The notes under the pieces are model-generated. The model made no database searches. It worked only from the letters and a program-made list of their open reading frames with translations, and was not told the DNA's origin. Source: Calothrix sp. PCC 7716 (GTDB lineage Bacteria > Cyanobacteriota > Cyanobacteriia > Cyanobacteriales > Nostocaceae). From it: DNA of 64,000 nt. The stretch covers positions 8,436,580-8,500,579 of the forward strand of contig NZ_AP025018.1 of the NCBI RefSeq assembly GCF_019977735.1, given 5' to 3'. Positions 1 to 64,000 of the stretch are shown here, one piece after another. Position 1 is the stretch's first letter. Every line of letters begins with the position of its first letter. The translations under genes were made by a program, and so were the position numbers.

Positions 1-1
1 G

Positions 2-472
2 AAAATACCTAGTATTTTTAAGCTTACATTTCCATTTTTATACAAAGTATTACCTTTTCTCCAAGGAATGGGGCCTTTCTCTAGTTATGAAGCTGCTATA
101 GAAAGAGCTAGACAAATGAACCAATATAAAGATTGGACATCTTTACAGCAAGAAGTTTTTCAAGCCAGTATTGAGCAAAAATTAGATGGAACTTGGGGTA
201 GCAAATTTACTATAGCCGCACGCGATGGAATTTTTGAGGAAGTTATGCGCGCTCCTGGTTTTACAACACCCATTGATACACCGTCTTTGTTTATCCAGCC
301 AGAAAAAGGTGTAAATCGTCAAGAATGGCAACTCAAACCCTATAAAACTTACCTAAAAAATTTGCATGTGACAAGAGTACCCGGTAATCATTGGGCATTT
401 TTGACTAAACCGGAAGAGTTTAATCGAACGGTTGAAAAGTTTTTGGGAGAGCAAAAAGACTTATTGACCTAG
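2..472 (+). CDS. Alpha/beta hydrolase, C-terminal part (5' end outside window)
   Basis: The frame is open from base 2, so the gene starts before the window and only about 156 codons are visible. The C-terminal part looks like an alpha/beta hydrolase: a strand reading PSLFIQPEKG would carry the acid region, and VPGNHWAF carries the likely catalytic histidine near the end, followed by a terminal helix. The nucleophile elbow is upstream of the window, so substrate and catalytic competence cannot be judged. The first ATG in the window (68) is internal and should not be taken as the start. The last 12 bases overlap a small ORF on the other strand. Confidence 0.7.
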   Translation, partial: KIPSIFKLTFPFLYKVLPFLQGMGPFSSYEAAIERARQMNQYKDWTSLQQEVFQASIEQKLDGTWGSKFTIAARDGIFEEVMRAPGFTTPIDTPSLFIQPEKGVNRQEWQLKPYKTYLKNLHVTRVPGNHWAFLTKPEEFNRTVEKFLGEQKDLLT

Positions 473-571
473 AAAACCTGTGAGTAAAAGTGGCGCCAGA
501 ATTAGTACGGCTAAGATAACCACCACAGTTACAGGGTCGATGTTGATAATGTTCTTGTCAGGTTGTGGCAT
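461..571 (-). CDS. Small single-pass membrane protein, 36 aa
   Basis: An ORF of 37 codons runs from ATG at 571 to TAA at 461, preceded by an AAGG-type purine stretch about 7 nt upstream. The product has a polar N-terminus (MPQPDKNIINIDP) followed by a continuous hydrophobic segment of about 20 residues ending in TGFLGQ, so it would be a one-helix membrane peptide. It overlaps the 3' end of the convergent hydrolase gene by 12 bases. Many cyanobacterial photosynthetic or NDH complex subunits are this size, but I do not recognise this as any of them. It could be spurious; the clean amphipathic/hydrophobic layout and RBS favour a real gene. Confidence 0.45.
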   Translation of the reverse strand: MPQPDKNIINIDPVTVVVILAVLILAPLLLTGFLGQ

Positions 572-1009
572 ACTACACCTTGTGTTAACTTCATAGTTAA
601 TTTTACATAAAAATATCATTTTGTTTCTAGATGGCTCGCAAATAAACCCGAAATTTTACGGTTGGTGTCAGGCGCCTGTCTGGTGGAATATATAAATATA
701 GGTATACTTACTGGATATTTCAGGGCTGTTTTAAATAGCTAGGATTTACGTAAAGAAACCTGGTTTCTACGCAAAATCGTCATTTTTATTACATGCTATC
801 AACGAAGAAACCAGGTTTCTAGGTTTTCGATTGAATATCTTTTGGTATAAACTATATGACACTTTATAGTGTAAATTTGTCTTGTAAATAAATACAAATA
901 AGTTTTAAATTTTAAGTTGAAATTTTGAGAAGTTTGATATTGAATCTCAAACTCAACATTTACAATCTAAAATTTATTTGGCTTTGGGTGCCAACATAAA
1001 ATAATTACT
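572..1009. other. Intergenic region upstream of PIN-PhoH gene
   Basis: About 440 bp without a convincing gene. It holds the paired palindrome element at 754-820, two GGCGCC-type sites nearby (492, 671) and AT-rich sequence that may contain the promoter of the PIN-PhoH gene. No strong Shine-Dalgarno is visible directly before the ATG at 1010. Confidence 0.6.
754..820. repeat. Paired AGAAACCWGGTTTCT palindrome element
   Basis: Two 15-nt palindromes, AGAAACCTGGTTTCT (754-768) and AGAAACCAGGTTTCT (806-820), are separated by an AT-rich spacer so that their starts are 52 bp apart. A second element with the same palindromes and the same 52-bp period lies at 9850-9916. It lies in the intergenic region 572-1009, which otherwise shows only AT-rich sequence. 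Confidence 0.8.
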
Positions 1010-2329
1010 ATGAAAAAAACCTTTGTCCTTGATACCAACGTTTTGCTACATGACCCGACCGCAATATTACGGTTTCAGGACAATGATGTGGTGTTGCCTA
1101 TTACAGTGATAGAGGAACTTGACCGCTTTAAGAAGCAAGCGGAAATGACGGGACGTAACGCCCGTCAAGTATCACGTTCTTTGGATGCGTTACGGGAACA
1201 AGGTCATTTAATTGATGGAGTCACAATTAATAACAGTGGTACCGTCAAAGTAGCTCTTTGTAGCAGAGAAATACTAAACTCGCTTCCGGTTGAACTCGCA
1301 CACGGCAATGGAGATAACGCAATTCTTGCAGTTGCCTTAGAAATAAAACGGTCAGGAGCATCGCACGTAGTCCTGGTAAGTAAAGATACAAACCTACGTA
1401 TTAAAGCTGATGCAGTTGGATTAGAAGCAGAAGACTACGAAACCGACAAAGTTGATATCGACGAACTTTATACAGGTACAGCAGAGGCACTTGTTGATAC
1501 ATCAGAGGTAGAAGACCTATATAAATTGGGATGTGTGATGCTTGATACCAAGTTTTTCCCAAACCAAGCTGTAACTCTTGTCGATAAATCCAACCCTTCA
1601 CACACAGGTTTGGGGGTAGTTAGCCACGGTAGAATTATTCCTCTAGCTAAAATTTCTAACGGTAGCGTTTCGCGCATTCAACCCCGTAACCGTGAACAAA
1701 AATTTGCTCTTGATTTATTATTGAACGATTCTATACCTTTGGTAACGCTGGTTGGCAAAGCGGGTACCGGAAAAACACTGCTTGCCATTGCCGCAGGACT
1801 ACAAAAAGTTGCTGACGAACGTATTTACACTCGCTTACTTATATCTCGTCCTGTCGTTCCAATGGGAAGAGACATTGGTTTTTTACCAGGAGACATCGAA
1901 GATAAACTTACCCCCTGGATGCAACCCTTGTATGACAACTTTGATTTAATCTTTGGTACACAAGACCCTTCTGGAAAACCCGCACACTGGCGCCGGGGAC
2001 ACGAAGAACTCATCGAGCGTGGTATGCTGCAAATCGAACCATTAACTTATATTCGTGGTAGAACCATACCCAAACAGTTCTTGGTTGTTGATGAAGCGCA
2101 AAATTTAACACCCCACGAGGTAAAAACTATCCTCACACGCGCAGGGGAAGGTACAAAAATAATATTAACAGGAGACCCAGACCAAATAGATAATCCATAT
2201 GTTGACGCAGCAAGCAACGGTCTAACTTATGTAGTAGAACGTTTCAAAGAAGAACCCCTAGCAGGTCATATCACCCTAGGCAAAGGAGAACGCTCTAACT
2301 TGGCAGAACGAGCAGCATTATTGCTTTAA
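1010..2329 (+). CDS. PIN domain-PhoH family ATPase
   Basis: The 439-residue product is a two-domain protein. Residues 1-130 form a PIN ribonuclease domain, beginning with the acidic motif LDTNVLLHD. The C-terminal half is a PhoH-type P-loop ATPase with Walker A GKAGTGKT at residues 249-256 and Walker B VVDEAQNL about residue 360. Length and order match the PIN-PhoH (YlaK-like) family, thought to act in RNA turnover as an ATP-driven helicase/nuclease in the cytoplasm. The specific RNA substrate cannot be inferred. The gene is followed directly by a tandem heptamer repeat array. The start ATG at 1010 gives the usual N-terminus of the family. Confidence 0.92.
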   Translation: MKKTFVLDTNVLLHDPTAILRFQDNDVVLPITVIEELDRFKKQAEMTGRNARQVSRSLDALREQGHLIDGVTINNSGTVKVALCSREILNSLPVELAHGNGDNAILAVALEIKRSGASHVVLVSKDTNLRIKADAVGLEAEDYETDKVDIDELYTGTAEALVDTSEVEDLYKLGCVMLDTKFFPNQAVTLVDKSNPSHTGLGVVSHGRIIPLAKISNGSVSRIQPRNREQKFALDLLLNDSIPLVTLVGKAGTGKTLLAIAAGLQKVADERIYTRLLISRPVVPMGRDIGFLPGDIEDKLTPWMQPLYDNFDLIFGTQDPSGKPAHWRRGHEELIERGMLQIEPLTYIRGRTIPKQFLVVDEAQNLTPHEVKTILTRAGEGTKIILTGDPDQIDNPYVDAASNGLTYVVERFKEEPLAGHITLGKGERSNLAERAALLL

Positions 2330-2330
2330 G

Positions 2331-2418
2331 AGTGTAGAGTGCTGAGTGCTGAGTGCTGAGTGCTGAGTGTGAAGTGCTGAGTGCTGAGTGCTGAGTGCTG
2401 AGTGTGAAGTGCTGAGTA
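2331..2418. repeat. Short tandem repeat array (GAGTGCT)n
   Basis: About eleven copies of the heptamer GAGTGCT, twice interrupted by GTGAA, directly follow the stop codon of the PIN-PhoH gene. This is a typical cyanobacterial short tandemly repeated repetitive (STRR) sequence; other copies are at 6699-6777, 30528-30558 and 36552-36616. Confidence 0.85.
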
Positions 2419-2423
2419 TTATT

Positions 2424-2458
2424 TGTCATTCTGAACGTAGTGAAGAATCTCAAGATTT
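2424..2458. repeat. TGTCATTCTGARCG-type dispersed repeat, single copy
   Basis: The sequence TTGTCATTCTGAACGTAGTG followed by AAGAATCTCAAG matches the unit found as a 34-bp tandem array at 27738-27986 and as an inverted pair at 61272-61362. It lies between the STRR array and the next gene. Confidence 0.7.
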
Positions 2459-2492
2459 AATTTTCTCAATAATCTAAAATCCAAAATCTAAA

Positions 2493-2849
2493 ATGAGTAT
2501 AGAAGTTTACGGTATTCCTAATTGTGGCACCTGCAAAAAAGCTTTGCAGTGGCTACAAACTAATGAGATAGAGTACGAATTTATTAATACTAAAGAAAGC
2601 CCTCCTGCACGGCAATTAATTGAATCTTGGGTAAAGAGTTTAGGTTCGCTACCAATGCGGAATACTTCCGGTCAATCTTACCGTGCATTAGGTGAAGAAA
2701 GAAAAACTTGGAGCGATGAACAATGGATTGAAGCTTTTGCTCAAGACACTATGCTACTAAAGCGTCCTTTATTTGTAAAAGAAGAAACAGCAGTTATGGT
2801 TGGGTTTAAAGGTACAAATGAAGAAATACGCGAAAAATTGGGGATTTAG
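2493..2849 (+). CDS. Spx/MgsR- or ArsC-family thioredoxin-fold protein
   Basis: A 118-residue protein of the arsenate reductase/Spx superfamily. The N-terminal signature PNCGTCKKAL contains the CxxC pair at about residues 11-14. The C-terminal half has the typical RPLF segment followed by GFKGTNEEI. The family contains both glutaredoxin-coupled reductases and RNA polymerase-binding regulators; the sequence alone does not decide between them, and arsenate reductase activity should not be assumed. The ATG at 2493 is immediately preceded by A-rich short repeats (TCTAAAATCC units) and has no visible Shine-Dalgarno. Confidence 0.85.
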   Translation: MSIEVYGIPNCGTCKKALQWLQTNEIEYEFINTKESPPARQLIESWVKSLGSLPMRNTSGQSYRALGEERKTWSDEQWIEAFAQDTMLLKRPLFVKEETAVMVGFKGTNEEIREKLGI

Positions 2850-2929
2850 ATACTGAGTATACTAAATACATGTATACTACATCCGAGATGTGACAGAATC
2901 ACTATAGTGTTGTAATTCATCCAGATTCG

Positions 2930-3343
2930 ATGTCTTCAAGTAATCAAACTCTCGATTTTGCAATCCAACGCTTGCGGGAAGTACGTCGCTTACTGCTGCG
3001 TTTGCACAAAGCGCTTTTAGATTCGGAACGTACCTTATATGAGCAAATATACGGACATATCCAGTCGAGTAATGAGTTCCTTGGGCTAGTTATAAACCAT
3101 GAGTGGTTTAACTGGCTACATGGAATTTCGCAGCTAATCGTCCGAATGGATGAAGTGTTGTTTTCAAAACAGCCTGTAGCAATTGAACAGCCTAATGAGT
3201 TATTGGAGCAAGCTCGAACGTTACTCCAACCTAATAATGAAGGTACACCTTTAGAGCAGCGATACTTTCACGCAATTCAACGCGACCCTAATATTGCTTT
3301 GATGCACGCTGAATTAGCACAGATGCTTAGTGTTGAGCGTTAA
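2930..3343 (+). CDS. Conserved hypothetical cytosolic protein, 137 aa
   Basis: The product has no signal peptide or membrane segment and is predicted to be mostly helical: an N-terminal stretch with many Arg/Leu (QRLREVRRLLLRLHKALL), a central WFNWLHGIS segment and a C-terminal helix. I do not recognise a named domain, though small soluble proteins of this layout occur in many cyanobacteria. It stands alone between the Spx-like gene and a convergent glycosidase gene whose end is 25 bp downstream. Function unknown. Confidence 0.7.
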   Translation: MSSSNQTLDFAIQRLREVRRLLLRLHKALLDSERTLYEQIYGHIQSSNEFLGLVINHEWFNWLHGISQLIVRMDEVLFSKQPVAIEQPNELLEQARTLLQPNNEGTPLEQRYFHAIQRDPNIALMHAELAQMLSVER

Positions 3344-3367
3344 TATTTGTTGGAAGTGCGTGGGTGG

Positions 3368-4276
3368 TTATTTTTGGGTGGGGTTGGCATAAAATCCCAG
3401 GTGGTTGGCAACTGGACGAGCTACCATTGGCAGTTTTGTATGAATTGGTGCGTTAAGAAGTTTGGCGCCATTGGGGGTAGATATTGCTAAGGTTGTTGAA
3501 CCTCCTCCGTCAAGGTTTAGTGCTGTATAGGCGCCTAATTCTGTTATAAATTTAGTCAATTCGGTTTTGGTCAGTCCTTCACTATATAAAGGTTGCTTAC
3601 CATCTACTAAAACTAGCCATAATTTATTACCCTGTTTGTCAACTGAGATAGCAACGCGCGGGTAAGGTTTGTCTTTATCATCAGTATTAAGTTGAATTTT
3701 ACCCCGTTGTAACAAAATTTCGGCGCCTGCTATTCCATGAACTGTACCCGCAGGACATTTTTCACCACCAGGAATTTGGGCTTTGTTGTTTGCTGCAAAA
3801 CACAATACATTCCACTTTCGCTCTACTGACGAATAGGTATTGCTATTTGATATAAGTTGTCCTAATACATTTGCCGTATCATTTGTCTGTGGATAATAAT
3901 CCCAAGGTGTAGCTTCGCGAAAAGGATAAAAGTAACTGCCGTTAATAGCTAGCTGTAGTTTAAACTCATTAACGAATTCAGGTATAGTTTTGGCTATAGT
4001 TTCTGTATCTGTTTTTAAAACACTTGCACCTGGAGTTACAAATGGCTTGACTCCAGGCGCCGTTAAGTCAATGCTAACAATGTGTATCAAAACAGGACGT
4101 GGTGTAACGCGGGTTATACGTTGATAAATAATGCCTTGAAATAATTCACGCTGCTCTGCTGTGCGAGGTGGACGTATAAAATGTAACCATCCATATAGTA
4201 TTAATGGAAAACCCAGTATAATCGTCCCTATTATCAAGGCAATATTTTGCTTACGAATTTTGACTTGATGCTGCAT
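3368..4276 (-). CDS. Phosphodiester glycosidase family protein (NAGPA/DUF2233-like)
   Basis: A 302-residue protein with one N-terminal hydrophobic segment (about residues 13-33), so it is anchored in or exported across the cytoplasmic membrane. The rest matches the phosphodiester glycosidase fold: AINGSYFYPF near the middle, and the hallmark NLDGGGSTTLAI near the C-terminus. Family members remove N-acetylglucosamine from phosphodiesters, and bacterial versions probably act on exopolymers or the cell envelope. The substrate here is unknown. It converges with the preceding small gene and diverges from the pentapeptide gene, whose start is only 27 bp away, so the two promoters must overlap. Confidence 0.85.
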   Translation of the reverse strand: MQHQVKIRKQNIALIIGTIILGFPLILYGWLHFIRPPRTAEQRELFQGIIYQRITRVTPRPVLIHIVSIDLTAPGVKPFVTPGASVLKTDTETIAKTIPEFVNEFKLQLAINGSYFYPFREATPWDYYPQTNDTANVLGQLISNSNTYSSVERKWNVLCFAANNKAQIPGGEKCPAGTVHGIAGAEILLQRGKIQLNTDDKDKPYPRVAISVDKQGNKLWLVLVDGKQPLYSEGLTKTELTKFITELGAYTALNLDGGGSTTLAISTPNGAKLLNAPIHTKLPMVARPVANHLGFYANPTQK

Positions 4277-4303
4277 CGCTGGTTTTAGTTCCGAAAATCA
4301 AAT

Positions 4304-5110
4304 ATGGATTCTTCCCACCTTAACTTTTCAAATCAAAATTTGCAAAATCGCTCGTTTAAAGGACTCAATTTGAATGGCGCCAACTTTAGTAGTGCGGATA
4401 TTCGCGGATGTGATTTTAGTAACGCACAGTTAAAAGATGCTAATTTTACAGGAGCCAAGATTGGTCAATTGCCAAGAGTTTTTGTTTTTGTGCTAACGAT
4501 TGCGTGTGTAGTAGCTATTATTACGTTTAAAGCAGTTAGTGAAATGTCGTTTGGTGTACTTGGACGCACTCCTGAAGAGTCAGCCTGGTCTTACAGTGTA
4601 GCTTTGTTTGTTAGTTTGGGTATAGCGGGGTTGTGTGCTAGTTTTAGCGGTATTACTAAGCAAAATTCTATTTTCCACCGTTTGACTACAATTATATCTG
4701 GCGCCGCTTCTGGAGCTTTACTTGGGTTTTACTATGGTGGTAGTAGTCAAGATAATAATCCTCAAATTGCCGTGATATCGGCAGTTGTAGCATCGTTGCT
4801 TATGGCATTTGTATGCTTTAAATTTAAAACTGGGTTTGTACGGGTTGTGGTTGCGGTTACTGGTTGTATTACAAATTATGGGTTTGCTTTTTTACTTAGT
4901 AGTTTGGCATTTGCCTTTTTAAATATTCCGAATATTTTATTAGGAAGTATTTTTATATGTCTGACTTTAATTGCTACTGTATTAACTATGCTTTGTTTAC
5001 TACAGGCAGTTAAAGAAATTACTAGTGTTGGTGTCACATCATTCAAAGGCGCCGATTTATCTAATGCTAAATTTGATGGGTCTACTTTGCAACGGATACA
5101 ACGGATGTAA
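4304..5110 (+). CDS. Pentapeptide-repeat membrane protein
   Basis: The 268-residue product begins with about eight pentapeptide units (A(N/D)LXX type, residues 5-50), then has five or six hydrophobic segments between about residues 55 and 240, then a short second pentapeptide stretch. Such split pentapeptide/membrane proteins are common in filamentous cyanobacteria; the role is unknown. The last codons (LQRIQRM) and the stop codon are made by the dispersed ACGGAT repeat at 5089-5117, so the native C-terminus was probably altered by repeat insertion. It is divergent from the glycosidase gene with a 27-bp gap. Confidence 0.8.
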   Translation: MDSSHLNFSNQNLQNRSFKGLNLNGANFSSADIRGCDFSNAQLKDANFTGAKIGQLPRVFVFVLTIACVVAIITFKAVSEMSFGVLGRTPEESAWSYSVALFVSLGIAGLCASFSGITKQNSIFHRLTTIISGAASGALLGFYYGGSSQDNNPQIAVISAVVASLLMAFVCFKFKTGFVRVVVAVTGCITNYGFAFLLSSLAFAFLNIPNILLGSIFICLTLIATVLTMLCLLQAVKEITSVGVTSFKGADLSNAKFDGSTLQRIQRM

Positions 5111-5117
5111 CGGATGA
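5089..5117. repeat. CAACGGATGTAACGGAT dispersed repeat
   Basis: Three ACGGAT units overlap the end of the pentapeptide gene and contain its TAA stop. Related copies are at 11421-11439, 30591-30625, 42881-42910 and, as an inverted pair, 50083-50154. Confidence 0.75.
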
Positions 5118-5160
5118 GTTATTTGTCACGTTGCAATGTTTTCAAATTTTATGTAGTATG

Positions 5161-5403
5161 GTTGTAACTCGTGGAAGAGGAAAGACCCCTCTGAGAGGTT
5201 TACTTGAACGGGAAATGTTAATTAAGATGATTAGCATTGGCGATTAGTAGGGTAAAACGTATGTGCAACGAGACTGCAACAAAGTGTCATGTTCGCTGTG
5301 TGCTGACTTGAAGTTAACAGTGCGCGGGATGTGGAAGCTGGATGGTACCGCCGTTAATACGGTTCCAGCGAGTAAAACTTAACCCATATAAGGGTTTTTT
5401 GTC
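5161..5403 (+). promoter_or_regulatory. T-box-like riboswitch leader of aspartyl-tRNA synthetase gene
   Basis: About 240 nt of non-coding leader end in a hairpin with T-box antiterminator geometry. Helix A1 is GCTGGA (5337-5342) with TCCAGC (5364-5369). The 5'-side seven-base bulge is TGGTACC (5343-5349), matching the conserved UGGNACC that binds the tRNA NCCA end. Helix A2 is GCCG (5350-5353) with CGGT (5360-5363), and nothing is unpaired on the 3' side. A second hairpin, AACCC (5381-5385) with GGGTT (5392-5396) and a T-run, ends just before the ATG and would cover the only candidate Shine-Dalgarno, AAGGG at 5390-5394. Upstream, 5161-5172 can pair with 5268-5280 as a base helix and 5185-5188 with 5250-5253, giving a stem I-like domain; an AAC (Asn) triplet lies at 5256-5258 on its 3' side. 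The usual stem I motifs (AGTA loop, GNUG) are not convincing. The T-box assignment rests on the antiterminator, the terminator and the downstream gene. Confidence 0.6.
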
Positions 5404-6699
5404 ATGGTACTTTGCTCAAAAAGATTTATTGCAACGCTAGTAGCATCGTTAACTGAAGAAGTTGTTATTTGTGGATGGATACTGCATCTGCGAGAACTTG
5501 CTCGTACTACATTTATTGTCGTCAAGGATTGTAGTGGTCAAGTGCAATGTGTTGTAGCTTCTGAGTTCGTGCGAGAATTGAAGCTCAAACTCGATGAACC
5601 TGTGGAAATAAGAGGTAAAATCAAACCCGATAAACGAGCTAAACTTGGTTTTGAAGTAGAAGTTATTGAGATTAATGTTCTTAATCAAGTATCTGTACTG
5701 CCTTTTAATTCCAGTTCAGATATTTCTGATATTGGTATCGAAACTATCTTGGCTTACCGTCCTTTGTCGTTGCGTCATAGTGATATAGGTGATATTTTTC
5801 GGATACAAGCAGCTATTTTGCAATACTTTCGGCAATTTTTAGGCGCCAGATATTTTACGGAAATAGTCACATCTAAGATAGTATCTAGTGGAACTGAGGG
5901 TGGGACTAATTTGTTTGAAATCAAATATTTTGAACGCGCGGCATATCTTGCCCAAAGTCCGCAGTTTTACAAAGAGTATGGAGTTTCAGGTTTAGAAAGA
6001 GTATTTGAGACTGGTTACGTTTATCGTGCAGAACCTCACGCTAGTAGTAGGCACTTAACCGAATATTACTCTTTAGATTTGGAAATGGGGTTTATTAACA
6101 GTGCTGAAGAAATAATTGAGTTAGAACGAGAGCTACTAACATTTATTTTTGAGCAGTTGAACCAAAACTTTCCAAGTCAACTTAAACATTACAGAACAAA
6201 ATTACTTCCCTCAATGTTGAATGTACCCACTTGGGAATTTAGAGAATGTTTAGAACGACTCAATTATCACTTTGGTCGTAACGACCTTATTGACGACCTA
6301 GACCCAGAAGCAGAACGTCAACTTTGTCAGCTAGCGGAAGCCGAAACAGGAGTACCAGCGCTGTTCGTAATTGGTTTTCCTTTATCTGCAAGACCTTTTT
6401 ACACACACCCACGTGGTAATGAAGGCGCCTCACAAAGTTTTGACTTATTATTTGAAGGCATTGAAATTACAACAGGTGGACAAAGATTACACAAACGCGA
6501 AGATTTAAAACAATCCTTAACAAATCGTAATCTTAACCCCGCTTCATTTGAAAATCATTTACAAATGTTTGAACTAGGAATGCCACCACATGGAGGACTA
6601 GCAATTGGTTTAGAACGTTTAACTTCTCGAATCTTAAATCTACCCAACGTCCGACAAGCATCGCTTTACCCACGCGACAGGTATCGAATCACACCATAA
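5404..6699 (+). CDS. aspS2: Archaeal-type aspartyl-tRNA synthetase (AspS2, probably non-discriminating)
   Basis: A 431-residue class IIb aminoacyl-tRNA synthetase. Residues 15-105 are the OB-fold anticodon-binding domain (VVICGWILHLREL). The catalytic domain has motif 2 around VYRAEPHASSRHL and a motif 3 GLAIGLERL. The C-terminus YPRDRYRITP is of the archaeal/eukaryotic AspRS type; AsnRS enzymes end differently. It is much shorter than the bacterial AspRS (about 590 aa) because it lacks the GAD insertion. Enzymes of this branch often charge both tRNA-Asp and tRNA-Asn. It is probably a second, horizontally acquired synthetase beside the chromosomal AspRS, and its T-box-like leader points the same way. 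Expression is likely controlled by the uncharged tRNA. The start at 5404 has AAGGG nine bases upstream, inside a hairpin. Confidence 0.88.
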   Translation: MVLCSKRFIATLVASLTEEVVICGWILHLRELARTTFIVVKDCSGQVQCVVASEFVRELKLKLDEPVEIRGKIKPDKRAKLGFEVEVIEINVLNQVSVLPFNSSSDISDIGIETILAYRPLSLRHSDIGDIFRIQAAILQYFRQFLGARYFTEIVTSKIVSSGTEGGTNLFEIKYFERAAYLAQSPQFYKEYGVSGLERVFETGYVYRAEPHASSRHLTEYYSLDLEMGFINSAEEIIELERELLTFIFEQLNQNFPSQLKHYRTKLLPSMLNVPTWEFRECLERLNYHFGRNDLIDDLDPEAERQLCQLAEAETGVPALFVIGFPLSARPFYTHPRGNEGASQSFDLLFEGIEITTGGQRLHKREDLKQSLTNRNLNPASFENHLQMFELGMPPHGGLAIGLERLTSRILNLPNVRQASLYPRDRYRITP

Positions 6700-6777
6700 A
6701 AGTGCTGAGTTATGAGTGCTGAGTGCTGAGTATTAATTCCAAACTCAGCACTCAGCACTCAGCACTCAGCACTTTTA
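6699..6777. terminator. Inverted STRR pair, likely bidirectional terminator
   Basis: GAGTGCT heptamers on the left arm face CAGCACTCAG units on the right arm, giving a long hairpin between the convergent aspS2 and lysozyme-like genes. The right arm ends in CACTTTTAACT and the left arm begins directly after the aspS2 stop. Confidence 0.65.
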
Positions 6778-6782
6778 ACTAA

Positions 6783-7490
6783 TTATTGGATATCCTTCAA
6801 AGTTGTATCGTAACCGCTAAACATTTCTAAATAATCTAAAATTGAAGTACCAAATTCATCGCGTGATACTTTACCTTGTAGCAGTAAATTTACCATGTTA
6901 TCTGGGCCGCGTAAGTGCGTAGCGGCGAGAAGACCTGAAAGTGTGATGGTGATAGTTTTTGATTTATTACCATCTTTAAACTTGATGGGTTTATTAAGAT
7001 ACTGATTAATTGATTTGCCTCGCTGTTTGAGTAAAGAGTTTACATCTTGCCAGTAGACAGCAAAAGCTTCTTTGATTGCTGCTTCTTGTACATTAGGGGA
7101 ATTTAAAAATTTGTTTTTACTATTAATACCACGTTTATTAGTCCATGCTCCGCGCCAGTAATTCTTATCGGCGCCATTCCCATAGTAAACTTGTGCCTTG
7201 TAATAACCCAAACGTCTTAATAAAACTTCTGCGAACTGATACTTACCGAGGAAATATAATTGAGGATTTACAAATGTATACGCAGCGGTGCCTGTTCTGC
7301 CTGTTTCACGTTCTCCAAGCGCATTTAACATGTCTTGAAAGCTACCTTTTCTTTTTGAAGCTTTATTTTGTTTTGTATTAACTATTTCAGCCTGTGTATA
7401 TAGATAAGGGTATTTTACATTGACAGTGTTATTTATATCAGTAATTTGACCAGTTAATAACTGCGAGATTAAAAGTAGTGTAAAATACAT
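6783..7490 (-). CDS. Putative exported lysozyme-like protein
   Basis: A 235-residue protein with a short hydrophobic N-terminus (about residues 2-15) that may be a signal peptide or anchor. The body resembles the lysozyme-like domain seen in cyanobacterial cell-wall and repeat proteins: LGERETG (with a candidate catalytic Glu), LYFLGKYQFAEV, and later FLNSPNVQEAAIKEAF. It probably degrades or binds peptidoglycan in the periplasm, but this is an inference from motif pattern only. It shares the inverted STRR terminator with aspS2. Confidence 0.5.
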   Translation of the reverse strand: MYFTLLLISQLLTGQITDINNTVNVKYPYLYTQAEIVNTKQNKASKRKGSFQDMLNALGERETGRTGTAAYTFVNPQLYFLGKYQFAEVLLRRLGYYKAQVYYGNGADKNYWRGAWTNKRGINSKNKFLNSPNVQEAAIKEAFAVYWQDVNSLLKQRGKSINQYLNKPIKFKDGNKSKTITITLSGLLAATHLRGPDNMVNLLLQGKVSRDEFGTSILDYLEMFSGYDTTLKDIQ

Positions 7491-7561
7491 GTGGTTGCTT
7501 AGGTAAATTCAATATCATTTTAAACCTAAGCTATGTTGATATAGATGTGTCATAAATACAT

Positions 7562-7589
7562 GTAGAGACGTTACATGTAACGTCTCTAC
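7562..7589. repeat. 28-nt palindrome GTAGAGACG...CGTCTCTAC
   Basis: A perfect 28-nt palindrome whose outer nine base pairs are identical to those at 12760, 40318, 47180 and 48884; the inner five base pairs here are TTACA/TGTAA. It lies between two genes on the minus strand. Confidence 0.85.
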
Positions 7590-7625
7590 AGGATTTGGAA
7601 CGTAACAGGTGTTGGACGTTAGTGT

Positions 7626-9752
7626 TCAAGGAGTAATTCTCCAAATTTTAATAGTGCCATCTTCACTACCACTGACAAGTGTTTTGCCGTCTGTAGTAAA
7701 AGCAATAGACCAAACGCGGCTATTATGACCTTGCAGGGTGCGAATTTCTTCACCACTGAAAGGATTCCATAATTTAATCATTGTGTCACTACTGGCACTA
7801 GCTAACATTGTAGAGTCAAAGCTGAAGGCAACAGACCAAACTGTATCGGTGTGACCTTGAAGCATTCGGTACTCTTGACCGTTGGATACATTCCAGAGTT
7901 TAATGCTTCTGTCGCTACTTCCACTGGCAATTTGATTACCGTCTGGGCTAAAGGCAATTTGCGTCACGGTATCTTTATGACCTTTTAAGGTACGAAACTC
8001 TTCTCCAGTGGAAACGTTCCATAACTTAATAGTTTTATCGTTACTTCCTGCTGCAATTACTTTACCGTCAGGACTAAATGCAACTGATGTAACTCTACTT
8101 ATGTGACCTTTAAGGGTACGAATTTCTTCTCCTGTGGCAATATTCCAAAGTTTTACTGTTTTATCAGAGCTACTTGTAGCAAGTGTTTTTCTGTCTGGAC
8201 TAAAAGCTAAATCGGTAATAGCATCACTATGTCCTACAAACGTGCGGATTTCTTGCCCTGTTTCAACGTTCCACAGTTTTGCTGTTTTATCGGTGCTACC
8301 ACTGGCAAGAGTTTTACTATCGGCACTAAAGACAACTTTCATTACACTTTGATTGTGACCTCTCAGCATACGAATTTCTTCACCATCCAGACTCCACAGT
8401 TTGATAGTTTTGTCAGTGCTGCCACTAGCTAAAGTTTTTCTATTTGCACTAATTGCAACAGACATCACATAACCTGAATGTGCTGAAATTGTTTGTTGCA
8501 AGAAAGCACTGCTGGGCAAACTACTAATCAAAAATGTTGGCGCCGTTGGAAATATTTTGTACCGCATATAGCCGTATATTTGCGTACCAGTTAAGCTGAC
8601 CAATAGTACGGCGCTACTTATTAATAAAGATTTTGCTATTTTGGTATTTGCAAGGAACGCTGAACGTATAGATGCAAATTTAGCTAGGAATTGTGCTAGG
8701 GGTGAGGGTCTAGATAATCGTTGTGATGAGAACCGACGCTGATTGTTTGTTGATAAGGAAGGTAAAGGAATTTGTCCATTGGACGTTGATGAAGTGGCGC
8801 CTATATCTAAATCCCTTTGTACTTCTTCAGCAGATTGATAGCGCTGGTTGATATCTTTTTTAAGCAGTTTATCAAGAACCTCTCCTAATTCATTAGATAC
8901 TTCATGTCGAAGATGATGGCGCCATGAATTTACCCAACTGTATCCGTATTCTGTCCATAGTTGGAATGGTGAAACACCAGTCATTAAATGAAAACACGTG
9001 GCGCCTAGGCTAAATAAATCACTAGCCGGATACGCTTCACCACCGTTAATTTGTTCAATTGGACTGTATCCAAACGAACCAATGGTTGTACCTGGTTTAG
9101 TTTGGACTGTCGCAGTTAACTGCTTTGAGGCGCCGAAGTCAATCAAAACAATATCACCACCACGTTTGTGTATTCCTGATGTTGATGTATGTGCTGTCGA
9201 GCGAAAAGTAGTGTATTGAAGCGAACGACGCATGATATTTTGAGGCTTGATATCACGGTGAATAACTCCGTGTTCGTGAATAAAATTGAGTACAGGTAAC
9301 ACGTACATAAATAATTCACGAATTTGAGCCTCATTAAAACTTGTTCGCTGTTGCAGTTCTCTAAATAAATTTTGACCTTCAATAAACTCTTGGACGAGAT
9401 ACAAATAATTATCTTGTTCAAAGTAGGCAAGCAACGTTGGAATTTGCGAATGTCTCCCAAGCTCTTGTAAACGTTTGGCTTCTTCCTTAAAAAGCTCAAT
9501 AGCCTTATTCAAAGCCCATGTACCTTGGACTTTGGGTGCTAATTGCTTGACAACACAACGTTCATTAAGCTTATCAACATCTTCTGCCAAATAAGTTCTG
9601 CCAAAACCTCCCTCATCGGAAAGTACTTTAGTAACGCGATAATGACCTCGAAGTAATATGGTCAGAGGTGCGCTGCAACTCTGGCAATACTGATTAGTGT
9701 CAGGATTGATCGGACTGGGGCAATCTGGGTTCAGGCAGCAGAGCATCTTCAC
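7626..9752 (-). CDS. Serine/threonine protein kinase with WD40 propeller
   Basis: A 708-residue kinase. The N-terminus carries a zinc-ribbon-like cysteine set (C6, C11, C23, C26). The kinase domain spans about residues 35-315 with Lys69 in CVVKQL, the catalytic loop HRDIKPQN at 165-172 and DFGA at 205-208, so it should be active. A hydrophobic segment near residue 375 probably anchors it in the membrane. Seven WD40 repeats follow (about residues 415-708), one complete propeller, placed on the far side of the membrane and likely acting as ligand or partner sensor. This architecture is typical of filamentous cyanobacteria. The next gene upstream on the same strand encodes a free seven-bladed WD40 protein. 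Confidence 0.92.
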   Translation of the reverse strand: MKMLCCLNPDCPSPINPDTNQYCQSCSAPLTILLRGHYRVTKVLSDEGGFGRTYLAEDVDKLNERCVVKQLAPKVQGTWALNKAIELFKEEAKRLQELGRHSQIPTLLAYFEQDNYLYLVQEFIEGQNLFRELQQRTSFNEAQIRELFMYVLPVLNFIHEHGVIHRDIKPQNIMRRSLQYTTFRSTAHTSTSGIHKRGGDIVLIDFGASKQLTATVQTKPGTTIGSFGYSPIEQINGGEAYPASDLFSLGATCFHLMTGVSPFQLWTEYGYSWVNSWRHHLRHEVSNELGEVLDKLLKKDINQRYQSAEEVQRDLDIGATSSTSNGQIPLPSLSTNNQRRFSSQRLSRPSPLAQFLAKFASIRSAFLANTKIAKSLLISSAVLLVSLTGTQIYGYMRYKIFPTAPTFLISSLPSSAFLQQTISAHSGYVMSVAISANRKTLASGSTDKTIKLWSLDGEEIRMLRGHNQSVMKVVFSADSKTLASGSTDKTAKLWNVETGQEIRTFVGHSDAITDLAFSPDRKTLATSSSDKTVKLWNIATGEEIRTLKGHISRVTSVAFSPDGKVIAAGSNDKTIKLWNVSTGEEFRTLKGHKDTVTQIAFSPDGNQIASGSSDRSIKLWNVSNGQEYRMLQGHTDTVWSVAFSFDSTMLASASSDTMIKLWNPFSGEEIRTLQGHNSRVWSIAFTTDGKTLVSGSEDGTIKIWRITP

Positions 9753-9849
9753 AGCAACTTTGTTCCAGTATAGATGTTAATGATAGCGCTAGCTAATAAA
9801 TATCTCTGCTAATTTGCCTAATTTTTAATTATTTAGTTTATTTAAATTA

Positions 9850-9916
9850 AGAAACCAGGTTTCTGATTAAAAATTGTCGTTTTCATTACAATTTGTAAAA
9901 AAGAAACCTGGTTTCT
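9850..9916. repeat. Paired AGAAACCWGGTTTCT palindrome element
   Basis: Palindromes at 9850-9864 and 9902-9916 start 52 bp apart, exactly as in the element at 754-820. The 37-nt spacers of both share an AAAAT.GTC..TTT..ATTACA core. It separates the kinase gene from the WD40 gene and ends about at the latter's stop codon. Confidence 0.8.
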
Positions 9917-11027
9917 ATAATTCGAGGCGCCAGACCTTAATAGTATTATCAAAACTGCTACTAGCTAGATTTTTGCTGTCTGGGCTAAAAGCAACTGACC
10001 AAATACGGTTACTATGTCCGATGAATGTATTAATTGCTTTACCTTTTTGTATATTCCAAAGTTTAATAGTTTTATCCCAACTTCCACTAGCAAGAGTTTT
10101 ACCATCTGGACTAAATGCAACAGACCAAACGCGGTCAGTATGTCCTTTTAAAGTACGTATCTCTTCATTATTTTCAAGGTTCCAAAGTCTAACAGTTTTA
10201 TCCCAGCCTGAAGAAGCAAGAGTTTTACCATCAGGGCTAATAGCCAATGCTGTAACCGCACTATCATCATGTCCAGCCAGAGTTTGTACTCTTTGCCCTG
10301 TTTTTAAATCCCAAATTTTGATTTTACTGTCGAATTGAGTAGCTGTAGCAATTATGGCTTCATGACCTCGTTTACTCAAACTAAATTCTTTCGGTAACAC
10401 TGTAATAGCCAGACTATTAATAACATCACAATTTCCCTTAATCGTCCTGACTAATATTCCTTTCGTCACATCCCACACTTTAACACTCTGGTCCCAACCT
10501 CCGCTAGCCAAAATGGCGCCGTCTGGACTAAAAGCAACAGACTTTACAGATGCAACGTGTCCAGTAAAAGTGCGAACTTGTTTCCCTATACTGGCATCCC
10601 ATAATTTTACAGTTCCATCATCGCTGCCACTTGCGAGTATTTTACCGTTGGGACTAAACACAATAGTATTGATTTCCTGAGTATGTCCTACAAGTGTGTC
10701 ACGTAATTTTCCTGTAACTACATCCCACAGCTTGATTGTTTTATCACTACCTGCACTAGCAATTGTCATACCATCAGGACTATAAGCTACCACCGACACC
10801 GTTCCCAAATGTCCAGCCAGCGTTAAAGCTTGTGTTACCCCTGTAGCCTGTGCCAAGGGACTTATTCGAGAAATATTTGTTAATGGTTGCCAGTACCAGG
10901 CGCCTCCAAATCCTAAAAAAGCTATACTCCACATTAAAAACTTATTGGAAGTAATAAGCTTTATAGGTTTTATAAAATTTGTAACTTTTATAACATTGAT
11001 TTTGGGAAAGAACTTTTTGGCACTCAT
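9915..11027 (-). CDS. Membrane-anchored or exported seven-bladed WD40 protein
   Basis: A 370-residue protein with one hydrophobic segment at about residues 31-50 followed by seven WD40 repeats (about 70-370), enough for one propeller. The fifth blade is interrupted by an insertion of about 20 residues ([16 protein letters not shown]). There is no enzymatic domain, so it probably serves as a protein-interaction scaffold on the membrane. It lies upstream of, and in the same direction as, the kinase-WD40 gene, and the two may be functionally linked. Blade sequences are very similar between them, which suggests recent duplication or gene conversion. Confidence 0.85.
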
Positions 11028-11420
11028 AGGTACATTTACTTTAGGTCATGTTTTAAGTATTTACACTAAGTTAATTTAGTAAACTTAGTATTTTACTTAC
11101 GTATAATTAAGTGTGATCAACTGTTTGAAATACAAAATATATAAAAACTTAAAGGGAACTTTACGTATTTTTTCTATATTAAATATAAATTCATCAGTTA
11201 TGAGAAGTTTGTTTAATTACATCTTTATTCTGCGTGTATAAATGCGTCTATAATACTGATCTGCTCTAATGCTTCTATTGACTACAATCTATAGATATAA
11301 TTAGTTCATAAGTATTGCTAAAATTAAACTTTTAATTCACACAATCTTTAAAAATCAACATACAATTTGCCTAAATCTTTAAGAAAAATTCGCGTTGCAT
11401 TGTTCAGAGAGGGAAATTAG

Positions 11421-11439
11421 CAACGGATGTAACGGATAG
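11421..11439. repeat. CAACGGATGTAACGGAT dispersed repeat
   Basis: Single copy of the ACGGAT-type repeat found at four other places in the window. Confidence 0.7.
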
Positions 11440-11579
11440 ATGATTTTACACCGAAAACAGATTCAAATTGCATTAGTCACGCAGCGAAGAATCTGAGTTC
11501 TGCTTTGGATATCATAATAAAACTCTAGATTTTACCGATTTGCAGTATTAATAACGATAATTTGTGATTATCGGCTTTT

Positions 11580-11616
11580 AATAGTACTACTGGTTAGCTC
11601 AACCAGTAGTACTATT
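11580..11616. repeat. Perfect 16-bp inverted repeat
   Basis: AATAGTACTACTGGTT (11580-11595) and its exact complement (11601-11616) enclose the loop AGCTC. No T-run follows, so it is not an obvious terminator. No relative was noticed elsewhere in the window. Confidence 0.8.
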
Positions 11617-11772
11617 GGTGCCCATCAACTACTAAATAACTCGGTGAGAATAAACCAAAATTTGTTAAAAAACGTAAAGCTAGAAAATTATTTTGTATTA
11701 AGCGATGCGCTTCCACAGTGGCTGCGAAGCTTTAATTAGGAACTTCCATATAAAAAAATCTCCAAAATTTTT

Positions 11773-11833
11773 TTGTGGAGCAGGCATCTTTGCCTGCTCT
11801 AAACTTAGGCGGACAAGGATGCCCGCTCCACAA
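11773..11833. repeat. GGGCATCC/GGATGCCC dispersed palindromic repeat, inverted
   Basis: TTGTGGAGCAGGCATC...TTGCCTGCTC is followed by GCGGACAAGGATGCCCGCTCCACAA. Outer arms TTGTGGAGC/GCTCCACAA are perfectly complementary. Related copies are at 15661, 34291, 38343 and 63607. Confidence 0.75.
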
Positions 11834-11927
11834 CATGAAGAATTTATTTTTTAGAAGTCCCTTATTTAAACCGACTTACTCGTTTACTTTAAAACGCTAT
11901 CTCATCTCTACATTACTCTCTGTGTGC

Positions 11928-11955
11928 AGACGCTTCGGAACCGAAGCGTCTCTAC
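11928..11955. repeat. AGACGCTTCGG palindrome ending in GTCTCTAC
   Basis: AGACGCTTCGG-AA-CCGAAGCGTCT is a perfect hairpin whose right end continues into TCTAC, linking it to the GTAGAGACG/CGTCTCTAC family; the left outer arm is not conserved. Confidence 0.65.
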
Positions 11956-12048
11956 GTGCTTCTGTGGTAATAGACTAAGATTTTTAACTTATTAAGCGTA
12001 AAGTTTACAGAGGATGAGGTAACATAGCGTTGGTTATTTTAACTAGTT

Positions 12049-12358
12049 ATGACTCAAGATTTTCAGTTCTTAAAACGTCTATACAATGCTTTGAACCCGT
12101 TTCGTCCTTTGCCCGCAGGTGACCCAGCACACGTAAACTGTAATAGTGTGGGGGGAGATGATGATATCTTGGTGGGAGTCGGTAGAGAAATTTGAATGTC
12201 CGATAGAATATGCTTTATTCAGATTAGGAAAGTTACAGGAAGCAATACAATATTACGATAAAGCAATTAATTTAGATGCTGAGTATAGAGAAATGGTCAA
12301 AACTGATGTTGATTTTGATGGCATTCGTGATAACGTGCGGTTTATGGCACTATTATAG
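12049..12358 (+). pseudogene. Remnant of P-loop ATPase gene fused to TPR gene end
   Basis: Two coding fragments adjoin. The first (12049-12195, ATG to TGA) encodes 48 residues including NPFRPLPAGDPAHVNC and a DDDILVGVGREI segment, which look like the N-terminus of a larger cyanobacterial ATP-binding protein, but the P-loop itself is missing. The second, in another frame and open to the TAG at 12358, ends with a TPR unit (LGKLQEAIQYYDKAINL) and the DFDGIRDNVRFMALL tail common at the end of TPR proteins. The simplest reading is a large internal deletion with a frame change near 12196-12206. A short functional ORF starting at 12146 is possible but less likely. Confidence 0.55.
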
Positions 12359-12420
12359 ATAGCATTTCAATGCGAACAAAAATGAAAGTACTTATATTTT
12401 AAAGGACAGGATTTCAGTTT

Positions 12421-12759
12421 GTGAAGGGTAAAGTTGTTTTAGTAAGTTTTCCGTTGGATGATTTATCTTCTATTAAGGCACGTCCGGCAGTTTGCTTGAC
12501 TAACCCTGTAGGAGCTAATCAACACATCACTCTTGCTTTAATTACTAGCATGATTCCTTGCGAGTTACTAGAGACTGATATTGTTATTAATACGAGTCAT
12601 CCTGATTTTCCTACCAGCGGTTTACATAAGGCTTCAACTATTAGATTAGACCATTTAATCACGCTGCGTCAGTCGCTCGTTCTGCGTGAGTTAGGGGAAT
12701 TCTCTCTAGAAACGCAACAACAAATTTTAGAAAAATTACTCAATTTTTTACGTGCCTAG
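12421..12759 (+). CDS. PemK/MazF-family toxin-like protein without visible antitoxin
   Basis: A 112-residue protein of the PemK/MazF endoribonuclease family. The N-terminus (GKVVLVSFPLDDL...KARPAVCL) has the conserved FP and the RPA arginine of the first strands. The C-terminal SGLHKASTIRLDHLITL resembles the second active-site strand. Such toxins cleave mRNA. Translation probably begins at GTG 12421, 12 nt after AAAGGACAGG. Upstream lies only the ATPase/TPR remnant and no antitoxin-sized gene, so it is an orphan, a fixed domesticated gene, or its antitoxin is elsewhere. The stop codon is directly followed by a 28-nt palindrome. Confidence 0.75.
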   Translation: MKGKVVLVSFPLDDLSSIKARPAVCLTNPVGANQHITLALITSMIPCELLETDIVINTSHPDFPTSGLHKASTIRLDHLITLRQSLVLRELGEFSLETQQQILEKLLNFLRA

Positions 12760-12787
12760 GTAGAGACGTTACATTTAACGTCTCTAC
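12760..12787. repeat. 28-nt palindrome GTAGAGACG...CGTCTCTAC
   Basis: Copy of the family with one internal mismatch (TTACATTTAA), starting at the first base after the toxin stop codon, so it may act as a transcript end structure. Confidence 0.8.
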
Positions 12788-13104
12788 ATGTATTTTATAA
12801 ACTAAATATATTTTATTAATTGCAGCTATAAATAATTATTTTAGATTTAATTTTTTGTTATTAAGCTAATATTTATTACTATTTATATATAGATTTTACT
12901 TATGCAATAACTATTTGCTTGAACCATGCTGTTGAGACAACCAACGCTGTTATCGCTTGTGCTACCTAGCAATACTGTTACCGTGCCAAGATTTGTGTGT
13001 CAGAAATTTTACTGATCTGACTTATTTACTCAGAAAGATGTAACAATATAAGTAGATATGTTAAAAAATCTAAAAGTTAGAGTAAAAATGCCTTGGTAAA
13101 TGTT
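12788..13104. other. AT-rich intergenic region before crtD-like gene
   Basis: About 320 bp with no ORF or repeat of note after the palindrome at 12760. It presumably carries the promoter of the desaturase gene; no specific site was recognised. Confidence 0.6.
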
Positions 13105-14610
13105 ATGGGTAAAAAACCTCGCGTAGTTGTCATCGGCGCCGGAATTGGTGGACTAACTGCTGGTGCGTTATTAGCGCATCGCGGATATGACGTTTTAATT
13201 CTTGACCAAGCGTTAGTACCGGGTGGTTGCGCTTCGACGTTTAAGCGCAAGGGTTTTACCTTTGATGTTGGCGCCACTCAAGTTGCGGGGTTGGAAACAG
13301 GAGGTATTCATCACCGGATTTTCTCGGAGTTAAATATTGATATACCAGAAGCTACACATTGCGACCCAGCTTGTGCTGTGTTTTTACCTGGGGAAAGTAC
13401 TCCTATTAATGTTTGGCGTGACCCAGTAAAATGGCATGAAGAACGTATTCGTCAGTTTCCTGGTAGCGAACCATTTTGGGGATTATTAGCTGAGTTATTT
13501 AAAGCTAGTTGGCAATTTCAAGGACGCGACCCTGTACTGCCACCACGCAATGTTTGGGATTTGTGGCAGTTGACTCAAGCTGTGCGCCCAAGTACTTTTA
13601 TTACTGTACCATACACTTTATTTACTGTTGGTGATGCACTGCGCGCGTATAAGCTAGCTCATGACCAACGATTACGAACATTTTTAGATTTACAACTCAA
13701 GTTATATTCACAGGTAAGTGCCGAAGAAACTGCGTTACTTTATGCCGCAACTGCATTATCTGTATCACAGGCGCCGCAAGGTTTATTTCATCTCAAAGGC
13801 AGTATGCAAGTTCTTAGTGACTGTTTGGTTAGTGCTTTAGAACGTGATGGTGGAAAGCTTTTGATGCGGCATAGTGTAGAAAATATTATTGTTAAGAAAG
13901 GTAAAGCTGTTAGTGTCACAGTTAAAAACCAGAAAACTGGAGAGATGTGGGAAGAACCCGCAGACCATATAGTTGCTAACGTCACAGTGCAAAATTTAGT
14001 GCAGTTGTTAGGAGACAAGGCGCCACGGGGTTATAAAAAGCGCGTAGAAAAACTTCCTTCACCATCAGGCGCCTTTGTTATATATCTTGGTGTAGACGCA
14101 AGTGCTATTCCTGCTGAATGTCCACCCCACCTACAATTTTTGTATAATCCCAGTGGTCCAGTTGGGGAAAATAACTCGCTATTTGTTTCTGTCAGCCATG
14201 AAGGTGATGGACGGGCGCCTGCTGGTAAAGCGACAATAATAGCCTCGTCGTTTGTCGATGTGGAACGATGGTGGAAGACCGAAGATTATGAAGCTTTAAA
14301 ACAAAGGTTTACTTCAGAAGCGATATCACATCTAAATAAATATTTTTATTTAAAACCTGAAACTATTGTTCATGTTGAAGCCGCAACACCCCGCACTTTC
14401 TACCGCTATACTGCACGCTCTGAAGGTATAGTAGGAGGAATTGGGCAACGCATTCCAACTTTTGGTCCTTTTGGTTTTGCTAACCGTACACCTATACCAC
14501 GTTTGTGGCTAGTTGGTGACTCCACGCATCCAGGTGAAGGAACCGCTGGTGTTAGCTATTCTGCGCTAACGGTAGTTAGACAAATTGAAGCAGGACTTCA
14601 AATCAGTTAA
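13105..14610 (+). CDS. crtD: Carotenoid desaturase/isomerase-type FAD oxidoreductase, probable CrtD
   Basis: A 501-residue flavoprotein of the phytoene desaturase family. The N-terminal dinucleotide-binding motif GAGIGGLTAGALLA is followed by GGCASTFKRKGFTFDVGAT. A C-terminal FAD-contacting segment LWLVGDSTHPGEGTAGVSY is intact. The length and the GGCAST variant fit the cyanobacterial C-3',4' desaturase CrtD of myxol-glycoside synthesis better than the cis-carotene isomerase CrtH, but I cannot exclude another carotenoid enzyme. The ATG at 13105 is preferred over TTG at 13093, because it leaves the usual short lead-in to the Rossmann motif. The gene is rich in GGCGCC sites (six). Confidence 0.8.
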   Translation: MGKKPRVVVIGAGIGGLTAGALLAHRGYDVLILDQALVPGGCASTFKRKGFTFDVGATQVAGLETGGIHHRIFSELNIDIPEATHCDPACAVFLPGESTPINVWRDPVKWHEERIRQFPGSEPFWGLLAELFKASWQFQGRDPVLPPRNVWDLWQLTQAVRPSTFITVPYTLFTVGDALRAYKLAHDQRLRTFLDLQLKLYSQVSAEETALLYAATALSVSQAPQGLFHLKGSMQVLSDCLVSALERDGGKLLMRHSVENIIVKKGKAVSVTVKNQKTGEMWEEPADHIVANVTVQNLVQLLGDKAPRGYKKRVEKLPSPSGAFVIYLGVDASAIPAECPPHLQFLYNPSGPVGENNSLFVSVSHEGDGRAPAGKATIIASSFVDVERWWKTEDYEALKQRFTSEAISHLNKYFYLKPETIVHVEAATPRTFYRYTARSEGIVGGIGQRIPTFGPFGFANRTPIPRLWLVGDSTHPGEGTAGVSYSALTVVRQIEAGLQIS

Positions 14611-14678
14611 TATAGCAGCAGTCGTGAGTTAATTAAGGCGTTTAACTGAAAGATTAAGGAATAATTCTGGATTGCTGT

Positions 14679-15386
14679 ATGGTATATGCGACGGTAAGTT
14701 ACGAAACGTTTCAGCGTCAAAAGTATCCAAAGTTTGGGCATGATAATCCTCACCCAATGAATTTTGAGTTTTGGCTATATATGGTAGAAACTGGTTATTC
14801 AGCTTGGGAAGCACGCGAAGAATTTGGATGTACAAATAAATTACGCGAAGGCCCTATTTGGTGTTTTCAAAGACATGGGATGTCAAGTACAGTACTACCA
14901 GATGGGCGTGTTGTACATATAGGTGGTGAGCATGAAGAGTATTTTGACCCTGATTATTGTATATATAATGATGTCGTCGTAAAACATCCTAATGGGGAAA
15001 TTAGCATTTACGGTTATCCAATGAATTTTTTTCAGCCTTCACATTACCATTCGGCAACACTCGTTGATAACAATATATACATAATTGGAAGTTTAGGGTA
15101 TCAACAAGACCGAGTTCTTGGTGAAACGCGCGTGTTTTTACTCGATTGTGATACCTTTGAAATGAAAAAGCTAAATACCAAAGGTGAAAATCCTGGTTGG
15201 ATTTATGAACATAGCAGCGAATATATTCAAGAAAAGAACTGTTTAAAAATCAACAAAGGTAAAATTATTACTTTCGATACAGATGCCGAAGGAAATTCTG
15301 AAAATGACAAAAATGTTTATGAAGAAAATCAAGAAGTCTTTTTGTTAAACCTAACTACTAAGCAGTGGTTTGCTGTTAAAAAGTAA
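14679..15386 (+). CDS. Kelch-like beta-propeller fragment protein, 235 aa
   Basis: A soluble 235-residue protein. Segments such as GMSSTVLPDGRVVHIGGEHEE and SHYHSATLVDNNIYIIGSLGY have the Kelch/galactose-oxidase blade pattern (hydrophobic strand, GG or IGS, then an aromatic). Only two to three blades are present, too few for a propeller alone, so it would need to oligomerise or is a reduced derivative. Binding partner and role are unknown. It follows the desaturase by 68 bp in the same direction, with a small unknown gene 41 bp further downstream; the three might be cotranscribed. Confidence 0.65.
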   Translation: MVYATVSYETFQRQKYPKFGHDNPHPMNFEFWLYMVETGYSAWEAREEFGCTNKLREGPIWCFQRHGMSSTVLPDGRVVHIGGEHEEYFDPDYCIYNDVVVKHPNGEISIYGYPMNFFQPSHYHSATLVDNNIYIIGSLGYQQDRVLGETRVFLLDCDTFEMKKLNTKGENPGWIYEHSSEYIQEKNCLKINKGKIITFDTDAEGNSENDKNVYEENQEVFLLNLTTKQWFAVKK

Positions 15387-15427
15387 ATACCATACATCAG
15401 AGATACACATAACTACACATAAAACTT

Positions 15428-15649
15428 ATGTCACTATCAAAAACTGAAGCAAAGAAATTACTCGAACGTCTTATCTTTGATACCGACCGTCCTCATGAGT
15501 GGATAGAAGATATTTGGAGCTTAAGTCCAACTTTGGGAGAAGATGCTGCAAAGCTCGTTGAAGTGTTTGAAGCTTTAATTGAATGTTGTCCACAAGAAAA
15601 GTTGGAAAATTTAGTACAATTCTATTGCCGAGAAGTTTTAGAATCATAA
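15428..15649 (+). CDS. Small acidic hypothetical protein, 73 aa
   Basis: An acidic, helical 73-residue product without signal or membrane segment (features LIFDTDRPHEWIEDIW and a C-terminal LVQFYCREVLE). It lies 41 bp after the Kelch-like gene and is probably in the same transcript. I recognise no family. The ATG at 15428 is the only candidate start. The stop is followed by a 20-bp tandem repeat array. Confidence 0.6.
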   Translation: MSLSKTEAKKLLERLIFDTDRPHEWIEDIWSLSPTLGEDAAKLVEVFEALIECCPQEKLENLVQFYCREVLES

Positions 15650-15660
15650 ACAAATATAAA

Positions 15661-15750
15661 TCTTGTGAATGGGCACAAATCTTGTGGGATGGGCACAAAT
15701 CTTGTGGGATGGGCACAAATCTTGTGGGATGGGCATCCCTGCCCGTCCCA
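15661..15750. repeat. 20-bp tandem repeat ending in GGGCATCC palindrome
   Basis: The unit CTTGTGGGATGGGCACAAAT occurs four times at a 20-bp period (15661-15740), the first copy with two changes and the last continuing into GGGCATCCCTGCCCGTCCC. It appears that the left arm of the dispersed GGGCATCC repeat was tandemly amplified. It separates convergent genes. Confidence 0.85.
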
Positions 15751-15753
15751 ATA

Positions 15754-16371
15754 TTAAGAATTGCTTAGTGGAGTTTTTAATTTTAATTTAACGTTGGTTC
15801 CCCTTTTAAGAACTACTTCTCCTCCTGGACTTGATAGCACATACGCTGTTGCTGCGGCGCCTCCTGCTAGTCCTCCGTGTTTAAAGTTAGCTTTGTTACC
15901 AAGAAAACGACCTGCTGCGGCGCCTCCTAAAATTATTCCAGCGTTTTGTAAGAATTTACCTTTGGTTTTTGTTTCGATTTGAGTGTTGACTAAGCTTGCG
16001 TCGATGGGTAATTTGGCGCCATTTTTTAATACAATACCGTCGAACACTAGATTCAACTTGGCTTTTTTACCTTTGGCTGCTTTATTAACATTCTCAATGT
16101 GTCCTTCAATTATTCCATCTTTGAGAACTGGATTACTACTTTTAACTTTTAATTGGAATGTGTCGTTTTCGCGGTTTTTCCCAGTTGTTATTTCTTGTTG
16201 AAGATTTGTATCGAATGTTGTACCAGCCGCAACAATTGGTTGAGGTTTATTATTAGAGGCAAGTTTGGTATTTGCTGTGCTATCGCTGACGGTTGTATCT
16301 TTAGGAGAACTACAGCCAACTGTATTTACTACCAGAGTTGCACCCAAAATAAACAGTATTAACTTTTTCAT
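15754..16371 (-). CDS. Putative lipoprotein with glycine-zipper-like tail
   Basis: Translation from ATG 16371 gives a 205-residue protein with a lipoprotein signal peptide: MKKLILFILGATLVVN and a lipobox ending TVGC. A start 15 nt upstream (16386) is possible but would lengthen the signal peptide. The mature part is basic and ends in a Gly/Ala-rich region (ILGGAAAGRFLGNKANFKHG) similar to glycine-zipper proteins that insert in membranes. It probably sits in the outer membrane or periplasm. Function unknown. Confidence 0.7.
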   Translation of the reverse strand: MKKLILFILGATLVVNTVGCSSPKDTTVSDSTANTKLASNNKPQPIVAAGTTFDTNLQQEITTGKNRENDTFQLKVKSSNPVLKDGIIEGHIENVNKAAKGKKAKLNLVFDGIVLKNGAKLPIDASLVNTQIETKTKGKFLQNAGIILGGAAAGRFLGNKANFKHGGLAGGAAATAYVLSSPGGEVVLKRGTNVKLKLKTPLSNS

Positions 16372-16491
16372 AGTTTTGAGGAACAAGTAGGTTAATGGAA
16401 GTATAGGTTAAGGGATGCGGAGTTATTTGGATAAAAAGTATACTAAAAATTTAATAATCTTAGGTGCCAAAATTCTTAGTACTATATTTTA

Positions 16492-17145
16492 TTAAAATTT
16501 CAGATTAGGGAGCGTTGCTTCAAATTCTTCTAGTGCCTGAAGACTTCCAACTTGCCAATTTCTTTCTACAAGTTGAGGGATAAGCTCTGTTATGGGTATT
16601 TGAGGAAAGGTTGGACTGGTTTGACACTTTGTATATTTTTTACCTTGCAGCAAATAAATGGTTAGTTTCCCACTATCATATATCCATACTTCTGGAACTC
16701 CAACTGACTCGTAAGCCTCAATCGTTGTTTTTGAAGTCACATCACTTTCTATTGCTAAATCTGGTGGAGGGTCACTTGGTTCAAGGCGCCTGCGGCCAAT
16801 CATAGCTTGATAGTTCTGGATGTAAAAACAAGCATCTGGTTCTACACCAGCTGCACCCTGGTTTTTAAAAGTAGTGGAACCAAAAGGTTGATAGCGCACA
16901 CGTTTGGCTCTTAATAAAGTTTTAACGATATCAGAAATAAAATCTCTTGGTATTTCATGCTCAGGCAGAGGAACCATAATTTCTAAAGTGCCCTGGTAAT
17001 AAGCTACTCGTGACGTGCGCTTTTGACCTAATTCGTGCAATATAGTTTCAAATTCTTGCCAGGTGACATTAGGGATAGTAACAACGCTACCAGGAGCTAA
17101 ATGCATTTGGCTAATAGGTTTGACGACACTAATGGTTGTAGCCAT
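16492..17145 (-). CDS. Uma2-family (DUF820) putative endonuclease
   Basis: A 217-residue member of the Uma2 family, a restriction-endonuclease-like (PD-(D/E)XK) fold that is massively expanded in cyanobacteria. Visible core elements are the GSTTFK strand, EPDACFYI, and DLAIE with the likely catalytic Asp/Glu, then VPEVWIYD. Activity has rarely been shown for the family. A clear AAAGGAGAT Shine-Dalgarno precedes ATG 17145. It is the gene downstream of the helical-repeat membrane protein on the other side of a 90-bp gap. Confidence 0.85.
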   Translation of the reverse strand: MATTISVVKPISQMHLAPGSVVTIPNVTWQEFETILHELGQKRTSRVAYYQGTLEIMVPLPEHEIPRDFISDIVKTLLRAKRVRYQPFGSTTFKNQGAAGVEPDACFYIQNYQAMIGRRRLEPSDPPPDLAIESDVTSKTTIEAYESVGVPEVWIYDSGKLTIYLLQGKKYTKCQTSPTFPQIPITELIPQLVERNWQVGSLQALEEFEATLPNLKF

Positions 17146-17236
17146 TTAAATATCTCCTTTAAAATATAGTTTAACAATAAAGGGCACAGCGAAATGCCAT
17201 GCCCTTGAGCTTCTAAAAAAGATTAAAAAGAAAGTT

Positions 17237-19342
17237 TTATAATCCGTTTGTAGTAGTATTTTGTGATTGTTCGGTTTGCTGCGGTTCGGGTTGTGGTGGT
17301 TCTGGGTTGAGATATTCACGCCATGTACGTATTTGGTCGCGTGCAGAGCTATGCGCTGCTGTTCCACGTGGAATTAAGCGTGCTGTTTCTATAGCGCGTC
17401 CTAGGTCAGATTCGCTCTGGGTACGGGCAATATCTAATATTTGCTGACTCCACTGGTCAATTGCTGGGTTGACGTCGTTACGTAATAAGCTACTTTCTGG
17501 CACTCTCTTCGCTAAACGAATTGCTTGAGCGAGTGCTTCTGGTGTTCCTTGTAACGCTACTTCCCTTGCTTGCTTCCAGTCTTGACGTGCATTTACTTGT
17601 CCTTGCCAGTCACCTATTGCGGATAAAGCTTCATTTGATAATGCCCTATTTCCTGTTATTTGGTTCGCTGTTTGAATTGCTGCCGATAAATCGCCGCTAC
17701 TAGCCAATTCACGCGCACGGTCTAAATAAGGTTGGTCTTGAGCGCGTTGTATTATTGCTGTCCATTCAGAAATTCGTTTGCGTGCTTCTGGATATAATGC
17801 CCGTCCACGACGAATTTGACTTGCTTCGGTTATTGCTGCTTGTAGTGAACCTGCATCTTGCACCAGCGCTAACTGTTCGGCACGGTCTAAAAATGGACGG
17901 TCTTCAATTGTTTGAATTTGCCCTACCCAACGATTTATTTCTCTACGAGCTTCTCTCGCACGCGGATTACTTGCTGGTACTAATTGTGCCTCAGTTATTG
18001 CCGCTGTTAAATCTGTTATCGTTCCTTGTGTAGCAAGTGTACGTGCTTTGTCTAAACGTGTTACGTCCTGTATTTCTAACTGCCAGCGAGCTATTAAACC
18101 CTGTGCTTTTTGATACACTGCTCTTTCTGGACTGATTTGTTGTGCTTGGGCAATGGCAGCCTCTAAGCCGGACGTAGTACCAATCCAAGCATTACGCTGT
18201 GCTTCGGCAATAGCGATGAAATCTTCAGTTTCTGTTTGTAAGTTAGCATTAGTCGGTATTTGTTGAGCAATCGAAATCGCTTCATCAGCATCTTGACTAT
18301 CAAGCCTTTTCTGGGCAATATCTAGCATTTGGCGCCCAAACAGCGGAATAGCTTCTTGCGCTTTTTGGTACATGTAGCTATCAGCAGTTACCGACTCTGC
18401 TAACTTGATAGCTTTTTTCAAATTATCAATATTACCGTTTTTAGCTAAATCTTCAGCTTTGGCTAACTTCTCACCATCTTCACGAGACTTAGCAATTAGG
18501 TTATTTAATTGCTGATACTTGGTTGTTTGCCAAAACTTATTGTTTACGCGCAGCAAGCGAGAAGCATCCATAAACGCTTGTTGCCAGCGCGCGTTACGCA
18601 TTCCTTCTTCAGCTTGTTTGTAGATTTCTTCGCCTTTTGACCAAATCGAACGCCATTGCTCGATTTTATCTTTAACGATTTTGGACGCTGGCATGTCAGA
18701 TGGAATACGGTTAGCAGTGGCAATAGCTTCATCCAATTTGCCTTCCTGAAAGCTAGTGTCCGCTAATCGTAAAACATCCCGCGACCATTCTTCAAGATAA
18801 CGGTCTACCTCAGCACGTAAGGGATGGTTGGATGGCAATTGCTTAACAAGGTTAATAGCTTGCAGCAAATCTTCTACATTGTTTTTGGAGGCTGCCACTT
18901 GAGCGCAGTGTAAACGTACCGAAGCACTCGCGAGGGGCCAAAAAATTGATGGACAGTTGGGCGCAGCAGGCAGTTTCAACAGTATTGCCATAGACATAAA
19001 AGCTATAGTACCTGGTACAAAAGCCAACAAACCAGTCCATAGCACCCAACTTTTTGTCCAACGCGGCAATTTCCACTCTGTAGATGATGCTGCCTCTTTG
19101 AGCAACTGACCGTCAGTTTCGAGGCGGGAATCTTCCCCGCGCTTTGGTTGACGTGATGGTGTCACTTGTTTGGATTTACTTGCTTGTTGCTGCTTCACAG
19201 ACTTTGACGTTGAATTTGTACCTGGGACATTTGACGCTTTTTGGTCAGAGGGTTGCCGTTGCCGGGATAGTTGGGTCATGTTTTCTGACTCGTTTCCTGT
19301 GGTACGCGACCAACTTTCTGGAATATCCCGTTCTGTCGTCAT
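17237..19342 (-). CDS. Large membrane protein with TPR-like helical repeats
   Basis: A 701-residue protein. Residues 1-90 are polar and disordered (rich in Ser, Gln, Lys). A hydrophobic segment follows at about 97-125 (WVLWTGLLAFVPGTIAFM). The rest consists of about twelve helical repeats of roughly 40 residues with a pattern A..LA..G.L..AI..A..I...Y..A...I..W. This resembles Sel1/TPR-type solenoids. The C-terminus is Pro/Gln-rich. Related proteins are often annotated vaguely in cyanobacteria; the function is unknown but a protein-binding scaffold outside or along the membrane is plausible. It stands alone between Uma2 and Hsp33. Confidence 0.75.
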   Translation of the reverse strand: MTTERDIPESWSRTTGNESENMTQLSRQRQPSDQKASNVPGTNSTSKSVKQQQASKSKQVTPSRQPKRGEDSRLETDGQLLKEAASSTEWKLPRWTKSWVLWTGLLAFVPGTIAFMSMAILLKLPAAPNCPSIFWPLASASVRLHCAQVAASKNNVEDLLQAINLVKQLPSNHPLRAEVDRYLEEWSRDVLRLADTSFQEGKLDEAIATANRIPSDMPASKIVKDKIEQWRSIWSKGEEIYKQAEEGMRNARWQQAFMDASRLLRVNNKFWQTTKYQQLNNLIAKSREDGEKLAKAEDLAKNGNIDNLKKAIKLAESVTADSYMYQKAQEAIPLFGRQMLDIAQKRLDSQDADEAISIAQQIPTNANLQTETEDFIAIAEAQRNAWIGTTSGLEAAIAQAQQISPERAVYQKAQGLIARWQLEIQDVTRLDKARTLATQGTITDLTAAITEAQLVPASNPRAREARREINRWVGQIQTIEDRPFLDRAEQLALVQDAGSLQAAITEASQIRRGRALYPEARKRISEWTAIIQRAQDQPYLDRARELASSGDLSAAIQTANQITGNRALSNEALSAIGDWQGQVNARQDWKQAREVALQGTPEALAQAIRLAKRVPESSLLRNDVNPAIDQWSQQILDIARTQSESDLGRAIETARLIPRGTAAHSSARDQIRTWREYLNPEPPQPEPQQTEQSQNTTTNGL

Positions 19343-19498
19343 TGCTCACACCATAGTAATTTTACAGCGATTCGTCTTAATAACGAAACTTGCGTTGTTG
19401 CCATAGTAACTTCCCCGTTGAGAAAAAGCTAGCTTCTGCACCATCTTTTATCCACAGATATCATGAAGATACATTTTTTACAGTCCTATTTTATACCT

Positions 19499-20401
19499 TT
19501 ACGAAGCAGATGATTCAGCTTGCAAATCATTGATTACACTTGCCAAGTCGTCACTACTTGCTTGGTATACTGTGCCGCAAAACTCACACGTAACCTCGGC
19601 GCCATTGTCTTTAACAATCATGTCCTCCAATTCAGTTTCCCCTAACAATTTTAAGGCGCCAAGCACCCTTTCAAACGAGCAACCGCAGTGGAAGCGAAGC
19701 ATTTGGGTTTCAGGAAAAATATTTAGTCCCATATCTCCCAGCAAATCCTGAAAGATTTCGGGCAAAGTTTTACCAGCTTGCAGCAATGGCGTAAACTCTC
19801 TAAGCGCCATCATTCGCGACTCTAAAGTTTCTACCAGTGCTTCATCGCGCGCAGCTTTTGGCAAAACCTGTACAAGCAATCCTCCTGATGCTGTAACTCC
19901 ACTCGATTCTACAAACACACCTACCATTAATCCGGAAGGGGTTTGCTCGGAAGTTACCAAATAATGAGCAACATCTTCGCCGATTTCTCCTGATACTAGT
20001 TCCACAGTACTCGAATAAGGATACCCAAATCCAATATCTCGCACAACATAAAGAAAACCTTTACCAACGGCGCCACCCACATCTAATTTTCCTCTAGGGT
20101 TGGGAGGTAATTCTACATCAGGATTATTTACGTACCCTCGCACCGTACCATCTAAACCAGCATCAACTAACAAACCACCTAAAGGCCCATCACCTCTAAT
20201 TCTCAAATTTACGCGCGACCCAGGTCGTTTCATACTCGAAGCCATCAACAACCCCGCAGTCATCGACCGACCCAATGCTGCCGTCGCTTCTGGTGATAGT
20301 TTGTGGCGCCTGCGCGCTTCATCGGTTAAACGTGTGGTAATAGCACCAACTGCTCTAATTCCCCCATCTGCCGCTGTCGCGCGAATTAATTGGTCTGCCA
20401 T
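19499..20401 (-). CDS. hslO: Redox-regulated chaperonin Hsp33
   Basis: A 300-residue Hsp33. The N-terminal substrate-binding domain is intact, and the C-terminal redox switch has the expected four zinc cysteines in two pairs, HCGCSFERV and CEFCG. The cytosolic chaperone is activated by oxidation when the cysteines form disulfides and release zinc. Length and motifs are standard and no anomaly is visible. It is a single-gene unit divergent from the large NTPase-WD40 gene, with a 218-bp intergenic region between them. Confidence 0.95.
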   Translation of the reverse strand: MADQLIRATAADGGIRAVGAITTRLTDEARRRHKLSPEATAALGRSMTAGLLMASSMKRPGSRVNLRIRGDGPLGGLLVDAGLDGTVRGYVNNPDVELPPNPRGKLDVGGAVGKGFLYVVRDIGFGYPYSSTVELVSGEIGEDVAHYLVTSEQTPSGLMVGVFVESSGVTASGGLLVQVLPKAARDEALVETLESRMMALREFTPLLQAGKTLPEIFQDLLGDMGLNIFPETQMLRFHCGCSFERVLGALKLLGETELEDMIVKDNGAEVTCEFCGTVYQASSDDLASVINDLQAESSAS

Positions 20402-20619
20402 GAAAAACCCTTACATTTCTTAATACACACTGTAACTAATTGTAAAGTCTTAACGGTCAATAGTTAGGTGTGGTTTACCGTTCAACACAAATAATAATTA
20501 CTTAAAAACTAAAAACAATGACTACAAAATATTGAAATTTACGCAAAACTATTGATAAAAAAACATTTTTAAAGTAAATAATATTCCATTAACTTATAAC
20601 TCTTGAGTAGTTAATTTAT

Positions 20620-23600
20620 ATGAACGAATCCCATTATCATCTTGGCGGTAGTTTGGGTCGTGATGCACCCAGTTACGTGGTACGTCAGGCAGATCAAGAA
20701 ATTTACGAAACTTTAAAAGCTGGAAAATTCTGCTACGTCCTCAACTGTCGTCAAATGGGCAAGTCTTCCGTACTAGTGCGTACTAGTTATCGGTTGCAAC
20801 TTGAGGGTTTTAAGTGCGCGTTTTTAGACATGACGCGCGTTGGAAGTCATGAAACAAATTTACAGCAGTGGTATTATGGTATTATTGCAGAACTATGGCG
20901 AGCTTTAGGTCTTTTTGGGCAAGTTAATTTAAAGAATTGGTTAAATGAGCAGGAAAATGTATCTCCTGTTCAAAAATTGAGTAATTTTATTGAAGATGTA
21001 GTTTTAAAAAAAATATCCACGGAAAAGATAACTATATTTATAGATGAAATTGATAGTGTTCTGAGTCTCAATTTTAAAGTTTCTGATTTTTTTGCTTTAA
21101 TTCGCTTTTGCTATAACCAAAGAAGCGTTAATTCGGAATATAACCGTTTAACTTTTGCAATTTTTGGAGTTGCGACACCCTCAGATTTAATTACCGATAA
21201 AAAGCGTACACCCTTCAACATTGGCACCGCAATTGAAATACACGGTTTTTCTTACCATGAAACAGCACCTTTAATCAAGGGATTAATTGGAATTGCTGAA
21301 CCCGAAGAAGGTATGAAAGAGATTTTAGCTTGGACAAGTGGACAACCATTTCTCACACAAAAGTTATGTTACATCATTGGGCAAGAAAAGGGCGCCTCAA
21401 TTAAAGATATAAAAGATATAATCTATAAATGTATTATTCAGAATTGGGAATCGCAAGACGAACCTGAACATTTGCGAACAATACGTGATAGAATTAAGCA
21501 TAATCAGCAGGCTGGTAGAATACTAGGAATTTATCAACAAATATTACAAGAGGCAGCAGTAAAAGTTGATGATAGTCGTGAGCAAATAGAATTAATATTA
21601 TCAGGTTTAGTTGTCAAAGATAAAGGTTTTCTTAAAACCAGGTGTCAAATATACCAAGAAGTATTCAATCTGGAATGGGTCAGACAGCAATTAAGCAATC
21701 TTCGTCCTTATTCTCAAACCTTTGACGCTTGGATTAGTACAAATAAACAAGATACATCACGGCTTTTACGTGGACAAGCTTTAATTGATGCTCAAATATG
21801 GGCACAAGGTAAAAGTTTAAGCGATTTGGATTACCAATTTTTAGCGGCAAGTATGGAATTTGACCGTCAGCAAGCGTCCATCATTTTACAAGCACAGCGT
21901 CTTAAAGAAATTGAAGCACGACTTGTTGAGGAACAAAAAAGACAAGAAAGTGAGAGACGAGTTACTAAGCTACAAAAATTATTACTTTTAGCTGTAAGTG
22001 GCGCCTTTGCAGTGTCTAGTACTTTAGGTATAACAACTTGGTTGCAATATCGTCAATCAGTACAAAATGAAATAAAAGCACTTACAATTTCTGCTGATGC
22101 GATTTTTGCATCGAATCAAGAATTAAATGCGTTGGTAGCAGCAATTAAGGCAAAACGAAAAGCACAACAGCATAGCTATATAGATGCAGGTTTTAAAAAC
22201 CAAGTTGAATCTGTTTTAGAGCGAACGGTTTATGGAGCTAATGAATATAATAAGTTAATTGGACATAAGAGTGGAGTTGCAACGGTAGATATTAGTCCTG
22301 ACAATCAAATTATTGCCACAGGTAGCGCTGATAAAACTATAAAGCTATGGAAGCCAGACGGCGCCTTATTAAAAACCATTAAAGCTCACGACTCTTCAGT
22401 TTGGAAAGTGAGATTTAGTCCAGATGGTAAAATTCTTGCCTCAGCTAGTCTTGATGGTAATATCAAATTATGGAATTTGAACGGGACTTTAATAAAAAAA
22501 TTCAGAGCGCACCAAGGCGCCATTTGGGGTATCGCCTTTAGTCATGATGGTACTCTGCTTGCATCAGCAAGTTCTGATAGAACTATAAAACTTTGGAAGT
22601 TAGATAATAGCTGCCAAGATGTGGACTGTAATATTTCTATTTTAAAAGGTCATAATGCAGCGGTTTCGAGCATTGCCTTTAGTCCAGATGACAGTATGCT
22701 TGCAACTACAAGCTTTGATAGAACAATTAAGCTTTGGGACAGAAATAAAACGAGCGCAATATATAGCGTCTCTAAAACTATTAATGGTCATTCATCTACA
22801 ATTACAGATGTTGCTTTTAGTCCCGACGGTAAAACCATTGCTTCTGCCAGTGAAGATAAAACACTAAAATTATGGCGCTTAGATGGCACTAATATTGGTA
22901 CTCTTAAAGGACATGAAGCTGGTATCTTATCAGTCTCTTTTAGCTATGATGGTCAGATTATCGCTTCTGGTAGTTCAGACAAAACTATTAAACTGTGGAG
23001 ACCCAATGGCATTTTAATTAAGACTTTGAAAAAGCATAACGGTCGGATATTAGATGTTGCAATTAATGCTAAAAATAATGTAGTAGCCTCAGCAAGTATA
23101 GATGGCTCAGTAAGACTATGGAGAATTAATACAGGCTTGTTAACAACTTTCTATAGTCAGAATAATACCGTTTTGCTTCCTGCTTTTAGTCCAGATGGTA
23201 ATATTATTGCTTTTGGAGATGGAGAACAGTCGATTAGCTTGTATAATAAAAATAACACATTGTTAAAAACTATTCAAGGTCAAGGCGCCTCAATAGTCGC
23301 TATTACGTTTAGTCCGGATGGCAACACTATTGCTATTGGAACTGGAGATGGAAGTATAAAACTTTGGGAGTTGGCAATAAATAAATCTTTACGTATGTTA
23401 AAAGCTTTGAAGGCACATGATGCATTAATCTTAACAATAGCATTTAGCTCTGATGGTCAAACCATAGCATCAGGAAGTGATGATAATAGTATTAAGCTGT
23501 GGAAGCGTGATGGTAGTTTGCTTGGTACCCTAGAAGCACATCGTTCGAGAGTCACAACAGTTAAATTTAGTCCAGATGGTAATTTGATTGCCTCAGCTTC

Positions 23601-24129
23601 ATCAGATGGTACAATAGTTCTATGGAAGCGAGACAACGCACGGAAATATAGTATGTATAAAAATATCAAAGCTCATCATGCTCCTGTTTGGGGACTTAGT
23701 TTCTCTCCAAAAGAAAATATAATTGCCTCATCTAGTTTAGACGGAACCATTAAATTTTGGAATATAGATGGCACTATTGCCAAAACTATCAAAGATAATA
23801 AAAGTACCTTCAGCAGAATTGAATTCAGTCCTGATGGTAAGATAATAGCGGCAGCAACTTGGCAAAACACTATCAAACTCTGGAACCGAGATGGAACTTT
23901 ACTGAAAACTCTTACTGGACATGAATCTACGGTTTGGACAGTTGGTTTTAGCCCTGATGCCCATTACCTCATTTCATCAAGTGATGACCAAAAGGCTATT
24001 TTATGGAATGTTAAGCACATTTTAAATTTAGACTTTTTACAACGCGCTTGTAGCTGGGCAGGTGATTATCTTAGAACAAATGCGGAAGTTCAAGAAGACA
24101 GGCGCCTGTGTGATGATATTGGTAAATAA
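20620..24129 (+). CDS. P-loop NTPase (AAA_35-like) with 14 WD40 repeats
   Basis: A 1169-residue protein. Residues 1-330 are an AAA-like/STAND-related NTPase with a short P-loop LNCRQMGKSS (about residues 46-55) and Walker B ITIFIDEID. A charged coiled segment (about 420-450) leads to one hydrophobic segment (about 455-475), then 14 WD40 repeats follow (about 545-1130), enough for two seven-bladed propellers, and a short tail with two Cys. NTPase-WD40 proteins of this type are thought to be switch-like signalling proteins. Two paralogous NTPases with GGDEF-like C-termini lie directly downstream in the same direction, so a functional unit is possible. Confidence 0.88.
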   Translation: MNESHYHLGGSLGRDAPSYVVRQADQEIYETLKAGKFCYVLNCRQMGKSSVLVRTSYRLQLEGFKCAFLDMTRVGSHETNLQQWYYGIIAELWRALGLFGQVNLKNWLNEQENVSPVQKLSNFIEDVVLKKISTEKITIFIDEIDSVLSLNFKVSDFFALIRFCYNQRSVNSEYNRLTFAIFGVATPSDLITDKKRTPFNIGTAIEIHGFSYHETAPLIKGLIGIAEPEEGMKEILAWTSGQPFLTQKLCYIIGQEKGASIKDIKDIIYKCIIQNWESQDEPEHLRTIRDRIKHNQQAGRILGIYQQILQEAAVKVDDSREQIELILSGLVVKDKGFLKTRCQIYQEVFNLEWVRQQLSNLRPYSQTFDAWISTNKQDTSRLLRGQALIDAQIWAQGKSLSDLDYQFLAASMEFDRQQASIILQAQRLKEIEARLVEEQKRQESERRVTKLQKLLLLAVSGAFAVSSTLGITTWLQYRQSVQNEIKALTISADAIFASNQELNALVAAIKAKRKAQQHSYIDAGFKNQVESVLERTVYGANEYNKLIGHKSGVATVDISPDNQIIATGSADKTIKLWKPDGALLKTIKAHDSSVWKVRFSPDGKILASASLDGNIKLWNLNGTLIKKFRAHQGAIWGIAFSHDGTLLASASSDRTIKLWKLDNSCQDVDCNISILKGHNAAVSSIAFSPDDSMLATTSFDRTIKLWDRNKTSAIYSVSKTINGHSSTITDVAFSPDGKTIASASEDKTLKLWRLDGTNIGTLKGHEAGILSVSFSYDGQIIASGSSDKTIKLWRPNGILIKTLKKHNGRILDVAINAKNNVVASASIDGSVRLWRINTGLLTTFYSQNNTVLLPAFSPDGNIIAFGDGEQSISLYNKNNTLLKTIQGQGASIVAITFSPDGNTIAIGTGDGSIKLWELAINKSLRMLKALKAHDALILTIAFSSDGQTIASGSDDNSIKLWKRDGSLLGTLEAHRSRVTTVKFSPDGNLIASASSDGTIVLWKRDNARKYSMYKNIKAHHAPVWGLSFSPKENIIASSSLDGTIKFWNIDGTIAKTIKDNKSTFSRIEFSPDGKIIAAATWQNTIKLWNRDGTLLKTLTGHESTVWTVGFSPDAHYLISSSDDQKAILWNVKHILNLDFLQRACSWAGDYLRTNAEVQEDRRLCDDIGK

Positions 24130-24314
24130 GTATCACCAAACTAATTAGAAGCGCATATTTGTAACAAATATTACTTTAATCAGCTCTATAATATTCTATG
24201 GCAGCAATATAAAGTTTCACTGCCAAACTATGAAAATATTATAAATTACAGTTGTAAAATATATTATCAAACTGTAACATTTGTCATCGATAAGTTTTAT
24301 GTAAACTAACTTTT

Positions 24315-24341
24315 AATACAAACAATACAAACAATACAAAC
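24315..24341 (+). repeat. AATACAAAC nonamer, three copies before a start codon
   Basis: Three perfect copies of AATACAAAC (24315-24323, 24324-24332, 24333-24341) end one base before the ATG of the next gene. No Shine-Dalgarno is present, so copy number would change spacing to whatever the real initiation signal is. Confidence 0.85.
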
Positions 24342-24342
24342 A

Positions 24343-26016
24343 ATGGCCTTAGAGACACCTTGGGAACCTGTACTGCTAAATTCGCCTTTTTACATTAGAC
24401 ATAATCATCTAGAAGAATTGATATATCAAGAAATTCACAAAGATGGAAGTCTTATCCGTATCAAGTCACCACAGAAGACAGGAAAGACGTCTTTGGTACT
24501 TCGCTTGCTAGCTTATGCTAAAACAATTACCTACCACACAGTTAATTTAGATTTTCAATTAGCAGAAGAGAGTATTTTTGTGTCTCTCAATAAGCTTTTG
24601 CTATGGTTTGGCGCCAATGTTAGTCAACAGTTGCATATACCTTCAATGATGAAAGAATACTATGATGAGTTTATTGGGGAAAAGGTAAATTGTACTATAT
24701 ATTTTCAAGAGTATTTGCTAAAGCAAGTAAATAAGCCAGTCGTTTTAGTTTTGAATGAACTCAACCGCTTGTTTGAATATCCTGCTGTTGCTCAAGATTT
24801 TTTAGCTTTACTGCGTTCTTGGTATGAAGAAGCGAAGCATAACGATGGTTTTAAGCAACTTCGCTTTATATTGATATATTCAACGGAAATTTACATTAAT
24901 TTGAACATTAACCAATCTCCTTTCAATGTGGGATTACCTGTCAACTTACCAGAATTTACAGTTGAGCAGATACAGCATCTAGCGAACCTACATGCTTTGA
25001 ACTGGGAAGGCAAGGTTGGAAAGAGTAATGCTTTTGAACTACATGCTTTAGTAGGAGGACATCCTTATTTAATTAGACTTGCGCTTTATGATTTAGCTAT
25101 GCATCCAGATAATAGTTTAAATTATCTCTTAGAACAGGCGCCAACGATTAGCGGTATTTATAGTACTTATTTACGCGGATTGTTAGCTCAAGTGACAAAA
25201 AATCCCGAACTTGCAACTGCACTTCAACAATTGATTAATAACGGTGGTAAAGCTAGATTAAATCATCTTTTAGCTTATAAATTACAAAGTTTAGGGTTAG
25301 TCAATATAAATAATTTAGATTGTACGTTTTCTTGCGAGCTATATAGAAGATACTTTTCTTATCAGAATTTAGCAGAACTAAATGTCTGGCAGTACATGAA
25401 AAATTTACAACAAGACAATCAATATTTAGCACATCTTTCTAATTCAGATTATATCACAACGCTTGGTAATGAGCGCTATTTTGAAACTAGTTTAAATCAG
25501 GTATGGTCAATGGTGGCTGAAGAAGAGGCGCCTTTATCTCTGATATTATTAGATATTGACCATCTCAAAATTTTTAATAAATACAAAGGTTGGGAATTAG
25601 GAAACTCATCGATTCAAAAAGTAGCTAATGTTATTCATGATGTCACCGTTAGCTTTTATACAGTCGGCACATTTACAATTAGAACTGCACGTTTTGGAGG
25701 TGGAGAGTTTGGCATAATCCTTCCTGGAAGAACCCCAGAAATTGCTTTTGACGTTGCCGAAAGTATCCGTAAGCAAGTTATGAATTTAGCAATTACACAC
25801 GATAATTTAGTTATGTCTGGTCTATCTGCTTCGATGTTGACTGTAAGTTTAGGAATTTCATCAACTTTTATTGATGATGATATCTCACCTAATAAATTAA
25901 TCGAAGCAACACGTAATGCACTTTATCAATCAAAGCGAAACGGACGTAATAGTATTTCGGTTAGTACTATTTATAACTGTGGTTTCGATATACCATCAAG
26001 TCAAACCCAATATTAA
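24343..26016 (+). CDS. AAA_35-like NTPase fused to GGDEF-like domain (GGGEF)
   Basis: A 557-residue protein. Residues 1-330 are an AAA-like NTPase domain with P-loop SPQKTGKTS (about 40-48) and a Walker B reading VVLVLNELNRLF, where the usual first acid of DE is Asn. The C-terminal domain (about 385-545) is GGDEF-like: LLDIDHLKIFNKYKG keeps the first metal-binding Asp, but the signature reads FGGGEF rather than GGDEF. Diguanylate cyclase activity is therefore doubtful. The protein has no transmembrane segment. The paralogue 26095-27723 is 78 bp downstream. The pair may sense through the NTPase and signal through the C-terminal domain, but this is inferred only from architecture. Confidence 0.85.
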   Translation: MALETPWEPVLLNSPFYIRHNHLEELIYQEIHKDGSLIRIKSPQKTGKTSLVLRLLAYAKTITYHTVNLDFQLAEESIFVSLNKLLLWFGANVSQQLHIPSMMKEYYDEFIGEKVNCTIYFQEYLLKQVNKPVVLVLNELNRLFEYPAVAQDFLALLRSWYEEAKHNDGFKQLRFILIYSTEIYINLNINQSPFNVGLPVNLPEFTVEQIQHLANLHALNWEGKVGKSNAFELHALVGGHPYLIRLALYDLAMHPDNSLNYLLEQAPTISGIYSTYLRGLLAQVTKNPELATALQQLINNGGKARLNHLLAYKLQSLGLVNINNLDCTFSCELYRRYFSYQNLAELNVWQYMKNLQQDNQYLAHLSNSDYITTLGNERYFETSLNQVWSMVAEEEAPLSLILLDIDHLKIFNKYKGWELGNSSIQKVANVIHDVTVSFYTVGTFTIRTARFGGGEFGIILPGRTPEIAFDVAESIRKQVMNLAITHDNLVMSGLSASMLTVSLGISSTFIDDDISPNKLIEATRNALYQSKRNGRNSISVSTIYNCGFDIPSSQTQY

Positions 26017-26094
26017 AAAATAATTAAAATAAATTGCCGACATTCTACTGATATACTATCATCTGGCTTAAAAATTAAGTGGGTTAGCATTAAC

Positions 26095-27723
26095 ATGTTA
26101 GTAGATTCTTACTGTATACCAAATGGACCAGTATCTTTAAATTCAATATACTATATCCGGCGCCCTGTAGAGAAAATAATTTATCAGGAAGTATGTAAAG
26201 AAGGATGTCTTATCCGGATTAAAGCGTCTCAGCAAATGGGTAAAACTTCGCTTATATTTCGACTAATCGAGCAAACCAAGAAAAATAATTATAAAACTGT
26301 ATATATAGATTTACAGCTTGCAGACCTGGATATATTTACTTCTCTAGACAAATTTCTGCACTGGTTTTGTGCAGTTACTTGTCAACAATTAGATTTAACA
26401 GCAAATTTAAATAATTATTGGGATAATGATATTAACTGTAAAATTAATTGTACTATTTATTTCCAAGAATATTTATTAAGTAATATTAAAAAACCTGTAG
26501 TTTTAATTATTAATGAGTTAAATAGAATATTTGAATACCCTGCTATTGCTCAAAACTTTTTAGGATTGTTACGTTCTTGGCATGAAGAAGCAAAACATAA
26601 TTATCTATTTAAAGACTTGAGGTTGATTTTAGTTTACTCAACGGAAATTTACATAACCTTAAATACGTATGAATCGCCTTTGAATGTTGGATTAGCAATT
26701 AAACTACTTGAATTTGATTTAGAAGAAATTAAGGAATTAGCTGCACGTTATGGGTTAGACTGGTGTACAACGCAGTCAAATCAAGCAAAAGAATTGAAAT
26801 CATTAGTAGGGGGACATCCTTATTTAGTACAACTTGCGCTTCGCGAATTAGCCAGGTATCCTTCTGAGAACCCGCAAGATATATTCAAAAATGCTATAAA
26901 GCTTGACGAAATTTATGCTACACATTTACAAAGATTACTTACGACACTTCAAGACTATCCAGAATTAGCTGTAGCATTCCAAAAATTAATTGAATACGGT
27001 GACTCAGTACAATTAGACAATAAAATTGCATACAAACTTGAAAGCATCGGTTTAATCAAAATAGAAGGTAACTGCTGTCGTGTTTTTTGTGAGTTGTACC
27101 GTCAATTTTTTGCACAGCAAGATTTCGACCGAATATTTTCTCAAAAGCAAACTTATACGCATACACCTTTAGATACACAGATTCATTTGATTGACAACAC
27201 TACACAAATTCATAACAAACGTTATCTTGATGCTTTTTTAGATTATTGGTGGCGAAAATCTACTGCTGAAAAAACTCCATTATCAATAGTTTTATTCGAT
27301 GTTGACAATTTTAGGATATATAATGCTATATATGGGCAAGAAGCAGGGGATATATGTTTATGGCAAGTTGCAAATGTCGTTCGTAATACTGTAGATTATA
27401 ATAAAGAAAATGTATTAGTAGCGCGCTATAAAGATGATGCTTTTACAATAATTTTGCCGAATACAAGTGCAGTAAAAGCTGTTAAAATAGCAAATAATAT
27501 TCGAGAACAAGTTAAAAATTTAGCTATTAAACATGTTATCACTACAAATGGGACGTTAGAATTTCCTATTGTTACTATTAGTACTGGAGTCGCTAGTGTA
27601 ATTCCAGATATGGATGTATCTCCTAATGCTTTGATTGATGCAGCTGTGAAAGCATTAAATGAGTCAAAAAAATTTCAAGGTGATTTTACTTTTGTTAGTT
27701 GTAATTTTCGGTATGGTTTTTAA
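26095..27723 (+). CDS. AAA_35-like NTPase with degenerate GGDEF-like domain
   Basis: A 542-residue paralogue of the preceding gene. The P-loop is ASQQMGKTS and Walker B again reads NE (VVLIINELNRIF). The GGDEF-like domain keeps LFDVDNFRIYN but the signature motif is YKDDAF, so the two glycines needed for GTP binding are lost and it is very unlikely to be a cyclase; it may bind nucleotide or act as a partner for the first paralogue. The gene has lower GC than its neighbours and few GGCGCC sites (one). It is followed by a repeat array. Confidence 0.85.
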   Translation: MLVDSYCIPNGPVSLNSIYYIRRPVEKIIYQEVCKEGCLIRIKASQQMGKTSLIFRLIEQTKKNNYKTVYIDLQLADLDIFTSLDKFLHWFCAVTCQQLDLTANLNNYWDNDINCKINCTIYFQEYLLSNIKKPVVLIINELNRIFEYPAIAQNFLGLLRSWHEEAKHNYLFKDLRLILVYSTEIYITLNTYESPLNVGLAIKLLEFDLEEIKELAARYGLDWCTTQSNQAKELKSLVGGHPYLVQLALRELARYPSENPQDIFKNAIKLDEIYATHLQRLLTTLQDYPELAVAFQKLIEYGDSVQLDNKIAYKLESIGLIKIEGNCCRVFCELYRQFFAQQDFDRIFSQKQTYTHTPLDTQIHLIDNTTQIHNKRYLDAFLDYWWRKSTAEKTPLSIVLFDVDNFRIYNAIYGQEAGDICLWQVANVVRNTVDYNKENVLVARYKDDAFTIILPNTSAVKAVKIANNIREQVKNLAIKHVITTNGTLEFPIVTISTGVASVIPDMDVSPNALIDAAVKALNESKKFQGDFTFVSCNFRYGF

Positions 27724-27737
27724 ATTGTAATTTATTG

Positions 27738-27986
27738 TTATTCTAAGCGTAGCAAATAATCTATAAATTTGTCATTCTAAGCGTAGCAAATAATCTATAA
27801 ATTTGTCATTCTGAGCGTAGCAAATAATCTATAAATTTGTCATTCTAAGCGTAGCAAATAATCTATAAATTTGTCATTCTGAGCGTAGCGAAGAATCTCT
27901 ATAAGTTTGTGTAGTATTAGATGTTTCACTGCGTTCAACATGACATTGCTAAGTTATGATTAGATGTTTCACTGCGTTCAACATGA
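27738..27986. repeat. 34-bp tandem array of TGTCATTCT repeat plus two distal units
   Basis: Five copies of a 34-bp unit (TTCT anchors at 27741, 27775, 27809, 27843, 27877) have the form TTTGTCATTCTAAGCGTAGC followed by AAATAATCTATAAA. Two further units GATGTTTCACTGCGTTCAACATGACA (inverse orientation of the same family) lie at about 27919 and 27962. The whole is an inverted-repeat element whose left arm was tandemly amplified. It lies between convergent genes. Confidence 0.85.
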
Positions 27987-27995
27987 CAATATTGT

Positions 27996-28751
27996 TTAAT
28001 TATTTTTTAATGGGAGTAAGATTAATTTGAGTATATTCAGGTCATGGTTGTGTTGAGATAAACCTAGCTTGATTTTTTCTGGATATTTTGGATATGAGTA
28101 AGATTTAAAGATTATATCCCAAAATGAGAAAAAACTTGCATAGTTAGATTGACTTTCTTCAAATACCTGTGAGTGGTGTAACCGATGAAAGTTTGGGGTT
28201 ACAATGATATTACTTAGTAATTTATCGATTTTTTTAGGTATTGCCCAATTACTATGGTGAAAAACTAATTCGATAGCTAGTGTCAATTCATATATCAGTA
28301 AATGTACTGGTTGAATGCCGAATAACCATACTAATAAAAGTTTAGGTATATTAGATGATATTACTTCGACTGTGTGAAAGCGGTATGCTGTCGATGTATT
28401 CATCGAAATTTCTGTGTGGTGAACTTTGTGAAATCTCCACGCAAATGAAAAACTGTGCATCATGCGATGCCATACATATAAATATAAATCAAGCAATAAA
28501 AAAGATATACAAATTGACAACCAAGGTAGTTTGACGTAATGCAAAAAGCCATACCATATTTTCTGGCGCCATATCCAATGTAAAACCGCAGCTATTGTCA
28601 AACTATTTACTGTAACATTAAGAACACCTAAAATAATATTAGGGTAAGTTCTTTGGTCAAAGGTAGATTGGAAATGAAAAAAGGGAAAGATATTCTCTAG
28701 AAATCCAAATAATAAAACACTACTAATAATAGTCAGCGATTGCCAATCCAT
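27996..28751 (-). CDS. Sterol desaturase/fatty acid hydroxylase family protein
   Basis: A 251-residue integral membrane protein with four or more hydrophobic segments. It carries the di-iron histidine boxes of the family: HRMMH, then HKVHH, a mid-protein HHSN and a C-terminal NFHRLHHSQ. Members hydroxylate or desaturate lipids, carotenoids or sterols using O2 at a di-iron centre. The substrate cannot be told. A carotenoid role is possible because this window has CrtD and a carotenoid oxygenase, but those are separate units. Confidence 0.85.
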   Translation of the reverse strand: MDWQSLTIISSVLLFGFLENIFPFFHFQSTFDQRTYPNIILGVLNVTVNSLTIAAVLHWIWRQKIWYGFLHYVKLPWLSICISFLLLDLYLYVWHRMMHSFSFAWRFHKVHHTEISMNTSTAYRFHTVEVISSNIPKLLLVWLFGIQPVHLLIYELTLAIELVFHHSNWAIPKKIDKLLSNIIVTPNFHRLHHSQVFEESQSNYASFFSFWDIIFKSYSYPKYPEKIKLGLSQHNHDLNILKLILLPLKNN

Positions 28752-28913
28752 TTTTAAATTACCAACTCCTATTATGGTATCAACATGTCAATTTTGCTAC
28801 TAGCTTTTTATTCTTCGTTCCTCCGTTATAACTTTTATTTTGGTCATGTAGTTGCATATTGTATGTGAAAAATATATTCTCTGAATCAAAGGTTATTATA
28901 TTCACTTTGTTAT

Positions 28914-30542
28914 ATGGCAGCATCAGCAGCAACATCAATGTGGAGTCCACTCAAACAGCAGGTATTCCGCGCGCTTTGGATAGCTTCAGCAATATCAAGC
29001 GTTGGAACTTGGATGCATGATGTTGGCGCCGCATGGTTAATGACAACTCTGGCGCCTAATTCTCCAATACTCGTTGCGTTATTACAAGCTGCATCTAGCT
29101 TACCGTTTTTCTTACTCGCTCTACCTGCTGGCGCCATTGCGGATGTTGTTGACCGTCGTCAGGTGCTACTGTACACCCAATCTTGGATGCTGTTAGTTGC
29201 TACTTCGTTAGGTTTATTAACAATAACAGGAATAGTGGCGCCGTCGAATCCCGCTTCACCGTGGATATTGTTAGGCTTAACTTTTGCGATGAGCATTGGT
29301 AGTTCGATGAATATGCCAGTGTGGCAAGCTGTAACACCCGAACTTGTGACAAAAGAAGAACTACCGCAAGCAGTGACGTTAAGCGGAATAGTCGTTAACC
29401 TTTCGCGTTCAATTGGTCCAGCACTAGCAGGTATAATTATTGCCTCAGTGGGAACAGGTGTAGTATTTTTACTCAACGCAGTATCATTTATAAGTGTAAT
29501 TTGGGTAATTTACACTTGGAAACGTGTACATCAGCAAAGTGCTTTACCTACCGAACGTGTCGTAGGCGCCATCCAAGCAGGTGTTCGCTACGTTCGTAAT
29601 GCACCAGTATTTCAATCAATTATATTTAGAACAATTGGCTATATTTTCTTTGCTAGCGCGTTGTTTGCATTACTCCCTTTAATTGCACGTAGAGAGCTAA
29701 AACTTGATGCTTTGGGTTACGGTATTATTTTGGGTTTTTGGGGAATAGGTGGATTAGTCGGAGCGTTTATATTACCCAAGCTGCGACAGAAATTTTCTAT
29801 CGACAGGATAGTTGCTGGTTGTTCAGCAGTAATGGGTTTAATGATGCTGATAATTGCTTCGCAACGTAACTTTTACATAGTTTGTGCAGTTATGTTGCTA
29901 GTGGGAATTTCTTCGTTAGGAGTAATGGTAAGTTTGAATGTAGCTGCTCAAAGTGCGGTACCAAACTGGGTAAAAGCGCGCGCTCTTTCTGTACAGCTAT
30001 TAGTATTTCAAGGTGGTATGAGTCTAGGGAGTTTACTGTGGGGTACTTTAGCTCAACATACTACTTTATCTACATCTCTCGCAGTTGCAGGTATTGGTTT
30101 GTTAGTAGCCATCTTTATTACTGCGCGTTTTCGGCTCAAATGTTCAGAACTCTTAGATTTACGAGCATCGCTACATTGGGACCAACCGACACATGCTTTT
30201 GAACCTTGTCCAAACGATGGGCCAGTTTTAGTAACGCTTGAATATTACATTGACCCTAATAAAGCTGAAGAATTTACTTTAGCCATGCAAGCACTCGCTC
30301 TTATTCGGCGCCGTGACGGTGCGATTCAATGGGGATTATATCAAGATGTATCTAACCCAAGTCGTTTTGTAGAAACAGCACTCGTCGAATCTTGGGCAGA
30401 ACATCGGCGCCAGTTTGAACGAGTAACAGTCAGTGATAAGGTAATCGAAGACCGAGTGCTTGCGTATCATATTGGCTCGGAGGCACCAAAAGTTTCAGAA
30501 ATGCTTTACTCAAAAAAGAGAGTAGAAAGTGCTGAGTGCTGA
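28914..30542 (+). CDS. MFS exporter with C-terminal monooxygenase-like domain
   Basis: A 542-residue member of the MFS_3/EntS-like exporter family. About twelve hydrophobic segments span residues 20-410, with the DVVDRRQVLLYTQSW loop between helices 2 and 3. The C-terminal region of about 110 residues (LVTLEYYIDPNKAEEF and following) looks like an antibiotic biosynthesis monooxygenase-type ferredoxin fold, a combination common in this family. It probably exports a small molecule. The last five residues (ESAEC) and the stop codon come from the GAGTGCT repeat at 30528-30558. The gene has six GGCGCC sites. Confidence 0.88.
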   Translation: MAASAATSMWSPLKQQVFRALWIASAISSVGTWMHDVGAAWLMTTLAPNSPILVALLQAASSLPFFLLALPAGAIADVVDRRQVLLYTQSWMLLVATSLGLLTITGIVAPSNPASPWILLGLTFAMSIGSSMNMPVWQAVTPELVTKEELPQAVTLSGIVVNLSRSIGPALAGIIIASVGTGVVFLLNAVSFISVIWVIYTWKRVHQQSALPTERVVGAIQAGVRYVRNAPVFQSIIFRTIGYIFFASALFALLPLIARRELKLDALGYGIILGFWGIGGLVGAFILPKLRQKFSIDRIVAGCSAVMGLMMLIIASQRNFYIVCAVMLLVGISSLGVMVSLNVAAQSAVPNWVKARALSVQLLVFQGGMSLGSLLWGTLAQHTTLSTSLAVAGIGLLVAIFITARFRLKCSELLDLRASLHWDQPTHAFEPCPNDGPVLVTLEYYIDPNKAEEFTLAMQALALIRRRDGAIQWGLYQDVSNPSRFVETALVESWAEHRRQFERVTVSDKVIEDRVLAYHIGSEAPKVSEMLYSKKRVESAEC

Positions 30543-30558
30543 GTGCTGAGTGCTGAGT
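30528..30558. repeat. STRR (GAGTGCT)n overlapping the exporter stop codon
   Basis: Four heptamer units cover the last codons and the TGA of the exporter gene. Confidence 0.8.
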
Positions 30559-30590
30559 AAAGAGTTAGGAACAAATTAACAAACTAGTTA

Positions 30591-30625
30591 TCTGTTACAT
30601 CCGTTACATCTGTTACATCCGTTGC
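30591..30625. repeat. ATCCGTTAC dispersed repeat
   Basis: Four TTACATCYGT-type units, the reverse complement of the ACGGATGTAA repeat, end at the stop codon of the carotenoid oxygenase gene. Confidence 0.8.
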
Positions 30626-31995
30626 TAAAATGGAACCCAGGCGCCATGAAAACCGTAAGGTACTCGTTGAGGAATAAGTATACGCGCAACTGGTTCACCT
30701 GTGATATCTTGGGCGTTAATAATTACAAGTTCTGATGTTTCGGTGTTGCTATCAAATACGAAGGTAATTAACCAACCTTGGTCTTCTTGTGTGTTTTTGT
30801 TAGATGGTGCGAATACTGCTTCACCACCGTAACAACCTTTGGCAAAGTTATGAATTTGCGATGTTGATTTTTCAAAATCGTATTTAATTACACCGTCGAA
30901 TAAAGGTACAGAAGTCGGCGCAACTTTTCCACTGTAACCGTAACGAGTTTTTCGCCCTAGTAGGTTTTCGTTGATGCGCGGAAATTCAGATGGTGTGTCG
31001 TCAAGCATTTCTTCGCACACGCTTCCGGTTTTTAAGTTAAATTTCCAGCGATATAAGCGAGGAGTACCTCCATCTTCTTGTGTATTTTCTGACATTAAGA
31101 CATTAGTGTGACTCATGCGACATGCAATAAGTACTACTTCGTCTCCTTGTTCGTAAGCGTTGAGGGTATGGAAAATATAACAAGCAGGAGTTTCAAACCA
31201 GCGAATATTACTATTATTTCCATGACGTGGCAGAATACCAAAACGACTAGGTTTGTTACGTTCAAACATTAGTCCAGGTAGCCCTTGTGAAGAACGTTGC
31301 ATACTGAATGTTAAGGGCAAATCCATGAATATTGTATAATTTTCGGTAATCGCAAAATCATGCATCATTACCGCCATTGGTATATCAATGGGTACTGTTC
31401 TTAATAATTCGCCTGTTGCTGATACTACGCTGTATTTTACGTAAGGTGGTGCAAAGCCGTAACCGAAGAACATCATTTCACCCGTTACCGGGTCTACTTT
31501 TGGATGTGCTGTAAAGGCTGATGTTAGCTTGCCGTTATAAGTATATTCCCCAATTGTATCTAACTCTGGTGTTTTGATAGCGTGCGGCGCCCCACCTTCC
31601 CATGTTGCTAATAGTTGACCTGCGTGCCATACGAGTGCGGTATTCGCTGTGTTTTTTCCTGGCCCGTGTGGATTATTTGGTTGTGGAGGTTCTAGTAGTC
31701 CACTCCATACTGCTTTACCAACTTGATTTTCTATCTGAAAACCCCGTGTTCTAATATAGCGGTTGCGGTATGTGGCTTTACCGTTATTGATGTACACACC
31801 GTGCAGCATTCCATCTCCGTCAAACCAATGATACTGACCAATAGGCGCCCATTGAGGGTTTGGACCATTACGGAGGAACATTCCTGATAATTCGGAGGGT
31901 ATTGTGCCAATAACCTGTAAAGCGTCACTAGTAATTTCATCCTTAACTGGGGCGAAATTACCTTCTAAGTAAGGATTGGCTGTTGTTACTGTCAT
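30625..31995 (-). CDS. Carotenoid oxygenase (RPE65/CCD family)
   Basis: A 456-residue carotenoid cleavage enzyme. The four iron-ligand histidines of the beta-propeller are recognisable in TAHPKVD, MMHDFAI, IFHTLNAYE and the C-terminal YGFHGAWVP. The N-terminal FLRNGPNP motif is typical. Such cytosolic Fe(II) enzymes cleave carotenoids or apocarotenals to apocarotenals/retinal; the substrate of this one is unknown. The gene is convergent with the exporter gene, separated by repeats. Confidence 0.92.
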   Translation of the reverse strand: MTVTTANPYLEGNFAPVKDEITSDALQVIGTIPSELSGMFLRNGPNPQWAPIGQYHWFDGDGMLHGVYINNGKATYRNRYIRTRGFQIENQVGKAVWSGLLEPPQPNNPHGPGKNTANTALVWHAGQLLATWEGGAPHAIKTPELDTIGEYTYNGKLTSAFTAHPKVDPVTGEMMFFGYGFAPPYVKYSVVSATGELLRTVPIDIPMAVMMHDFAITENYTIFMDLPLTFSMQRSSQGLPGLMFERNKPSRFGILPRHGNNSNIRWFETPACYIFHTLNAYEQGDEVVLIACRMSHTNVLMSENTQEDGGTPRLYRWKFNLKTGSVCEEMLDDTPSEFPRINENLLGRKTRYGYSGKVAPTSVPLFDGVIKYDFEKSTSQIHNFAKGCYGGEAVFAPSNKNTQEDQGWLITFVFDSNTETSELVIINAQDITGEPVARILIPQRVPYGFHGAWVPF

Positions 31996-32152
31996 GTTTG
32001 TGTGTGAGTTCGATATGTAATCTCCTGTACTATTCTGGCTTGAAAATATTGAGTTGGCGAGGTAAAGATGTAAAAACTGTCTTCAAAGTCACTTGACGCA
32101 GGCAAATATAACTGAAATACTTTTTCTTCATTCTGATTCGGCAACAAGTATT

Positions 32153-32722
32153 ATGTTTAACAAAAACACCAGTGTGTTTTTACTGCCTTGCTTAGGAGTG
32201 CCAGTATGTTTTGTTTTGACTTGTATTGTAGGTTTTGCAGCACCAAAACCAGTTAAAAAACCAGTTTTGACTAAGAAGTTGGAACCTTTATCTCAAATAG
32301 CATGTATCGGTATTAGAGATTATGTTGTAAGTAGTCTTAAGAAAAAGCCTTCAGAAATTAAGTTAGAGTCACAAATCCCATTTGAGGACATAATTAATAA
32401 GGTTAAAGGAACTGCGTGTCAGATAACGACGCAAAGCACTGGTAAAAACTTTAAATCTATTGCCGATGTTGCAAAGCCACTAGAAACAATACTTATTAAA
32501 CAAGAATGGAAAGAAGAAAAAAGCGGCGCCGCTGATGGTTCTGAAGGTAAAATAATGAGGTTTAATAAAGGTAATAATTTAGTCGTAGTCAATATTGAAT
32601 CAAGTTTGGCTAAAGATGTGAAATGTGCGGCTGATGTACCAATTGATACTTGTTATAAAAATGCAAAGCCTGAACAAATTAAATATAAAATTGTCTTAAC
32701 CGGAACACGCACCGTCAAGTAA
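32153..32722 (+). CDS. Exported hypothetical protein, 189 aa
   Basis: The ATG at 32153 is preferred over a TTG 60 nt upstream, because it directly precedes a hydrophobic signal-like stretch (VFLLPCLGVPVCFVLTCIVG) ending in Ala. The mature protein is basic, has about five cysteines, and has no recognised domain; it may be periplasmic. It is 66 bp upstream of the histidine phosphatase gene. Confidence 0.6.
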   Translation: MFNKNTSVFLLPCLGVPVCFVLTCIVGFAAPKPVKKPVLTKKLEPLSQIACIGIRDYVVSSLKKKPSEIKLESQIPFEDIINKVKGTACQITTQSTGKNFKSIADVAKPLETILIKQEWKEEKSGAADGSEGKIMRFNKGNNLVVVNIESSLAKDVKCAADVPIDTCYKNAKPEQIKYKIVLTGTRTVK

Positions 32723-32734
32723 GAGAATAAGGGC

Positions 32735-32787
32735 AGGAGTTAGAAACTTTTAACTCCTAACTGCTAACTGCTAACTCCTAACTTTTA
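32735..32787. repeat. TAACTCCTAACTGC repeats before the phosphatase start codon
   Basis: AGGAGTTA (32735-32742) and TAACTCCT (32751-32758) form an 8-bp hairpin, followed by CTAACTG/CTAACTC units up to 32787. The next gene's ATG is at 32789, so no Shine-Dalgarno spacing is possible except within the repeat. Confidence 0.7.
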
Positions 32788-32788
32788 A

Positions 32789-33427
32789 ATGACTTTAACG
32801 CTTTATTTTCTTCGTCACGGGCAAACTGAATGTAGTCGCAGTAACTCTTACTGTGGTTCTATTGACCCTGAACTAACTCCAGATGGAATGGAAATGGCAC
32901 AGGTTTTTGCTGATACTTATGCTTCTATGCATTGGAAGGCTATTTTTTCTAGTCCTATGCGGCGTACAATTGCTACGGCTAAACCTTTGTGCGATATCGT
33001 TAAGCTACAGCCAGAACTTCGCGATGGTTTAAAAGAAATTAATTATGGTCAGTGGGAAGGTAAAAGTCCTGAAACTGTAAGTGTTGATTTTCATGATGAC
33101 TATATTCGTTGGCTTGCTGACCCTGCTTGGTATAGACCCACTGGTGGAGAAATGGCTATAGCTATTGCTTCGCGCGCTATGCAAGTTATTGAGGAAATTA
33201 AACAACGTTATACTGATGGTAATGTATTAGTTGTTTCCCACAAAGCTACTATTCGCATCATGTTATGTAGTCTTATGGGTATTGATGTTGGTCGTTTTCG
33301 CTATCGTTTAGGCTGTCCAGTTGGTTCTGTTAGTGTAGTAGAATTTACCTCACATGGACCTCTTTTAAAAGCATTAGCTGACCGTACTCATCAAAGTACA
33401 CGTTTACGAAATTTACCAGGAACTTAA
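32789..33427 (+). CDS. Histidine phosphatase superfamily protein (phosphoglycerate mutase-like)
   Basis: A 212-residue member of the histidine phosphatase family. The catalytic LRHGQTE is near the N-terminus, and SHKATIRIML carries the second histidine near residue 150. A RRTIATAKPL segment fits the phosphate pocket. The size fits small cofactor-dependent phosphatases (CobC/GpmB-like); the substrate is undetermined. The ATG abuts a short repeat array and lacks a Shine-Dalgarno. Confidence 0.88.
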   Translation: MTLTLYFLRHGQTECSRSNSYCGSIDPELTPDGMEMAQVFADTYASMHWKAIFSSPMRRTIATAKPLCDIVKLQPELRDGLKEINYGQWEGKSPETVSVDFHDDYIRWLADPAWYRPTGGEMAIAIASRAMQVIEEIKQRYTDGNVLVVSHKATIRIMLCSLMGIDVGRFRYRLGCPVGSVSVVEFTSHGPLLKALADRTHQSTRLRNLPGT

Positions 33428-33477
33428 ATAAACCTGCCCTTAAAGAATGTATTAGTAATTGATTATGGTTGACATCT

Positions 33478-33819
33478 ATGAATCTACTTGATCGCACAAC
33501 TTGGATTAAAAAGCTAGTGTTATTAACAACATTAACGGTGGCTACTAGTGTGAGTTTATCATTTGATATTTCCGCAGAAGCACAGTTAAATCCTCGCCCC
33601 AGTATTTTTAAAGAGTACCCTTACAGGCGCGCTCAAGGGCGTAAAGTTAGACGTGGCTCAACTCTAAGACCCAAAGCTAAACGACCTAATATTAAACCGA
33701 AAAAACGAGGCGCCGTTGCAAATAATCGCAGAAGACCTTTTACGAAAGTGGAGAAAAAATCACCCAATGAACCGCTTACAATAGAATTTCGCGCTCCTGG
33801 ATATCGTGGTTCACGTTGA
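33478..33819 (+). CDS. Small basic exported hypothetical protein
   Basis: A 113-residue product with a signal peptide (LVLLTTLTVATSVSLSF, cleavage perhaps after AEAQ) and a very basic mature part with many Arg/Lys/Pro (RKVRRGSTLRPKAKRP). ATG 33478 is preferred over TTG 33469. No domain is recognised; it may bind nucleic acid or cell-wall polymer. Function unknown. Confidence 0.55.
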   Translation: MNLLDRTTWIKKLVLLTTLTVATSVSLSFDISAEAQLNPRPSIFKEYPYRRAQGRKVRRGSTLRPKAKRPNIKPKKRGAVANNRRRPFTKVEKKSPNEPLTIEFRAPGYRGSR

Positions 33820-33855
33820 TGTAGCCTCAGAATTGAGACTATTGCTTTGCGATAG

Positions 33856-34212
33856 ATGGCTTTTGGTGATGTTTTGTCGTTGCAAGTTTACAAGTTTATC
33901 GGTGCCCAATCTGGCAAAAAAGTTTATATCCAATCAAACTTATATGGCGCCGAAATTTCTGGAAACGCTGTCATACATCAACTTATCGAATTTTTTGGTA
34001 CTAAGAAAAAGAAGCTGATGATTTAGCATTCATCTGCTAAATCTCAACTTCTGCTGGAAATAGAGGTCGTCAGACAAAACTATCTAACCATCATCAAGCA
34101 GAAATTCGCTCAACTTTTAGAAAAAATTAATTCTTCGAGCAGCGTCCCCTTTTACTCAAAAGTTCCACTACAACCTACACCTACAAATAAACTACTAATA
34201 TCTGATAACTAG
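33856..34212 (+). pseudogene. Broken gene, N-terminus like succinylglutamate desuccinylase/aspartoacylase
   Basis: A 119-codon frame is open except for one in-frame TAG at 34024-34026. Before the stop are 56 residues including SGKKVYIQSNLYGAEISGN, which resembles the zinc-binding start of M14 AstE/AspA-type carboxypeptidases, though the usual His of HGxE is Tyr here. After the stop about 60 residues (LLLEIEVVRQNYLTIIKQK) have no recognised family and may come from another gene. No Shine-Dalgarno is present. A degraded gene is the best reading. Confidence 0.5.
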
Positions 34213-34290
34213 TACCGAAACATTTTGTAGAAGCCGAGGTTCTCCGGTGAGTGCTACCATTATGGTTAATACAATAGTTGAGAATATTTT

Positions 34291-34317
34291 ACGGGCAAGG
34301 ATGCCCGTTCCACAAGA
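34291..34317. repeat. GGATGCCC dispersed palindromic repeat
   Basis: ACGGGCAAGGATGCCCGTTCCACAAGA is one half-copy of the GGGCATCC family, upstream of era. Confidence 0.7.
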
Positions 34318-34422
34318 AGATTATAGTCTAGATATAAGGCATAATAATAGATTAGACTTGGGTGGTAGTATTTACCAGAAATCAAGTAAGGTTAGAATCA
34401 TAATTTAAGGGTGGAGTTATAA

Positions 34423-35379
34423 GTGAGCAGTATTGAAAATGACATGTATTCATTTTCTTCGGAGGTGATGATTCCCCAGGCGCCTCCTGAGTTTAAGTCG
34501 GGATTTATCGGTATTATTGGTCGTCCCAATGTCGGTAAATCTACTTTGATGAATCAATTAGTAGGTCAAAAAATTGCCATAACTTCACCCGTGGCGCAAA
34601 CAACGCGGAATCGTTTGCGTGGAATTTTGACGACACCAAAAGCTCAGTTAATATTCGTCGATACTCCAGGAATTCATAAACCCCATCATCAATTGGGTGA
34701 AGTTTTAGTACAAAATGCCAAAATAGCCATTGAATCGGTTGATGTTGTATTGTTTGTTGTTGATGCTTCTGTGAGTTGCGGTACTGGTGATTTGTACATT
34801 GCTGATTTAGTTAGTCGTAGTCAAACTCCTATAGTTCTAGGATTAAACAAAATTGACCAACAACCACAGAATGCCGATGCAATTGATAAAAGCTATATGC
34901 AGATGGCTGAGTTACACAAATGGCAAACGATTAAGTTTTCTGCCCAAAACGGTCAGGGACTGCCACAGCTTGAAGATAAATTAATCGAACGGTTAGAAAC
35001 AGGACCCTATTATTATCCACCCGATTTAGTTACCGACCAACCCGAACGCTTTATTATGGGTGAACTTATCCGCGAACAAATACTTTTGCTGACACGCGAA
35101 GAAGTTCCTCACTCTGTTGCTGTTGCTATCGACCAGGTTGAGGAAACACCTACTATTACCCGTGTTATCGCGACGATTAATGTTGAGCGCGATTCCCAAA
35201 AAGGAATTTTAATTGGGAAAGGTGGAACTATGCTTAAATCTATCGGTAGTGCCGCACGTGAGCAGATTCAAAAATTGATTGCAGGTAAAGTATACCTAGA
35301 ATTGTTCGTGAAAGTACAACCTAAATGGCGCCAGTCACGAATTCGACTTGCTGAACTTGGCTATCGCGTTGAGGAATAG
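34423..35379 (+). CDS. era: GTPase Era
   Basis: A 318-residue Era GTPase. The G1 motif GRPNVGKS, G3 DTPG, G4 NKID and the C-terminal KH domain with GKGGTMLKSIGSAAR are all present. Era binds the 3' end of 16S rRNA and is needed for 30S assembly. Start GTG 34423 gives about 25 residues before the G domain; ATG 34444 or 34468 cannot be excluded. No anomaly. A small acidic gene follows 120 bp downstream. Confidence 0.96.
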   Translation: MSSIENDMYSFSSEVMIPQAPPEFKSGFIGIIGRPNVGKSTLMNQLVGQKIAITSPVAQTTRNRLRGILTTPKAQLIFVDTPGIHKPHHQLGEVLVQNAKIAIESVDVVLFVVDASVSCGTGDLYIADLVSRSQTPIVLGLNKIDQQPQNADAIDKSYMQMAELHKWQTIKFSAQNGQGLPQLEDKLIERLETGPYYYPPDLVTDQPERFIMGELIREQILLLTREEVPHSVAVAIDQVEETPTITRVIATINVERDSQKGILIGKGGTMLKSIGSAAREQIQKLIAGKVYLELFVKVQPKWRQSRIRLAELGYRVEE

Positions 35380-35500
35380 CCAAGAATAACGTAGTATATT
35401 TGATGCATGTTGATAGTTTTTTTGTATGAGTGGGAATAATAATTAAGGAAATTAGTAGTTAATTATTTATTCAACTTATATATTACTTTCATTTAAGACG

Positions 35501-35737
35501 ATGGAGCCAAACCAGCAAGAACAGCGATTCGCTGCCGACCAAGATTTCCTTAAATCCCTCGATGAACTAGAAGATATTCTCCAAGAAAATCTTCTAGAAG
35601 ACGAGGCGCCACTAACCGAAGAGCAAATTCCAACTCAGTCACCTGACGAACTAAACATAGACTTGGCAGCTTGGGAGGATGCAGTCGCTGACATCGAACA
35701 ATATTTTGAAAGCAACCACAAAAAAGACCCCTCGTAA
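35501..35737 (+). CDS. Small acidic hypothetical protein, 78 aa
   Basis: A 78-residue, strongly acidic protein (many Glu/Asp, as in DELEDILQENLLEDEAP) with no signal or membrane segment, possibly an unstructured binding protein. It follows era and converges on the RNA methyltransferase. No family is recognised. Confidence 0.6.
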   Translation: MEPNQQEQRFAADQDFLKSLDELEDILQENLLEDEAPLTEEQIPTQSPDELNIDLAAWEDAVADIEQYFESNHKKDPS

Positions 35738-35767
35738 TAATTACTTCAGTAATTACTAAAGTAATTA

Positions 35768-36550
35768 TTACGACGAATGCCTCTGTCGCATTGCTTCGTA
35801 TAGCAGTAATGCTGAGGCAATGGCAACGTTTAATGACTCAACGTTTGCGCTAAGGGGTATATTCACTTGTATATCCGCCATTGCCACCAATTCTTCTGAT
35901 AACCCTGCACCCTCATTACCCAACAAAATCAAACTTGGCTTTTGCCAGTTCACTTCCCAATAAGTTTTTGCGGCGCCTGGTAATGTTGCCACTATTTGCA
36001 TTCCAGCGTTTTTAGCTAAACTAACTGTATTTTTTAAATCTTCGCTTACAGACATTGGAACTCTAAACCATTGCCCTGCGCTCGCTCTCATCACTTTAGG
36101 GTTGTCTAAATCGACACTCCCTTTACTAAGCCATAGTCCAGATACACCCGCACCAGCAGCCGTGCGAACAATTGTACCTAAATTACCAGGGTCTTGAATT
36201 GTCTCTAAAGCCAGTACTAACCCAGAAAATGGTATTTTTTTTACTTGATAATTCCGCTTGGCCGTTGTAACAACTCCATCCGGTTGTACTGTTGTTGCTA
36301 GCGCACTTAATACTTCTTCACTGACTACTTCTGCACGTACACATTTTTGAGAAGCTTTCTCCCACAGTTCAAAATGTGTTGTTTGCCATTTTTCTGTGCA
36401 ACATAAAGTCATTAAAGGATAATCAACAGCATAAGCTTCTTCGAGCAAATGCGTTCCTTCGAGTAATAGCAAATCCTGACTGTGACGCTCTTTAGAAGAG
36501 TGCAGCTTGCGAATTTGCTTTACTAAAGGATTTTGTAAACTAGTTAACAT
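35768..36550 (-). CDS. TrmH/SpoU-family RNA 2'-O-methyltransferase
   Basis: A 260-residue SPOUT methyltransferase. The N-terminal substrate-binding region is followed by the knotted catalytic domain with ETIQDPGNLGTIVRTAAGAG (motif 1), LILLGNEGAGLS (motif 2) and IPLSANVESLNVAIA (motif 3). It methylates ribose 2'-O in rRNA or tRNA; the exact target is unknown. The start ATG 36550 is followed upstream by an inverted STRR hairpin and then tRNA-Leu on the same strand. Confidence 0.92.
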   Translation of the reverse strand: MLTSLQNPLVKQIRKLHSSKERHSQDLLLLEGTHLLEEAYAVDYPLMTLCCTEKWQTTHFELWEKASQKCVRAEVVSEEVLSALATTVQPDGVVTTAKRNYQVKKIPFSGLVLALETIQDPGNLGTIVRTAAGAGVSGLWLSKGSVDLDNPKVMRASAGQWFRVPMSVSEDLKNTVSLAKNAGMQIVATLPGAAKTYWEVNWQKPSLILLGNEGAGLSEELVAMADIQVNIPLSANVESLNVAIASALLLYEAMRQRHSS

Positions 36551-36551
36551 A

Positions 36552-36616
36552 AAAGTGCTGAGTGCTGAGTGCTGAGTGCTGAGTTTTTACTTTTTACTCA
36601 GCACTCAGCACTTTTT
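36552..36616. terminator. Inverted STRR hairpin between tRNA-Leu and methyltransferase genes
   Basis: AAAAGTGCTGAGTGCTGAG... on the left pairs with ...CTCAGCACTCAGCACTTTTT on the right. It lies just downstream of tRNA-Leu(CAG) (minus strand) and could end its transcript. Confidence 0.6.
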
Positions 36617-36627
36617 ACTTATTAAAA

Positions 36628-36709
36628 TGCGGAACTCGGGACTTGAACCCGAAAGCCTTGCGGCACATGAACCTGAATCATGCGCGTCTGCCAATTCCGC
36701 CAGTTCCGC
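36628..36709 (-). tRNA. tRNA-Leu(CAG)
   Basis: The minus strand folds as a class II tRNA: acceptor GCGGAAC with GTTCCGC, discriminator A, anticodon stem CATGA/TCATG with loop TTCAGGT giving anticodon CAG, a long variable arm, and a T arm with TTCAAGT. The CCA end is not encoded. Confidence 0.93.
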
Positions 36710-36881
36710 TGGCTTGTTTTAACTAACAGTCTATAATTGTGACTTACTTATCTTTTCTTGTCAATACCGTACTTTTGACTATTGATGTAATTATTTTCTT
36801 GTTTATGTAGTCTAAAAATGTAGACAAATTAATTCTTTACTGTAGAATCTTAACCAACTTCCAACGTATAAATTTAAATTC

Positions 36882-38267
36882 TTGTTTCTGGAGGGTAGGC
36901 TTATCAGTCCACTTAGCGGCTTATCAGATGCCAAGTCGTCACCCGAAGCAGACTCCTCAGTCTTGCAAATATGGGGAGGGCATCCTTTACAGGGCCATGT
37001 CAAAATTAGCGGAGCCAAAAATTCGGCGCTGGTGTTGATGGCTGGTGCTTTACTATGTTCTGAAGATTGCCGCATTCGCAACGTGCCAATGCTGGCTGAT
37101 GTGGAGCGCATGAGTCAAGTTTTATTGGCTTTGGGTGTTGGTGTTAAGCGCGATGGCGAAGTATTAGATATCAACGCCAAAGACTTTGCTACTTCTAAAG
37201 CTCCTTATGAACTTGTCACCCAGTTACGAGCAAGCTTTTTTGCAATTGGTTCGATTTTAGCCCGATTGGGTGTAGCTCAAATGCCTTTGCCTGGTGGTTG
37301 TGCCATTGGCGCTAGACCTGTAGACTTACATGTTCGTGGTCTACAAGCGATGGGAGCAGAAGTACAAATTGAACACGGCATTTGTAACGCTTACGTTCCT
37401 GGTAGTAACCGTAGGCTCAAAGGCGCCAAAATTTATCTTGACTCTCCTAGTGTAGGCGCCACCGAAACCTTAATGATGGCGGCAACATTGGCAGACGGTG
37501 AAACTCTGATTGAAAATGCTGCTCGTGAACCAGAAGTAGTAGATTTAGCGAACTTCTGTAAGTCGATGGGTGCCAAAATTCAGGGTGCTGGCACAAGCAC
37601 AATTACAATTGTTGGTGTAGAAAAATTACATTCAACCGATTACACAGTAATTCCTGACCGTATAGAAGCAGGCACGTTTTTAACAGCGGGCGCAATTACA
37701 CGTTCAGACTTATTATTATCACCAGTAGTACCCGAACATCTTTTGCCAGTTATTGCCAAACTGCGAGAAATGGGGGTTCCAATTATTGAGGAAGGCACTA
37801 ATAGTCTACATATCAAGCCAGCAGATACTCTTAAAGCTGCTGATATTGAAACGTTGCCACATCCAGGTTTTCCAACCGATATGCAAGCTCCATTTATGTC
37901 GTTGATGGCTGTAGCAGATGGCGATAGCTTAATAAACGAAACTGTATTTGAAAATCGCCTGCGTCACGCTTCAGAACTAAATCGTTTAGGAGCTGATATT
38001 CGCGTTAAAGGCAATATTGCTTTTATTCGAGGAGTGCCTGTACTATCTGGGGCGCCTGTGATTGGTAGTGATTTACGTGCTGCTGCTGCTTTAGTTGTAG
38101 CTGGGTTAGCTGCTAGCGGTCTAACAACCATCAAAGGACTACAATTTTTAGACCGAGGTTACGACCGTCTTGATTTGAAATTACTTTCAGTAGGAGCAAA
38201 AATTAAGCGCGTCTCCGAAGCTGAAACTGAAGCAGATGCACCTGATTTGGCACCCTTACACACCTGA
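36882..38267 (+). CDS. murA: UDP-N-acetylglucosamine 1-carboxyvinyltransferase MurA
   Basis: About 455-461 residues. It has the MurA signature [15 protein letters not shown] with the PEP-binding Cys, the [16 protein letters not shown]-terminus and the terminal [13 protein letters not shown]. It makes the first step of peptidoglycan synthesis. The coordinate 36882 is a TTG, but a strong GGAGGG (36890-36895) lies inside that reading and would place the start near 36903, where the codon is ATC; translation from ATC is unproven. The C-terminus ([10 protein letters not shown]) is encoded by a 22-bp tandem repeat. Confidence 0.9.
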
Positions 38268-38298
38268 TTTGGCACCGTTAAACACCTGATTGGGCGCC
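38239..38298. repeat. 22-bp tandem repeat spanning the murA stop codon
   Basis: CACCTGATTTGGCACCCTTA+CA (38239-38260), then a copy at 38261-38282 and a partial third at 38283-38298 whose GGCACC has become GGCGCC. The murA stop TGA is in the second unit. Confidence 0.8.
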
Positions 38299-38342
38299 AA
38301 AGTAAAACCAAAATCAAATTTTTGATTTGATTATAATCAACT

Positions 38343-38372
38343 CTTGTGGGTTAGGCATCCTTGCCTGACCCT
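38343..38372. repeat. GGGCATCC-type dispersed palindromic repeat
   Basis: CTTGTGGGTTAGGCATCCTTGCCTGACCC is a diverged copy with a compensatory GT/AC pair change. Confidence 0.7.
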
Positions 38373-38435
38373 TTGTATTATCTCGTTATAATATCTATAG
38401 AAATTGCTGCGTTACGCACCCCACCACACTTAATT

Positions 38436-39314
38436 ATGTCTATATTAAAAAATCAATTAATTGGCTTAAAAGCTGACTCATTTCGCCATCCTCTTGACTT
38501 AGAAGCGACCAAAACGCTCAAGCAAATACCAGGACTGGATATGATGGTGCGTAACCTTTTAGGACCTCTCGCAGAACAGGTTTTTTACGTCGAAAATATT
38601 GCTTCCAGTGTTTTAGTTGGACAAAACCAACTCCCAGAACTTCACAATTTGCTCCTCGAAGCTTGTAAAATGCTCGATATTGAGCCACCACAACTTTACA
38701 TTCGACAACATCCGGCGCCAAATGCCTATACTTTTGCAATGCGTGGTAAACAACCATTTATCGTGGTTCACACTTCGCTCATCGATATGCTAACTCCTCA
38801 AGAAATTCAAGCAGTTATCGCACACGAGTTAGGACATCTTAAATGTGACCATAGCGTTTATTTAACTCCAGTTAATTTACTAATTCTAGCCGCTACCGCT
38901 GTCCCTACAGTCGGCGCCTTTCTTGCCCAAGCTATACAAGCACAGCTTTTAGAGTGGGTACGATGTGCTGAATTTACCTGCGATCGTGCTGCATTACTCG
39001 CAACTGGTGACCCCAAGGTCGTAATGTCAGTACTTATGAAACTTGCTGGTGGTTCCCCAAAGATAGCGCCGCAACTCAACCTTGATGCATTTATTGCTCA
39101 AGCACGCGACTATGATGATATTAGTAAGACCGAAATTGGCGAAACCTTTAAAGCTGCACGCACCGCTCAACTTACCCACCCAGTCCCTGTATTACGCGCT
39201 CGCGAAATTGACCGCTGGTCTTCGAGCAAAGAATATCAAAAACTATTGCAAAATTATACGAAGGTAGATTATAATAATGAGGTTGCACCCAAGGGCGGGT
39301 GGCGAAACTGGTAG
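38436..39314 (+). CDS. M48 family zinc metalloprotease (HtpX-like)
   Basis: ATG 38436 gives 292 residues and fits the family better than the upstream ATG 38361. It has the zinc motif HELGH at residues 130-134, preceded by PQEIQAVIA, and a third zinc ligand region EFTCDRAAL. One or two hydrophobic segments (LLILAATAVPTVGAFL) suggest membrane association. It is probably a membrane quality-control protease. The last 22 bases, including the stop, lie inside the tRNA-Leu(CAA) gene. Confidence 0.9.
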   Translation: MSILKNQLIGLKADSFRHPLDLEATKTLKQIPGLDMMVRNLLGPLAEQVFYVENIASSVLVGQNQLPELHNLLLEACKMLDIEPPQLYIRQHPAPNAYTFAMRGKQPFIVVHTSLIDMLTPQEIQAVIAHELGHLKCDHSVYLTPVNLLILAATAVPTVGAFLAQAIQAQLLEWVRCAEFTCDRAALLATGDPKVVMSVLMKLAGGSPKIAPQLNLDAFIAQARDYDDISKTEIGETFKAARTAQLTHPVPVLRAREIDRWSSSKEYQKLLQNYTKVDYNNEVAPKGGWRNW

Positions 39315-39377
39315 ACGCAGCAGACTCAAAATCTGCCGCCCTATAAAGGCGTGAGAGTTCGATTCTCTCCTCGCCCA
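39293..39377 (+). tRNA. tRNA-Leu(CAA)
   Basis: Class II tRNA: acceptor GGGCGGG with CTCGCCC (one G-U), discriminator A, anticodon stem GCAGA/TCTGC with loop CTCAAAA giving anticodon CAA, long variable arm, T arm with TTCGATT. CCA not encoded. It overlaps the end of the M48 gene. Confidence 0.93.
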
Positions 39378-39423
39378 TGTTTTTTAACAAAGTAAAACTT
39401 TAAATCAGAAGTTCTGGATAAGA

Positions 39424-39453
39424 AAAGACGTATTAAATTACGTCTTTTTTTTT
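39424..39453 (+). terminator. Intrinsic terminator after tRNA-Leu(CAA)
   Basis: AAAGACGT (39424-39431), an 8-nt loop, ACGTCTTT (39440-39447) and a run of Ts to about 39453. Confidence 0.85.
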
Positions 39454-39609
39454 GTTCAAGTAATAATCGCTACAGATAAGTATAATTTAATAGGTTTTGA
39501 TATATAAATATGAATTTATGATTGATTTTTAGTTGAAAGTCCGTACTTTTCCGGAATCAGATACTTTTTAATGTCAATGGAAATGTGAGTGGTAGTAGAA
39601 CGATATACA

Positions 39610-40134
39610 ATGAGCGATATTGGGTTGCTGATGACGAGCATATTAGTAATGGGGCAAAAAGTTTGTGACAATTTGCCTCAACACCTTGCGGTTCAGCACG
39701 AAAACGATTTATTTAACACAAATTCAACACATTTACCCAATTCAACTGCAACGCTTCAAGTGACACCACCTGAGTTTACTCAGCTCAGTGATACTTCATC
39801 TGCTGTCGTATTTTCATCTAATTATAATGTAAAAGAAATACTAAGTACTATTTTAGCTAAAGTTGTTTCCGAAAAAGAGTTGTTGACACAAGGTGAAATA
39901 GTCGCAATTAACCCTAGAATAACTACGACCAGTCTTCCAAGAGTAGAATTTGGTGATTCAGGTACTTCAGTACGAGTTATACAAAAGTTATTAGTATCCA
40001 GTGGTTATAGTATAGAAGTAGATGGTTTTTTTGGCGCCTTGACTGAAACCGCTGTCAAAGCTTTGCAATATCAACGTAAAATAGTGGTCGATGGAATCGT
40101 TGGGCAAAATACTTGGCTCGAATTAACTAGATAA
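39610..40134 (+). CDS. Peptidoglycan-binding domain protein
   Basis: A 174-residue protein starting at ATG 39610 (GTG 39589 is possible). The C-terminal part is a PG_binding_1 domain: GTSVRVIQKLLVSSGY, VDGFFGALTETAVKALQ and DGIVGQNTWLEL. The N-terminal half has no recognised domain and contains a hydrophobic stretch (IGLLMTSILVMG) too short to be a clear signal peptide. It probably binds the cell wall. Confidence 0.8.
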   Translation: MSDIGLLMTSILVMGQKVCDNLPQHLAVQHENDLFNTNSTHLPNSTATLQVTPPEFTQLSDTSSAVVFSSNYNVKEILSTILAKVVSEKELLTQGEIVAINPRITTTSLPRVEFGDSGTSVRVIQKLLVSSGYSIEVDGFFGALTETAVKALQYQRKIVVDGIVGQNTWLELTR

Positions 40135-40317
40135 TAAGTCCTGATTTCTAGAATTCTATACGTCAGTTCTGTAAATTTGGCGCCGACCATCCTGCAATCG
40201 TAGTTATACTTGTATATAAAAACGGTATAAGTAAATTACGGTAGTAAGGCATTATACAATAATTTATTATTGAAAATTTTGTTCTTATATATTTATCACA
40301 ATAATGTTAATATTGTT

Positions 40318-40345
40318 GTAGAGACGTTACATGTAACGTCTCTAC
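40318..40345. repeat. 28-nt palindrome GTAGAGACG...CGTCTCTAC
   Basis: Perfect copy with inner pairs TTACA/TGTAA, 30 bp downstream of the sucrose synthase stop. Confidence 0.85.
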
Positions 40346-40374
40346 GTATGATGTATAATATATGATATGAAAAA

Positions 40375-42792
40375 TTACCGATATTTATGCTGTTCTAACA
40401 ATTGCTGCGCGCGAGGTTTATAGATGAGGTGAAACAATGCCTCAATATAACGTAACAAGTCTTCACGGTTTTCTTTGGATATAAAATTCCAGAAACCGTA
40501 TGTACGTGCAAGAGATAAAAGTTTATTTGTATGAATTTTCCAGGTGTAAGCAGTGTAAACTCTTTCAATACCGCGCTTTGAAATTTCATCCCAGTAATTC
40601 GGATTACTATCGCATTTAGTCACAAAATCGTAAAGTTTGCCCTGAGTCTCTTCTAAATTGGTGGGGTTAATATAAAAACCGTTGACTTTATCTTGAATGA
40701 TTTCTAAGGGTCCACCAAACTGAGTTGCAAAAGTTGGCATTCCTGTAATCATCGCTTCTAATATAGTCAAACCAAAAGCTTCAAATAATGCAGGTTGAAC
40801 AAAAATACCCTTATGGTCGGCAATAACACGGTAAATTTCGCCAGAGTCTGTTTTAGAAAGACGCACACCTAACCAGCGAATTTTACCATGTAGGTTATAT
40901 TCGTCGATAATTTGATAAAGTTTAACAATTTCATCTCGTTCTTCATTATCACCCGACTCTTCAACTCGTAACTTTCCTGCAACTAAAATTAAATTGCAGT
41001 ATTCTTGTAATTCTTGACTTTTACCAAAACATTCAGCTAAACCTGTTAAATTTTTGATACGGTCAAGACGTGCCATTGAGAAAATAGGACGTTTACTTGG
41101 GTCATCTAGTTTTCCATATATCAGTGTAGAGTCATCGAGAGTAAATAACATCTCTTCGAGTCTGAGTCTATCAGTTTCAACTCGCTCTTCGTTACGGGTG
41201 TAGGGAAAATAGTAACTTTCGTTTACTCCTGGTGGAACTACGTTGAATTTTGGACTAAATAATTCTATTCCATTTACAACGTGATAAAGCTCTGGCATTG
41301 TAAAAAATTTGTACGATTCATATTGCCCAACACTATCTGGAGTGCCAACAATTTCTTGATAGGTACTACTAATTACAAAGTTAGCAGCATTCATTGCCAA
41401 CAAGTCAGCTGTGAACTGCATCGAGAAATGATATTTTTCTTCTAAATCTTGCCAATAAAGGTTGCTAAATAAGTATTTAGATTTTTCTAAAGCGTGTGCG
41501 ATATTGCACTGAGTCACTTTCATTCGACGTGCAAGTAAAAATGCAACCAAGTTACCATCTGAATAATTACCGACGATTAAATCGGGTCTACCTTGAAATT
41601 CCCCTATTAATTCTCGTTCTGCATCAATAGCATAAGTTTCTAAATACGGCCAAATCTCAAATCTGGATATCCAGTTTTGTGTCATATTTGGGTTAAACTC
41701 GCGGAACGGTACACGTAAAATCCAAGCATTCGTAGTACCGTAGACTTTTTCTAAACGCTGGTTGCAAAGTGTACCGTCGTTATTGGGAATAAGACGTGAC
41801 AGAATTATTACTTTTGGTTGTACATTCAGTTCACTCAGTCCTGCTAAAACTGCATCTTCTAAGAGTTGTGTCTCTAAATTTTTAGCTTGGTCGAGTACAT
41901 AAACGACTTGACCCCCGGTATCTGGTCTTCCTAATACTCCTTCTTGTCCAAACCATCCATGAGGTGATACTAATACTACATTGAATATCATTGGGATGCG
42001 TGATATGAAAGTTTCCAGAGTTTGAGGCGCCGGAGAGTCGATTAATTCATCTAAAATATTAAGAGTTTCGAGGACTCGTGCAGCAGTGTTTCCCCAACCT
42101 GGTTCAAACCCCATCGTTTGTAAGTCCAAACGAAACGTTTCTAACGGTTCATCTTGTGCAAGGTTGCTTATAAATGCAATAGCTGCTTTAATTTTTTCAG
42201 AAAGATGCTGCTGCGATTGAATACGTCCATTGATTAATAGTTGGATACCACGATATTGATGCGAACGCAAGAAATTAAATAAACTTTCCTGCCATTGTTT
42301 TGGGTCAGCAAAAAGTTTACTCGAAAGGTAACGGTTGAGGAACTGCACACCCTTACCAATATTTTTGGGGTCGCGAATTATGGGTGAATAATCGTAAAAT
42401 GGACCAAAATCAATTTCTAATAAGTCACCTTCGTTCGGATAATAGCGGTTAACTAAACGGTCACGCATATCCAAAAGTTCTTGCACAGTCATCGCTTCAA
42501 TACTCAAATCAGAAGTCAGCAAGTAAACTTCTTGACTTGCTATTTTAGAACGAATAATAAAGCAAAGATTAGAGTCTTCTTGAATTATCTCTTGAGTATA
42601 ATAAATTAGCTTGCTTAGATGTGAGCTTTGCTGATGAGCATTTTTTTGATGTTTTGTACAAAACTCTTCATATAAATTTAAAATGTCGTTCCGCAATAAA
42701 TAACGCTTTTCACACAAACGTAATTCACTCATCAATGAACGTAAATCATTTTTTTCATCACTATCTAGGACTGCTTGCAATAATTCAGACAT
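40375..42792 (-). CDS. susA: Sucrose synthase
   Basis: An 805-residue GT-B glycosyltransferase of the plant/cyanobacterial sucrose synthase type. Recognisable features are VVLVSPHGWFG near residue 270, VYVLDQAKNLE, and the C-terminal GT4 motif EAFGLTILEAM followed by FATQFGGPLEII. The enzyme reversibly converts sucrose plus a nucleoside diphosphate to NDP-glucose and fructose. In heterocyst-forming cyanobacteria it serves in sucrose use during nitrogen fixation. The gene is monocistronic, with a 280-bp upstream region that includes an ACGGAT repeat. Confidence 0.95.
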   Translation of the reverse strand: MSELLQAVLDSDEKNDLRSLMSELRLCEKRYLLRNDILNLYEEFCTKHQKNAHQQSSHLSKLIYYTQEIIQEDSNLCFIIRSKIASQEVYLLTSDLSIEAMTVQELLDMRDRLVNRYYPNEGDLLEIDFGPFYDYSPIIRDPKNIGKGVQFLNRYLSSKLFADPKQWQESLFNFLRSHQYRGIQLLINGRIQSQQHLSEKIKAAIAFISNLAQDEPLETFRLDLQTMGFEPGWGNTAARVLETLNILDELIDSPAPQTLETFISRIPMIFNVVLVSPHGWFGQEGVLGRPDTGGQVVYVLDQAKNLETQLLEDAVLAGLSELNVQPKVIILSRLIPNNDGTLCNQRLEKVYGTTNAWILRVPFREFNPNMTQNWISRFEIWPYLETYAIDAERELIGEFQGRPDLIVGNYSDGNLVAFLLARRMKVTQCNIAHALEKSKYLFSNLYWQDLEEKYHFSMQFTADLLAMNAANFVISSTYQEIVGTPDSVGQYESYKFFTMPELYHVVNGIELFSPKFNVVPPGVNESYYFPYTRNEERVETDRLRLEEMLFTLDDSTLIYGKLDDPSKRPIFSMARLDRIKNLTGLAECFGKSQELQEYCNLILVAGKLRVEESGDNEERDEIVKLYQIIDEYNLHGKIRWLGVRLSKTDSGEIYRVIADHKGIFVQPALFEAFGLTILEAMITGMPTFATQFGGPLEIIQDKVNGFYINPTNLEETQGKLYDFVTKCDSNPNYWDEISKRGIERVYTAYTWKIHTNKLLSLARTYGFWNFISKENREDLLRYIEALFHLIYKPRAQQLLEQHKYR

Positions 42793-42880
42793 AATATACC
42801 TTGTTTTTTATTTTTATTCACCCAAAGTTATACTTACACTAACTACAAGTTCTTTGCACTCTAACTAAAGAGATAATCCT

Positions 42881-42910
42881 GGCAACGGATGATAAACGGA
42901 TGTAACGGAT
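42881..42910. repeat. ACGGAT dispersed repeat
   Basis: GGCAACGGATGATAAACGGA followed by TGTAACGGAT lies in the upstream region of the sucrose synthase gene. Confidence 0.7.
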
Positions 42911-43095
42911 TGTTTATTTTTAACAAAAGTTTATTTTTAGAGTTTTTTATTCAGCTAATTTTAATAATAGTAAAGTTAAATCAAGTTTTGATTAGATAGA
43001 CATTATAACTAAGACGGTGTGTCTATAATAACAGTACAAAATCCAGAAACGAATCCATTTTGGATTTCAGTGATTAAATATCACAGGAGATGGGT

Positions 43096-43212
43096 ATGAC
43101 TAATAACACGCAAAAAGCAATTATCGACGACCATAGTGTCCCTAGTATATTTATGACACTTTTGGCTATCTTTTGCGGTATCACGATTATTTTCCTTCTA
43201 GGCATTTTATAG
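43096..43212 (+). CDS. Small single-pass membrane protein, 38 aa
   Basis: A 38-residue ORF with a good AGGAGATG ribosome-binding site 8-9 nt before ATG 43096. A polar N-terminus (MTNNTQKAIIDDHSVPS) leads into one hydrophobic helix (FMTLLAIFCGITIIFLLGIL). A strong hairpin that can serve as terminator follows at 43244. It may be a small subunit of a membrane complex, or a regulator; no known family is recognised. It has the same layout as the 36-residue ORF at 461-571. Confidence 0.6.
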   Translation: MTNNTQKAIIDDHSVPSIFMTLLAIFCGITIIFLLGIL

Positions 43213-43243
43213 ATATTGACTATGTGTTTGCTGTATAACTATA

Positions 43244-43275
43244 AAGCTGTAGAGATTTCTAAACCTCTACAGCTT
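43244..43275. terminator. Perfect 11-bp hairpin, likely bidirectional terminator
   Basis: AAGCTGTAGAG (43244-43254) and CTCTACAGCTT (43265-43275) enclose a 10-nt loop. It sits between the small + gene and the tRNA-His on the - strand. Confidence 0.7.
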
Positions 43276-43304
43276 ATTATTGTCGATTTTATTGTATAAT
43301 TAAG

Positions 43305-43378
43305 GGCGAACGATGGGACTTGAACCCACGAATGGTGGTACCACAAACCACTGCCTTAACCACTTGGCGACGCTCGCC
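43305..43378 (-). tRNA. tRNA-His(GTG)
   Basis: Read on the minus strand: G-1 paired with C73, acceptor GCGAGCG/CGTTCGC, D stem GCC/GGC, anticodon stem GTGGT/ACCAC with loop TTGTGGT giving GTG, T arm with TTCAAGT. The extra 5' G is typical of tRNA-His. Confidence 0.93.
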
Positions 43379-43492
43379 ACGTCACTAAAACATAATAGCA
43401 CACAAAAAATAAAATAAGCAAGAGATGTTCAAAAGGAACGGATTGCTTTTTTTCCAAGTCTGATAATTATAGCTAATAACCAATTTAAGAGC

Positions 43493-43870
43493 ATGAAATC
43501 AGCGATTATTACAGGTGTGGGAGTTTTAGGACTATCTTTGTTGGCTATCGCTATGGTAAAAAGTAATCCTAGTGAGGCTTCCTATCAACAGTATGCTGTC
43601 AAAGAACTGTCTAGTTACGTAAAATCCAACGTGTGTAAGAAAAGTCTTGGTATATTAGATAAACTTATTAATAATCAATGTGACAAATTAGTCGATACTG
43701 CTAGTCCGCAAATACGCGATATTATTGCTGCTAGCACCGAAAGACACGATTTTATGATTTTCAGCGTTTATAGTACTGAATTGAAAGTTAGTGATTGGGT
43801 TCCCTCTTACAAATTCCAGACGATAGGCGCCTTTGATAAATTCTACACTTACAGCGCACAGCAAAACTAA
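43493..43870 (+). CDS. DUF4359 domain protein
   Basis: A 125-residue protein with an N-terminal hydrophobic segment (GVGVLGLSLLAIAMV) followed by a small domain typical of DUF4359: NPSEASYQQYA, two Cys near the middle (VCKKSL and NQCDKL) and the ending TIGAFDKFYTYSA. It is probably membrane-anchored in the periplasm. The two cysteines may form a disulfide. Function unknown. Confidence 0.8.
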   Translation: MKSAIITGVGVLGLSLLAIAMVKSNPSEASYQQYAVKELSSYVKSNVCKKSLGILDKLINNQCDKLVDTASPQIRDIIAASTERHDFMIFSVYSTELKVSDWVPSYKFQTIGAFDKFYTYSAQQN

Positions 43871-44048
43871 GGAACGTTTAATAAAGCTTTCCCCTATTCT
43901 TAATTTTGGCTGGATATAATAAAAGCGCCAGTGAATACGGTGCAAAAACTGGCGCCAAGTGTTATCAGGTTATAAGCAAGCACTATTCTATGTTGACTCT
44001 AGAAGATGCACCACAGGGTCACACACCTGTAGGGTATGACCCCATATT

Positions 44049-45755
44049 TTAAATTTGAGAGAGAATATTTTGAGCGCGTTTAATACCTTCGCTATCATTA
44101 CGTTGGGTATATATTTTGAGAGCTTGTTCAATAGCAAGTTTTGCTTCAGGTTTTCGTTTTAAAGCGAGTAACGAATTGGCTTGATTTTCGTATGCAAGTG
44201 CGTGGTTGGGGTCGCGCTGAAGTACTCGCACGCAGTCTTTAAGCGCATCTTCGTAGCGTTTGCGGGCAAATCTGGCTAAACTACGTTGGTAGTAAGCGTC
44301 TATATAATTGTTATCTATATCTATGGTTCGGTCGAAGTCTTTTGTTGCATCTCTATATTCACCGATAGCATAACGTGCTATTCCTCGGTTTAAGAAAACT
44401 TCTGCCCAGTCGCTAGAGTTATCGATGGCTTTATTATAGTCTTGGATTGCTGCTTGGTAGTTCTTATTGGCAAAGTGTGCCACACCACGCGCGTAATAAG
44501 CTGGTGCTAGTTTAGGATTAAGACGTATTGCAATAGATGCTTCGTTGATGGCAGCAGAATAATTTTTTTGAAGTCTATATATATTAGCTTTGCCACTGTA
44601 TGCTTCTGCATAGCTGCCATCAATGCCAATTGCTTTATCAAAATCAGCTAAGGCGCCTGTATAATCTTGGGTGAGAGTCCTGGTTATACCTCGGTTGTTA
44701 TAAACGGGAGCAAAGTTAGCGTTAATTTCTATAGCTTTGTTGTAATCAGCAATGGCGCCTTGGTAATCTTTCAACTCACTTTTAGCTAAACCGCGATTAG
44801 CATAAGCTTCAACGTTACGCAAATCTGTACTTATAGCTCTATCGTAATATGAAACGGCGCCTTGGTAGTCACGTCTTCTAAAACGATTATCTCCCCAGCG
44901 GTTAAAGTCAGATGCATCTGCTTTAAATGTATCATTGCTCAGTGTGGCTGCATTAATGTTGGCATTGCGTAAGTCAGCACCTCTTAAACTTACACCGTTT
45001 AAGTTCGCGTCACGTAAATCAGCATCACGTAAATCAGCATCATCTAAATTGGTATTAGTCAAATTCGCATTGCGTAACTTGGCGTTATTTAAATTAGCAT
45101 TTCGCAAACTAGCATAACTAAGATTGGCACCGCTTAACTCTGCTGCGCGTAAATCATACCCGTTTAAATTCGCATTGCTAAGATTAACACCGCTAAGATT
45201 AACGTCATTGAGGTTGAGACCACGTAAATCAACGCCACTCAAATCAACCCCGCTTAAGTTTACACCGCGCAGGTTCACACGGTCGAGCCTAGCGCCGCGT
45301 AACTTTGCATTGCTAAGGGAAACACCAGATAAATTTACATTTCTTAAATCAGTATCGGTTAAATCAGCACCATTCAAATTCGCGTTACTCAAATCAGCAT
45401 CATTCAAATCGGCGCCACTCAAATCAGTGTAACTAAGATTAGCATTTTGTAAATCAGACCTTTGTAAATCAGCATTGCTCAAATCAGCACTGCTTAAATT
45501 GGCATTTCTGAGATTAGCACGATTTAAATCGGCTCTACGTAAGTTCGCGTCGTTTAAATCCGCATCTCTAAGGTTTTGCCGACTCAATGAAGCTCCTTGT
45601 AAGTCACATTTGCGACACTTCTTTGTTTCAAGTAGCTGCTTGACATGTTCGGGTTTTTCTGCATTTGCGGGTATGTAGGGTAGTAAAGGTATCGATAAGG
45701 TAATTAGGGCAAAAAACTTATTGAATATAGATTTACGTCTGGTCGAAGAATTCAT
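44049..45755 (-). CDS. Exported pentapeptide-repeat and TPR protein
   Basis: A 568-residue protein with a signal peptide ending near ANAEKPE, then a CRKCDLQGASL cysteine pair that often precedes cyanobacterial pentapeptide arrays. About 45 pentapeptide units (residues 52-280) form a right-handed beta-helix, followed by seven TPR units (about 290-560). It is likely a periplasmic or surface scaffold. The two repeat domains look intact. Long antisense ORFs in this gene are an artefact of the repeat. Confidence 0.9.
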   Translation of the reverse strand: MNSSTRRKSIFNKFFALITLSIPLLPYIPANAEKPEHVKQLLETKKCRKCDLQGASLSRQNLRDADLNDANLRRADLNRANLRNANLSSADLSNADLQRSDLQNANLSYTDLSGADLNDADLSNANLNGADLTDTDLRNVNLSGVSLSNAKLRGARLDRVNLRGVNLSGVDLSGVDLRGLNLNDVNLSGVNLSNANLNGYDLRAAELSGANLSYASLRNANLNNAKLRNANLTNTNLDDADLRDADLRDANLNGVSLRGADLRNANINAATLSNDTFKADASDFNRWGDNRFRRRDYQGAVSYYDRAISTDLRNVEAYANRGLAKSELKDYQGAIADYNKAIEINANFAPVYNNRGITRTLTQDYTGALADFDKAIGIDGSYAEAYSGKANIYRLQKNYSAAINEASIAIRLNPKLAPAYYARGVAHFANKNYQAAIQDYNKAIDNSSDWAEVFLNRGIARYAIGEYRDATKDFDRTIDIDNNYIDAYYQRSLARFARKRYEDALKDCVRVLQRDPNHALAYENQANSLLALKRKPEAKLAIEQALKIYTQRNDSEGIKRAQNILSQI

Positions 45756-46155
45756 ATTTGTCTATTATTGAATAAGGTAATTAATTCAATCAGCATCCAG
45801 TATCGCTGACATATATATTGTGTAATTTGTTTCTTAGTGACATAAGTATTATTAATGAGCATTGTGGCACAGGTATCCTTGTTGATGTTCTGGTGTGATA
45901 ATATTTACCACAGAGACACAGAGGTCGCAGAGGAAGAGGGATGAACCACAAAGAATATATGTGTTCGGTATCTTGGTGAGGAAATCCGTCTGTGGTTCGC
46001 TGTTATCGGGCAGTAAAAGACGATAAATTATAGAAGTACGGACAGGTTAGTTAACTTGTTCTTTTTTCGGCGCCTAGTACTAGCAAGCGCAACACTCCTA
46101 CCCAGGTTGGAAGAATATAACCAAAAACGAATTAACAAAAACTCAGGATTGTGTT
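45756..46155. other. Intergenic region between divergent genes
   Basis: 400 bp hold the CACAGAG-type repeat at 45907-45940 and one GGCGCC (about 46070). No gene was seen; promoters of both divergent genes must be here. Confidence 0.6.
45907..45940. repeat. CCACAGAGACACAGAG dispersed repeat
   Basis: ACCACAGAGACACAGAGGTC followed by GCAGAGGAAGAG, one arm of the family found as an inverted pair at 55250-55310. Confidence 0.75.
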
Positions 46156-47151
46156 ATGCGTAAAAAATTACAGCAAACTATTAAACCGCTTTTAAAACCG
46201 TTACTACTGCTATGTCTAGTATTTGGCTTGGCATTTAGTAATGTAGATAATGCTTATGCAGCAGGCAGTGGTGGTAGAATCGGCGGTGGTTCTTTTAGAA
46301 TGCCAAGCAGCAGTCGTCCTTATAGTGCTCCTCGTACTTATGCACCTGGTGGTGGATACGGTGGTGGATACTATCCAGGTGGTGGTGGGTTTGGTTTTCC
46401 CTTCCTATTACCATTTTGGGGAATTGGTGGAGGATTCGGTTCTATTTTCGGCATTTTAATATTTTTTGCCGTTGCTAACTTTATCTTGCAAGCTTTCCGT
46501 CGTGTTGGCAGTGGTGCTGACCCATCATCATATGAAGAAGCATATACACCTAATCCAACGGTATCGGTAACAAAATTACAAGTAGGATTACTCGCTTCAG
46601 CACGTGGGTTACAAGAAGAACTTAATCGAATTGCAGAAACAGCAGATACTAATACAGATGCAGGACGTGCAGAAGTATTACAAGAAGCAAGTTTAGCGTT
46701 ACTTCGTCACCCTGAATATTGGGTATATGCAGGTGGTAGCACCCAACAAGCACGTTTGAACTCCGCAGAAGCAGAATTTAACCGTTTGGCATTAGGGGAA
46801 CGTAGTAAGTTTACAGAAGAAACCTTATCGAACGTCAATAATCAACTCAAAGGAAACATCGCGCATCAAGACGCTTTACCATCTTCTGGTGAAATTGATA
46901 ACCCTACCGATTTAATTACCTCTGGCCCAGGAGAATATATAATAGTTACACTCTTGGCAGCTACACTTGGTAAATATGAAATGCCAGCAATAAATGGTGC
47001 CGATGAATTACGTCAAGCACTGCGTCAAATCGGTAGTATACCTAGCGATAAGCTTTTAGCCATCGAAGTATTGTGGACTCCACAGGCGCCTGGTGATACC
47101 TTAACATCAGATGACCTACTCGCAGAATATACTGATTTGAAATTGGTGTAG
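46156..47151 (+). CDS. DUF1517 domain membrane protein
   Basis: A 331-residue protein with a signal peptide (about residues 15-36, ending NAYAAGS), a Gly/Ser/Pro/Tyr-rich segment with repeated YGGG-type motifs, one transmembrane segment (IFGILIFFAVANFILQAF, about 95-115) and a conserved C-terminal domain with LLASARGLQEELNRIA and GPGEYIIVTLLAATLG. It matches DUF1517, a family common to cyanobacteria and chloroplasts. Its function is unknown; a thylakoid or plasma membrane location is expected. Confidence 0.88.
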   Translation: MRKKLQQTIKPLLKPLLLLCLVFGLAFSNVDNAYAAGSGGRIGGGSFRMPSSSRPYSAPRTYAPGGGYGGGYYPGGGGFGFPFLLPFWGIGGGFGSIFGILIFFAVANFILQAFRRVGSGADPSSYEEAYTPNPTVSVTKLQVGLLASARGLQEELNRIAETADTNTDAGRAEVLQEASLALLRHPEYWVYAGGSTQQARLNSAEAEFNRLALGERSKFTEETLSNVNNQLKGNIAHQDALPSSGEIDNPTDLITSGPGEYIIVTLLAATLGKYEMPAINGADELRQALRQIGSIPSDKLLAIEVLWTPQAPGDTLTSDDLLAEYTDLKLV

Positions 47152-47179
47152 TAGATTTTTACAATCTGTAACTTTTATT

Positions 47180-47207
47180 GTAGAGACGCGACATGTCGCG
47201 TCTCTAC
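47180..47207. repeat. 28-nt palindrome GTAGAGACG...CGTCTCTAC
   Basis: Perfect copy with inner pairs CGACA/TGTCG instead of TTACA/TGTAA; it lies between convergent genes and may act as a terminator. Confidence 0.85.
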
Positions 47208-47215
47208 AACATTTT

Positions 47216-48424
47216 TTATAATTTGCTTTTGCGTGCGATAAATGAACCTACTCCTAATACACCAAACGCTACTACGCTCAATGCAGAATTGGATTCAGGA
47301 ATTTTTGCTTTTGGGTCAATTCTCAAAACTTTTCCCACTCCTGCGCGATCTCCTTTACTAGAAACATAAACTGCACCATCTGGCCCTATAGTTAAAGCAG
47401 TTGCCGACTCTAGCCCATTACCACTTAAGAGAGTTTTCCGAGTTCCATCCTTGGCTATTTGAATTAGTGAACCATCAAAATTGCCTTGAAAAAATGCCTG
47501 ATTGGCAAATTGTAAAGCATATAAATTGCCTTCAGTATCAAAATCCAAGTCAGTGAGTTGCGTAAAACCATCAGCATAGACTGTTGCTTTACCATCAGAC
47601 CCAACACGAAAGATATTTGCTCCACCTTGTGGGATGGGAACACCTGTTAATTGGCTGACATATAAAGCTTGATCAGGGCCAATTGCCACACCCGTGGGTA
47701 CTGCTTGATATGTAATATCTTCTTGTGTGGGAGTAGTTATGGTTTGGTCGGGAAACTCAACAAGCGTCTTTAAATTACTACCATCCAGTTTTACACTTAA
47801 AACCTCGTTCCTATTTGCATTTGCAATATAAGCAGTATCACCCTTAATAGTAAAAGAGTAAGGATTGCTACCTACAGCACCATTCGGTAAAAGCACAGTC
47901 GGGTCTTTGGCAAATTCATAGCTGGAAATATCAGCGATACTTGTCACAGCACCTGTGTTAAAGTCAACTTTATATAGCTCTCCAAAATTTGGAGAATTGA
48001 ACGGTGTATTGTCATAATTTACACCAGCAGAAAGACCAATTAGAAGGTAAGGATTTCCAGCAGCATCAAATTCGATGTCGTTGGCGCCAATTGCCTGACT
48101 GCCAGTGGGTGATAATGCATAAGACGGCAAATTTGTAATAACACGCTTTTGTTTACCGTCTTTAATTCTTGTTACAGCACCACTTAAACCAATACAAGCT
48201 TGCTGCCCTGGAAAAGTAAATGATGCACTACATAGCTGCGAACCCCCCACACCGGCTTCAGTGACGTAGAGACTACCGTCAGGACTAAAACTAAGACCCC
48301 TAACGTTATCAAGACCATCAGCAACTATACTAAACGGTGCTGCTACTGCTGATTTTGTTTCAACAACAGCAAAACAAAAAGTAAGAGATGCAAAGCTTAA
48401 AGTTACAAACTTGAGAAAAGACAT
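47216..48424 (-). CDS. ScyD/ScyE-family beta-propeller protein with PEP-CTERM-like tail
   Basis: A 402-residue secreted protein with a signal peptide ending about AVAAPFS. The body carries repeated NHL/SMP-30-like strands (VRGLSFSPDGSLYVTEAG, LYVSQLTG, GPDGAVYVSSKG), as in the ScyD/ScyE proteins of scytonemin gene clusters. The C-terminus has an IPESNSAL motif, a hydrophobic helix and a basic end (ARKSKL), the PEP-CTERM sorting pattern. It is likely exported and anchored or processed at the surface. A link to scytonemin is only by family; no scytonemin synthesis gene was seen here. Confidence 0.85.
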   Translation of the reverse strand: MSFLKFVTLSFASLTFCFAVVETKSAVAAPFSIVADGLDNVRGLSFSPDGSLYVTEAGVGGSQLCSASFTFPGQQACIGLSGAVTRIKDGKQKRVITNLPSYALSPTGSQAIGANDIEFDAAGNPYLLIGLSAGVNYDNTPFNSPNFGELYKVDFNTGAVTSIADISSYEFAKDPTVLLPNGAVGSNPYSFTIKGDTAYIANANRNEVLSVKLDGSNLKTLVEFPDQTITTPTQEDITYQAVPTGVAIGPDQALYVSQLTGVPIPQGGANIFRVGSDGKATVYADGFTQLTDLDFDTEGNLYALQFANQAFFQGNFDGSLIQIAKDGTRKTLLSGNGLESATALTIGPDGAVYVSSKGDRAGVGKVLRIDPKAKIPESNSALSVVAFGVLGVGSFIARKSKL

Positions 48425-48648
48425 AAATAGTTAAAAATTAAGAATTGAGCTATTCTTAATTTGATAAGTTGTGTATTTGTTCAAAAGACTATAAAATATT
48501 ATGAGTCAATTACAATACAGAATCTTTTGATCGTTTTACATTTCTTTTGCTATTATTTTTTGTTTATATAGATAATTAGCTAAAACAAATATTTTAATAC
48601 TTATTTATTAAGAGTGCCCCAATTTAAAAAATATCCATTTTTAATTTC

Positions 48649-48675
48649 GTAGGATAGCCATCTCGCCTATCCTAC
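48649..48675. repeat. GTAGGATAG/CTATCCTAC hairpin
   Basis: A 9-bp stem (48649-48657 with 48667-48675) with a CCATCTCGC loop; no T-run follows. Confidence 0.7.
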
Positions 48676-48883
48676 AGAATCATTTAATTCTTGAACTACT
48701 CTAAGTTATTTTTGAAAAAATAAATTAATATTGCTGCATTCTTTGTGGTATAAGTACCTGGACAGAAATAATTACATATTGATTTCCAGGCTGAGTAAAG
48801 GTTTCAAGCCAATTTTTTTGTAATTAATTTTGTCTGCCTACTTATATAGCAACCCTATATGAGTTGTGAAAAATTATATCCAC

Positions 48884-48911
48884 GTAGAGACGCGATTAAT
48901 CGCGTCTCTAC
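48884..48911. repeat. 28-nt palindrome GTAGAGACG...CGTCTCTAC
   Basis: Perfect copy with inner pairs CGATT/AATCG, in the region upstream of the WD40 gene. Confidence 0.85.
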
Positions 48912-49046
48912 AACGTGTGGATTTTACAAATGATTTAGGACTGCTATATATTTTAAAAACTAATGTAGTATACATGTATTAATAAGTCTAGATAAAATCA
49001 GAAATATACTTGAACTATGATTACGTATATTTAAAGAGGAACGACA

Positions 49047-50081
49047 GTGAGGAGCAAGCGTAAACTAAGTAAACTAATAATACTTTGCTGTACAACGGCT
49101 ATTATTCTAAGCTCTGCCCAATTACAAGGACTAGCAAGCAAAAATGCCCCTGCTACATTAGATACTACCCAACAAGTAACAGGTAGATTTGCCAACCCGC
49201 AATTACTATATACTCTCAGGGCACATTCTGGAACAGTTAAATCCCTGGCTTTTAGTCCCGAAGGTCGAATTTTAGCAAGTGGTGGTGGTGATAACGATGG
49301 TCATATATATCTATGGGACACTGTGAAAGGCAGAAAAAAGGGTATAGTCAACCGCGCACATAAAACAGCAGTAGAATCGTTATTAATTTCACCCGATGGA
49401 CAAAATCTAATTAGCTGTAGCAATGACAACAGCATTAATATATGGAATTTAAGAAACAACGAATTTTTAAGGTCTTTCGTTGCTCATAGCACCAACGTTA
49501 TGTCGCTAGCTGTCACACCAGATAGTAAAGTACTAGTTAGCGGCGCCATAGATGGTATTCGTGTCTGGGACTTATTACAACGGCGCCCGTTAGCAACTTT
49601 GGTAAAATACGATAACTTAATTCATTCTGTGGCAATAAGTCCTGACGGTCAAACTTTAGCAAGCGGTGATAGCAAAGGTGTTATCAAACTGTGGAATTTG
49701 AGTACAGGTAAAGTCATTCGTGGTTATGTTGCACATTCAGATGCAGTTAGTAGCTTGATATTTAGTCAAAATGGACAAACATTAATTAGTGCAAGTCGTG
49801 ACCGAACCATTAGACTGTGGAATCTTAACGCAGCAACACTTGAGCGAACATTAACAGGACATAATGACTGGGTAAACGCAATAGCAGTACATCCCAATGG
49901 AGAAATTTTGGCAAGTGCAGGACGTGATGGTGCCAAAATTTGGAATTTAACTACAGGTGAATTAGTAACAAGTTTATACGCGCATACAGACTGGGTAAGT
50001 GCAGTTGCATTTAGTCCCGACGGTCAAACCCTAGCAACAGGTGGTTTCGATAAGCGAGTTTACTTGTGGAAGAGTGAATAA
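49047..50081 (+). CDS. Exported seven-bladed WD40 protein
   Basis: A 344-residue protein, GTG start at 49047 with AAAGAGGA eight bases upstream. A signal peptide (LIILCCTTAIILSSAQ) precedes seven WD40 repeats (about residues 55-344), one full propeller and nothing else. It is probably a periplasmic interaction scaffold. It converges on the metalloprotease gene through a long inverted repeat. Confidence 0.88.
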   Translation: MRSKRKLSKLIILCCTTAIILSSAQLQGLASKNAPATLDTTQQVTGRFANPQLLYTLRAHSGTVKSLAFSPEGRILASGGGDNDGHIYLWDTVKGRKKGIVNRAHKTAVESLLISPDGQNLISCSNDNSINIWNLRNNEFLRSFVAHSTNVMSLAVTPDSKVLVSGAIDGIRVWDLLQRRPLATLVKYDNLIHSVAISPDGQTLASGDSKGVIKLWNLSTGKVIRGYVAHSDAVSSLIFSQNGQTLISASRDRTIRLWNLNAATLERTLTGHNDWVNAIAVHPNGEILASAGRDGAKIWNLTTGELVTSLYAHTDWVSAVAFSPDGQTLATGGFDKRVYLWKSE

Positions 50082-50082
50082 T

Positions 50083-50154
50083 GGCAACGGATTACGTAAC
50101 GGATGTAACGGATGGATTATTAGTTTATCCGTTACATCCGTTACATCCGTTGCC
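50083..50154. terminator. Inverted ACGGAT repeat, likely bidirectional terminator
   Basis: GGCAACGGATTACGTAACGG... on the left pairs with ...CCGTTACATCCGTTGCC on the right, leaving a loop around TTATTAGTTT. It sits exactly between the stop codons of two convergent genes. Confidence 0.75.
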
Positions 50155-53117
50155 TAGTTTGATTGAATTCGCGCGCTAAGAACTTTGTCTATGCGGTCGC
50201 GTGTTTCCAAAATGTGTGCTTTGGTATATTCGTCTTTTGAGTCTACTGATTTGAGTTTTTCATCAAGCTGTTTGAGCTTATACCAAGCTATGGTACGTGC
50301 GTCTTCTGGTATGCGTTCTTGTTCTTTACGCAGCACCATTGAGGTTAAAAGGTCTAAATATTGACGCTGTATACCTCTTCTCAAGCTTGATATTTTAATT
50401 TCTCGATTTTTGGATTTGACGACTTCTGTCCAAATTCCCTCTTGTAGAGTATCGAATAACTCAGGTATTGTTAGTGCTTTGTCGGATGCTGATTTGAGTT
50501 CGATGTCTTTGATACGTGAGAGACGGTCTCCTGATAGTAAGTCAACTAGTACTGATGTTTGAATAAATAGTACTAAGTCGTGTATTGGGTAATCTAATCT
50601 ACCTACTCGTGTTCTTGTTCCCCAATGCCGCCAGCGAGAAGGCGCCAGTTTGTTTAATAATTCAGGTGGGAAGTTAAAAGCATCTTCGGCAAAGACGTAT
50701 TTTTGTAATGTCGCTAATGCTTGTCGCTGCTTTTCTACAGGAATAGGTTGGAATGGTAAGCGTTTATCTCCTTCATTGGCACGTACACGGTAAAAAGATT
50801 GACCGCCTATATACTTAGTAGTAAAGAAGATATTTTGGAAGTAGTTACCAAGAACGGTACCAAATTGTTCGCTAATTTCGCTGTAGTCTCTATCGTCTGA
50901 AGGATATCGCTTGTTGATTAAGTCCCATAGTTGACGAGAGTTGTCGAGTTGCCACTGTGAGTAAAGTAATACATTACCGCTATTGTCCCAAGCGTTAACA
51001 GTTGGGTCGAGGTCGAGCATGTCCTCGTCGGTGGCATAAGTATACTCAGGTTTGCTCGATTCTTTTGCCATTGTCTCAAGGAATGGTTTCTCGGCGCCTG
51101 TTGTTGGAACTGGAATTTGTGTATATCCGTATTTAATTACCCATTCGTCGTAGGGACCAATCATGTTGGGGAAGTAATCGCCTTGTTTTACGCCTTTGGG
51201 TGCTATGTTTGGAGGGATATAATCCATTACCGATGTTGTTAAACCACGTTTGTGGGTGACTTCGGTATTGTTCATTTCCTCTGGTTTTAGCATGGTGCTG
51301 CCACGGAAATTATGCCGTAAGCCTAATGTGTGCCCAACTTCATGAGCAATAATTAGTCTGAGATACTCGTGAATATAAGTTTTGATTTGTTCGTTTGTTG
51401 AAAGGGCGCCTGGTAATATCGTCATCGCCATTTTACCAAAAGCGAACTGATTTACCGCTTCCATTCCGTAACATAAATCATACTCGCCTGCGAGACGCGA
51501 AATGCGACCAAGAAAGTTGGAAGCATCTGGTTTACCTTTATCTCCTTTATCTCCTAATGCTCTTGCTTCAAGTCCGTTGGCACATAACATACGATTTTGC
51601 ATCAACGTACTAATTGATGTTCTGTTTTGCACCTGGTTGGGTTGAACGATTTGCCGATAGTCGTTTTTTAACGCACGCACAAAGCTAGCATCAACTAAAA
51701 TGTCCGCATCCAAAATTTCGCCATTTAATGGGTTAACACGCGATGGACCCATTGCAAAGTAACCATCGACGGTATTTATCCAGCGAATTGTATTATAACG
51801 AATGTCGGCGGGGTCCCAAGTGGCATTATCAGGCATTTGCTTGACCTGAATTGCATCTCTAAATCCTGCTCTCTCAAATGCTTGGTTCCACATTAAAACA
51901 CCATCGCGAATTGCATCACGGTATTCTAGGGGAACTGCGTTGTCTATCCAGAACACTACTGGCTTTTTGGGTGGTGATATTGCTGCACTTGGGTCTTGCT
52001 TTTCTAAATTCCAACGGTTGATATAACGAACGAACGGGTCGTTACGGTCATCGTTCGATAAATCTTGATAAGCTGTGACAAAGTATCCTACACGTTCGTC
52101 AGCTAAACGAGGACGATAATTATTATCGGGTAATTGCGACAAGCTGTAGTGAACTCGAAGTGTAAACCCACGACTATCAGCTAGCGTATCAAAATTTGGT
52201 AGTCCTAATTCCTTGCCGCGACTGCTACCACCACCCCCGATAAAGTTCATTATCGATTCGATTTCTAAGTTTTGCGGAAAAGCTTTTGCGTCACCAAAAT
52301 ATGACTGGTCGCCACCTGCCCCTACTCCAATACTTGCTGATAACCCAGATACATCGGTTAATAAAATATCGCCTAAGTCAATTAAAAGCGTTTTGCGTTC
52401 AGGATGAATACTTTTGAGTTGAATGTTATAAAGTACCGAGTCGCTGAAAGAGCGTGCAAGCGAGCGAGCTTGTGGGTCGCCTTCACGGGTACGAAAATTA
52501 ACATTGCGGACAACAAACTGTAAGTTGTTATTTACACGCTTAAAGTAAAATAAAAAATCTTGCAGTGGCATACCGCTATATATACCACCTTCTCCGATAC
52601 CAGACTCCAGGGTTGCGGTTGCCAGAAAATTTTTGTTTAGCTGTTCTGGTTTAATCTCTAGATAAATTTTATTTTTTTCTTTATTTCTATACAGAGTAAA
52701 TAAACCTTCTGAGCGCTGTGTGTCTTTGGTGACTTCATCAAACGGTTCTAAGTCATCGCGTTTTGGTGGTTTTGGCGCCTCAGCAGGTTTTTTCGTCGAA
52801 CTTGAAGGCGCCTTAGCGAGTTGTAACAGAGGTTGTTGGTTGGCTTTTTTGACATCATCGACTACCCACGCAAAATTTTGCGGTTGTACTTGCTTATTCT
52901 GATTTAACACCCATACCTGACCCTTGCCCAACCGTTGTTGTCGTTTTAACTTGTCTGCTCCCTTGGTTTTTTCTTCCATACGAACGCGCGTACCGTTGTC
53001 AACAGCAGTTTGTGCAACTGCATTAATTGAATAGGTCATTAAGCTGGCGGTAGTAATACCTATTACCAAACCACGTAACAAAACAATATAAGAAGTTAAT
53101 CGCTTCATCCAATTCAC
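50154..53117 (-). CDS. Large exported zinc metalloprotease (DUF5117/DUF4953 type)
   Basis: A 987-residue secreted enzyme. Start GTG 53117 (ATG 53108 is possible) gives a signal peptide up to about ALA/AVAQT. It has the zinc motif HEVGHTLGLRH at residues 592-602 with Glu593 and the metzincin-like third His602. The N-terminal half fits DUF5118/DUF5117 and the C-terminal half the DUF4953 region. It is likely an extracellular or periplasmic protease; substrate unknown. It has its own transcription unit. Confidence 0.88.
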   Translation of the reverse strand: MNWMKRLTSYIVLLRGLVIGITTASLMTYSINAVAQTAVDNGTRVRMEEKTKGADKLKRQQRLGKGQVWVLNQNKQVQPQNFAWVVDDVKKANQQPLLQLAKAPSSSTKKPAEAPKPPKRDDLEPFDEVTKDTQRSEGLFTLYRNKEKNKIYLEIKPEQLNKNFLATATLESGIGEGGIYSGMPLQDFLFYFKRVNNNLQFVVRNVNFRTREGDPQARSLARSFSDSVLYNIQLKSIHPERKTLLIDLGDILLTDVSGLSASIGVGAGGDQSYFGDAKAFPQNLEIESIMNFIGGGGSSRGKELGLPNFDTLADSRGFTLRVHYSLSQLPDNNYRPRLADERVGYFVTAYQDLSNDDRNDPFVRYINRWNLEKQDPSAAISPPKKPVVFWIDNAVPLEYRDAIRDGVLMWNQAFERAGFRDAIQVKQMPDNATWDPADIRYNTIRWINTVDGYFAMGPSRVNPLNGEILDADILVDASFVRALKNDYRQIVQPNQVQNRTSISTLMQNRMLCANGLEARALGDKGDKGKPDASNFLGRISRLAGEYDLCYGMEAVNQFAFGKMAMTILPGALSTNEQIKTYIHEYLRLIIAHEVGHTLGLRHNFRGSTMLKPEEMNNTEVTHKRGLTTSVMDYIPPNIAPKGVKQGDYFPNMIGPYDEWVIKYGYTQIPVPTTGAEKPFLETMAKESSKPEYTYATDEDMLDLDPTVNAWDNSGNVLLYSQWQLDNSRQLWDLINKRYPSDDRDYSEISEQFGTVLGNYFQNIFFTTKYIGGQSFYRVRANEGDKRLPFQPIPVEKQRQALATLQKYVFAEDAFNFPPELLNKLAPSRWRHWGTRTRVGRLDYPIHDLVLFIQTSVLVDLLSGDRLSRIKDIELKSASDKALTIPELFDTLQEGIWTEVVKSKNREIKISSLRRGIQRQYLDLLTSMVLRKEQERIPEDARTIAWYKLKQLDEKLKSVDSKDEYTKAHILETRDRIDKVLSARIQSN

Positions 53118-53528
53118 CCTATTGTGTAATTAACAGCGTTACATTTGTTTACTGTGTCGCTGAACCTGTAACTATTTTGGTACTGCTTTACTGTAGTATT
53201 CTTGCTAACAATTGTGTCTGTAGCAAAAAATACGTAATAATTTTTAGATTTGACTAGTAAATAAGCAGCTGGAAATAGTATAAACAACTTAATCACAAAC
53301 TTTATCTTTGCCAAAAAGTGAAATACTCTTTTACCAGAGATTTTATTTTGTTCTAAGATGAGCCTCGTAGTCAGTCAGGAGGGAACTTTATTATTATCGT
53401 GTACTAAAAAGATTTAATGTATGAAATAACACGTTACTAGGTAGCTTGATAAAAGCTTGATAGTAAGTATAATCCCTTGATTACAACCTTTGCGGGTAAT
53501 TATAATATAGTATGACTCGGAAACAACT
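53118..53528. other. Intergenic region between divergent genes
   Basis: About 410 bp of AT-rich sequence; no repeat of the listed families and no convincing gene. A TTG-started minus-strand ORF (53114-53314) was not accepted. Confidence 0.6.
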
Positions 53529-55247
53529 ATGTCAGATTTATCTCAAGTCTGGAAGCAATTAGGAACTTATGTCAGGGGTTCTTGGGTGCATCAAAAGTTG
53601 AATAATGGTTCTGTTGTGGGCAAAGTTGGACGTACCTTAAAAAAAAGTGGGAATTCTGAAGCAAAAAAGCGCGAGTTCGGTACCAAGAATGTACAGCAAT
53701 TGTTGATGAATGAAGAACTGTATTCCAGGTTCACGGAATGGGGGCAAGTAATACAGCAAGACGTTTGGCTCATTGACGATACAGCCTTCTATACAGAACT
53801 TTACAATTTGCTGGGTGAAAGTGCTTTAAAAGCCGAAAATGTGGAACTTGTTATCGCACGACTTAGTAAGAGCGATAAATTCTATCCAATTAAGGTTTTT
53901 GAGCGTTTTAATAATTTTTATCAGCGTTGGTGCCAAGGGGAATTTATTGACGCATTACCCGATGCTAATTTTCCGCAGCAAAAAATGCTGCAAGTCAAAG
54001 CCAAAAATTTAAAGCTAGGATTGCGTGCGGTAGATATATATACCGGGCTAAATGTGTTGATTTTGCTTTTAGAGCTACACCGTTACGCACGGCAATTTGA
54101 AGAACTTAAGCAAAAAATAATATTTTATCCATCGGGACAACCTGACACTGGTAACTTTTTTACATCGCAGTTGCTTCGTGTCATTAATTATAGTGACTCG
54201 ATAGAAGTTGGTAATTTTGCTAGTACTGTGGGTGAATTCCTTTATGGTGGTAACTTTAGCGGTGCCTATCTTGGTGATGCAAACCTTACGGGTGTAAACT
54301 TTACAAATGCAATTCTGACGGGCACATATTTAGGTAACGCGAACTTTACAGGCGCAAATTTAAGCAGTGCGAATTTGGGTGCTGCCAATTTAGGAGATGC
54401 AAACCTGAGTGGCGCCAATTTAAGTAATGCGATATTGCGACGTGCTGACCTTAGCAGTGCCAACTTTAGCGGTGCTAATTTACAGAATGCGAATTTATCG
54501 GGTGCCGATTTGAATTATGCTGACTTAAGTAGTAGTAACTTAGATAGCGCCAATTTGCGTGGAGCGAACTTAACAGGTGCCAATCTTCGAGATGCTGTAA
54601 TTAGTCATGCGATTTTTAAAAGCGTAATTTGCTTCGGTGCGAATTTGAGCGGCGCCAACTTAGAAGGTGCTGACCTAAGTCAAGCTGACTTGTGTCGTGC
54701 TGATGTGAGTGGGGTAAATTTTATGAATGCTAATTTAACAGGAATAAATTTGAGTGATTCCATCCTGTTTAGCGCTAACCTGCAAAATGCCATACTGCAC
54801 GCAGCAGATTTAAGCTACGCCAAACTTAGTGGTGCTTTGTTTAATGGTGCCAATCTTAACTCTTGTATTCTTATTGGCGCCGACCTTAGTCGTGTCAACC
54901 TTAGTAATGTTAATTTATGCGAAGCTGATTTGAGCGGAGTTAATTTGAGTGAAGCTGACCTACATGGTGCAGACCTTAGTGAAGCTGTTTTGTGCGGAAC
55001 TGATATGAGCTACGCAAACCTAACTGGCGCCAACCTTAGTAGCAGTAACCTAACAGGCGCCATTTTTAATGGTGCTAATTTGAGTTACACAAATCTAAGT
55101 TACGCAATTTTAGAAAACGTCGATTTGACTTATGCCAATCTAGAAGGAATTATTTGGAATGATAATCAAAGTTGGGTAGGTGTACGGGGTTTGGAGACGG
55201 CAGTGAATGTACCTGCTGCGTTGAAACAACAATTGGGTTTGTCCTAA
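53529..55247 (+). CDS. Pentapeptide-repeat protein, long array
   Basis: A 572-residue soluble protein. The first about 230 residues are a helical domain of unknown function (GTYVRGSWVHQKL, then FNNFYQRWCQGEF). The rest consists of about 60 pentapeptides of the A(N/D)LXX type, interrupted near residues 355-365, forming a beta-helix that ends in a conserved WNDNQSWVGVRG cap. There is no signal peptide, so it is cytosolic. The gene has several GGCGCC sites, five in the repeat. Role unknown; some pentapeptide proteins mimic DNA. Confidence 0.88.
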   Translation: MSDLSQVWKQLGTYVRGSWVHQKLNNGSVVGKVGRTLKKSGNSEAKKREFGTKNVQQLLMNEELYSRFTEWGQVIQQDVWLIDDTAFYTELYNLLGESALKAENVELVIARLSKSDKFYPIKVFERFNNFYQRWCQGEFIDALPDANFPQQKMLQVKAKNLKLGLRAVDIYTGLNVLILLLELHRYARQFEELKQKIIFYPSGQPDTGNFFTSQLLRVINYSDSIEVGNFASTVGEFLYGGNFSGAYLGDANLTGVNFTNAILTGTYLGNANFTGANLSSANLGAANLGDANLSGANLSNAILRRADLSSANFSGANLQNANLSGADLNYADLSSSNLDSANLRGANLTGANLRDAVISHAIFKSVICFGANLSGANLEGADLSQADLCRADVSGVNFMNANLTGINLSDSILFSANLQNAILHAADLSYAKLSGALFNGANLNSCILIGADLSRVNLSNVNLCEADLSGVNLSEADLHGADLSEAVLCGTDMSYANLTGANLSSSNLTGAIFNGANLSYTNLSYAILENVDLTYANLEGIIWNDNQSWVGVRGLETAVNVPAALKQQLGLS

Positions 55248-55249
55248 TT

Positions 55250-55310
55250 CTCTGTGTCCTCTGTGTCTTCGTGGTAGATTTTTTACCACAGAGGCGCAGA
55301 GGGCACAGAG
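55250..55310. terminator. Inverted CACAGAG repeat between convergent genes
   Basis: CTCTGTGTCCTCTGTGTCTT and CGTGGTA on the left face TACCACAGAGGCGCAGAGGG and CACAGAG on the right, with some mismatches. It lies between the pentapeptide gene and aroB and is a likely bidirectional terminator. Confidence 0.7.
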
Positions 55311-55320
55311 AGAAGAGTCT

Positions 55321-56409
55321 TTACATTTTATTTAAAACGCTACGTATAGTATCTGTTGGTACTTCATCGGTAATTTCGACTTTACCTATTTGTGTCGGTA
55401 GAATAAATCGAACTTTGCCGTCTCTGACTTTTTTATCGATTTGTATGGCTGTGATGATTTCGTCTATGTTTACTTTGGGTAAATGTGTTAGTAAACCAGC
55501 TTTGGCAATTAGATGATTTTGTCGTTCGGTTTCTGCTTTCGTCCACATTCCTAGTTCTGCTGCCATTTCTCCTGCTGCCACCATCCCAATGCCAACTGCT
55601 TCTCCATGAATTACTTCTGTGTATCCAGTTAAGCTTTCTACTGCATGTCCAATTGTATGACCGTAGTTGAGAATTGCTCGTAGTCCTGCTTCTCTTTCAT
55701 CTTGACCGACTACATCAGCTTTAGCTTGGCATGATAATTTGATTATTGTCTCTAATAGTTCGGGGCTGATTGTTTTTATACTATCTAAATGTGTACTTGC
55801 TTCCATTTGAGCAAAAAATTCAGCATCCCAAATTACGCCATATTTTATTACTTCTGCCATTCCCGCTCTAAATTCCCGTTCGGGTAGTGTTTGTAATACG
55901 AATGGGTCTATTAAAACAAACTGCGGTTGATAAAAGGCACCAATTAAGTTTTTGCCTTTAGGATGGTTAACACCTGTTTTGCCACCTATAGATGAGTCTA
56001 CCATTGCTAAGAGTGTAGTCGGCGCTTGAATAAAGTTAATGCCTCGCAGGTAAGTTGCCGCAGCAAACCCCGTCATATCCCCTATTACACCACCACCCAA
56101 TGCGACCAGCGTTGAAGAACGTTCTAAACGATGTTCTATACACGCATCGTATATTTCTTTTATCGAGTCTAAATTTTTATAGCTTTCTCCATCAGGTAAT
56201 ATACAGGTAAATACTTGATAATTATTAGCTTCTAATGAATTAACAACGCGCGCTCCATAAAGCTCAAACACAGTTGGATTTGATACAATCAAAACTTTTC
56301 TACCTAGCTCTAACTTGCTCATATACTTGCCAAGTTTGTCAAGAGTTGACGGTGCGATTTCAATTTCGTATGAAGACTCTGGTAAATTTACATTGATTGT
56401 GCAAGCCAT
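55321..56409 (-). CDS. aroB: 3-Dehydroquinate synthase
   Basis: A 362-residue AroB. Conserved segments are visible: [19 protein letters not shown], the [20 protein letters not shown] signature with the NAD/Zn binding site, and [11 protein letters not shown] with a zinc histidine. It catalyses the second step of the shikimate pathway. No truncation or missing motif. It is a single unit, with a GGCGCC site upstream. Confidence 0.95.
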
Positions 56410-56613
56410 TGTTCAATCCCTCTGCTTGTAGGCGCCTGTTTAGTAGTTTATAATTCTAATTTACTACTGAGCGTTAAGATTACACATGATTTATATTTAT
56501 GCAATAGGAGCAAATTACACCCGTATCAATATTTGTCTGCATAATCGCATTAAAACGGCACCTACAGTTTATTAGACTATATTCTAATTTATTTTAGTAC
56601 ATTAGTTTTAATT

Positions 56614-59085
56614 ATGTTAAAAAAACTGAAGCTTGGGAATAAATTTACTTTACTGCTTTTACTTGTATTTGTTGGTGGAATCATAATTAGCGGTTTTACT
56701 TTATCGAGTGCGATGCGTAGCAAAGCGGAAGATGAAGTCGCAACCAAAACAGAAATTTTAACACAGGTGATGAATTCTGTACGTAAATATACGACTAAAA
56801 ACATTCAGCCTCTGTTACAAGAAAAACTAATAACTGAAACACAGTTTGTTGCTGAAATAGTTCCTGCTTTTTCAGCGCACAAGGTATTTGAAAATTTTAA
56901 AGCAAAACCAGAGTATAGTAGTTTCCTTTATAAAGAAGCAACTTTGAATCCAACTAATCTCAATGACAAAGTTGACGAGTTTGAAAAAGTATTGGTCGAT
57001 CAATTCCGTACACAGCCTAGTTTAAAGCGTACAAATGGATACCGTGTTAAAAATGGTGAAAAATTATTTTATATTGCACAACCACTAGCTGTCACCGAAG
57101 CTAGCTGTTTAGAGTGTCATAGTAGCCCAGACCGGGCGCCAAAAAGTTTGATTAATACTTATGGTGATAAAAATGGCTTTGGTTGGAATTTGAATGAAAT
57201 TGTTGCTGCTCAAATGGTTTATGTTCCTGCCGATGAAGTTTTTGCACGTGGCAATAAGTATTTGTCGCTCAGTATGGGTATTTTTGTATCAATATTTGCG
57301 GTGGTCGTTTTGCTTATTAATTGGTTGCTGAAGCGAACCGTTATTCAACCAATTCGACAATTAACAGGAATAGCGAAACAAGCAAGTTCTGGTATTTTAA
57401 CATCAGAAGTATTAAGTAAATTTGATTCGCCACAAATTGCTAAGTTTACAAATCGTTACGATGAACCAGGAGAATTATCGCGTGCTTTCCAATATATGGC
57501 ACATGAAGTTGCTGAACGCGAGCAAAATCTAAGTAGTGCTGTAGAAGAACGCACTTCTCAACTTGCCGAAACTATGAAAGAAGCTGAACGTGCAAAGTTA
57601 GATGCAGAAAATGCCAATAGTGCCAAAAGTCATTTTCTTGCGAATATGAGTCATGAGCTTCGCACTCCTCTTAATGCCATTATTGGGTATAGCGAAATTC
57701 TGTTTGAAGAAATGACTGATGCTAACTCTACCCAACTTATCCCCGATGTCCAAAAAATTCATGGCGCTGGCAAGCATCTGTTAGAGTTAATTAATAGCAT
57801 CCTTGACCTGTCGAAAATTGAAGCTGGCAAAATGGAGCTTTATATAGAGACGTTTGATATTGCTGCCATGATTCAAGATGTTGCTGCTACGATTCAGCCT
57901 TTAATTAATAAACATGGGAATAAACTAATTCTAAATTATTCGCATGATATCGGCACTATGCGTTCTGACATTACAAAATTGCGTCAAAGTCTGTTTAACT
58001 TGCTGAGTAATGCAAGTAAGTTTACCGAAAATGGCAAAATTACTTTGACTGTTCAAAAACAGAATAATTGTACTACAATAAGTGTCAGCGACACTGGTAT
58101 TGGGATGACACCCGAACAGCTAGCAAATATATTTCAAGCATTTTCACAAGCAGATGCTTCGACGACTCGTAAATATGGTGGTACTGGTTTAGGTTTAGTT
58201 ATTACACAAAAATTCTGTCAAATGATGGGAGGTAATATAAGTGTTGAGAGTATATTTGGTCAAGGTACTACTTTTACTATTGTGTTACCCGAACAGATAC
58301 AACAAGGTACAGAATTAAAGAAAGAAGTTAAAGAACTTAAAGTCAAACAAGGTATTGTATTAGTAATAGACGATGACCCAGCAGTACTAGACTTAATGCA
58401 GCGTTACCTTGAACGTGAAGGATATAGCGTTGTAACTGCTGCCAACCCAATAGATGGACTTGAGCTAGCGAAACAATCTCCTGATGTGATCATATTAGAT
58501 GTGATGATGCCTGAAATGAATGGCTGGTCTGTATTAAGTCAACTTAAACAAGATCCACAAAGCGCGGATATCCCTGTAATAATGGCAACAATTATTGATG
58601 ATTTTAACTTAGGTATGGCACTTGGAGCCTCCGATTATTTAATCAAACCTATTAATCATGAACGCTTGATGACGGTATTACAAAAATACCATACCAATTG
58701 TAACCGTTCAGGGGCGCCGCAATCAGTATTGATAGTTGAAGATAACACAGCAAACCGTGATATGCTACGTCGTCAACTTCAAAAAGCAGAATGGCAAGTT
58801 ATGGAAGCAGAAAACGGACGTATCGCACTCGAAGTAATGCAAAATTACCAGCCAGGGATTATATTACTCGATTTAATGATGCCAGAAATGGACGGTTTTG
58901 AGTTTATTACTGAACTTCGCAAAGTTGAAAAATGGCAATCTATTCCTGTCATCGTGTTAACTGCCAAAGATTTAACCGAAGAAGACCGTCAACGTTTAGA
59001 TGGACAAATTGAACGTATTTATCAAAAAGCTTCCTATAACTATCAAACTCTCTTCAACGAAATCAAGAATGCTTTAAAAAAATGA
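56614..59085 (+). CDS. Hybrid histidine kinase with DUF3365 c-haem sensor
   Basis: An 823-residue membrane sensor kinase. TM1 (about 10-33) and TM2 (about 212-235) enclose a DUF3365 domain whose CLECH motif at residues 165-169 is a c-type haem attachment site, so the domain probably senses redox state outside the cytoplasm. A HAMP/coiled-coil region leads to HisKA with H347 (HELRTPLNA), a complete HATPase and two receiver domains with acceptors Asp629 and Asp753. The stop overlaps the next gene's start by four bases, implying translational coupling. It most likely passes phosphate to its own receivers and to the downstream protein. Confidence 0.9.
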
Positions 59086-61124
59086 CTAAAATACTGATTG
59101 TAGAAGATAATGAAGTTAACCGTGATATGCTATCTCGTCGTCTTATACGTCACGACTATGAGATAATTTTTGCACTAAACGGCGCCGAAGGGGTATCTAA
59201 GGCTCTGACAGAAAAGCCAGATTTGATACTAATGGATATGAATTTACCTGTAATAGATGGTTGGGAAGCAACCCGACAGCTAAAAGCGAATTCCCAAACA
59301 CGAAATATACCTGTAATTGCTCTAACAGCGCATTCAATGCAGGGTGATAGAGAAAAAGCTTTGGCAGCAGGTTGTGATGAGTATGAAAGTAAACCGATTG
59401 ATTTTTCGCGTTTACTTAGCAAAATTGAAAGTTTTATCGAAAAAACGAAATCTTCCTTCGAGCTAAATATATCTCAATTAAATCCTTATATTCAAAAAGC
59501 ATTATTTTCAAATTTACGTCACGAATTGTGTACGCCGATAAATGCTATTATTGGCTATAGCGAGATATTACTAGATGGATTAAAACATCAGCCAAATACA
59601 AATATATATATAGATATCAGTAAAATTTTTACAAGCGGTCATCAAATGCTTACCCTTGCAAATAAACTTATTGACCCAGCTTATTTTGAATTAAATAAAG
59701 AACATAGTTTTGATGACTTTGGTGCTAAAATACGTTTGGAAATATTGACTCCTCTGAGTACAATTATCGGTTATTGTGAGTTATTAGTTGAAGAAGCAGG
59801 TGCCGACTTTGCAGCAGACTTAGAGCGTATTAATACATCTGCTCAAAAAGTTTTAAATATGGTAAATAATATTGTAAACTTAGCGCAGCAGCAGTTACAA
59901 GCAATTGACATAGAGGTAATGCAAACTGCTGCATCAAAGGAACACTTTGGACAACAATTAATTGCTGATGCGGCGCCAATTGCTATTATAATTTCTCGGT
60001 TGAGTGATGGTTTAATTGTTTACGCAAACGCAGCAGCAGCTTTAACTTTTGTTTTACCCTTAGCGCAGTTATGCAACCGCCATATTCAAGATTTTTTAGG
60101 GCATACAGACTATGATGAGATTACTAGTGCTTTGAAAAGAAACGAAACTATCGTAAACAGAGAACTTCGTACTATCAGTGCTAGTGGTACACAGTTATGG
60201 ATGATAGCATCGCTACAACCCCTAACCTTTAACTCCGAACCAACAATTTTGAGTGTGCTGTGCGATATAACCGACCGTAAACGTGCTGAAGATGCATTAC
60301 GTATCGACGCAGAAAGCTACAGAAGCATTTTTGAGAATGCATTACAAGGTATTTACCAAGCAACACCTGACGGGCAGATTGTATTTGTCAATCAGTCAAT
60401 GGCAATGATTCACGGTTTTGATAACCCTATTACCATGATAGAAACCGTAAATACAATAAATTATAAATTATATGTCGATAATGAGTGGCGCTCCTCATTT
60501 CGTTACTTACTTGAAGCACAAGGGCAAGTTATAGGAATAGAGTATCAAGTATATAAATACAGCGGGGAAATAATTTGGATTGCAGAAAGCGCGCGGGCTG
60601 TGCGTGATGCGAATGGAAAAGCTATATACTACGAAGGAATATTAGAAGATATTACGCAGCGAAAGATTAAAGAATTAGCATTACAGCGCGAAATAGAGGA
60701 ACTACAAACTGAAATAAATCAAACCAGAAACACACAGCAAGTAACAGAAGTTGGTAATGCACCAACAATATTACTGGTCGAAGACAACGAAATGAACCGC
60801 GACATGCTATCACGTCGTTTAAAGCGCTCAGGTTATAAAGTTATAATTGCAGTTGATGGAAGCGAAGGTGTATCACTAGCAACTACTGCAAAACCCAATA
60901 TAATCCTAATGGATATGAGTTTGCCTGTCTTAGATGGATGGGAAGCGACAAAACAATTAAAAGCCAATAACAACACTAAACATATTCCAATAATAGCCCT
61001 AACAGCACATGCAATGTCAGGCGACCGAGAAAAAGCACTTAATAGCGGGTGTGATGAATACGACACAAAACCCATCGAAATGCCTCGACTACTTGACAAA
61101 ATAACAACTCTTTTAAACAAATAA
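59082..61124 (+). CDS. Multi-receiver scaffold with HisKA-like helices and PAS domains, no ATPase
   Basis: A 680-residue protein coupled to the kinase gene by an ATGA overlap. REC1 has the acceptor Asp52 (LILMDMNLP). Two successive HisKA-like helices follow, the first with a His147 ([10 protein letters not shown]) and the second with Leu219 at that position ([11 protein letters not shown]). Two PAS domains (about 295-400 and 415-540) and a second receiver with Asp611 complete it. No HATPase catalytic domain is present between them, so it is not an autonomous kinase and may be a phosphotransfer or docking protein for the upstream kinase. There is no transmembrane segment. Confidence 0.88.
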
Positions 61125-61553
61125 GCTTATCAAATCGATGATATTATAGAAATATTGGGATTATTAAAAATTAAAAATTTTTGTAATCATCTAGAAATTG
61201 AAACGTATACATGGGAAGTTTTGCCCCAAGAGATGAAGCTAGATTTACTTATACTGCAAACGGTTAGAAACTGTCATTCTGAACGAAGTGTTATGCGAAG
61301 CATTTGCCGCAGGCTAGAATCTCCAAGATGCTTCACTCCACTGCGCTCCGTTCAGCATGACAAAGTTTAGTTTTTACCCGTTCACAGTATACATCTATTC
61401 AACATGAGTATGAATGGATAATGCAAAAATTATGCCGGATAGAATCTAAAATATCATCAAATATTTGATTATATACTTAGATATAGTTATTTTGATCCCC
61501 CCGAATTCGCGGGAAATTGGGAGAGCAACTCTATAATTAACTTCTTATATATT
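61125..61553. other. Intergenic region with inverted TGTCATTCTGA repeat
   Basis: About 430 bp. It contains the inverted repeat element at 61272-61362; a short ORF over this element (61155-61370) is not considered a gene. Confidence 0.6.
61272..61362. repeat. TGTCATTCTGAACG...CGTTCAGCATGACA inverted element
   Basis: TGTCATTCTGAACGAAGTG (left) and CACTGCGCTCCGTTCAGCATGACA (right) flank a 45-bp interior. It is the two-armed form of the family found at 2424 and 27738. Confidence 0.75.
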
Positions 61554-62954
61554 ATGAATAAAACAGTTGTTATAAATGTTGTCGGTCTGTCATCACGACT
61601 TCTAAAATATACTCCCAAACTTTCACAGTGGGCACAACGTGGACAAGTCACTACTATAAACCCTGTTCTACCTGCTGTGACTTGCACTGCACAAGCTACA
61701 TATTTAACTGGTGTCCTTCCTAATGAACATGGTGTTGTTGCTAACGGTTGGTACTTTCGCTCAGAATGTGAAGTCAAATTTTGGCGCCAGTCGAATAAGT
61801 TAGTACAATCTGCAAAAATATGGGATATTGCACGTGTTAACAATCCTGAGTTTAGCTGTGCGAATTTATTTTGGTGGTATAATATGTACTCGTCGGTTGA
61901 TTACTCGGTGACTCCACGACCGATGTATCCTGCTGATGGCAGAAAGTTACCTGATATTTACACTCAGCCGAGTAACTGGCGAATTGATTTACAAACAGAA
62001 TTAGGGCAATTTCCACTGTTTAATTTTTGGGGCCCGAACACTTCTATTGATTCTACGCGCTGGATAGCAGATTCTGCTAAATGGACAGAAGAAAAATCTA
62101 ATCCAACTTTAACATTGATTTATTTACCACATCTAGATTACTGTTTACAGAAATTTGGGCATGACGAAAAGAATATAATCAAAGATTTACAAGAGATAGA
62201 TGCGGTTTGTAGCGATTTGATTGATTTTTATGAAACACGCGGCGCCAAAGTAATTGTGCTATCTGAATATGGTATTACGAATGTATCAAAGCCTATTCAT
62301 ATTAACCGCGTGCTTCGCGTTCATGGTTTACTTAAAGTTAGGGAAGAATTAGGATGCGAAATATTAGACGCAGGCGCCAGTAAGGCTTTTGCAGTTGCTG
62401 ATCATCAACTTGCCCACATCTATATAAATGACCCTGAATGCACTTCAGTAGTTAAAGACTTGCTACAATCAATCGATGGAATTGGTTATATATTAGATGA
62501 TACAGCTAAAAAACTACATGGCTTAAATCATGCACGTTCGGGTGAGCTTGTCGCTGTTGCCAATAATGATGCATGGTTTACTTATTATTACTGGTTGAAT
62601 GATAATAAGGCGCCGGACTTTGCTAGAACTGTTGATATTCACCGCAAACCAGGTTATGACCCTGTAGAATTATTCATCGACCCACAAATCAAACTCCCAA
62701 AACTAAAAGTTGGTTTAAAACTATTGCAGAAAAAACTTGGTTTCCGTTACCTAATGGACGTAATACCATTAGACGCAACCCTAGTAAAAGGCTCACACGG
62801 TAGTATAGATGTTTTGCCAGAAGATAAACCAGTGTTTATTACCCGGCAATTAGATTCAACTAACAACACAATTGCAGCAACAGAAGTTTGTAATTTAATA
62901 TTACAAAATTTACTGTGCGAGGATTTTGTAAATTTCACGCTTAACCTGAGTTAG
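61554..62954 (+). CDS. Type I phosphodiesterase/nucleotide pyrophosphatase-like protein
   Basis: A 466-residue member of the alkaline phosphatase superfamily. The nucleophile region PAVTCTAQATYLTGVLP and NEHGVVANGWYF, a later LPHLDYCLQKFG and LSEYGITNV supply the metal-binding Asp/His positions. No signal peptide is visible. Family members hydrolyse phosphodiesters or pyrophosphates. A related protein belongs to the ebo gene cluster linked to scytonemin export, but none of the other ebo genes is nearby. Its end overlaps the convergent PadR gene by 45 bp. Confidence 0.82.
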   Translation: MNKTVVINVVGLSSRLLKYTPKLSQWAQRGQVTTINPVLPAVTCTAQATYLTGVLPNEHGVVANGWYFRSECEVKFWRQSNKLVQSAKIWDIARVNNPEFSCANLFWWYNMYSSVDYSVTPRPMYPADGRKLPDIYTQPSNWRIDLQTELGQFPLFNFWGPNTSIDSTRWIADSAKWTEEKSNPTLTLIYLPHLDYCLQKFGHDEKNIIKDLQEIDAVCSDLIDFYETRGAKVIVLSEYGITNVSKPIHINRVLRVHGLLKVREELGCEILDAGASKAFAVADHQLAHIYINDPECTSVVKDLLQSIDGIGYILDDTAKKLHGLNHARSGELVAVANNDAWFTYYYWLNDNKAPDFARTVDIHRKPGYDPVELFIDPQIKLPKLKVGLKLLQKKLGFRYLMDVIPLDATLVKGSHGSIDVLPEDKPVFITRQLDSTNNTIAATEVCNLILQNLLCEDFVNFTLNLS

Positions 62955-63485
62955 AAGCTCACGCACTTGATTTGCTCGTTCTAAATTGCCACTCCGAGCA
63001 ACAGTAGTAACAGCATCATTCAACTCTGTTAAAGTATCGCGCAACTCAATTAATTCAGAAGGTTTACTTGCTTTAAAGCTGTCGCGAGGGTCTTCTGAAT
63101 TAGACCGTTGATTACGCTCACTCAATAAATGTCTACCGCTCTCGGTAATAGTATACACACGCTTACCTTCAACCTGTTCGCTAGTCAAATGATTACTCTC
63201 TTCTAGCATTTGAAGAGTTGGATACACAGAACCAGGACTAACACGATGAAAGCCACCACCACGATTTTCTAGCTCTTTGATGATTTCATAACCATGCTGG
63301 GGATGTTCAGCTAACAACCCAAGCAGAATAAATTTGATATCACCACGACGAGTGCGTTTCTTATCTCCCCAACCATGACCGCGCGATTCTCTTCTTCCGA
63401 AGCGCTCGCTTGCGAAAAAACTGTTACCAGAATTTTCTCCTGCCCATGCTGGTGTAAGGAAGCGTGGATGAAATCTCTTAAACAT
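62910..63485 (-). CDS. PadR-family transcriptional regulator
   Basis: A protein of about 191 residues if ATG 63485 is used (ATG 63491 would add MY; an upstream start 63554 would place operator-like sites inside the gene). The winged helix domain reads KFILLGLLAEHPQHGYEIIK and SPGSVYPTLQMLEE, classical PadR. The C-terminal helix mediates dimers. The upstream region has three GATATATC sites, so it is likely autoregulated. Its end overlaps the phosphodiesterase gene antisense by 45 bp. Confidence 0.85.
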   Translation of the reverse strand: MFKRFHPRFLTPAWAGENSGNSFFASERFGRRESRGHGWGDKKRTRRGDIKFILLGLLAEHPQHGYEIIKELENRGGGFHRVSPGSVYPTLQMLEESNHLTSEQVEGKRVYTITESGRHLLSERNQRSNSEDPRDSFKASKPSELIELRDTLTELNDAVTTVARSGNLERANQVRELLTQVKREIYKILAQ

Positions 63486-63521
63486 ATACATGTAGCTCCA
63501 AGTATCATTTCTCGATTTTTT

Positions 63522-63572
63522 GATATATCTTGATATATCGTTATTGCTATACATAGTTTATCGCGATATATC
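63522..63572 (-). promoter_or_regulatory. Three GATATATC operator-like sites upstream of padR
   Basis: Palindromic GATATATC cores at 63522-63529, 63532-63539 and 63565-63572, spaced 10 and 33 bp, which puts them about on one face of the helix. PadR regulators commonly bind inverted AT-rich palindromes at their own promoter. Confidence 0.6.
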
Positions 63573-63606
63573 GAGTTTGTCAAATAGGGGGCTTCAAATT
63601 AATCAT

Positions 63607-63680
63607 CTTGTGGGATGGGCATCCTTGCCCGTTTCAATACTAGAAAGCAAGGGCGGGCATCCTTGCCCGCTCCACAAGAG
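63607..63680. repeat. Inverted GGGCATCC-type repeat
   Basis: CTTGTGGGATGGGCATCCTT with GCCC and, after a spacer, GGGCGGGCATCCTTGCCCGC followed by TCCACAAG. Outer arms CTTGTGG/CCACAAG are complementary. Confidence 0.8.
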
Positions 63681-63690
63681 AAACTGTTGA

Positions 63691-63999
63691 TTAGGCGCCA
63701 CGGTCGCGCGTTAGGTCATAAATAACTTTCTCTGCGTACCAGTTATTTGTCCGGTTTGGGTATTTGAACTTAGCTTGGTTCAAAAGTCTGTTTATTCCTT
63801 GTATATCTCTGTGTAGCAAAGTTAGAAGCTGCGTGCGAAGTTTACTACTTACTTGGTCAATCGTAATAATGTTACGGTCTTGTTGCTGCTGTTGACTTCG
63901 AGAATAACTGGCGCCATTCTTATTAGTACATTTATTCGCTTGTAAGGCGCCAACACCAAGACCAACGATAGCAGCAGCACTCAGTAACAGTCCAACTTG
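63691..63999 (-). CDS. Membrane-anchored hypothetical protein, C-terminal part
   Basis: A frame open from the window edge (base 63999) to the TAA at 63691 gives 102 residues. The visible N-terminal part has a hydrophobic segment (GLLLSAAAIVGLGVGAL) followed by a Gln-rich linker (SRSQQQQQDRN) and a helical domain ending YDLTRDRGA. It is probably anchored in the membrane. The true N-terminus is outside the window and no family is recognised. It contains three GGCGCC sites. Confidence 0.6.
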   Translation of the reverse strand, partial: QVGLLLSAAAIVGLGVGALQANKCTNKNGASYSRSQQQQQDRNIITIDQVSSKLRTQLLTLLHRDIQGINRLLNQAKFKYPNRTNNWYAEKVIYDLTRDRGA

Positions 64000-64000
64000 A

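Follow-up and report, generated by a model that had tools for sequence, protein, structure and literature searches.

The window analyzed here is a stretch of 64,000 nt (positions 8,436,580-8,500,579 of the forward strand of contig NZ_AP025018.1, assembly GCF_019977735.1) from Calothrix sp. PCC 7716, whose genome, with the window, measures 12.37 Mb. All coordinates below are those of the window. The gene of interest, aspS2, is preceded by a structured leader in which the following elements were located.

5154..5159, + strand: -10-like box TAGTAT, 7 nt 5' of ACTC, predicting a transcript start at the Stem I foot
5164..5370, + strand: sensor part of the putative T-box leader (RF00230 match 5163-5370; 15-sequence alignment and pair counts)
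5168..5197, + strand: ultrashort Stem I with the foot CUC/GAG, a kink-turn (3-nt bulge, GA facing GA) and the helix GAGG/CCUC (alignment)
5181..5187, + strand: apical loop AAAGACC, 7 nt, with the specifier GAC (Asp) at 5184-5186
5199..5256, + strand: Stem II with S-turn (GAA 5206-5208 / AGUA 5246-5249) (alignment, pair counts)
5258..5279, + strand: Stem IIA/B pseudoknot (pair counts)
5282..5336, + strand: Stem III, with RRRNG before it (5282-5286) and AA after it (5335-5336) (pair counts; motif according to passages of PMC7778990)
5337..5369, + strand: antiterminator/antisequestrator A1 and A2 with the T-box bulge UGGUACC at 5343-5349 (alignment)
5337-5342 / 5364-5369 and 5350-5354 / 5359-5363, + strand: helices A1 and A2, respectively (sequence inspection)
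5381..5400, + strand: terminator-like hairpin AACCC-AUAUAA-GGGUU and U-run, a candidate that may also hide AAGGG
5404..6699, + strand: aspS2, archaeal-type aspartyl-tRNA synthetase (AspRS) of 431 aa, ATG at 5404 (NF003483)

An earlier, sequence-only reading of this DNA had described an A1/A2 hairpin with a TGGTACC bulge on its 5' side, followed by a terminator-like hairpin and an aspartyl-tRNA synthetase gene, and we found all of these in place, the last two at 5381-5400 and 5404. That reading had identified the leader as a T-box and had pointed to the Rfam T-box model (RF00230), even at a relaxed score, as a means of checking it. Such a match was obtained: upon searching 3.5 kb, RF00230 matched 5163-5370 from its first to its last model position with 39.7 bits and an E-value of 1.4e-6, with 74 Stem I model positions swapped for 5 bases. 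The score is far below the Rfam gathering cut-off of 93 bits, which is a curator's threshold and not a feature of the RNA, and which was exceeded by only two of the five control genomes with family matches. In the complete host genome, this leader was the single match (E 1.2e-6). Among the 15 distinct leaders described below, the model unaided detected nine (39.7-55.7 bits) and missed six (L005, L006, L035, L039, L066 and L124). A search across 386 cyanobacterial genomes gave no RF00230 matches under strict filters that also dropped the window's own leader, and is thus uninformative on absence. The folding energy of the leader was not unusual (z -1.13; 26 of 200 shuffles folded equally well).

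We aligned 15 distinct leaders, 12 cyanobacterial and three acidobacterial, all located upstream of an archaeal-type AspS2 gene, and counted 37 pairs. The leaders are kin, so shuffles overstate the case, and registers slid along the alignment preserve relatedness but favor a structure drawn from the same sequences; read with these limits, 98.0% of the paired cells were observed as pairs, compared with 92.0% in shuffles and 37.8-49.1% in slid registers, 13 of the 37 pairs changed on both sides (shuffled mean 6.2; slid 0-4), and the covariation score was 0.284 (0.167 shuffled; 0.041-0.113 slid). One of the five measures, the number of further pair types, was less striking, 31 against 27.7 in shuffles, a value that 35 of 500 shuffles reached. 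Changes on both sides were present in upper Stem I, Stem II, IIB, Stem III and A2. In particular, two of the four upper Stem I pairs changed in this way above an invariant foot, and the kink-turn bases were unchanged in all 15 leaders. Four of the seven outer Stem II pairs did so around an invariant GAA and AnUA; the inner Stem II pairs were visible, shifted by one column between groups, and were excluded from the counts. In IIB, three of five pairs changed on both sides, and the first pair failed in seven of the 15 leaders, that of the window among them. Stem III showed such changes in two of four counted pairs and A2 in two pairs. Neither A1 nor the Stem I foot showed any, and therefore either alone carries little information. 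Stem II with its S-turn, the IIA/B pseudoknot and Stem III with RRRNG and AA were all present, and a 7-nt UGGN bulge lay between A1 and A2 in 15 of 15 leaders (S-turn, pseudoknot and RRRNG-Stem III-AA as defined in passages of PMC7778990 and PMC7583486). These results indicated that the T-box elements occur in the right order and that most of them covary across two phyla beyond chance. The T-box identity proposed earlier is thus borne out by the model match, the covarying helices and the conserved bulge; in the related leaders the bulge is conserved and A2 covaries, and A1, which hardly varies, added little.

To characterize the output, two tests were applied to 16 leaders (the 15 aligned leaders and L041), without multiple-test correction. 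In the first test, the 3' strand of the antiterminator (AUAUGGUUCC) was complementary to the bases immediately preceding the ATG in L035 (Brasilonema), L036 (Scytonematopsis), L123 and L124, where 8, 0, 7 and 7 of 500 shuffles, respectively, were as good; L121 (48/500) and L008 (148/500) were weaker. The arm used in this test ended at A1, so that the acidobacterial hairpins were missed, and the second test used a longer stretch, folding the 3' strand together with all bases as far as the start codon. Here, four of 300 shuffles were as good in each of L036 and L039, two in L041 and ten in L066; L035 (81/300), L123 (92/300) and L124 (49/300) were not outstanding over the longer stretch. For L041 and L066, which are acidobacterial, the predicted fold closes this strand over Shine-Dalgarno-like purines and part of the ATG. 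Seven of the 16 leaders (L035, L036, L039, L041, L066, L123 and L124) therefore have a predicted translational sequestrator that beats shuffles. In both tests, no sequestrator was supported in L008, L121 or L040, and none better than shuffles was found in the window and its five close relatives (376-404 of 500 in the first test; 44-73 of 300 in the second).

The six genomes of the window's group all contain the AACCC/GGGUU hairpin and a U-run between the antiterminator and the ATG, with constant arms and differing loops. Terminator-like sites numbered three on both strands of 371 bases, compared with a shuffled mean of 0.4, and one of them, on the + strand, was the hairpin in question. This hairpin could stop transcription or hide AAGGG. 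Additionally, a predicted helix (5367-5374 / 5408-5416) overlapped A1 by three bases and enclosed the ribosome site; it was less stable than the antiterminator fold, which in this group was predicted to be more stable than its competitors without tRNA. A start-codon lock formed by a 12-bp helix of the minimum-energy fold (5280-5291 / 5403-5414) was rejected, as 239 of 300 shuffles gave one as strong or stronger and it was the best duplex in only three of the six genomes.

The sequence-only reading had implied that the terminator-like hairpin was the output. The hairpin is real, but it is not clearly the output, and relatives appear to use a translational sequestrator. Transcription attenuation in the Calothrix group, by the hairpin at 5381-5396 and the U-run downstream of a T-box sensor, is nevertheless a possibility that we take seriously while giving it less than even weight. 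The constancy of the hairpin arms in all six genomes and the lack of a sequestrator beating shuffles in this group are in its favor, and in L008 and L121, too, the longer pairing encloses a hairpin with a U-run. However, the hairpin does not overlap A1/A2, both form together in the predicted fold with nothing making them exclusive, the 5-pair stem is weak, and class III T-boxes mostly control translation (PMC10482949).

We consider it improbable that an ancestral working T-box has decayed in the Calothrix group, leaving the sensor as a relic and the gene constantly expressed. The preference for the antiterminator without tRNA, the absence of the relatives' sequestrator and the broken first IIB pair in the window's group would all agree with such decay, but the sensor sequence is kept over the six genomes, where the loop, bulge, S-turn and kink-turn bases are unchanged.

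The reading head of the leader was highly distinctive. Stem I is 30 nt long and consists of the foot, the 3-nt bulge, GA facing GA, a 4-bp helix and the 7-nt loop; the bulge with the adjacent GA/GA is the kink-turn signature. The weak Stem I motifs, from which a divergent class had been suspected, are explained by this ultrashort kink-turn hairpin. In being short and free of the tRNA-elbow motif, it agrees with the Stem I of class III T-boxes. This Stem I pattern was found at 38 sites in 1.34 million collected bases (both strands; overlapping loci), each followed by a T-box bulge. The loop read A[A/C]AGACC in all 15 leaders, with GAC one base before the helix, and L008 and L121 (GACG/CGUC) fixed the register, so that the loop is 7 nt long. 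With respect to the transcript start, TAnnAT was present at the same distance, 7 nt before ACTC, in ten of ten cyanobacterial upstream stretches and not in the three acidobacterial ones; a strict sigma-70 scan found no promoter. By the -10 box rule for promoters, transcription should begin at the Stem I foot, leaving no longer Stem I hidden upstream.

The specifier GAC (Asp) matched the gene product, AspRS, in 15 of 15 leaders, and the class I T-boxes ahead of clostridial aspS2 genes have GAC at the same specifier place. The host tRNA-Asp has the anticodon GUC and the discriminator G73. The bulge began with UGGU in 11 of the 15 leaders and with UGGC in four, and the U or C of UGGN can face G73, U-G being a wobble. 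The base after the specifier was C in all 15 leaders, which counts against a T-box; a purine is usual at this place according to a passage of PMC7583486. As evident from the specifier, the leader probably reads tRNA-Asp rather than tRNA-Asn. Of the two tRNAs that had been proposed earlier, Asp is thus retained and Asn is not; no Asn codon was present in the loops of any of the 15 leaders.

Three other codons can be read in the loop, namely AGA (Arg), ACC (Thr) and, in 11 leaders out of 15, AAG (Lys). AGA and ACC are conserved as well as GAC, and tRNA-Arg(UCU) also has G73, but the gene encodes AspRS, GAC sits at the specifier place of the model, and tRNA-Thr(GGU) and tRNA-Lys have U73 and A73, respectively; we regard the reading of another tRNA as very unlikely. 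Least probable of all is an unrelated structured leader, bound for example by AspS2 itself, with a coincidental T-box-like bulge, which would suit the low Rfam score but not the correctly ordered elements, most of them covarying over two phyla, and would leave the GAC, UGGNACC and RRRNG/AA motifs unexplained.

We are therefore left with a preferred reading that we hold to be highly likely: the aspS2 5' leader would be a T-box riboswitch of class III-like build that senses tRNA-Asp, with translational output in relatives. The sequences themselves show its architecture, covariation and specifier, a genomic tRNA that fits the specifier, and the sequestrators of seven of the 16 leaders; tRNA binding, the sensing of charging and the output in the window are what we infer. 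In its apical loop, the kink-turn hairpin would present the codon GAC to the tRNA-Asp anticodon GUC, Stem II and the S-turn would clamp the codon-anticodon pairing, and the UGGU bulge would catch the tRNA's free 3' end (GCCA). Uncharged tRNA-Asp would hold the A1/A2 helix, and charged tRNA could not. In relatives, loss of A1/A2 would allow its 3' strand to pair around the ribosome site; in the window itself, the terminator-like or start-hiding hairpin would take the place of this sequestrator. Synthesis of AspS2 would then set in once the housekeeping AspRS fails to keep tRNA-Asp charged.

AspS2 matched NF003483 with 472.5 bits (cut-off 353), and its nearest solved structure was 1n9w. The family name says tRNA(Asn) ligase. 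Upon alignment with 1n9w and 1b8a, AspS2 shared a K with 1b8a at one position (P in 1n9w) and at another had L in place of their H and W; these positions presumably separate tRNA-Asp-only from tRNA-Asn-tolerant archaeal-type AspRS. With such mixed residues, AspS2 may have been wrongly labeled as a tRNA(Asn) ligase. The host also has a 596-aa frame that matched the family in two parts, probably a bacterial-type AspRS, and a 475-aa frame, probably an AsnRS, and with these second AspRS-like and AsnRS-like frames in the genome, AspS2 looks like a spare. By established T-box logic, a build-up of uncharged tRNA-Asp, caused by a shortage of aspartate or by inhibition of the housekeeping AspRS, would switch aspS2 on. 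Under such control, a spare synthetase would provide backup or resistance; microcin C is a natural poison of AspRS (abstract of PMC9239234). Directly after the aspS2 stop (6701-6773), the window contains a long inverted repeat of tandem GTGCTGA-like heptamers, which gives rise to weak Rfam microRNA matches.

The nearest named relatives of AspS2 were those of Calothrix sp. HK-06, Calothrix sp. PCC 7103, Calothrix sp. FI2-JRJ7 and Dulcicalothrix desertica. We searched 60 genomes, counting the host's own; eight had a close AspS2, with 75-100% identity, and in each of these the leader was present. A scan of named genomes yielded 35 loci, ten of them with a complete leader: seven cyanobacteria and the MAGs of an Acidobacteria gp2 member, a Pyrinomonadaceae member and a Bryobacterales member. 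With R1, a custom covariance model based on 12 leaders, three more distinct leaders were detected in cyanobacteria, in each case ahead of an AspS2 gene. The leader is rare: in the host's family, R1 matched 13 of 217 genomes, 12 of them strongly, and the thirteenth match, L125 (21 bits, model positions 36-93), lacked the bulge in the stretch examined and was dropped as chance. In the cyanobacterial draw, one of 386 genomes matched, the host's own, and in the acidobacterial draw two of 396, both already members of the model; a protein search gave the same two of 396. In viral contigs, 205 stretches matched a pattern and none encoded a relative. The Solibacteraceae MAG L041 (2453-2488) kept only the antiterminator and sequestrator, with unrelated sequence at the place of the sensor, owing to either real loss or misassembly; it was left out of the 15-leader alignment and kept in the output tests. 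No leader was found in the 420 bases before the gene in L042 (Myxococcota), and the L043 match was rejected as it begins inside the protein. Ten neighbor proteins at L035, L036, L039 and L040 named no shared pathway.

A maximum-likelihood tree with 42 AspS2 sequences, rooted at the midpoint and with some long branches unsafe, placed a cyanobacterial clade (95/99) beside a mostly acidobacterial clade (95/96). The fork uniting both apart from Myxococcota had a support of 90/74, and all three together had 100/100; the AspS2 proteins of Clostridium and Tissierella, whose genes also have T-boxes, lay further out. The earlier suggestion that the leader arrived by transfer with an archaeal-type AspS2 gene is supported by the same leader in two phyla, by its patchy distribution and by this tree. 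In the simplest story, the T-box and AspS2 would have travelled together, and upper Stem I would have been lost before the acidobacterial and cyanobacterial branches parted.

We compared the leader with known T-boxes. Class III T-boxes have a short Stem I without the elbow-binding motif, a specifier in a 5- or 6-nt apical loop, a required Stem II and usually translational output (PMC10482949). The leaders resemble the class III type from the actinobacterium Nocardia farcinica (ileS) in the short kink-turn Stem I without an elbow-binding tip, the specifier in the apical loop, Stem II with S-turn, the IIA/B pseudoknot, the T-box bulge and the predicted translational output in relatives. In contrast, they read Asp rather than Ile, have a loop of 7 and not 5-6 nt and a C instead of a purine after the specifier, occur in Cyanobacteria and Acidobacteria, and appear to have a rebuilt output in the window's group. 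Since a 7-nt loop falls outside the class III loop definition, we call them class III-like and do not file them as class III.

A similar short leader precedes aspS2 on a plasmid of Rhodococcus sp. JS3073 (NZ_CP113952.1, L132:785-960). Like the present leaders, it has a short hairpin with a kink-turn and a 7-nt loop (GUGACGA) that contains GAC, and it has a UGGCACC bulge and a CACCUCC/GGAGGUG sequestrator hairpin over the Shine-Dalgarno sequence; its AspS2 differs, with 39% identity. Neither RF00230 nor R1 matched this leader. Read by eye and folding, it looks like a short translational T-box. According to passages of PMC7583486, translational T-boxes have mostly been identified in Actinobacteria, and most have an intermediate or ultrashort Stem I. 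The TBDB translational model, as described in part of PMC7778990, was applied to Actinobacteria and to those class I hits whose Stem I was truncated.

Descriptions of T-boxes assign them to Gram-positive bacteria. Table 3 of PMC2494555 lists none in 13 cyanobacterial genomes, and Cyanobacteria are not named in the parts of PMC12452182 consulted. At the level of titles and abstracts, mostly from outside subscription journals, and in passages of PMC2494555, PMC8632094 and PMC9437257, we found no report of a cyanobacterial or acidobacterial T-box. Within this literature, these leaders would be new: class III-like T-boxes that read Asp, have a loop of 7 nt and occur in phyla beyond the accepted range. 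We tentatively suggest, as an idea with somewhat less than an even chance of being right, that these leaders form a separate Asp-reading subclass in which a 7-nt loop meets the 7-nt anticodon loop of tRNA-Asp. It would be a mobile module that moves with a spare archaeal-type AspRS across phyla and serves as an inducible backup against AspRS failure or poisoning in Cyanobacteria, Acidobacteria and, judging by the similar Rhodococcus plasmid leader, Actinobacteria, and in the Calothrix group its output would have been rebuilt, with a terminator or start-hiding hairpin replacing the sequestrator. If the leader works in filamentous cyanobacteria, then a complete tRNA sensor, as well as a synthetase gene, can move between phyla and function with the tRNA of a new host; Asp would be added to the short-Stem-I design, showing how far Stem I can shrink. 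As RF00230 misses all of the leaders at its cut-off and six of the 15 at a relaxed score, more may exist in phyla thought to be free of T-boxes.

The T-box of the tRNA-dependent amidation genes in Clostridium acetobutylicum (Saad 2012, 2013, titles cited in PMC4206432) is similar to the present leader in controlling genes for Asp/Asn charging. That T-box reportedly stands before an operon and reads codons for Asn and Glu, whereas the present leader precedes one gene and carries GAC. The clostridial aspS2 class I T-boxes (Clostridium tunisiense, Tissierella simiarum and a Paraclostridium plasmid) share the gene family, the GAC specifier and the T-box bulge with the present leaders; they differ in their long Stem I, in scores of 117-119 bits, over the cut-off, in a second antiterminator-like match downstream and in an AspS2 identity of 44-46%. 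At these clostridial loci (L044:1687-2152, L062:3499-3953 and L133:588-928), two T-box matches follow one another, a full class I match with GAC and then a second in which mainly the antiterminator is clear.
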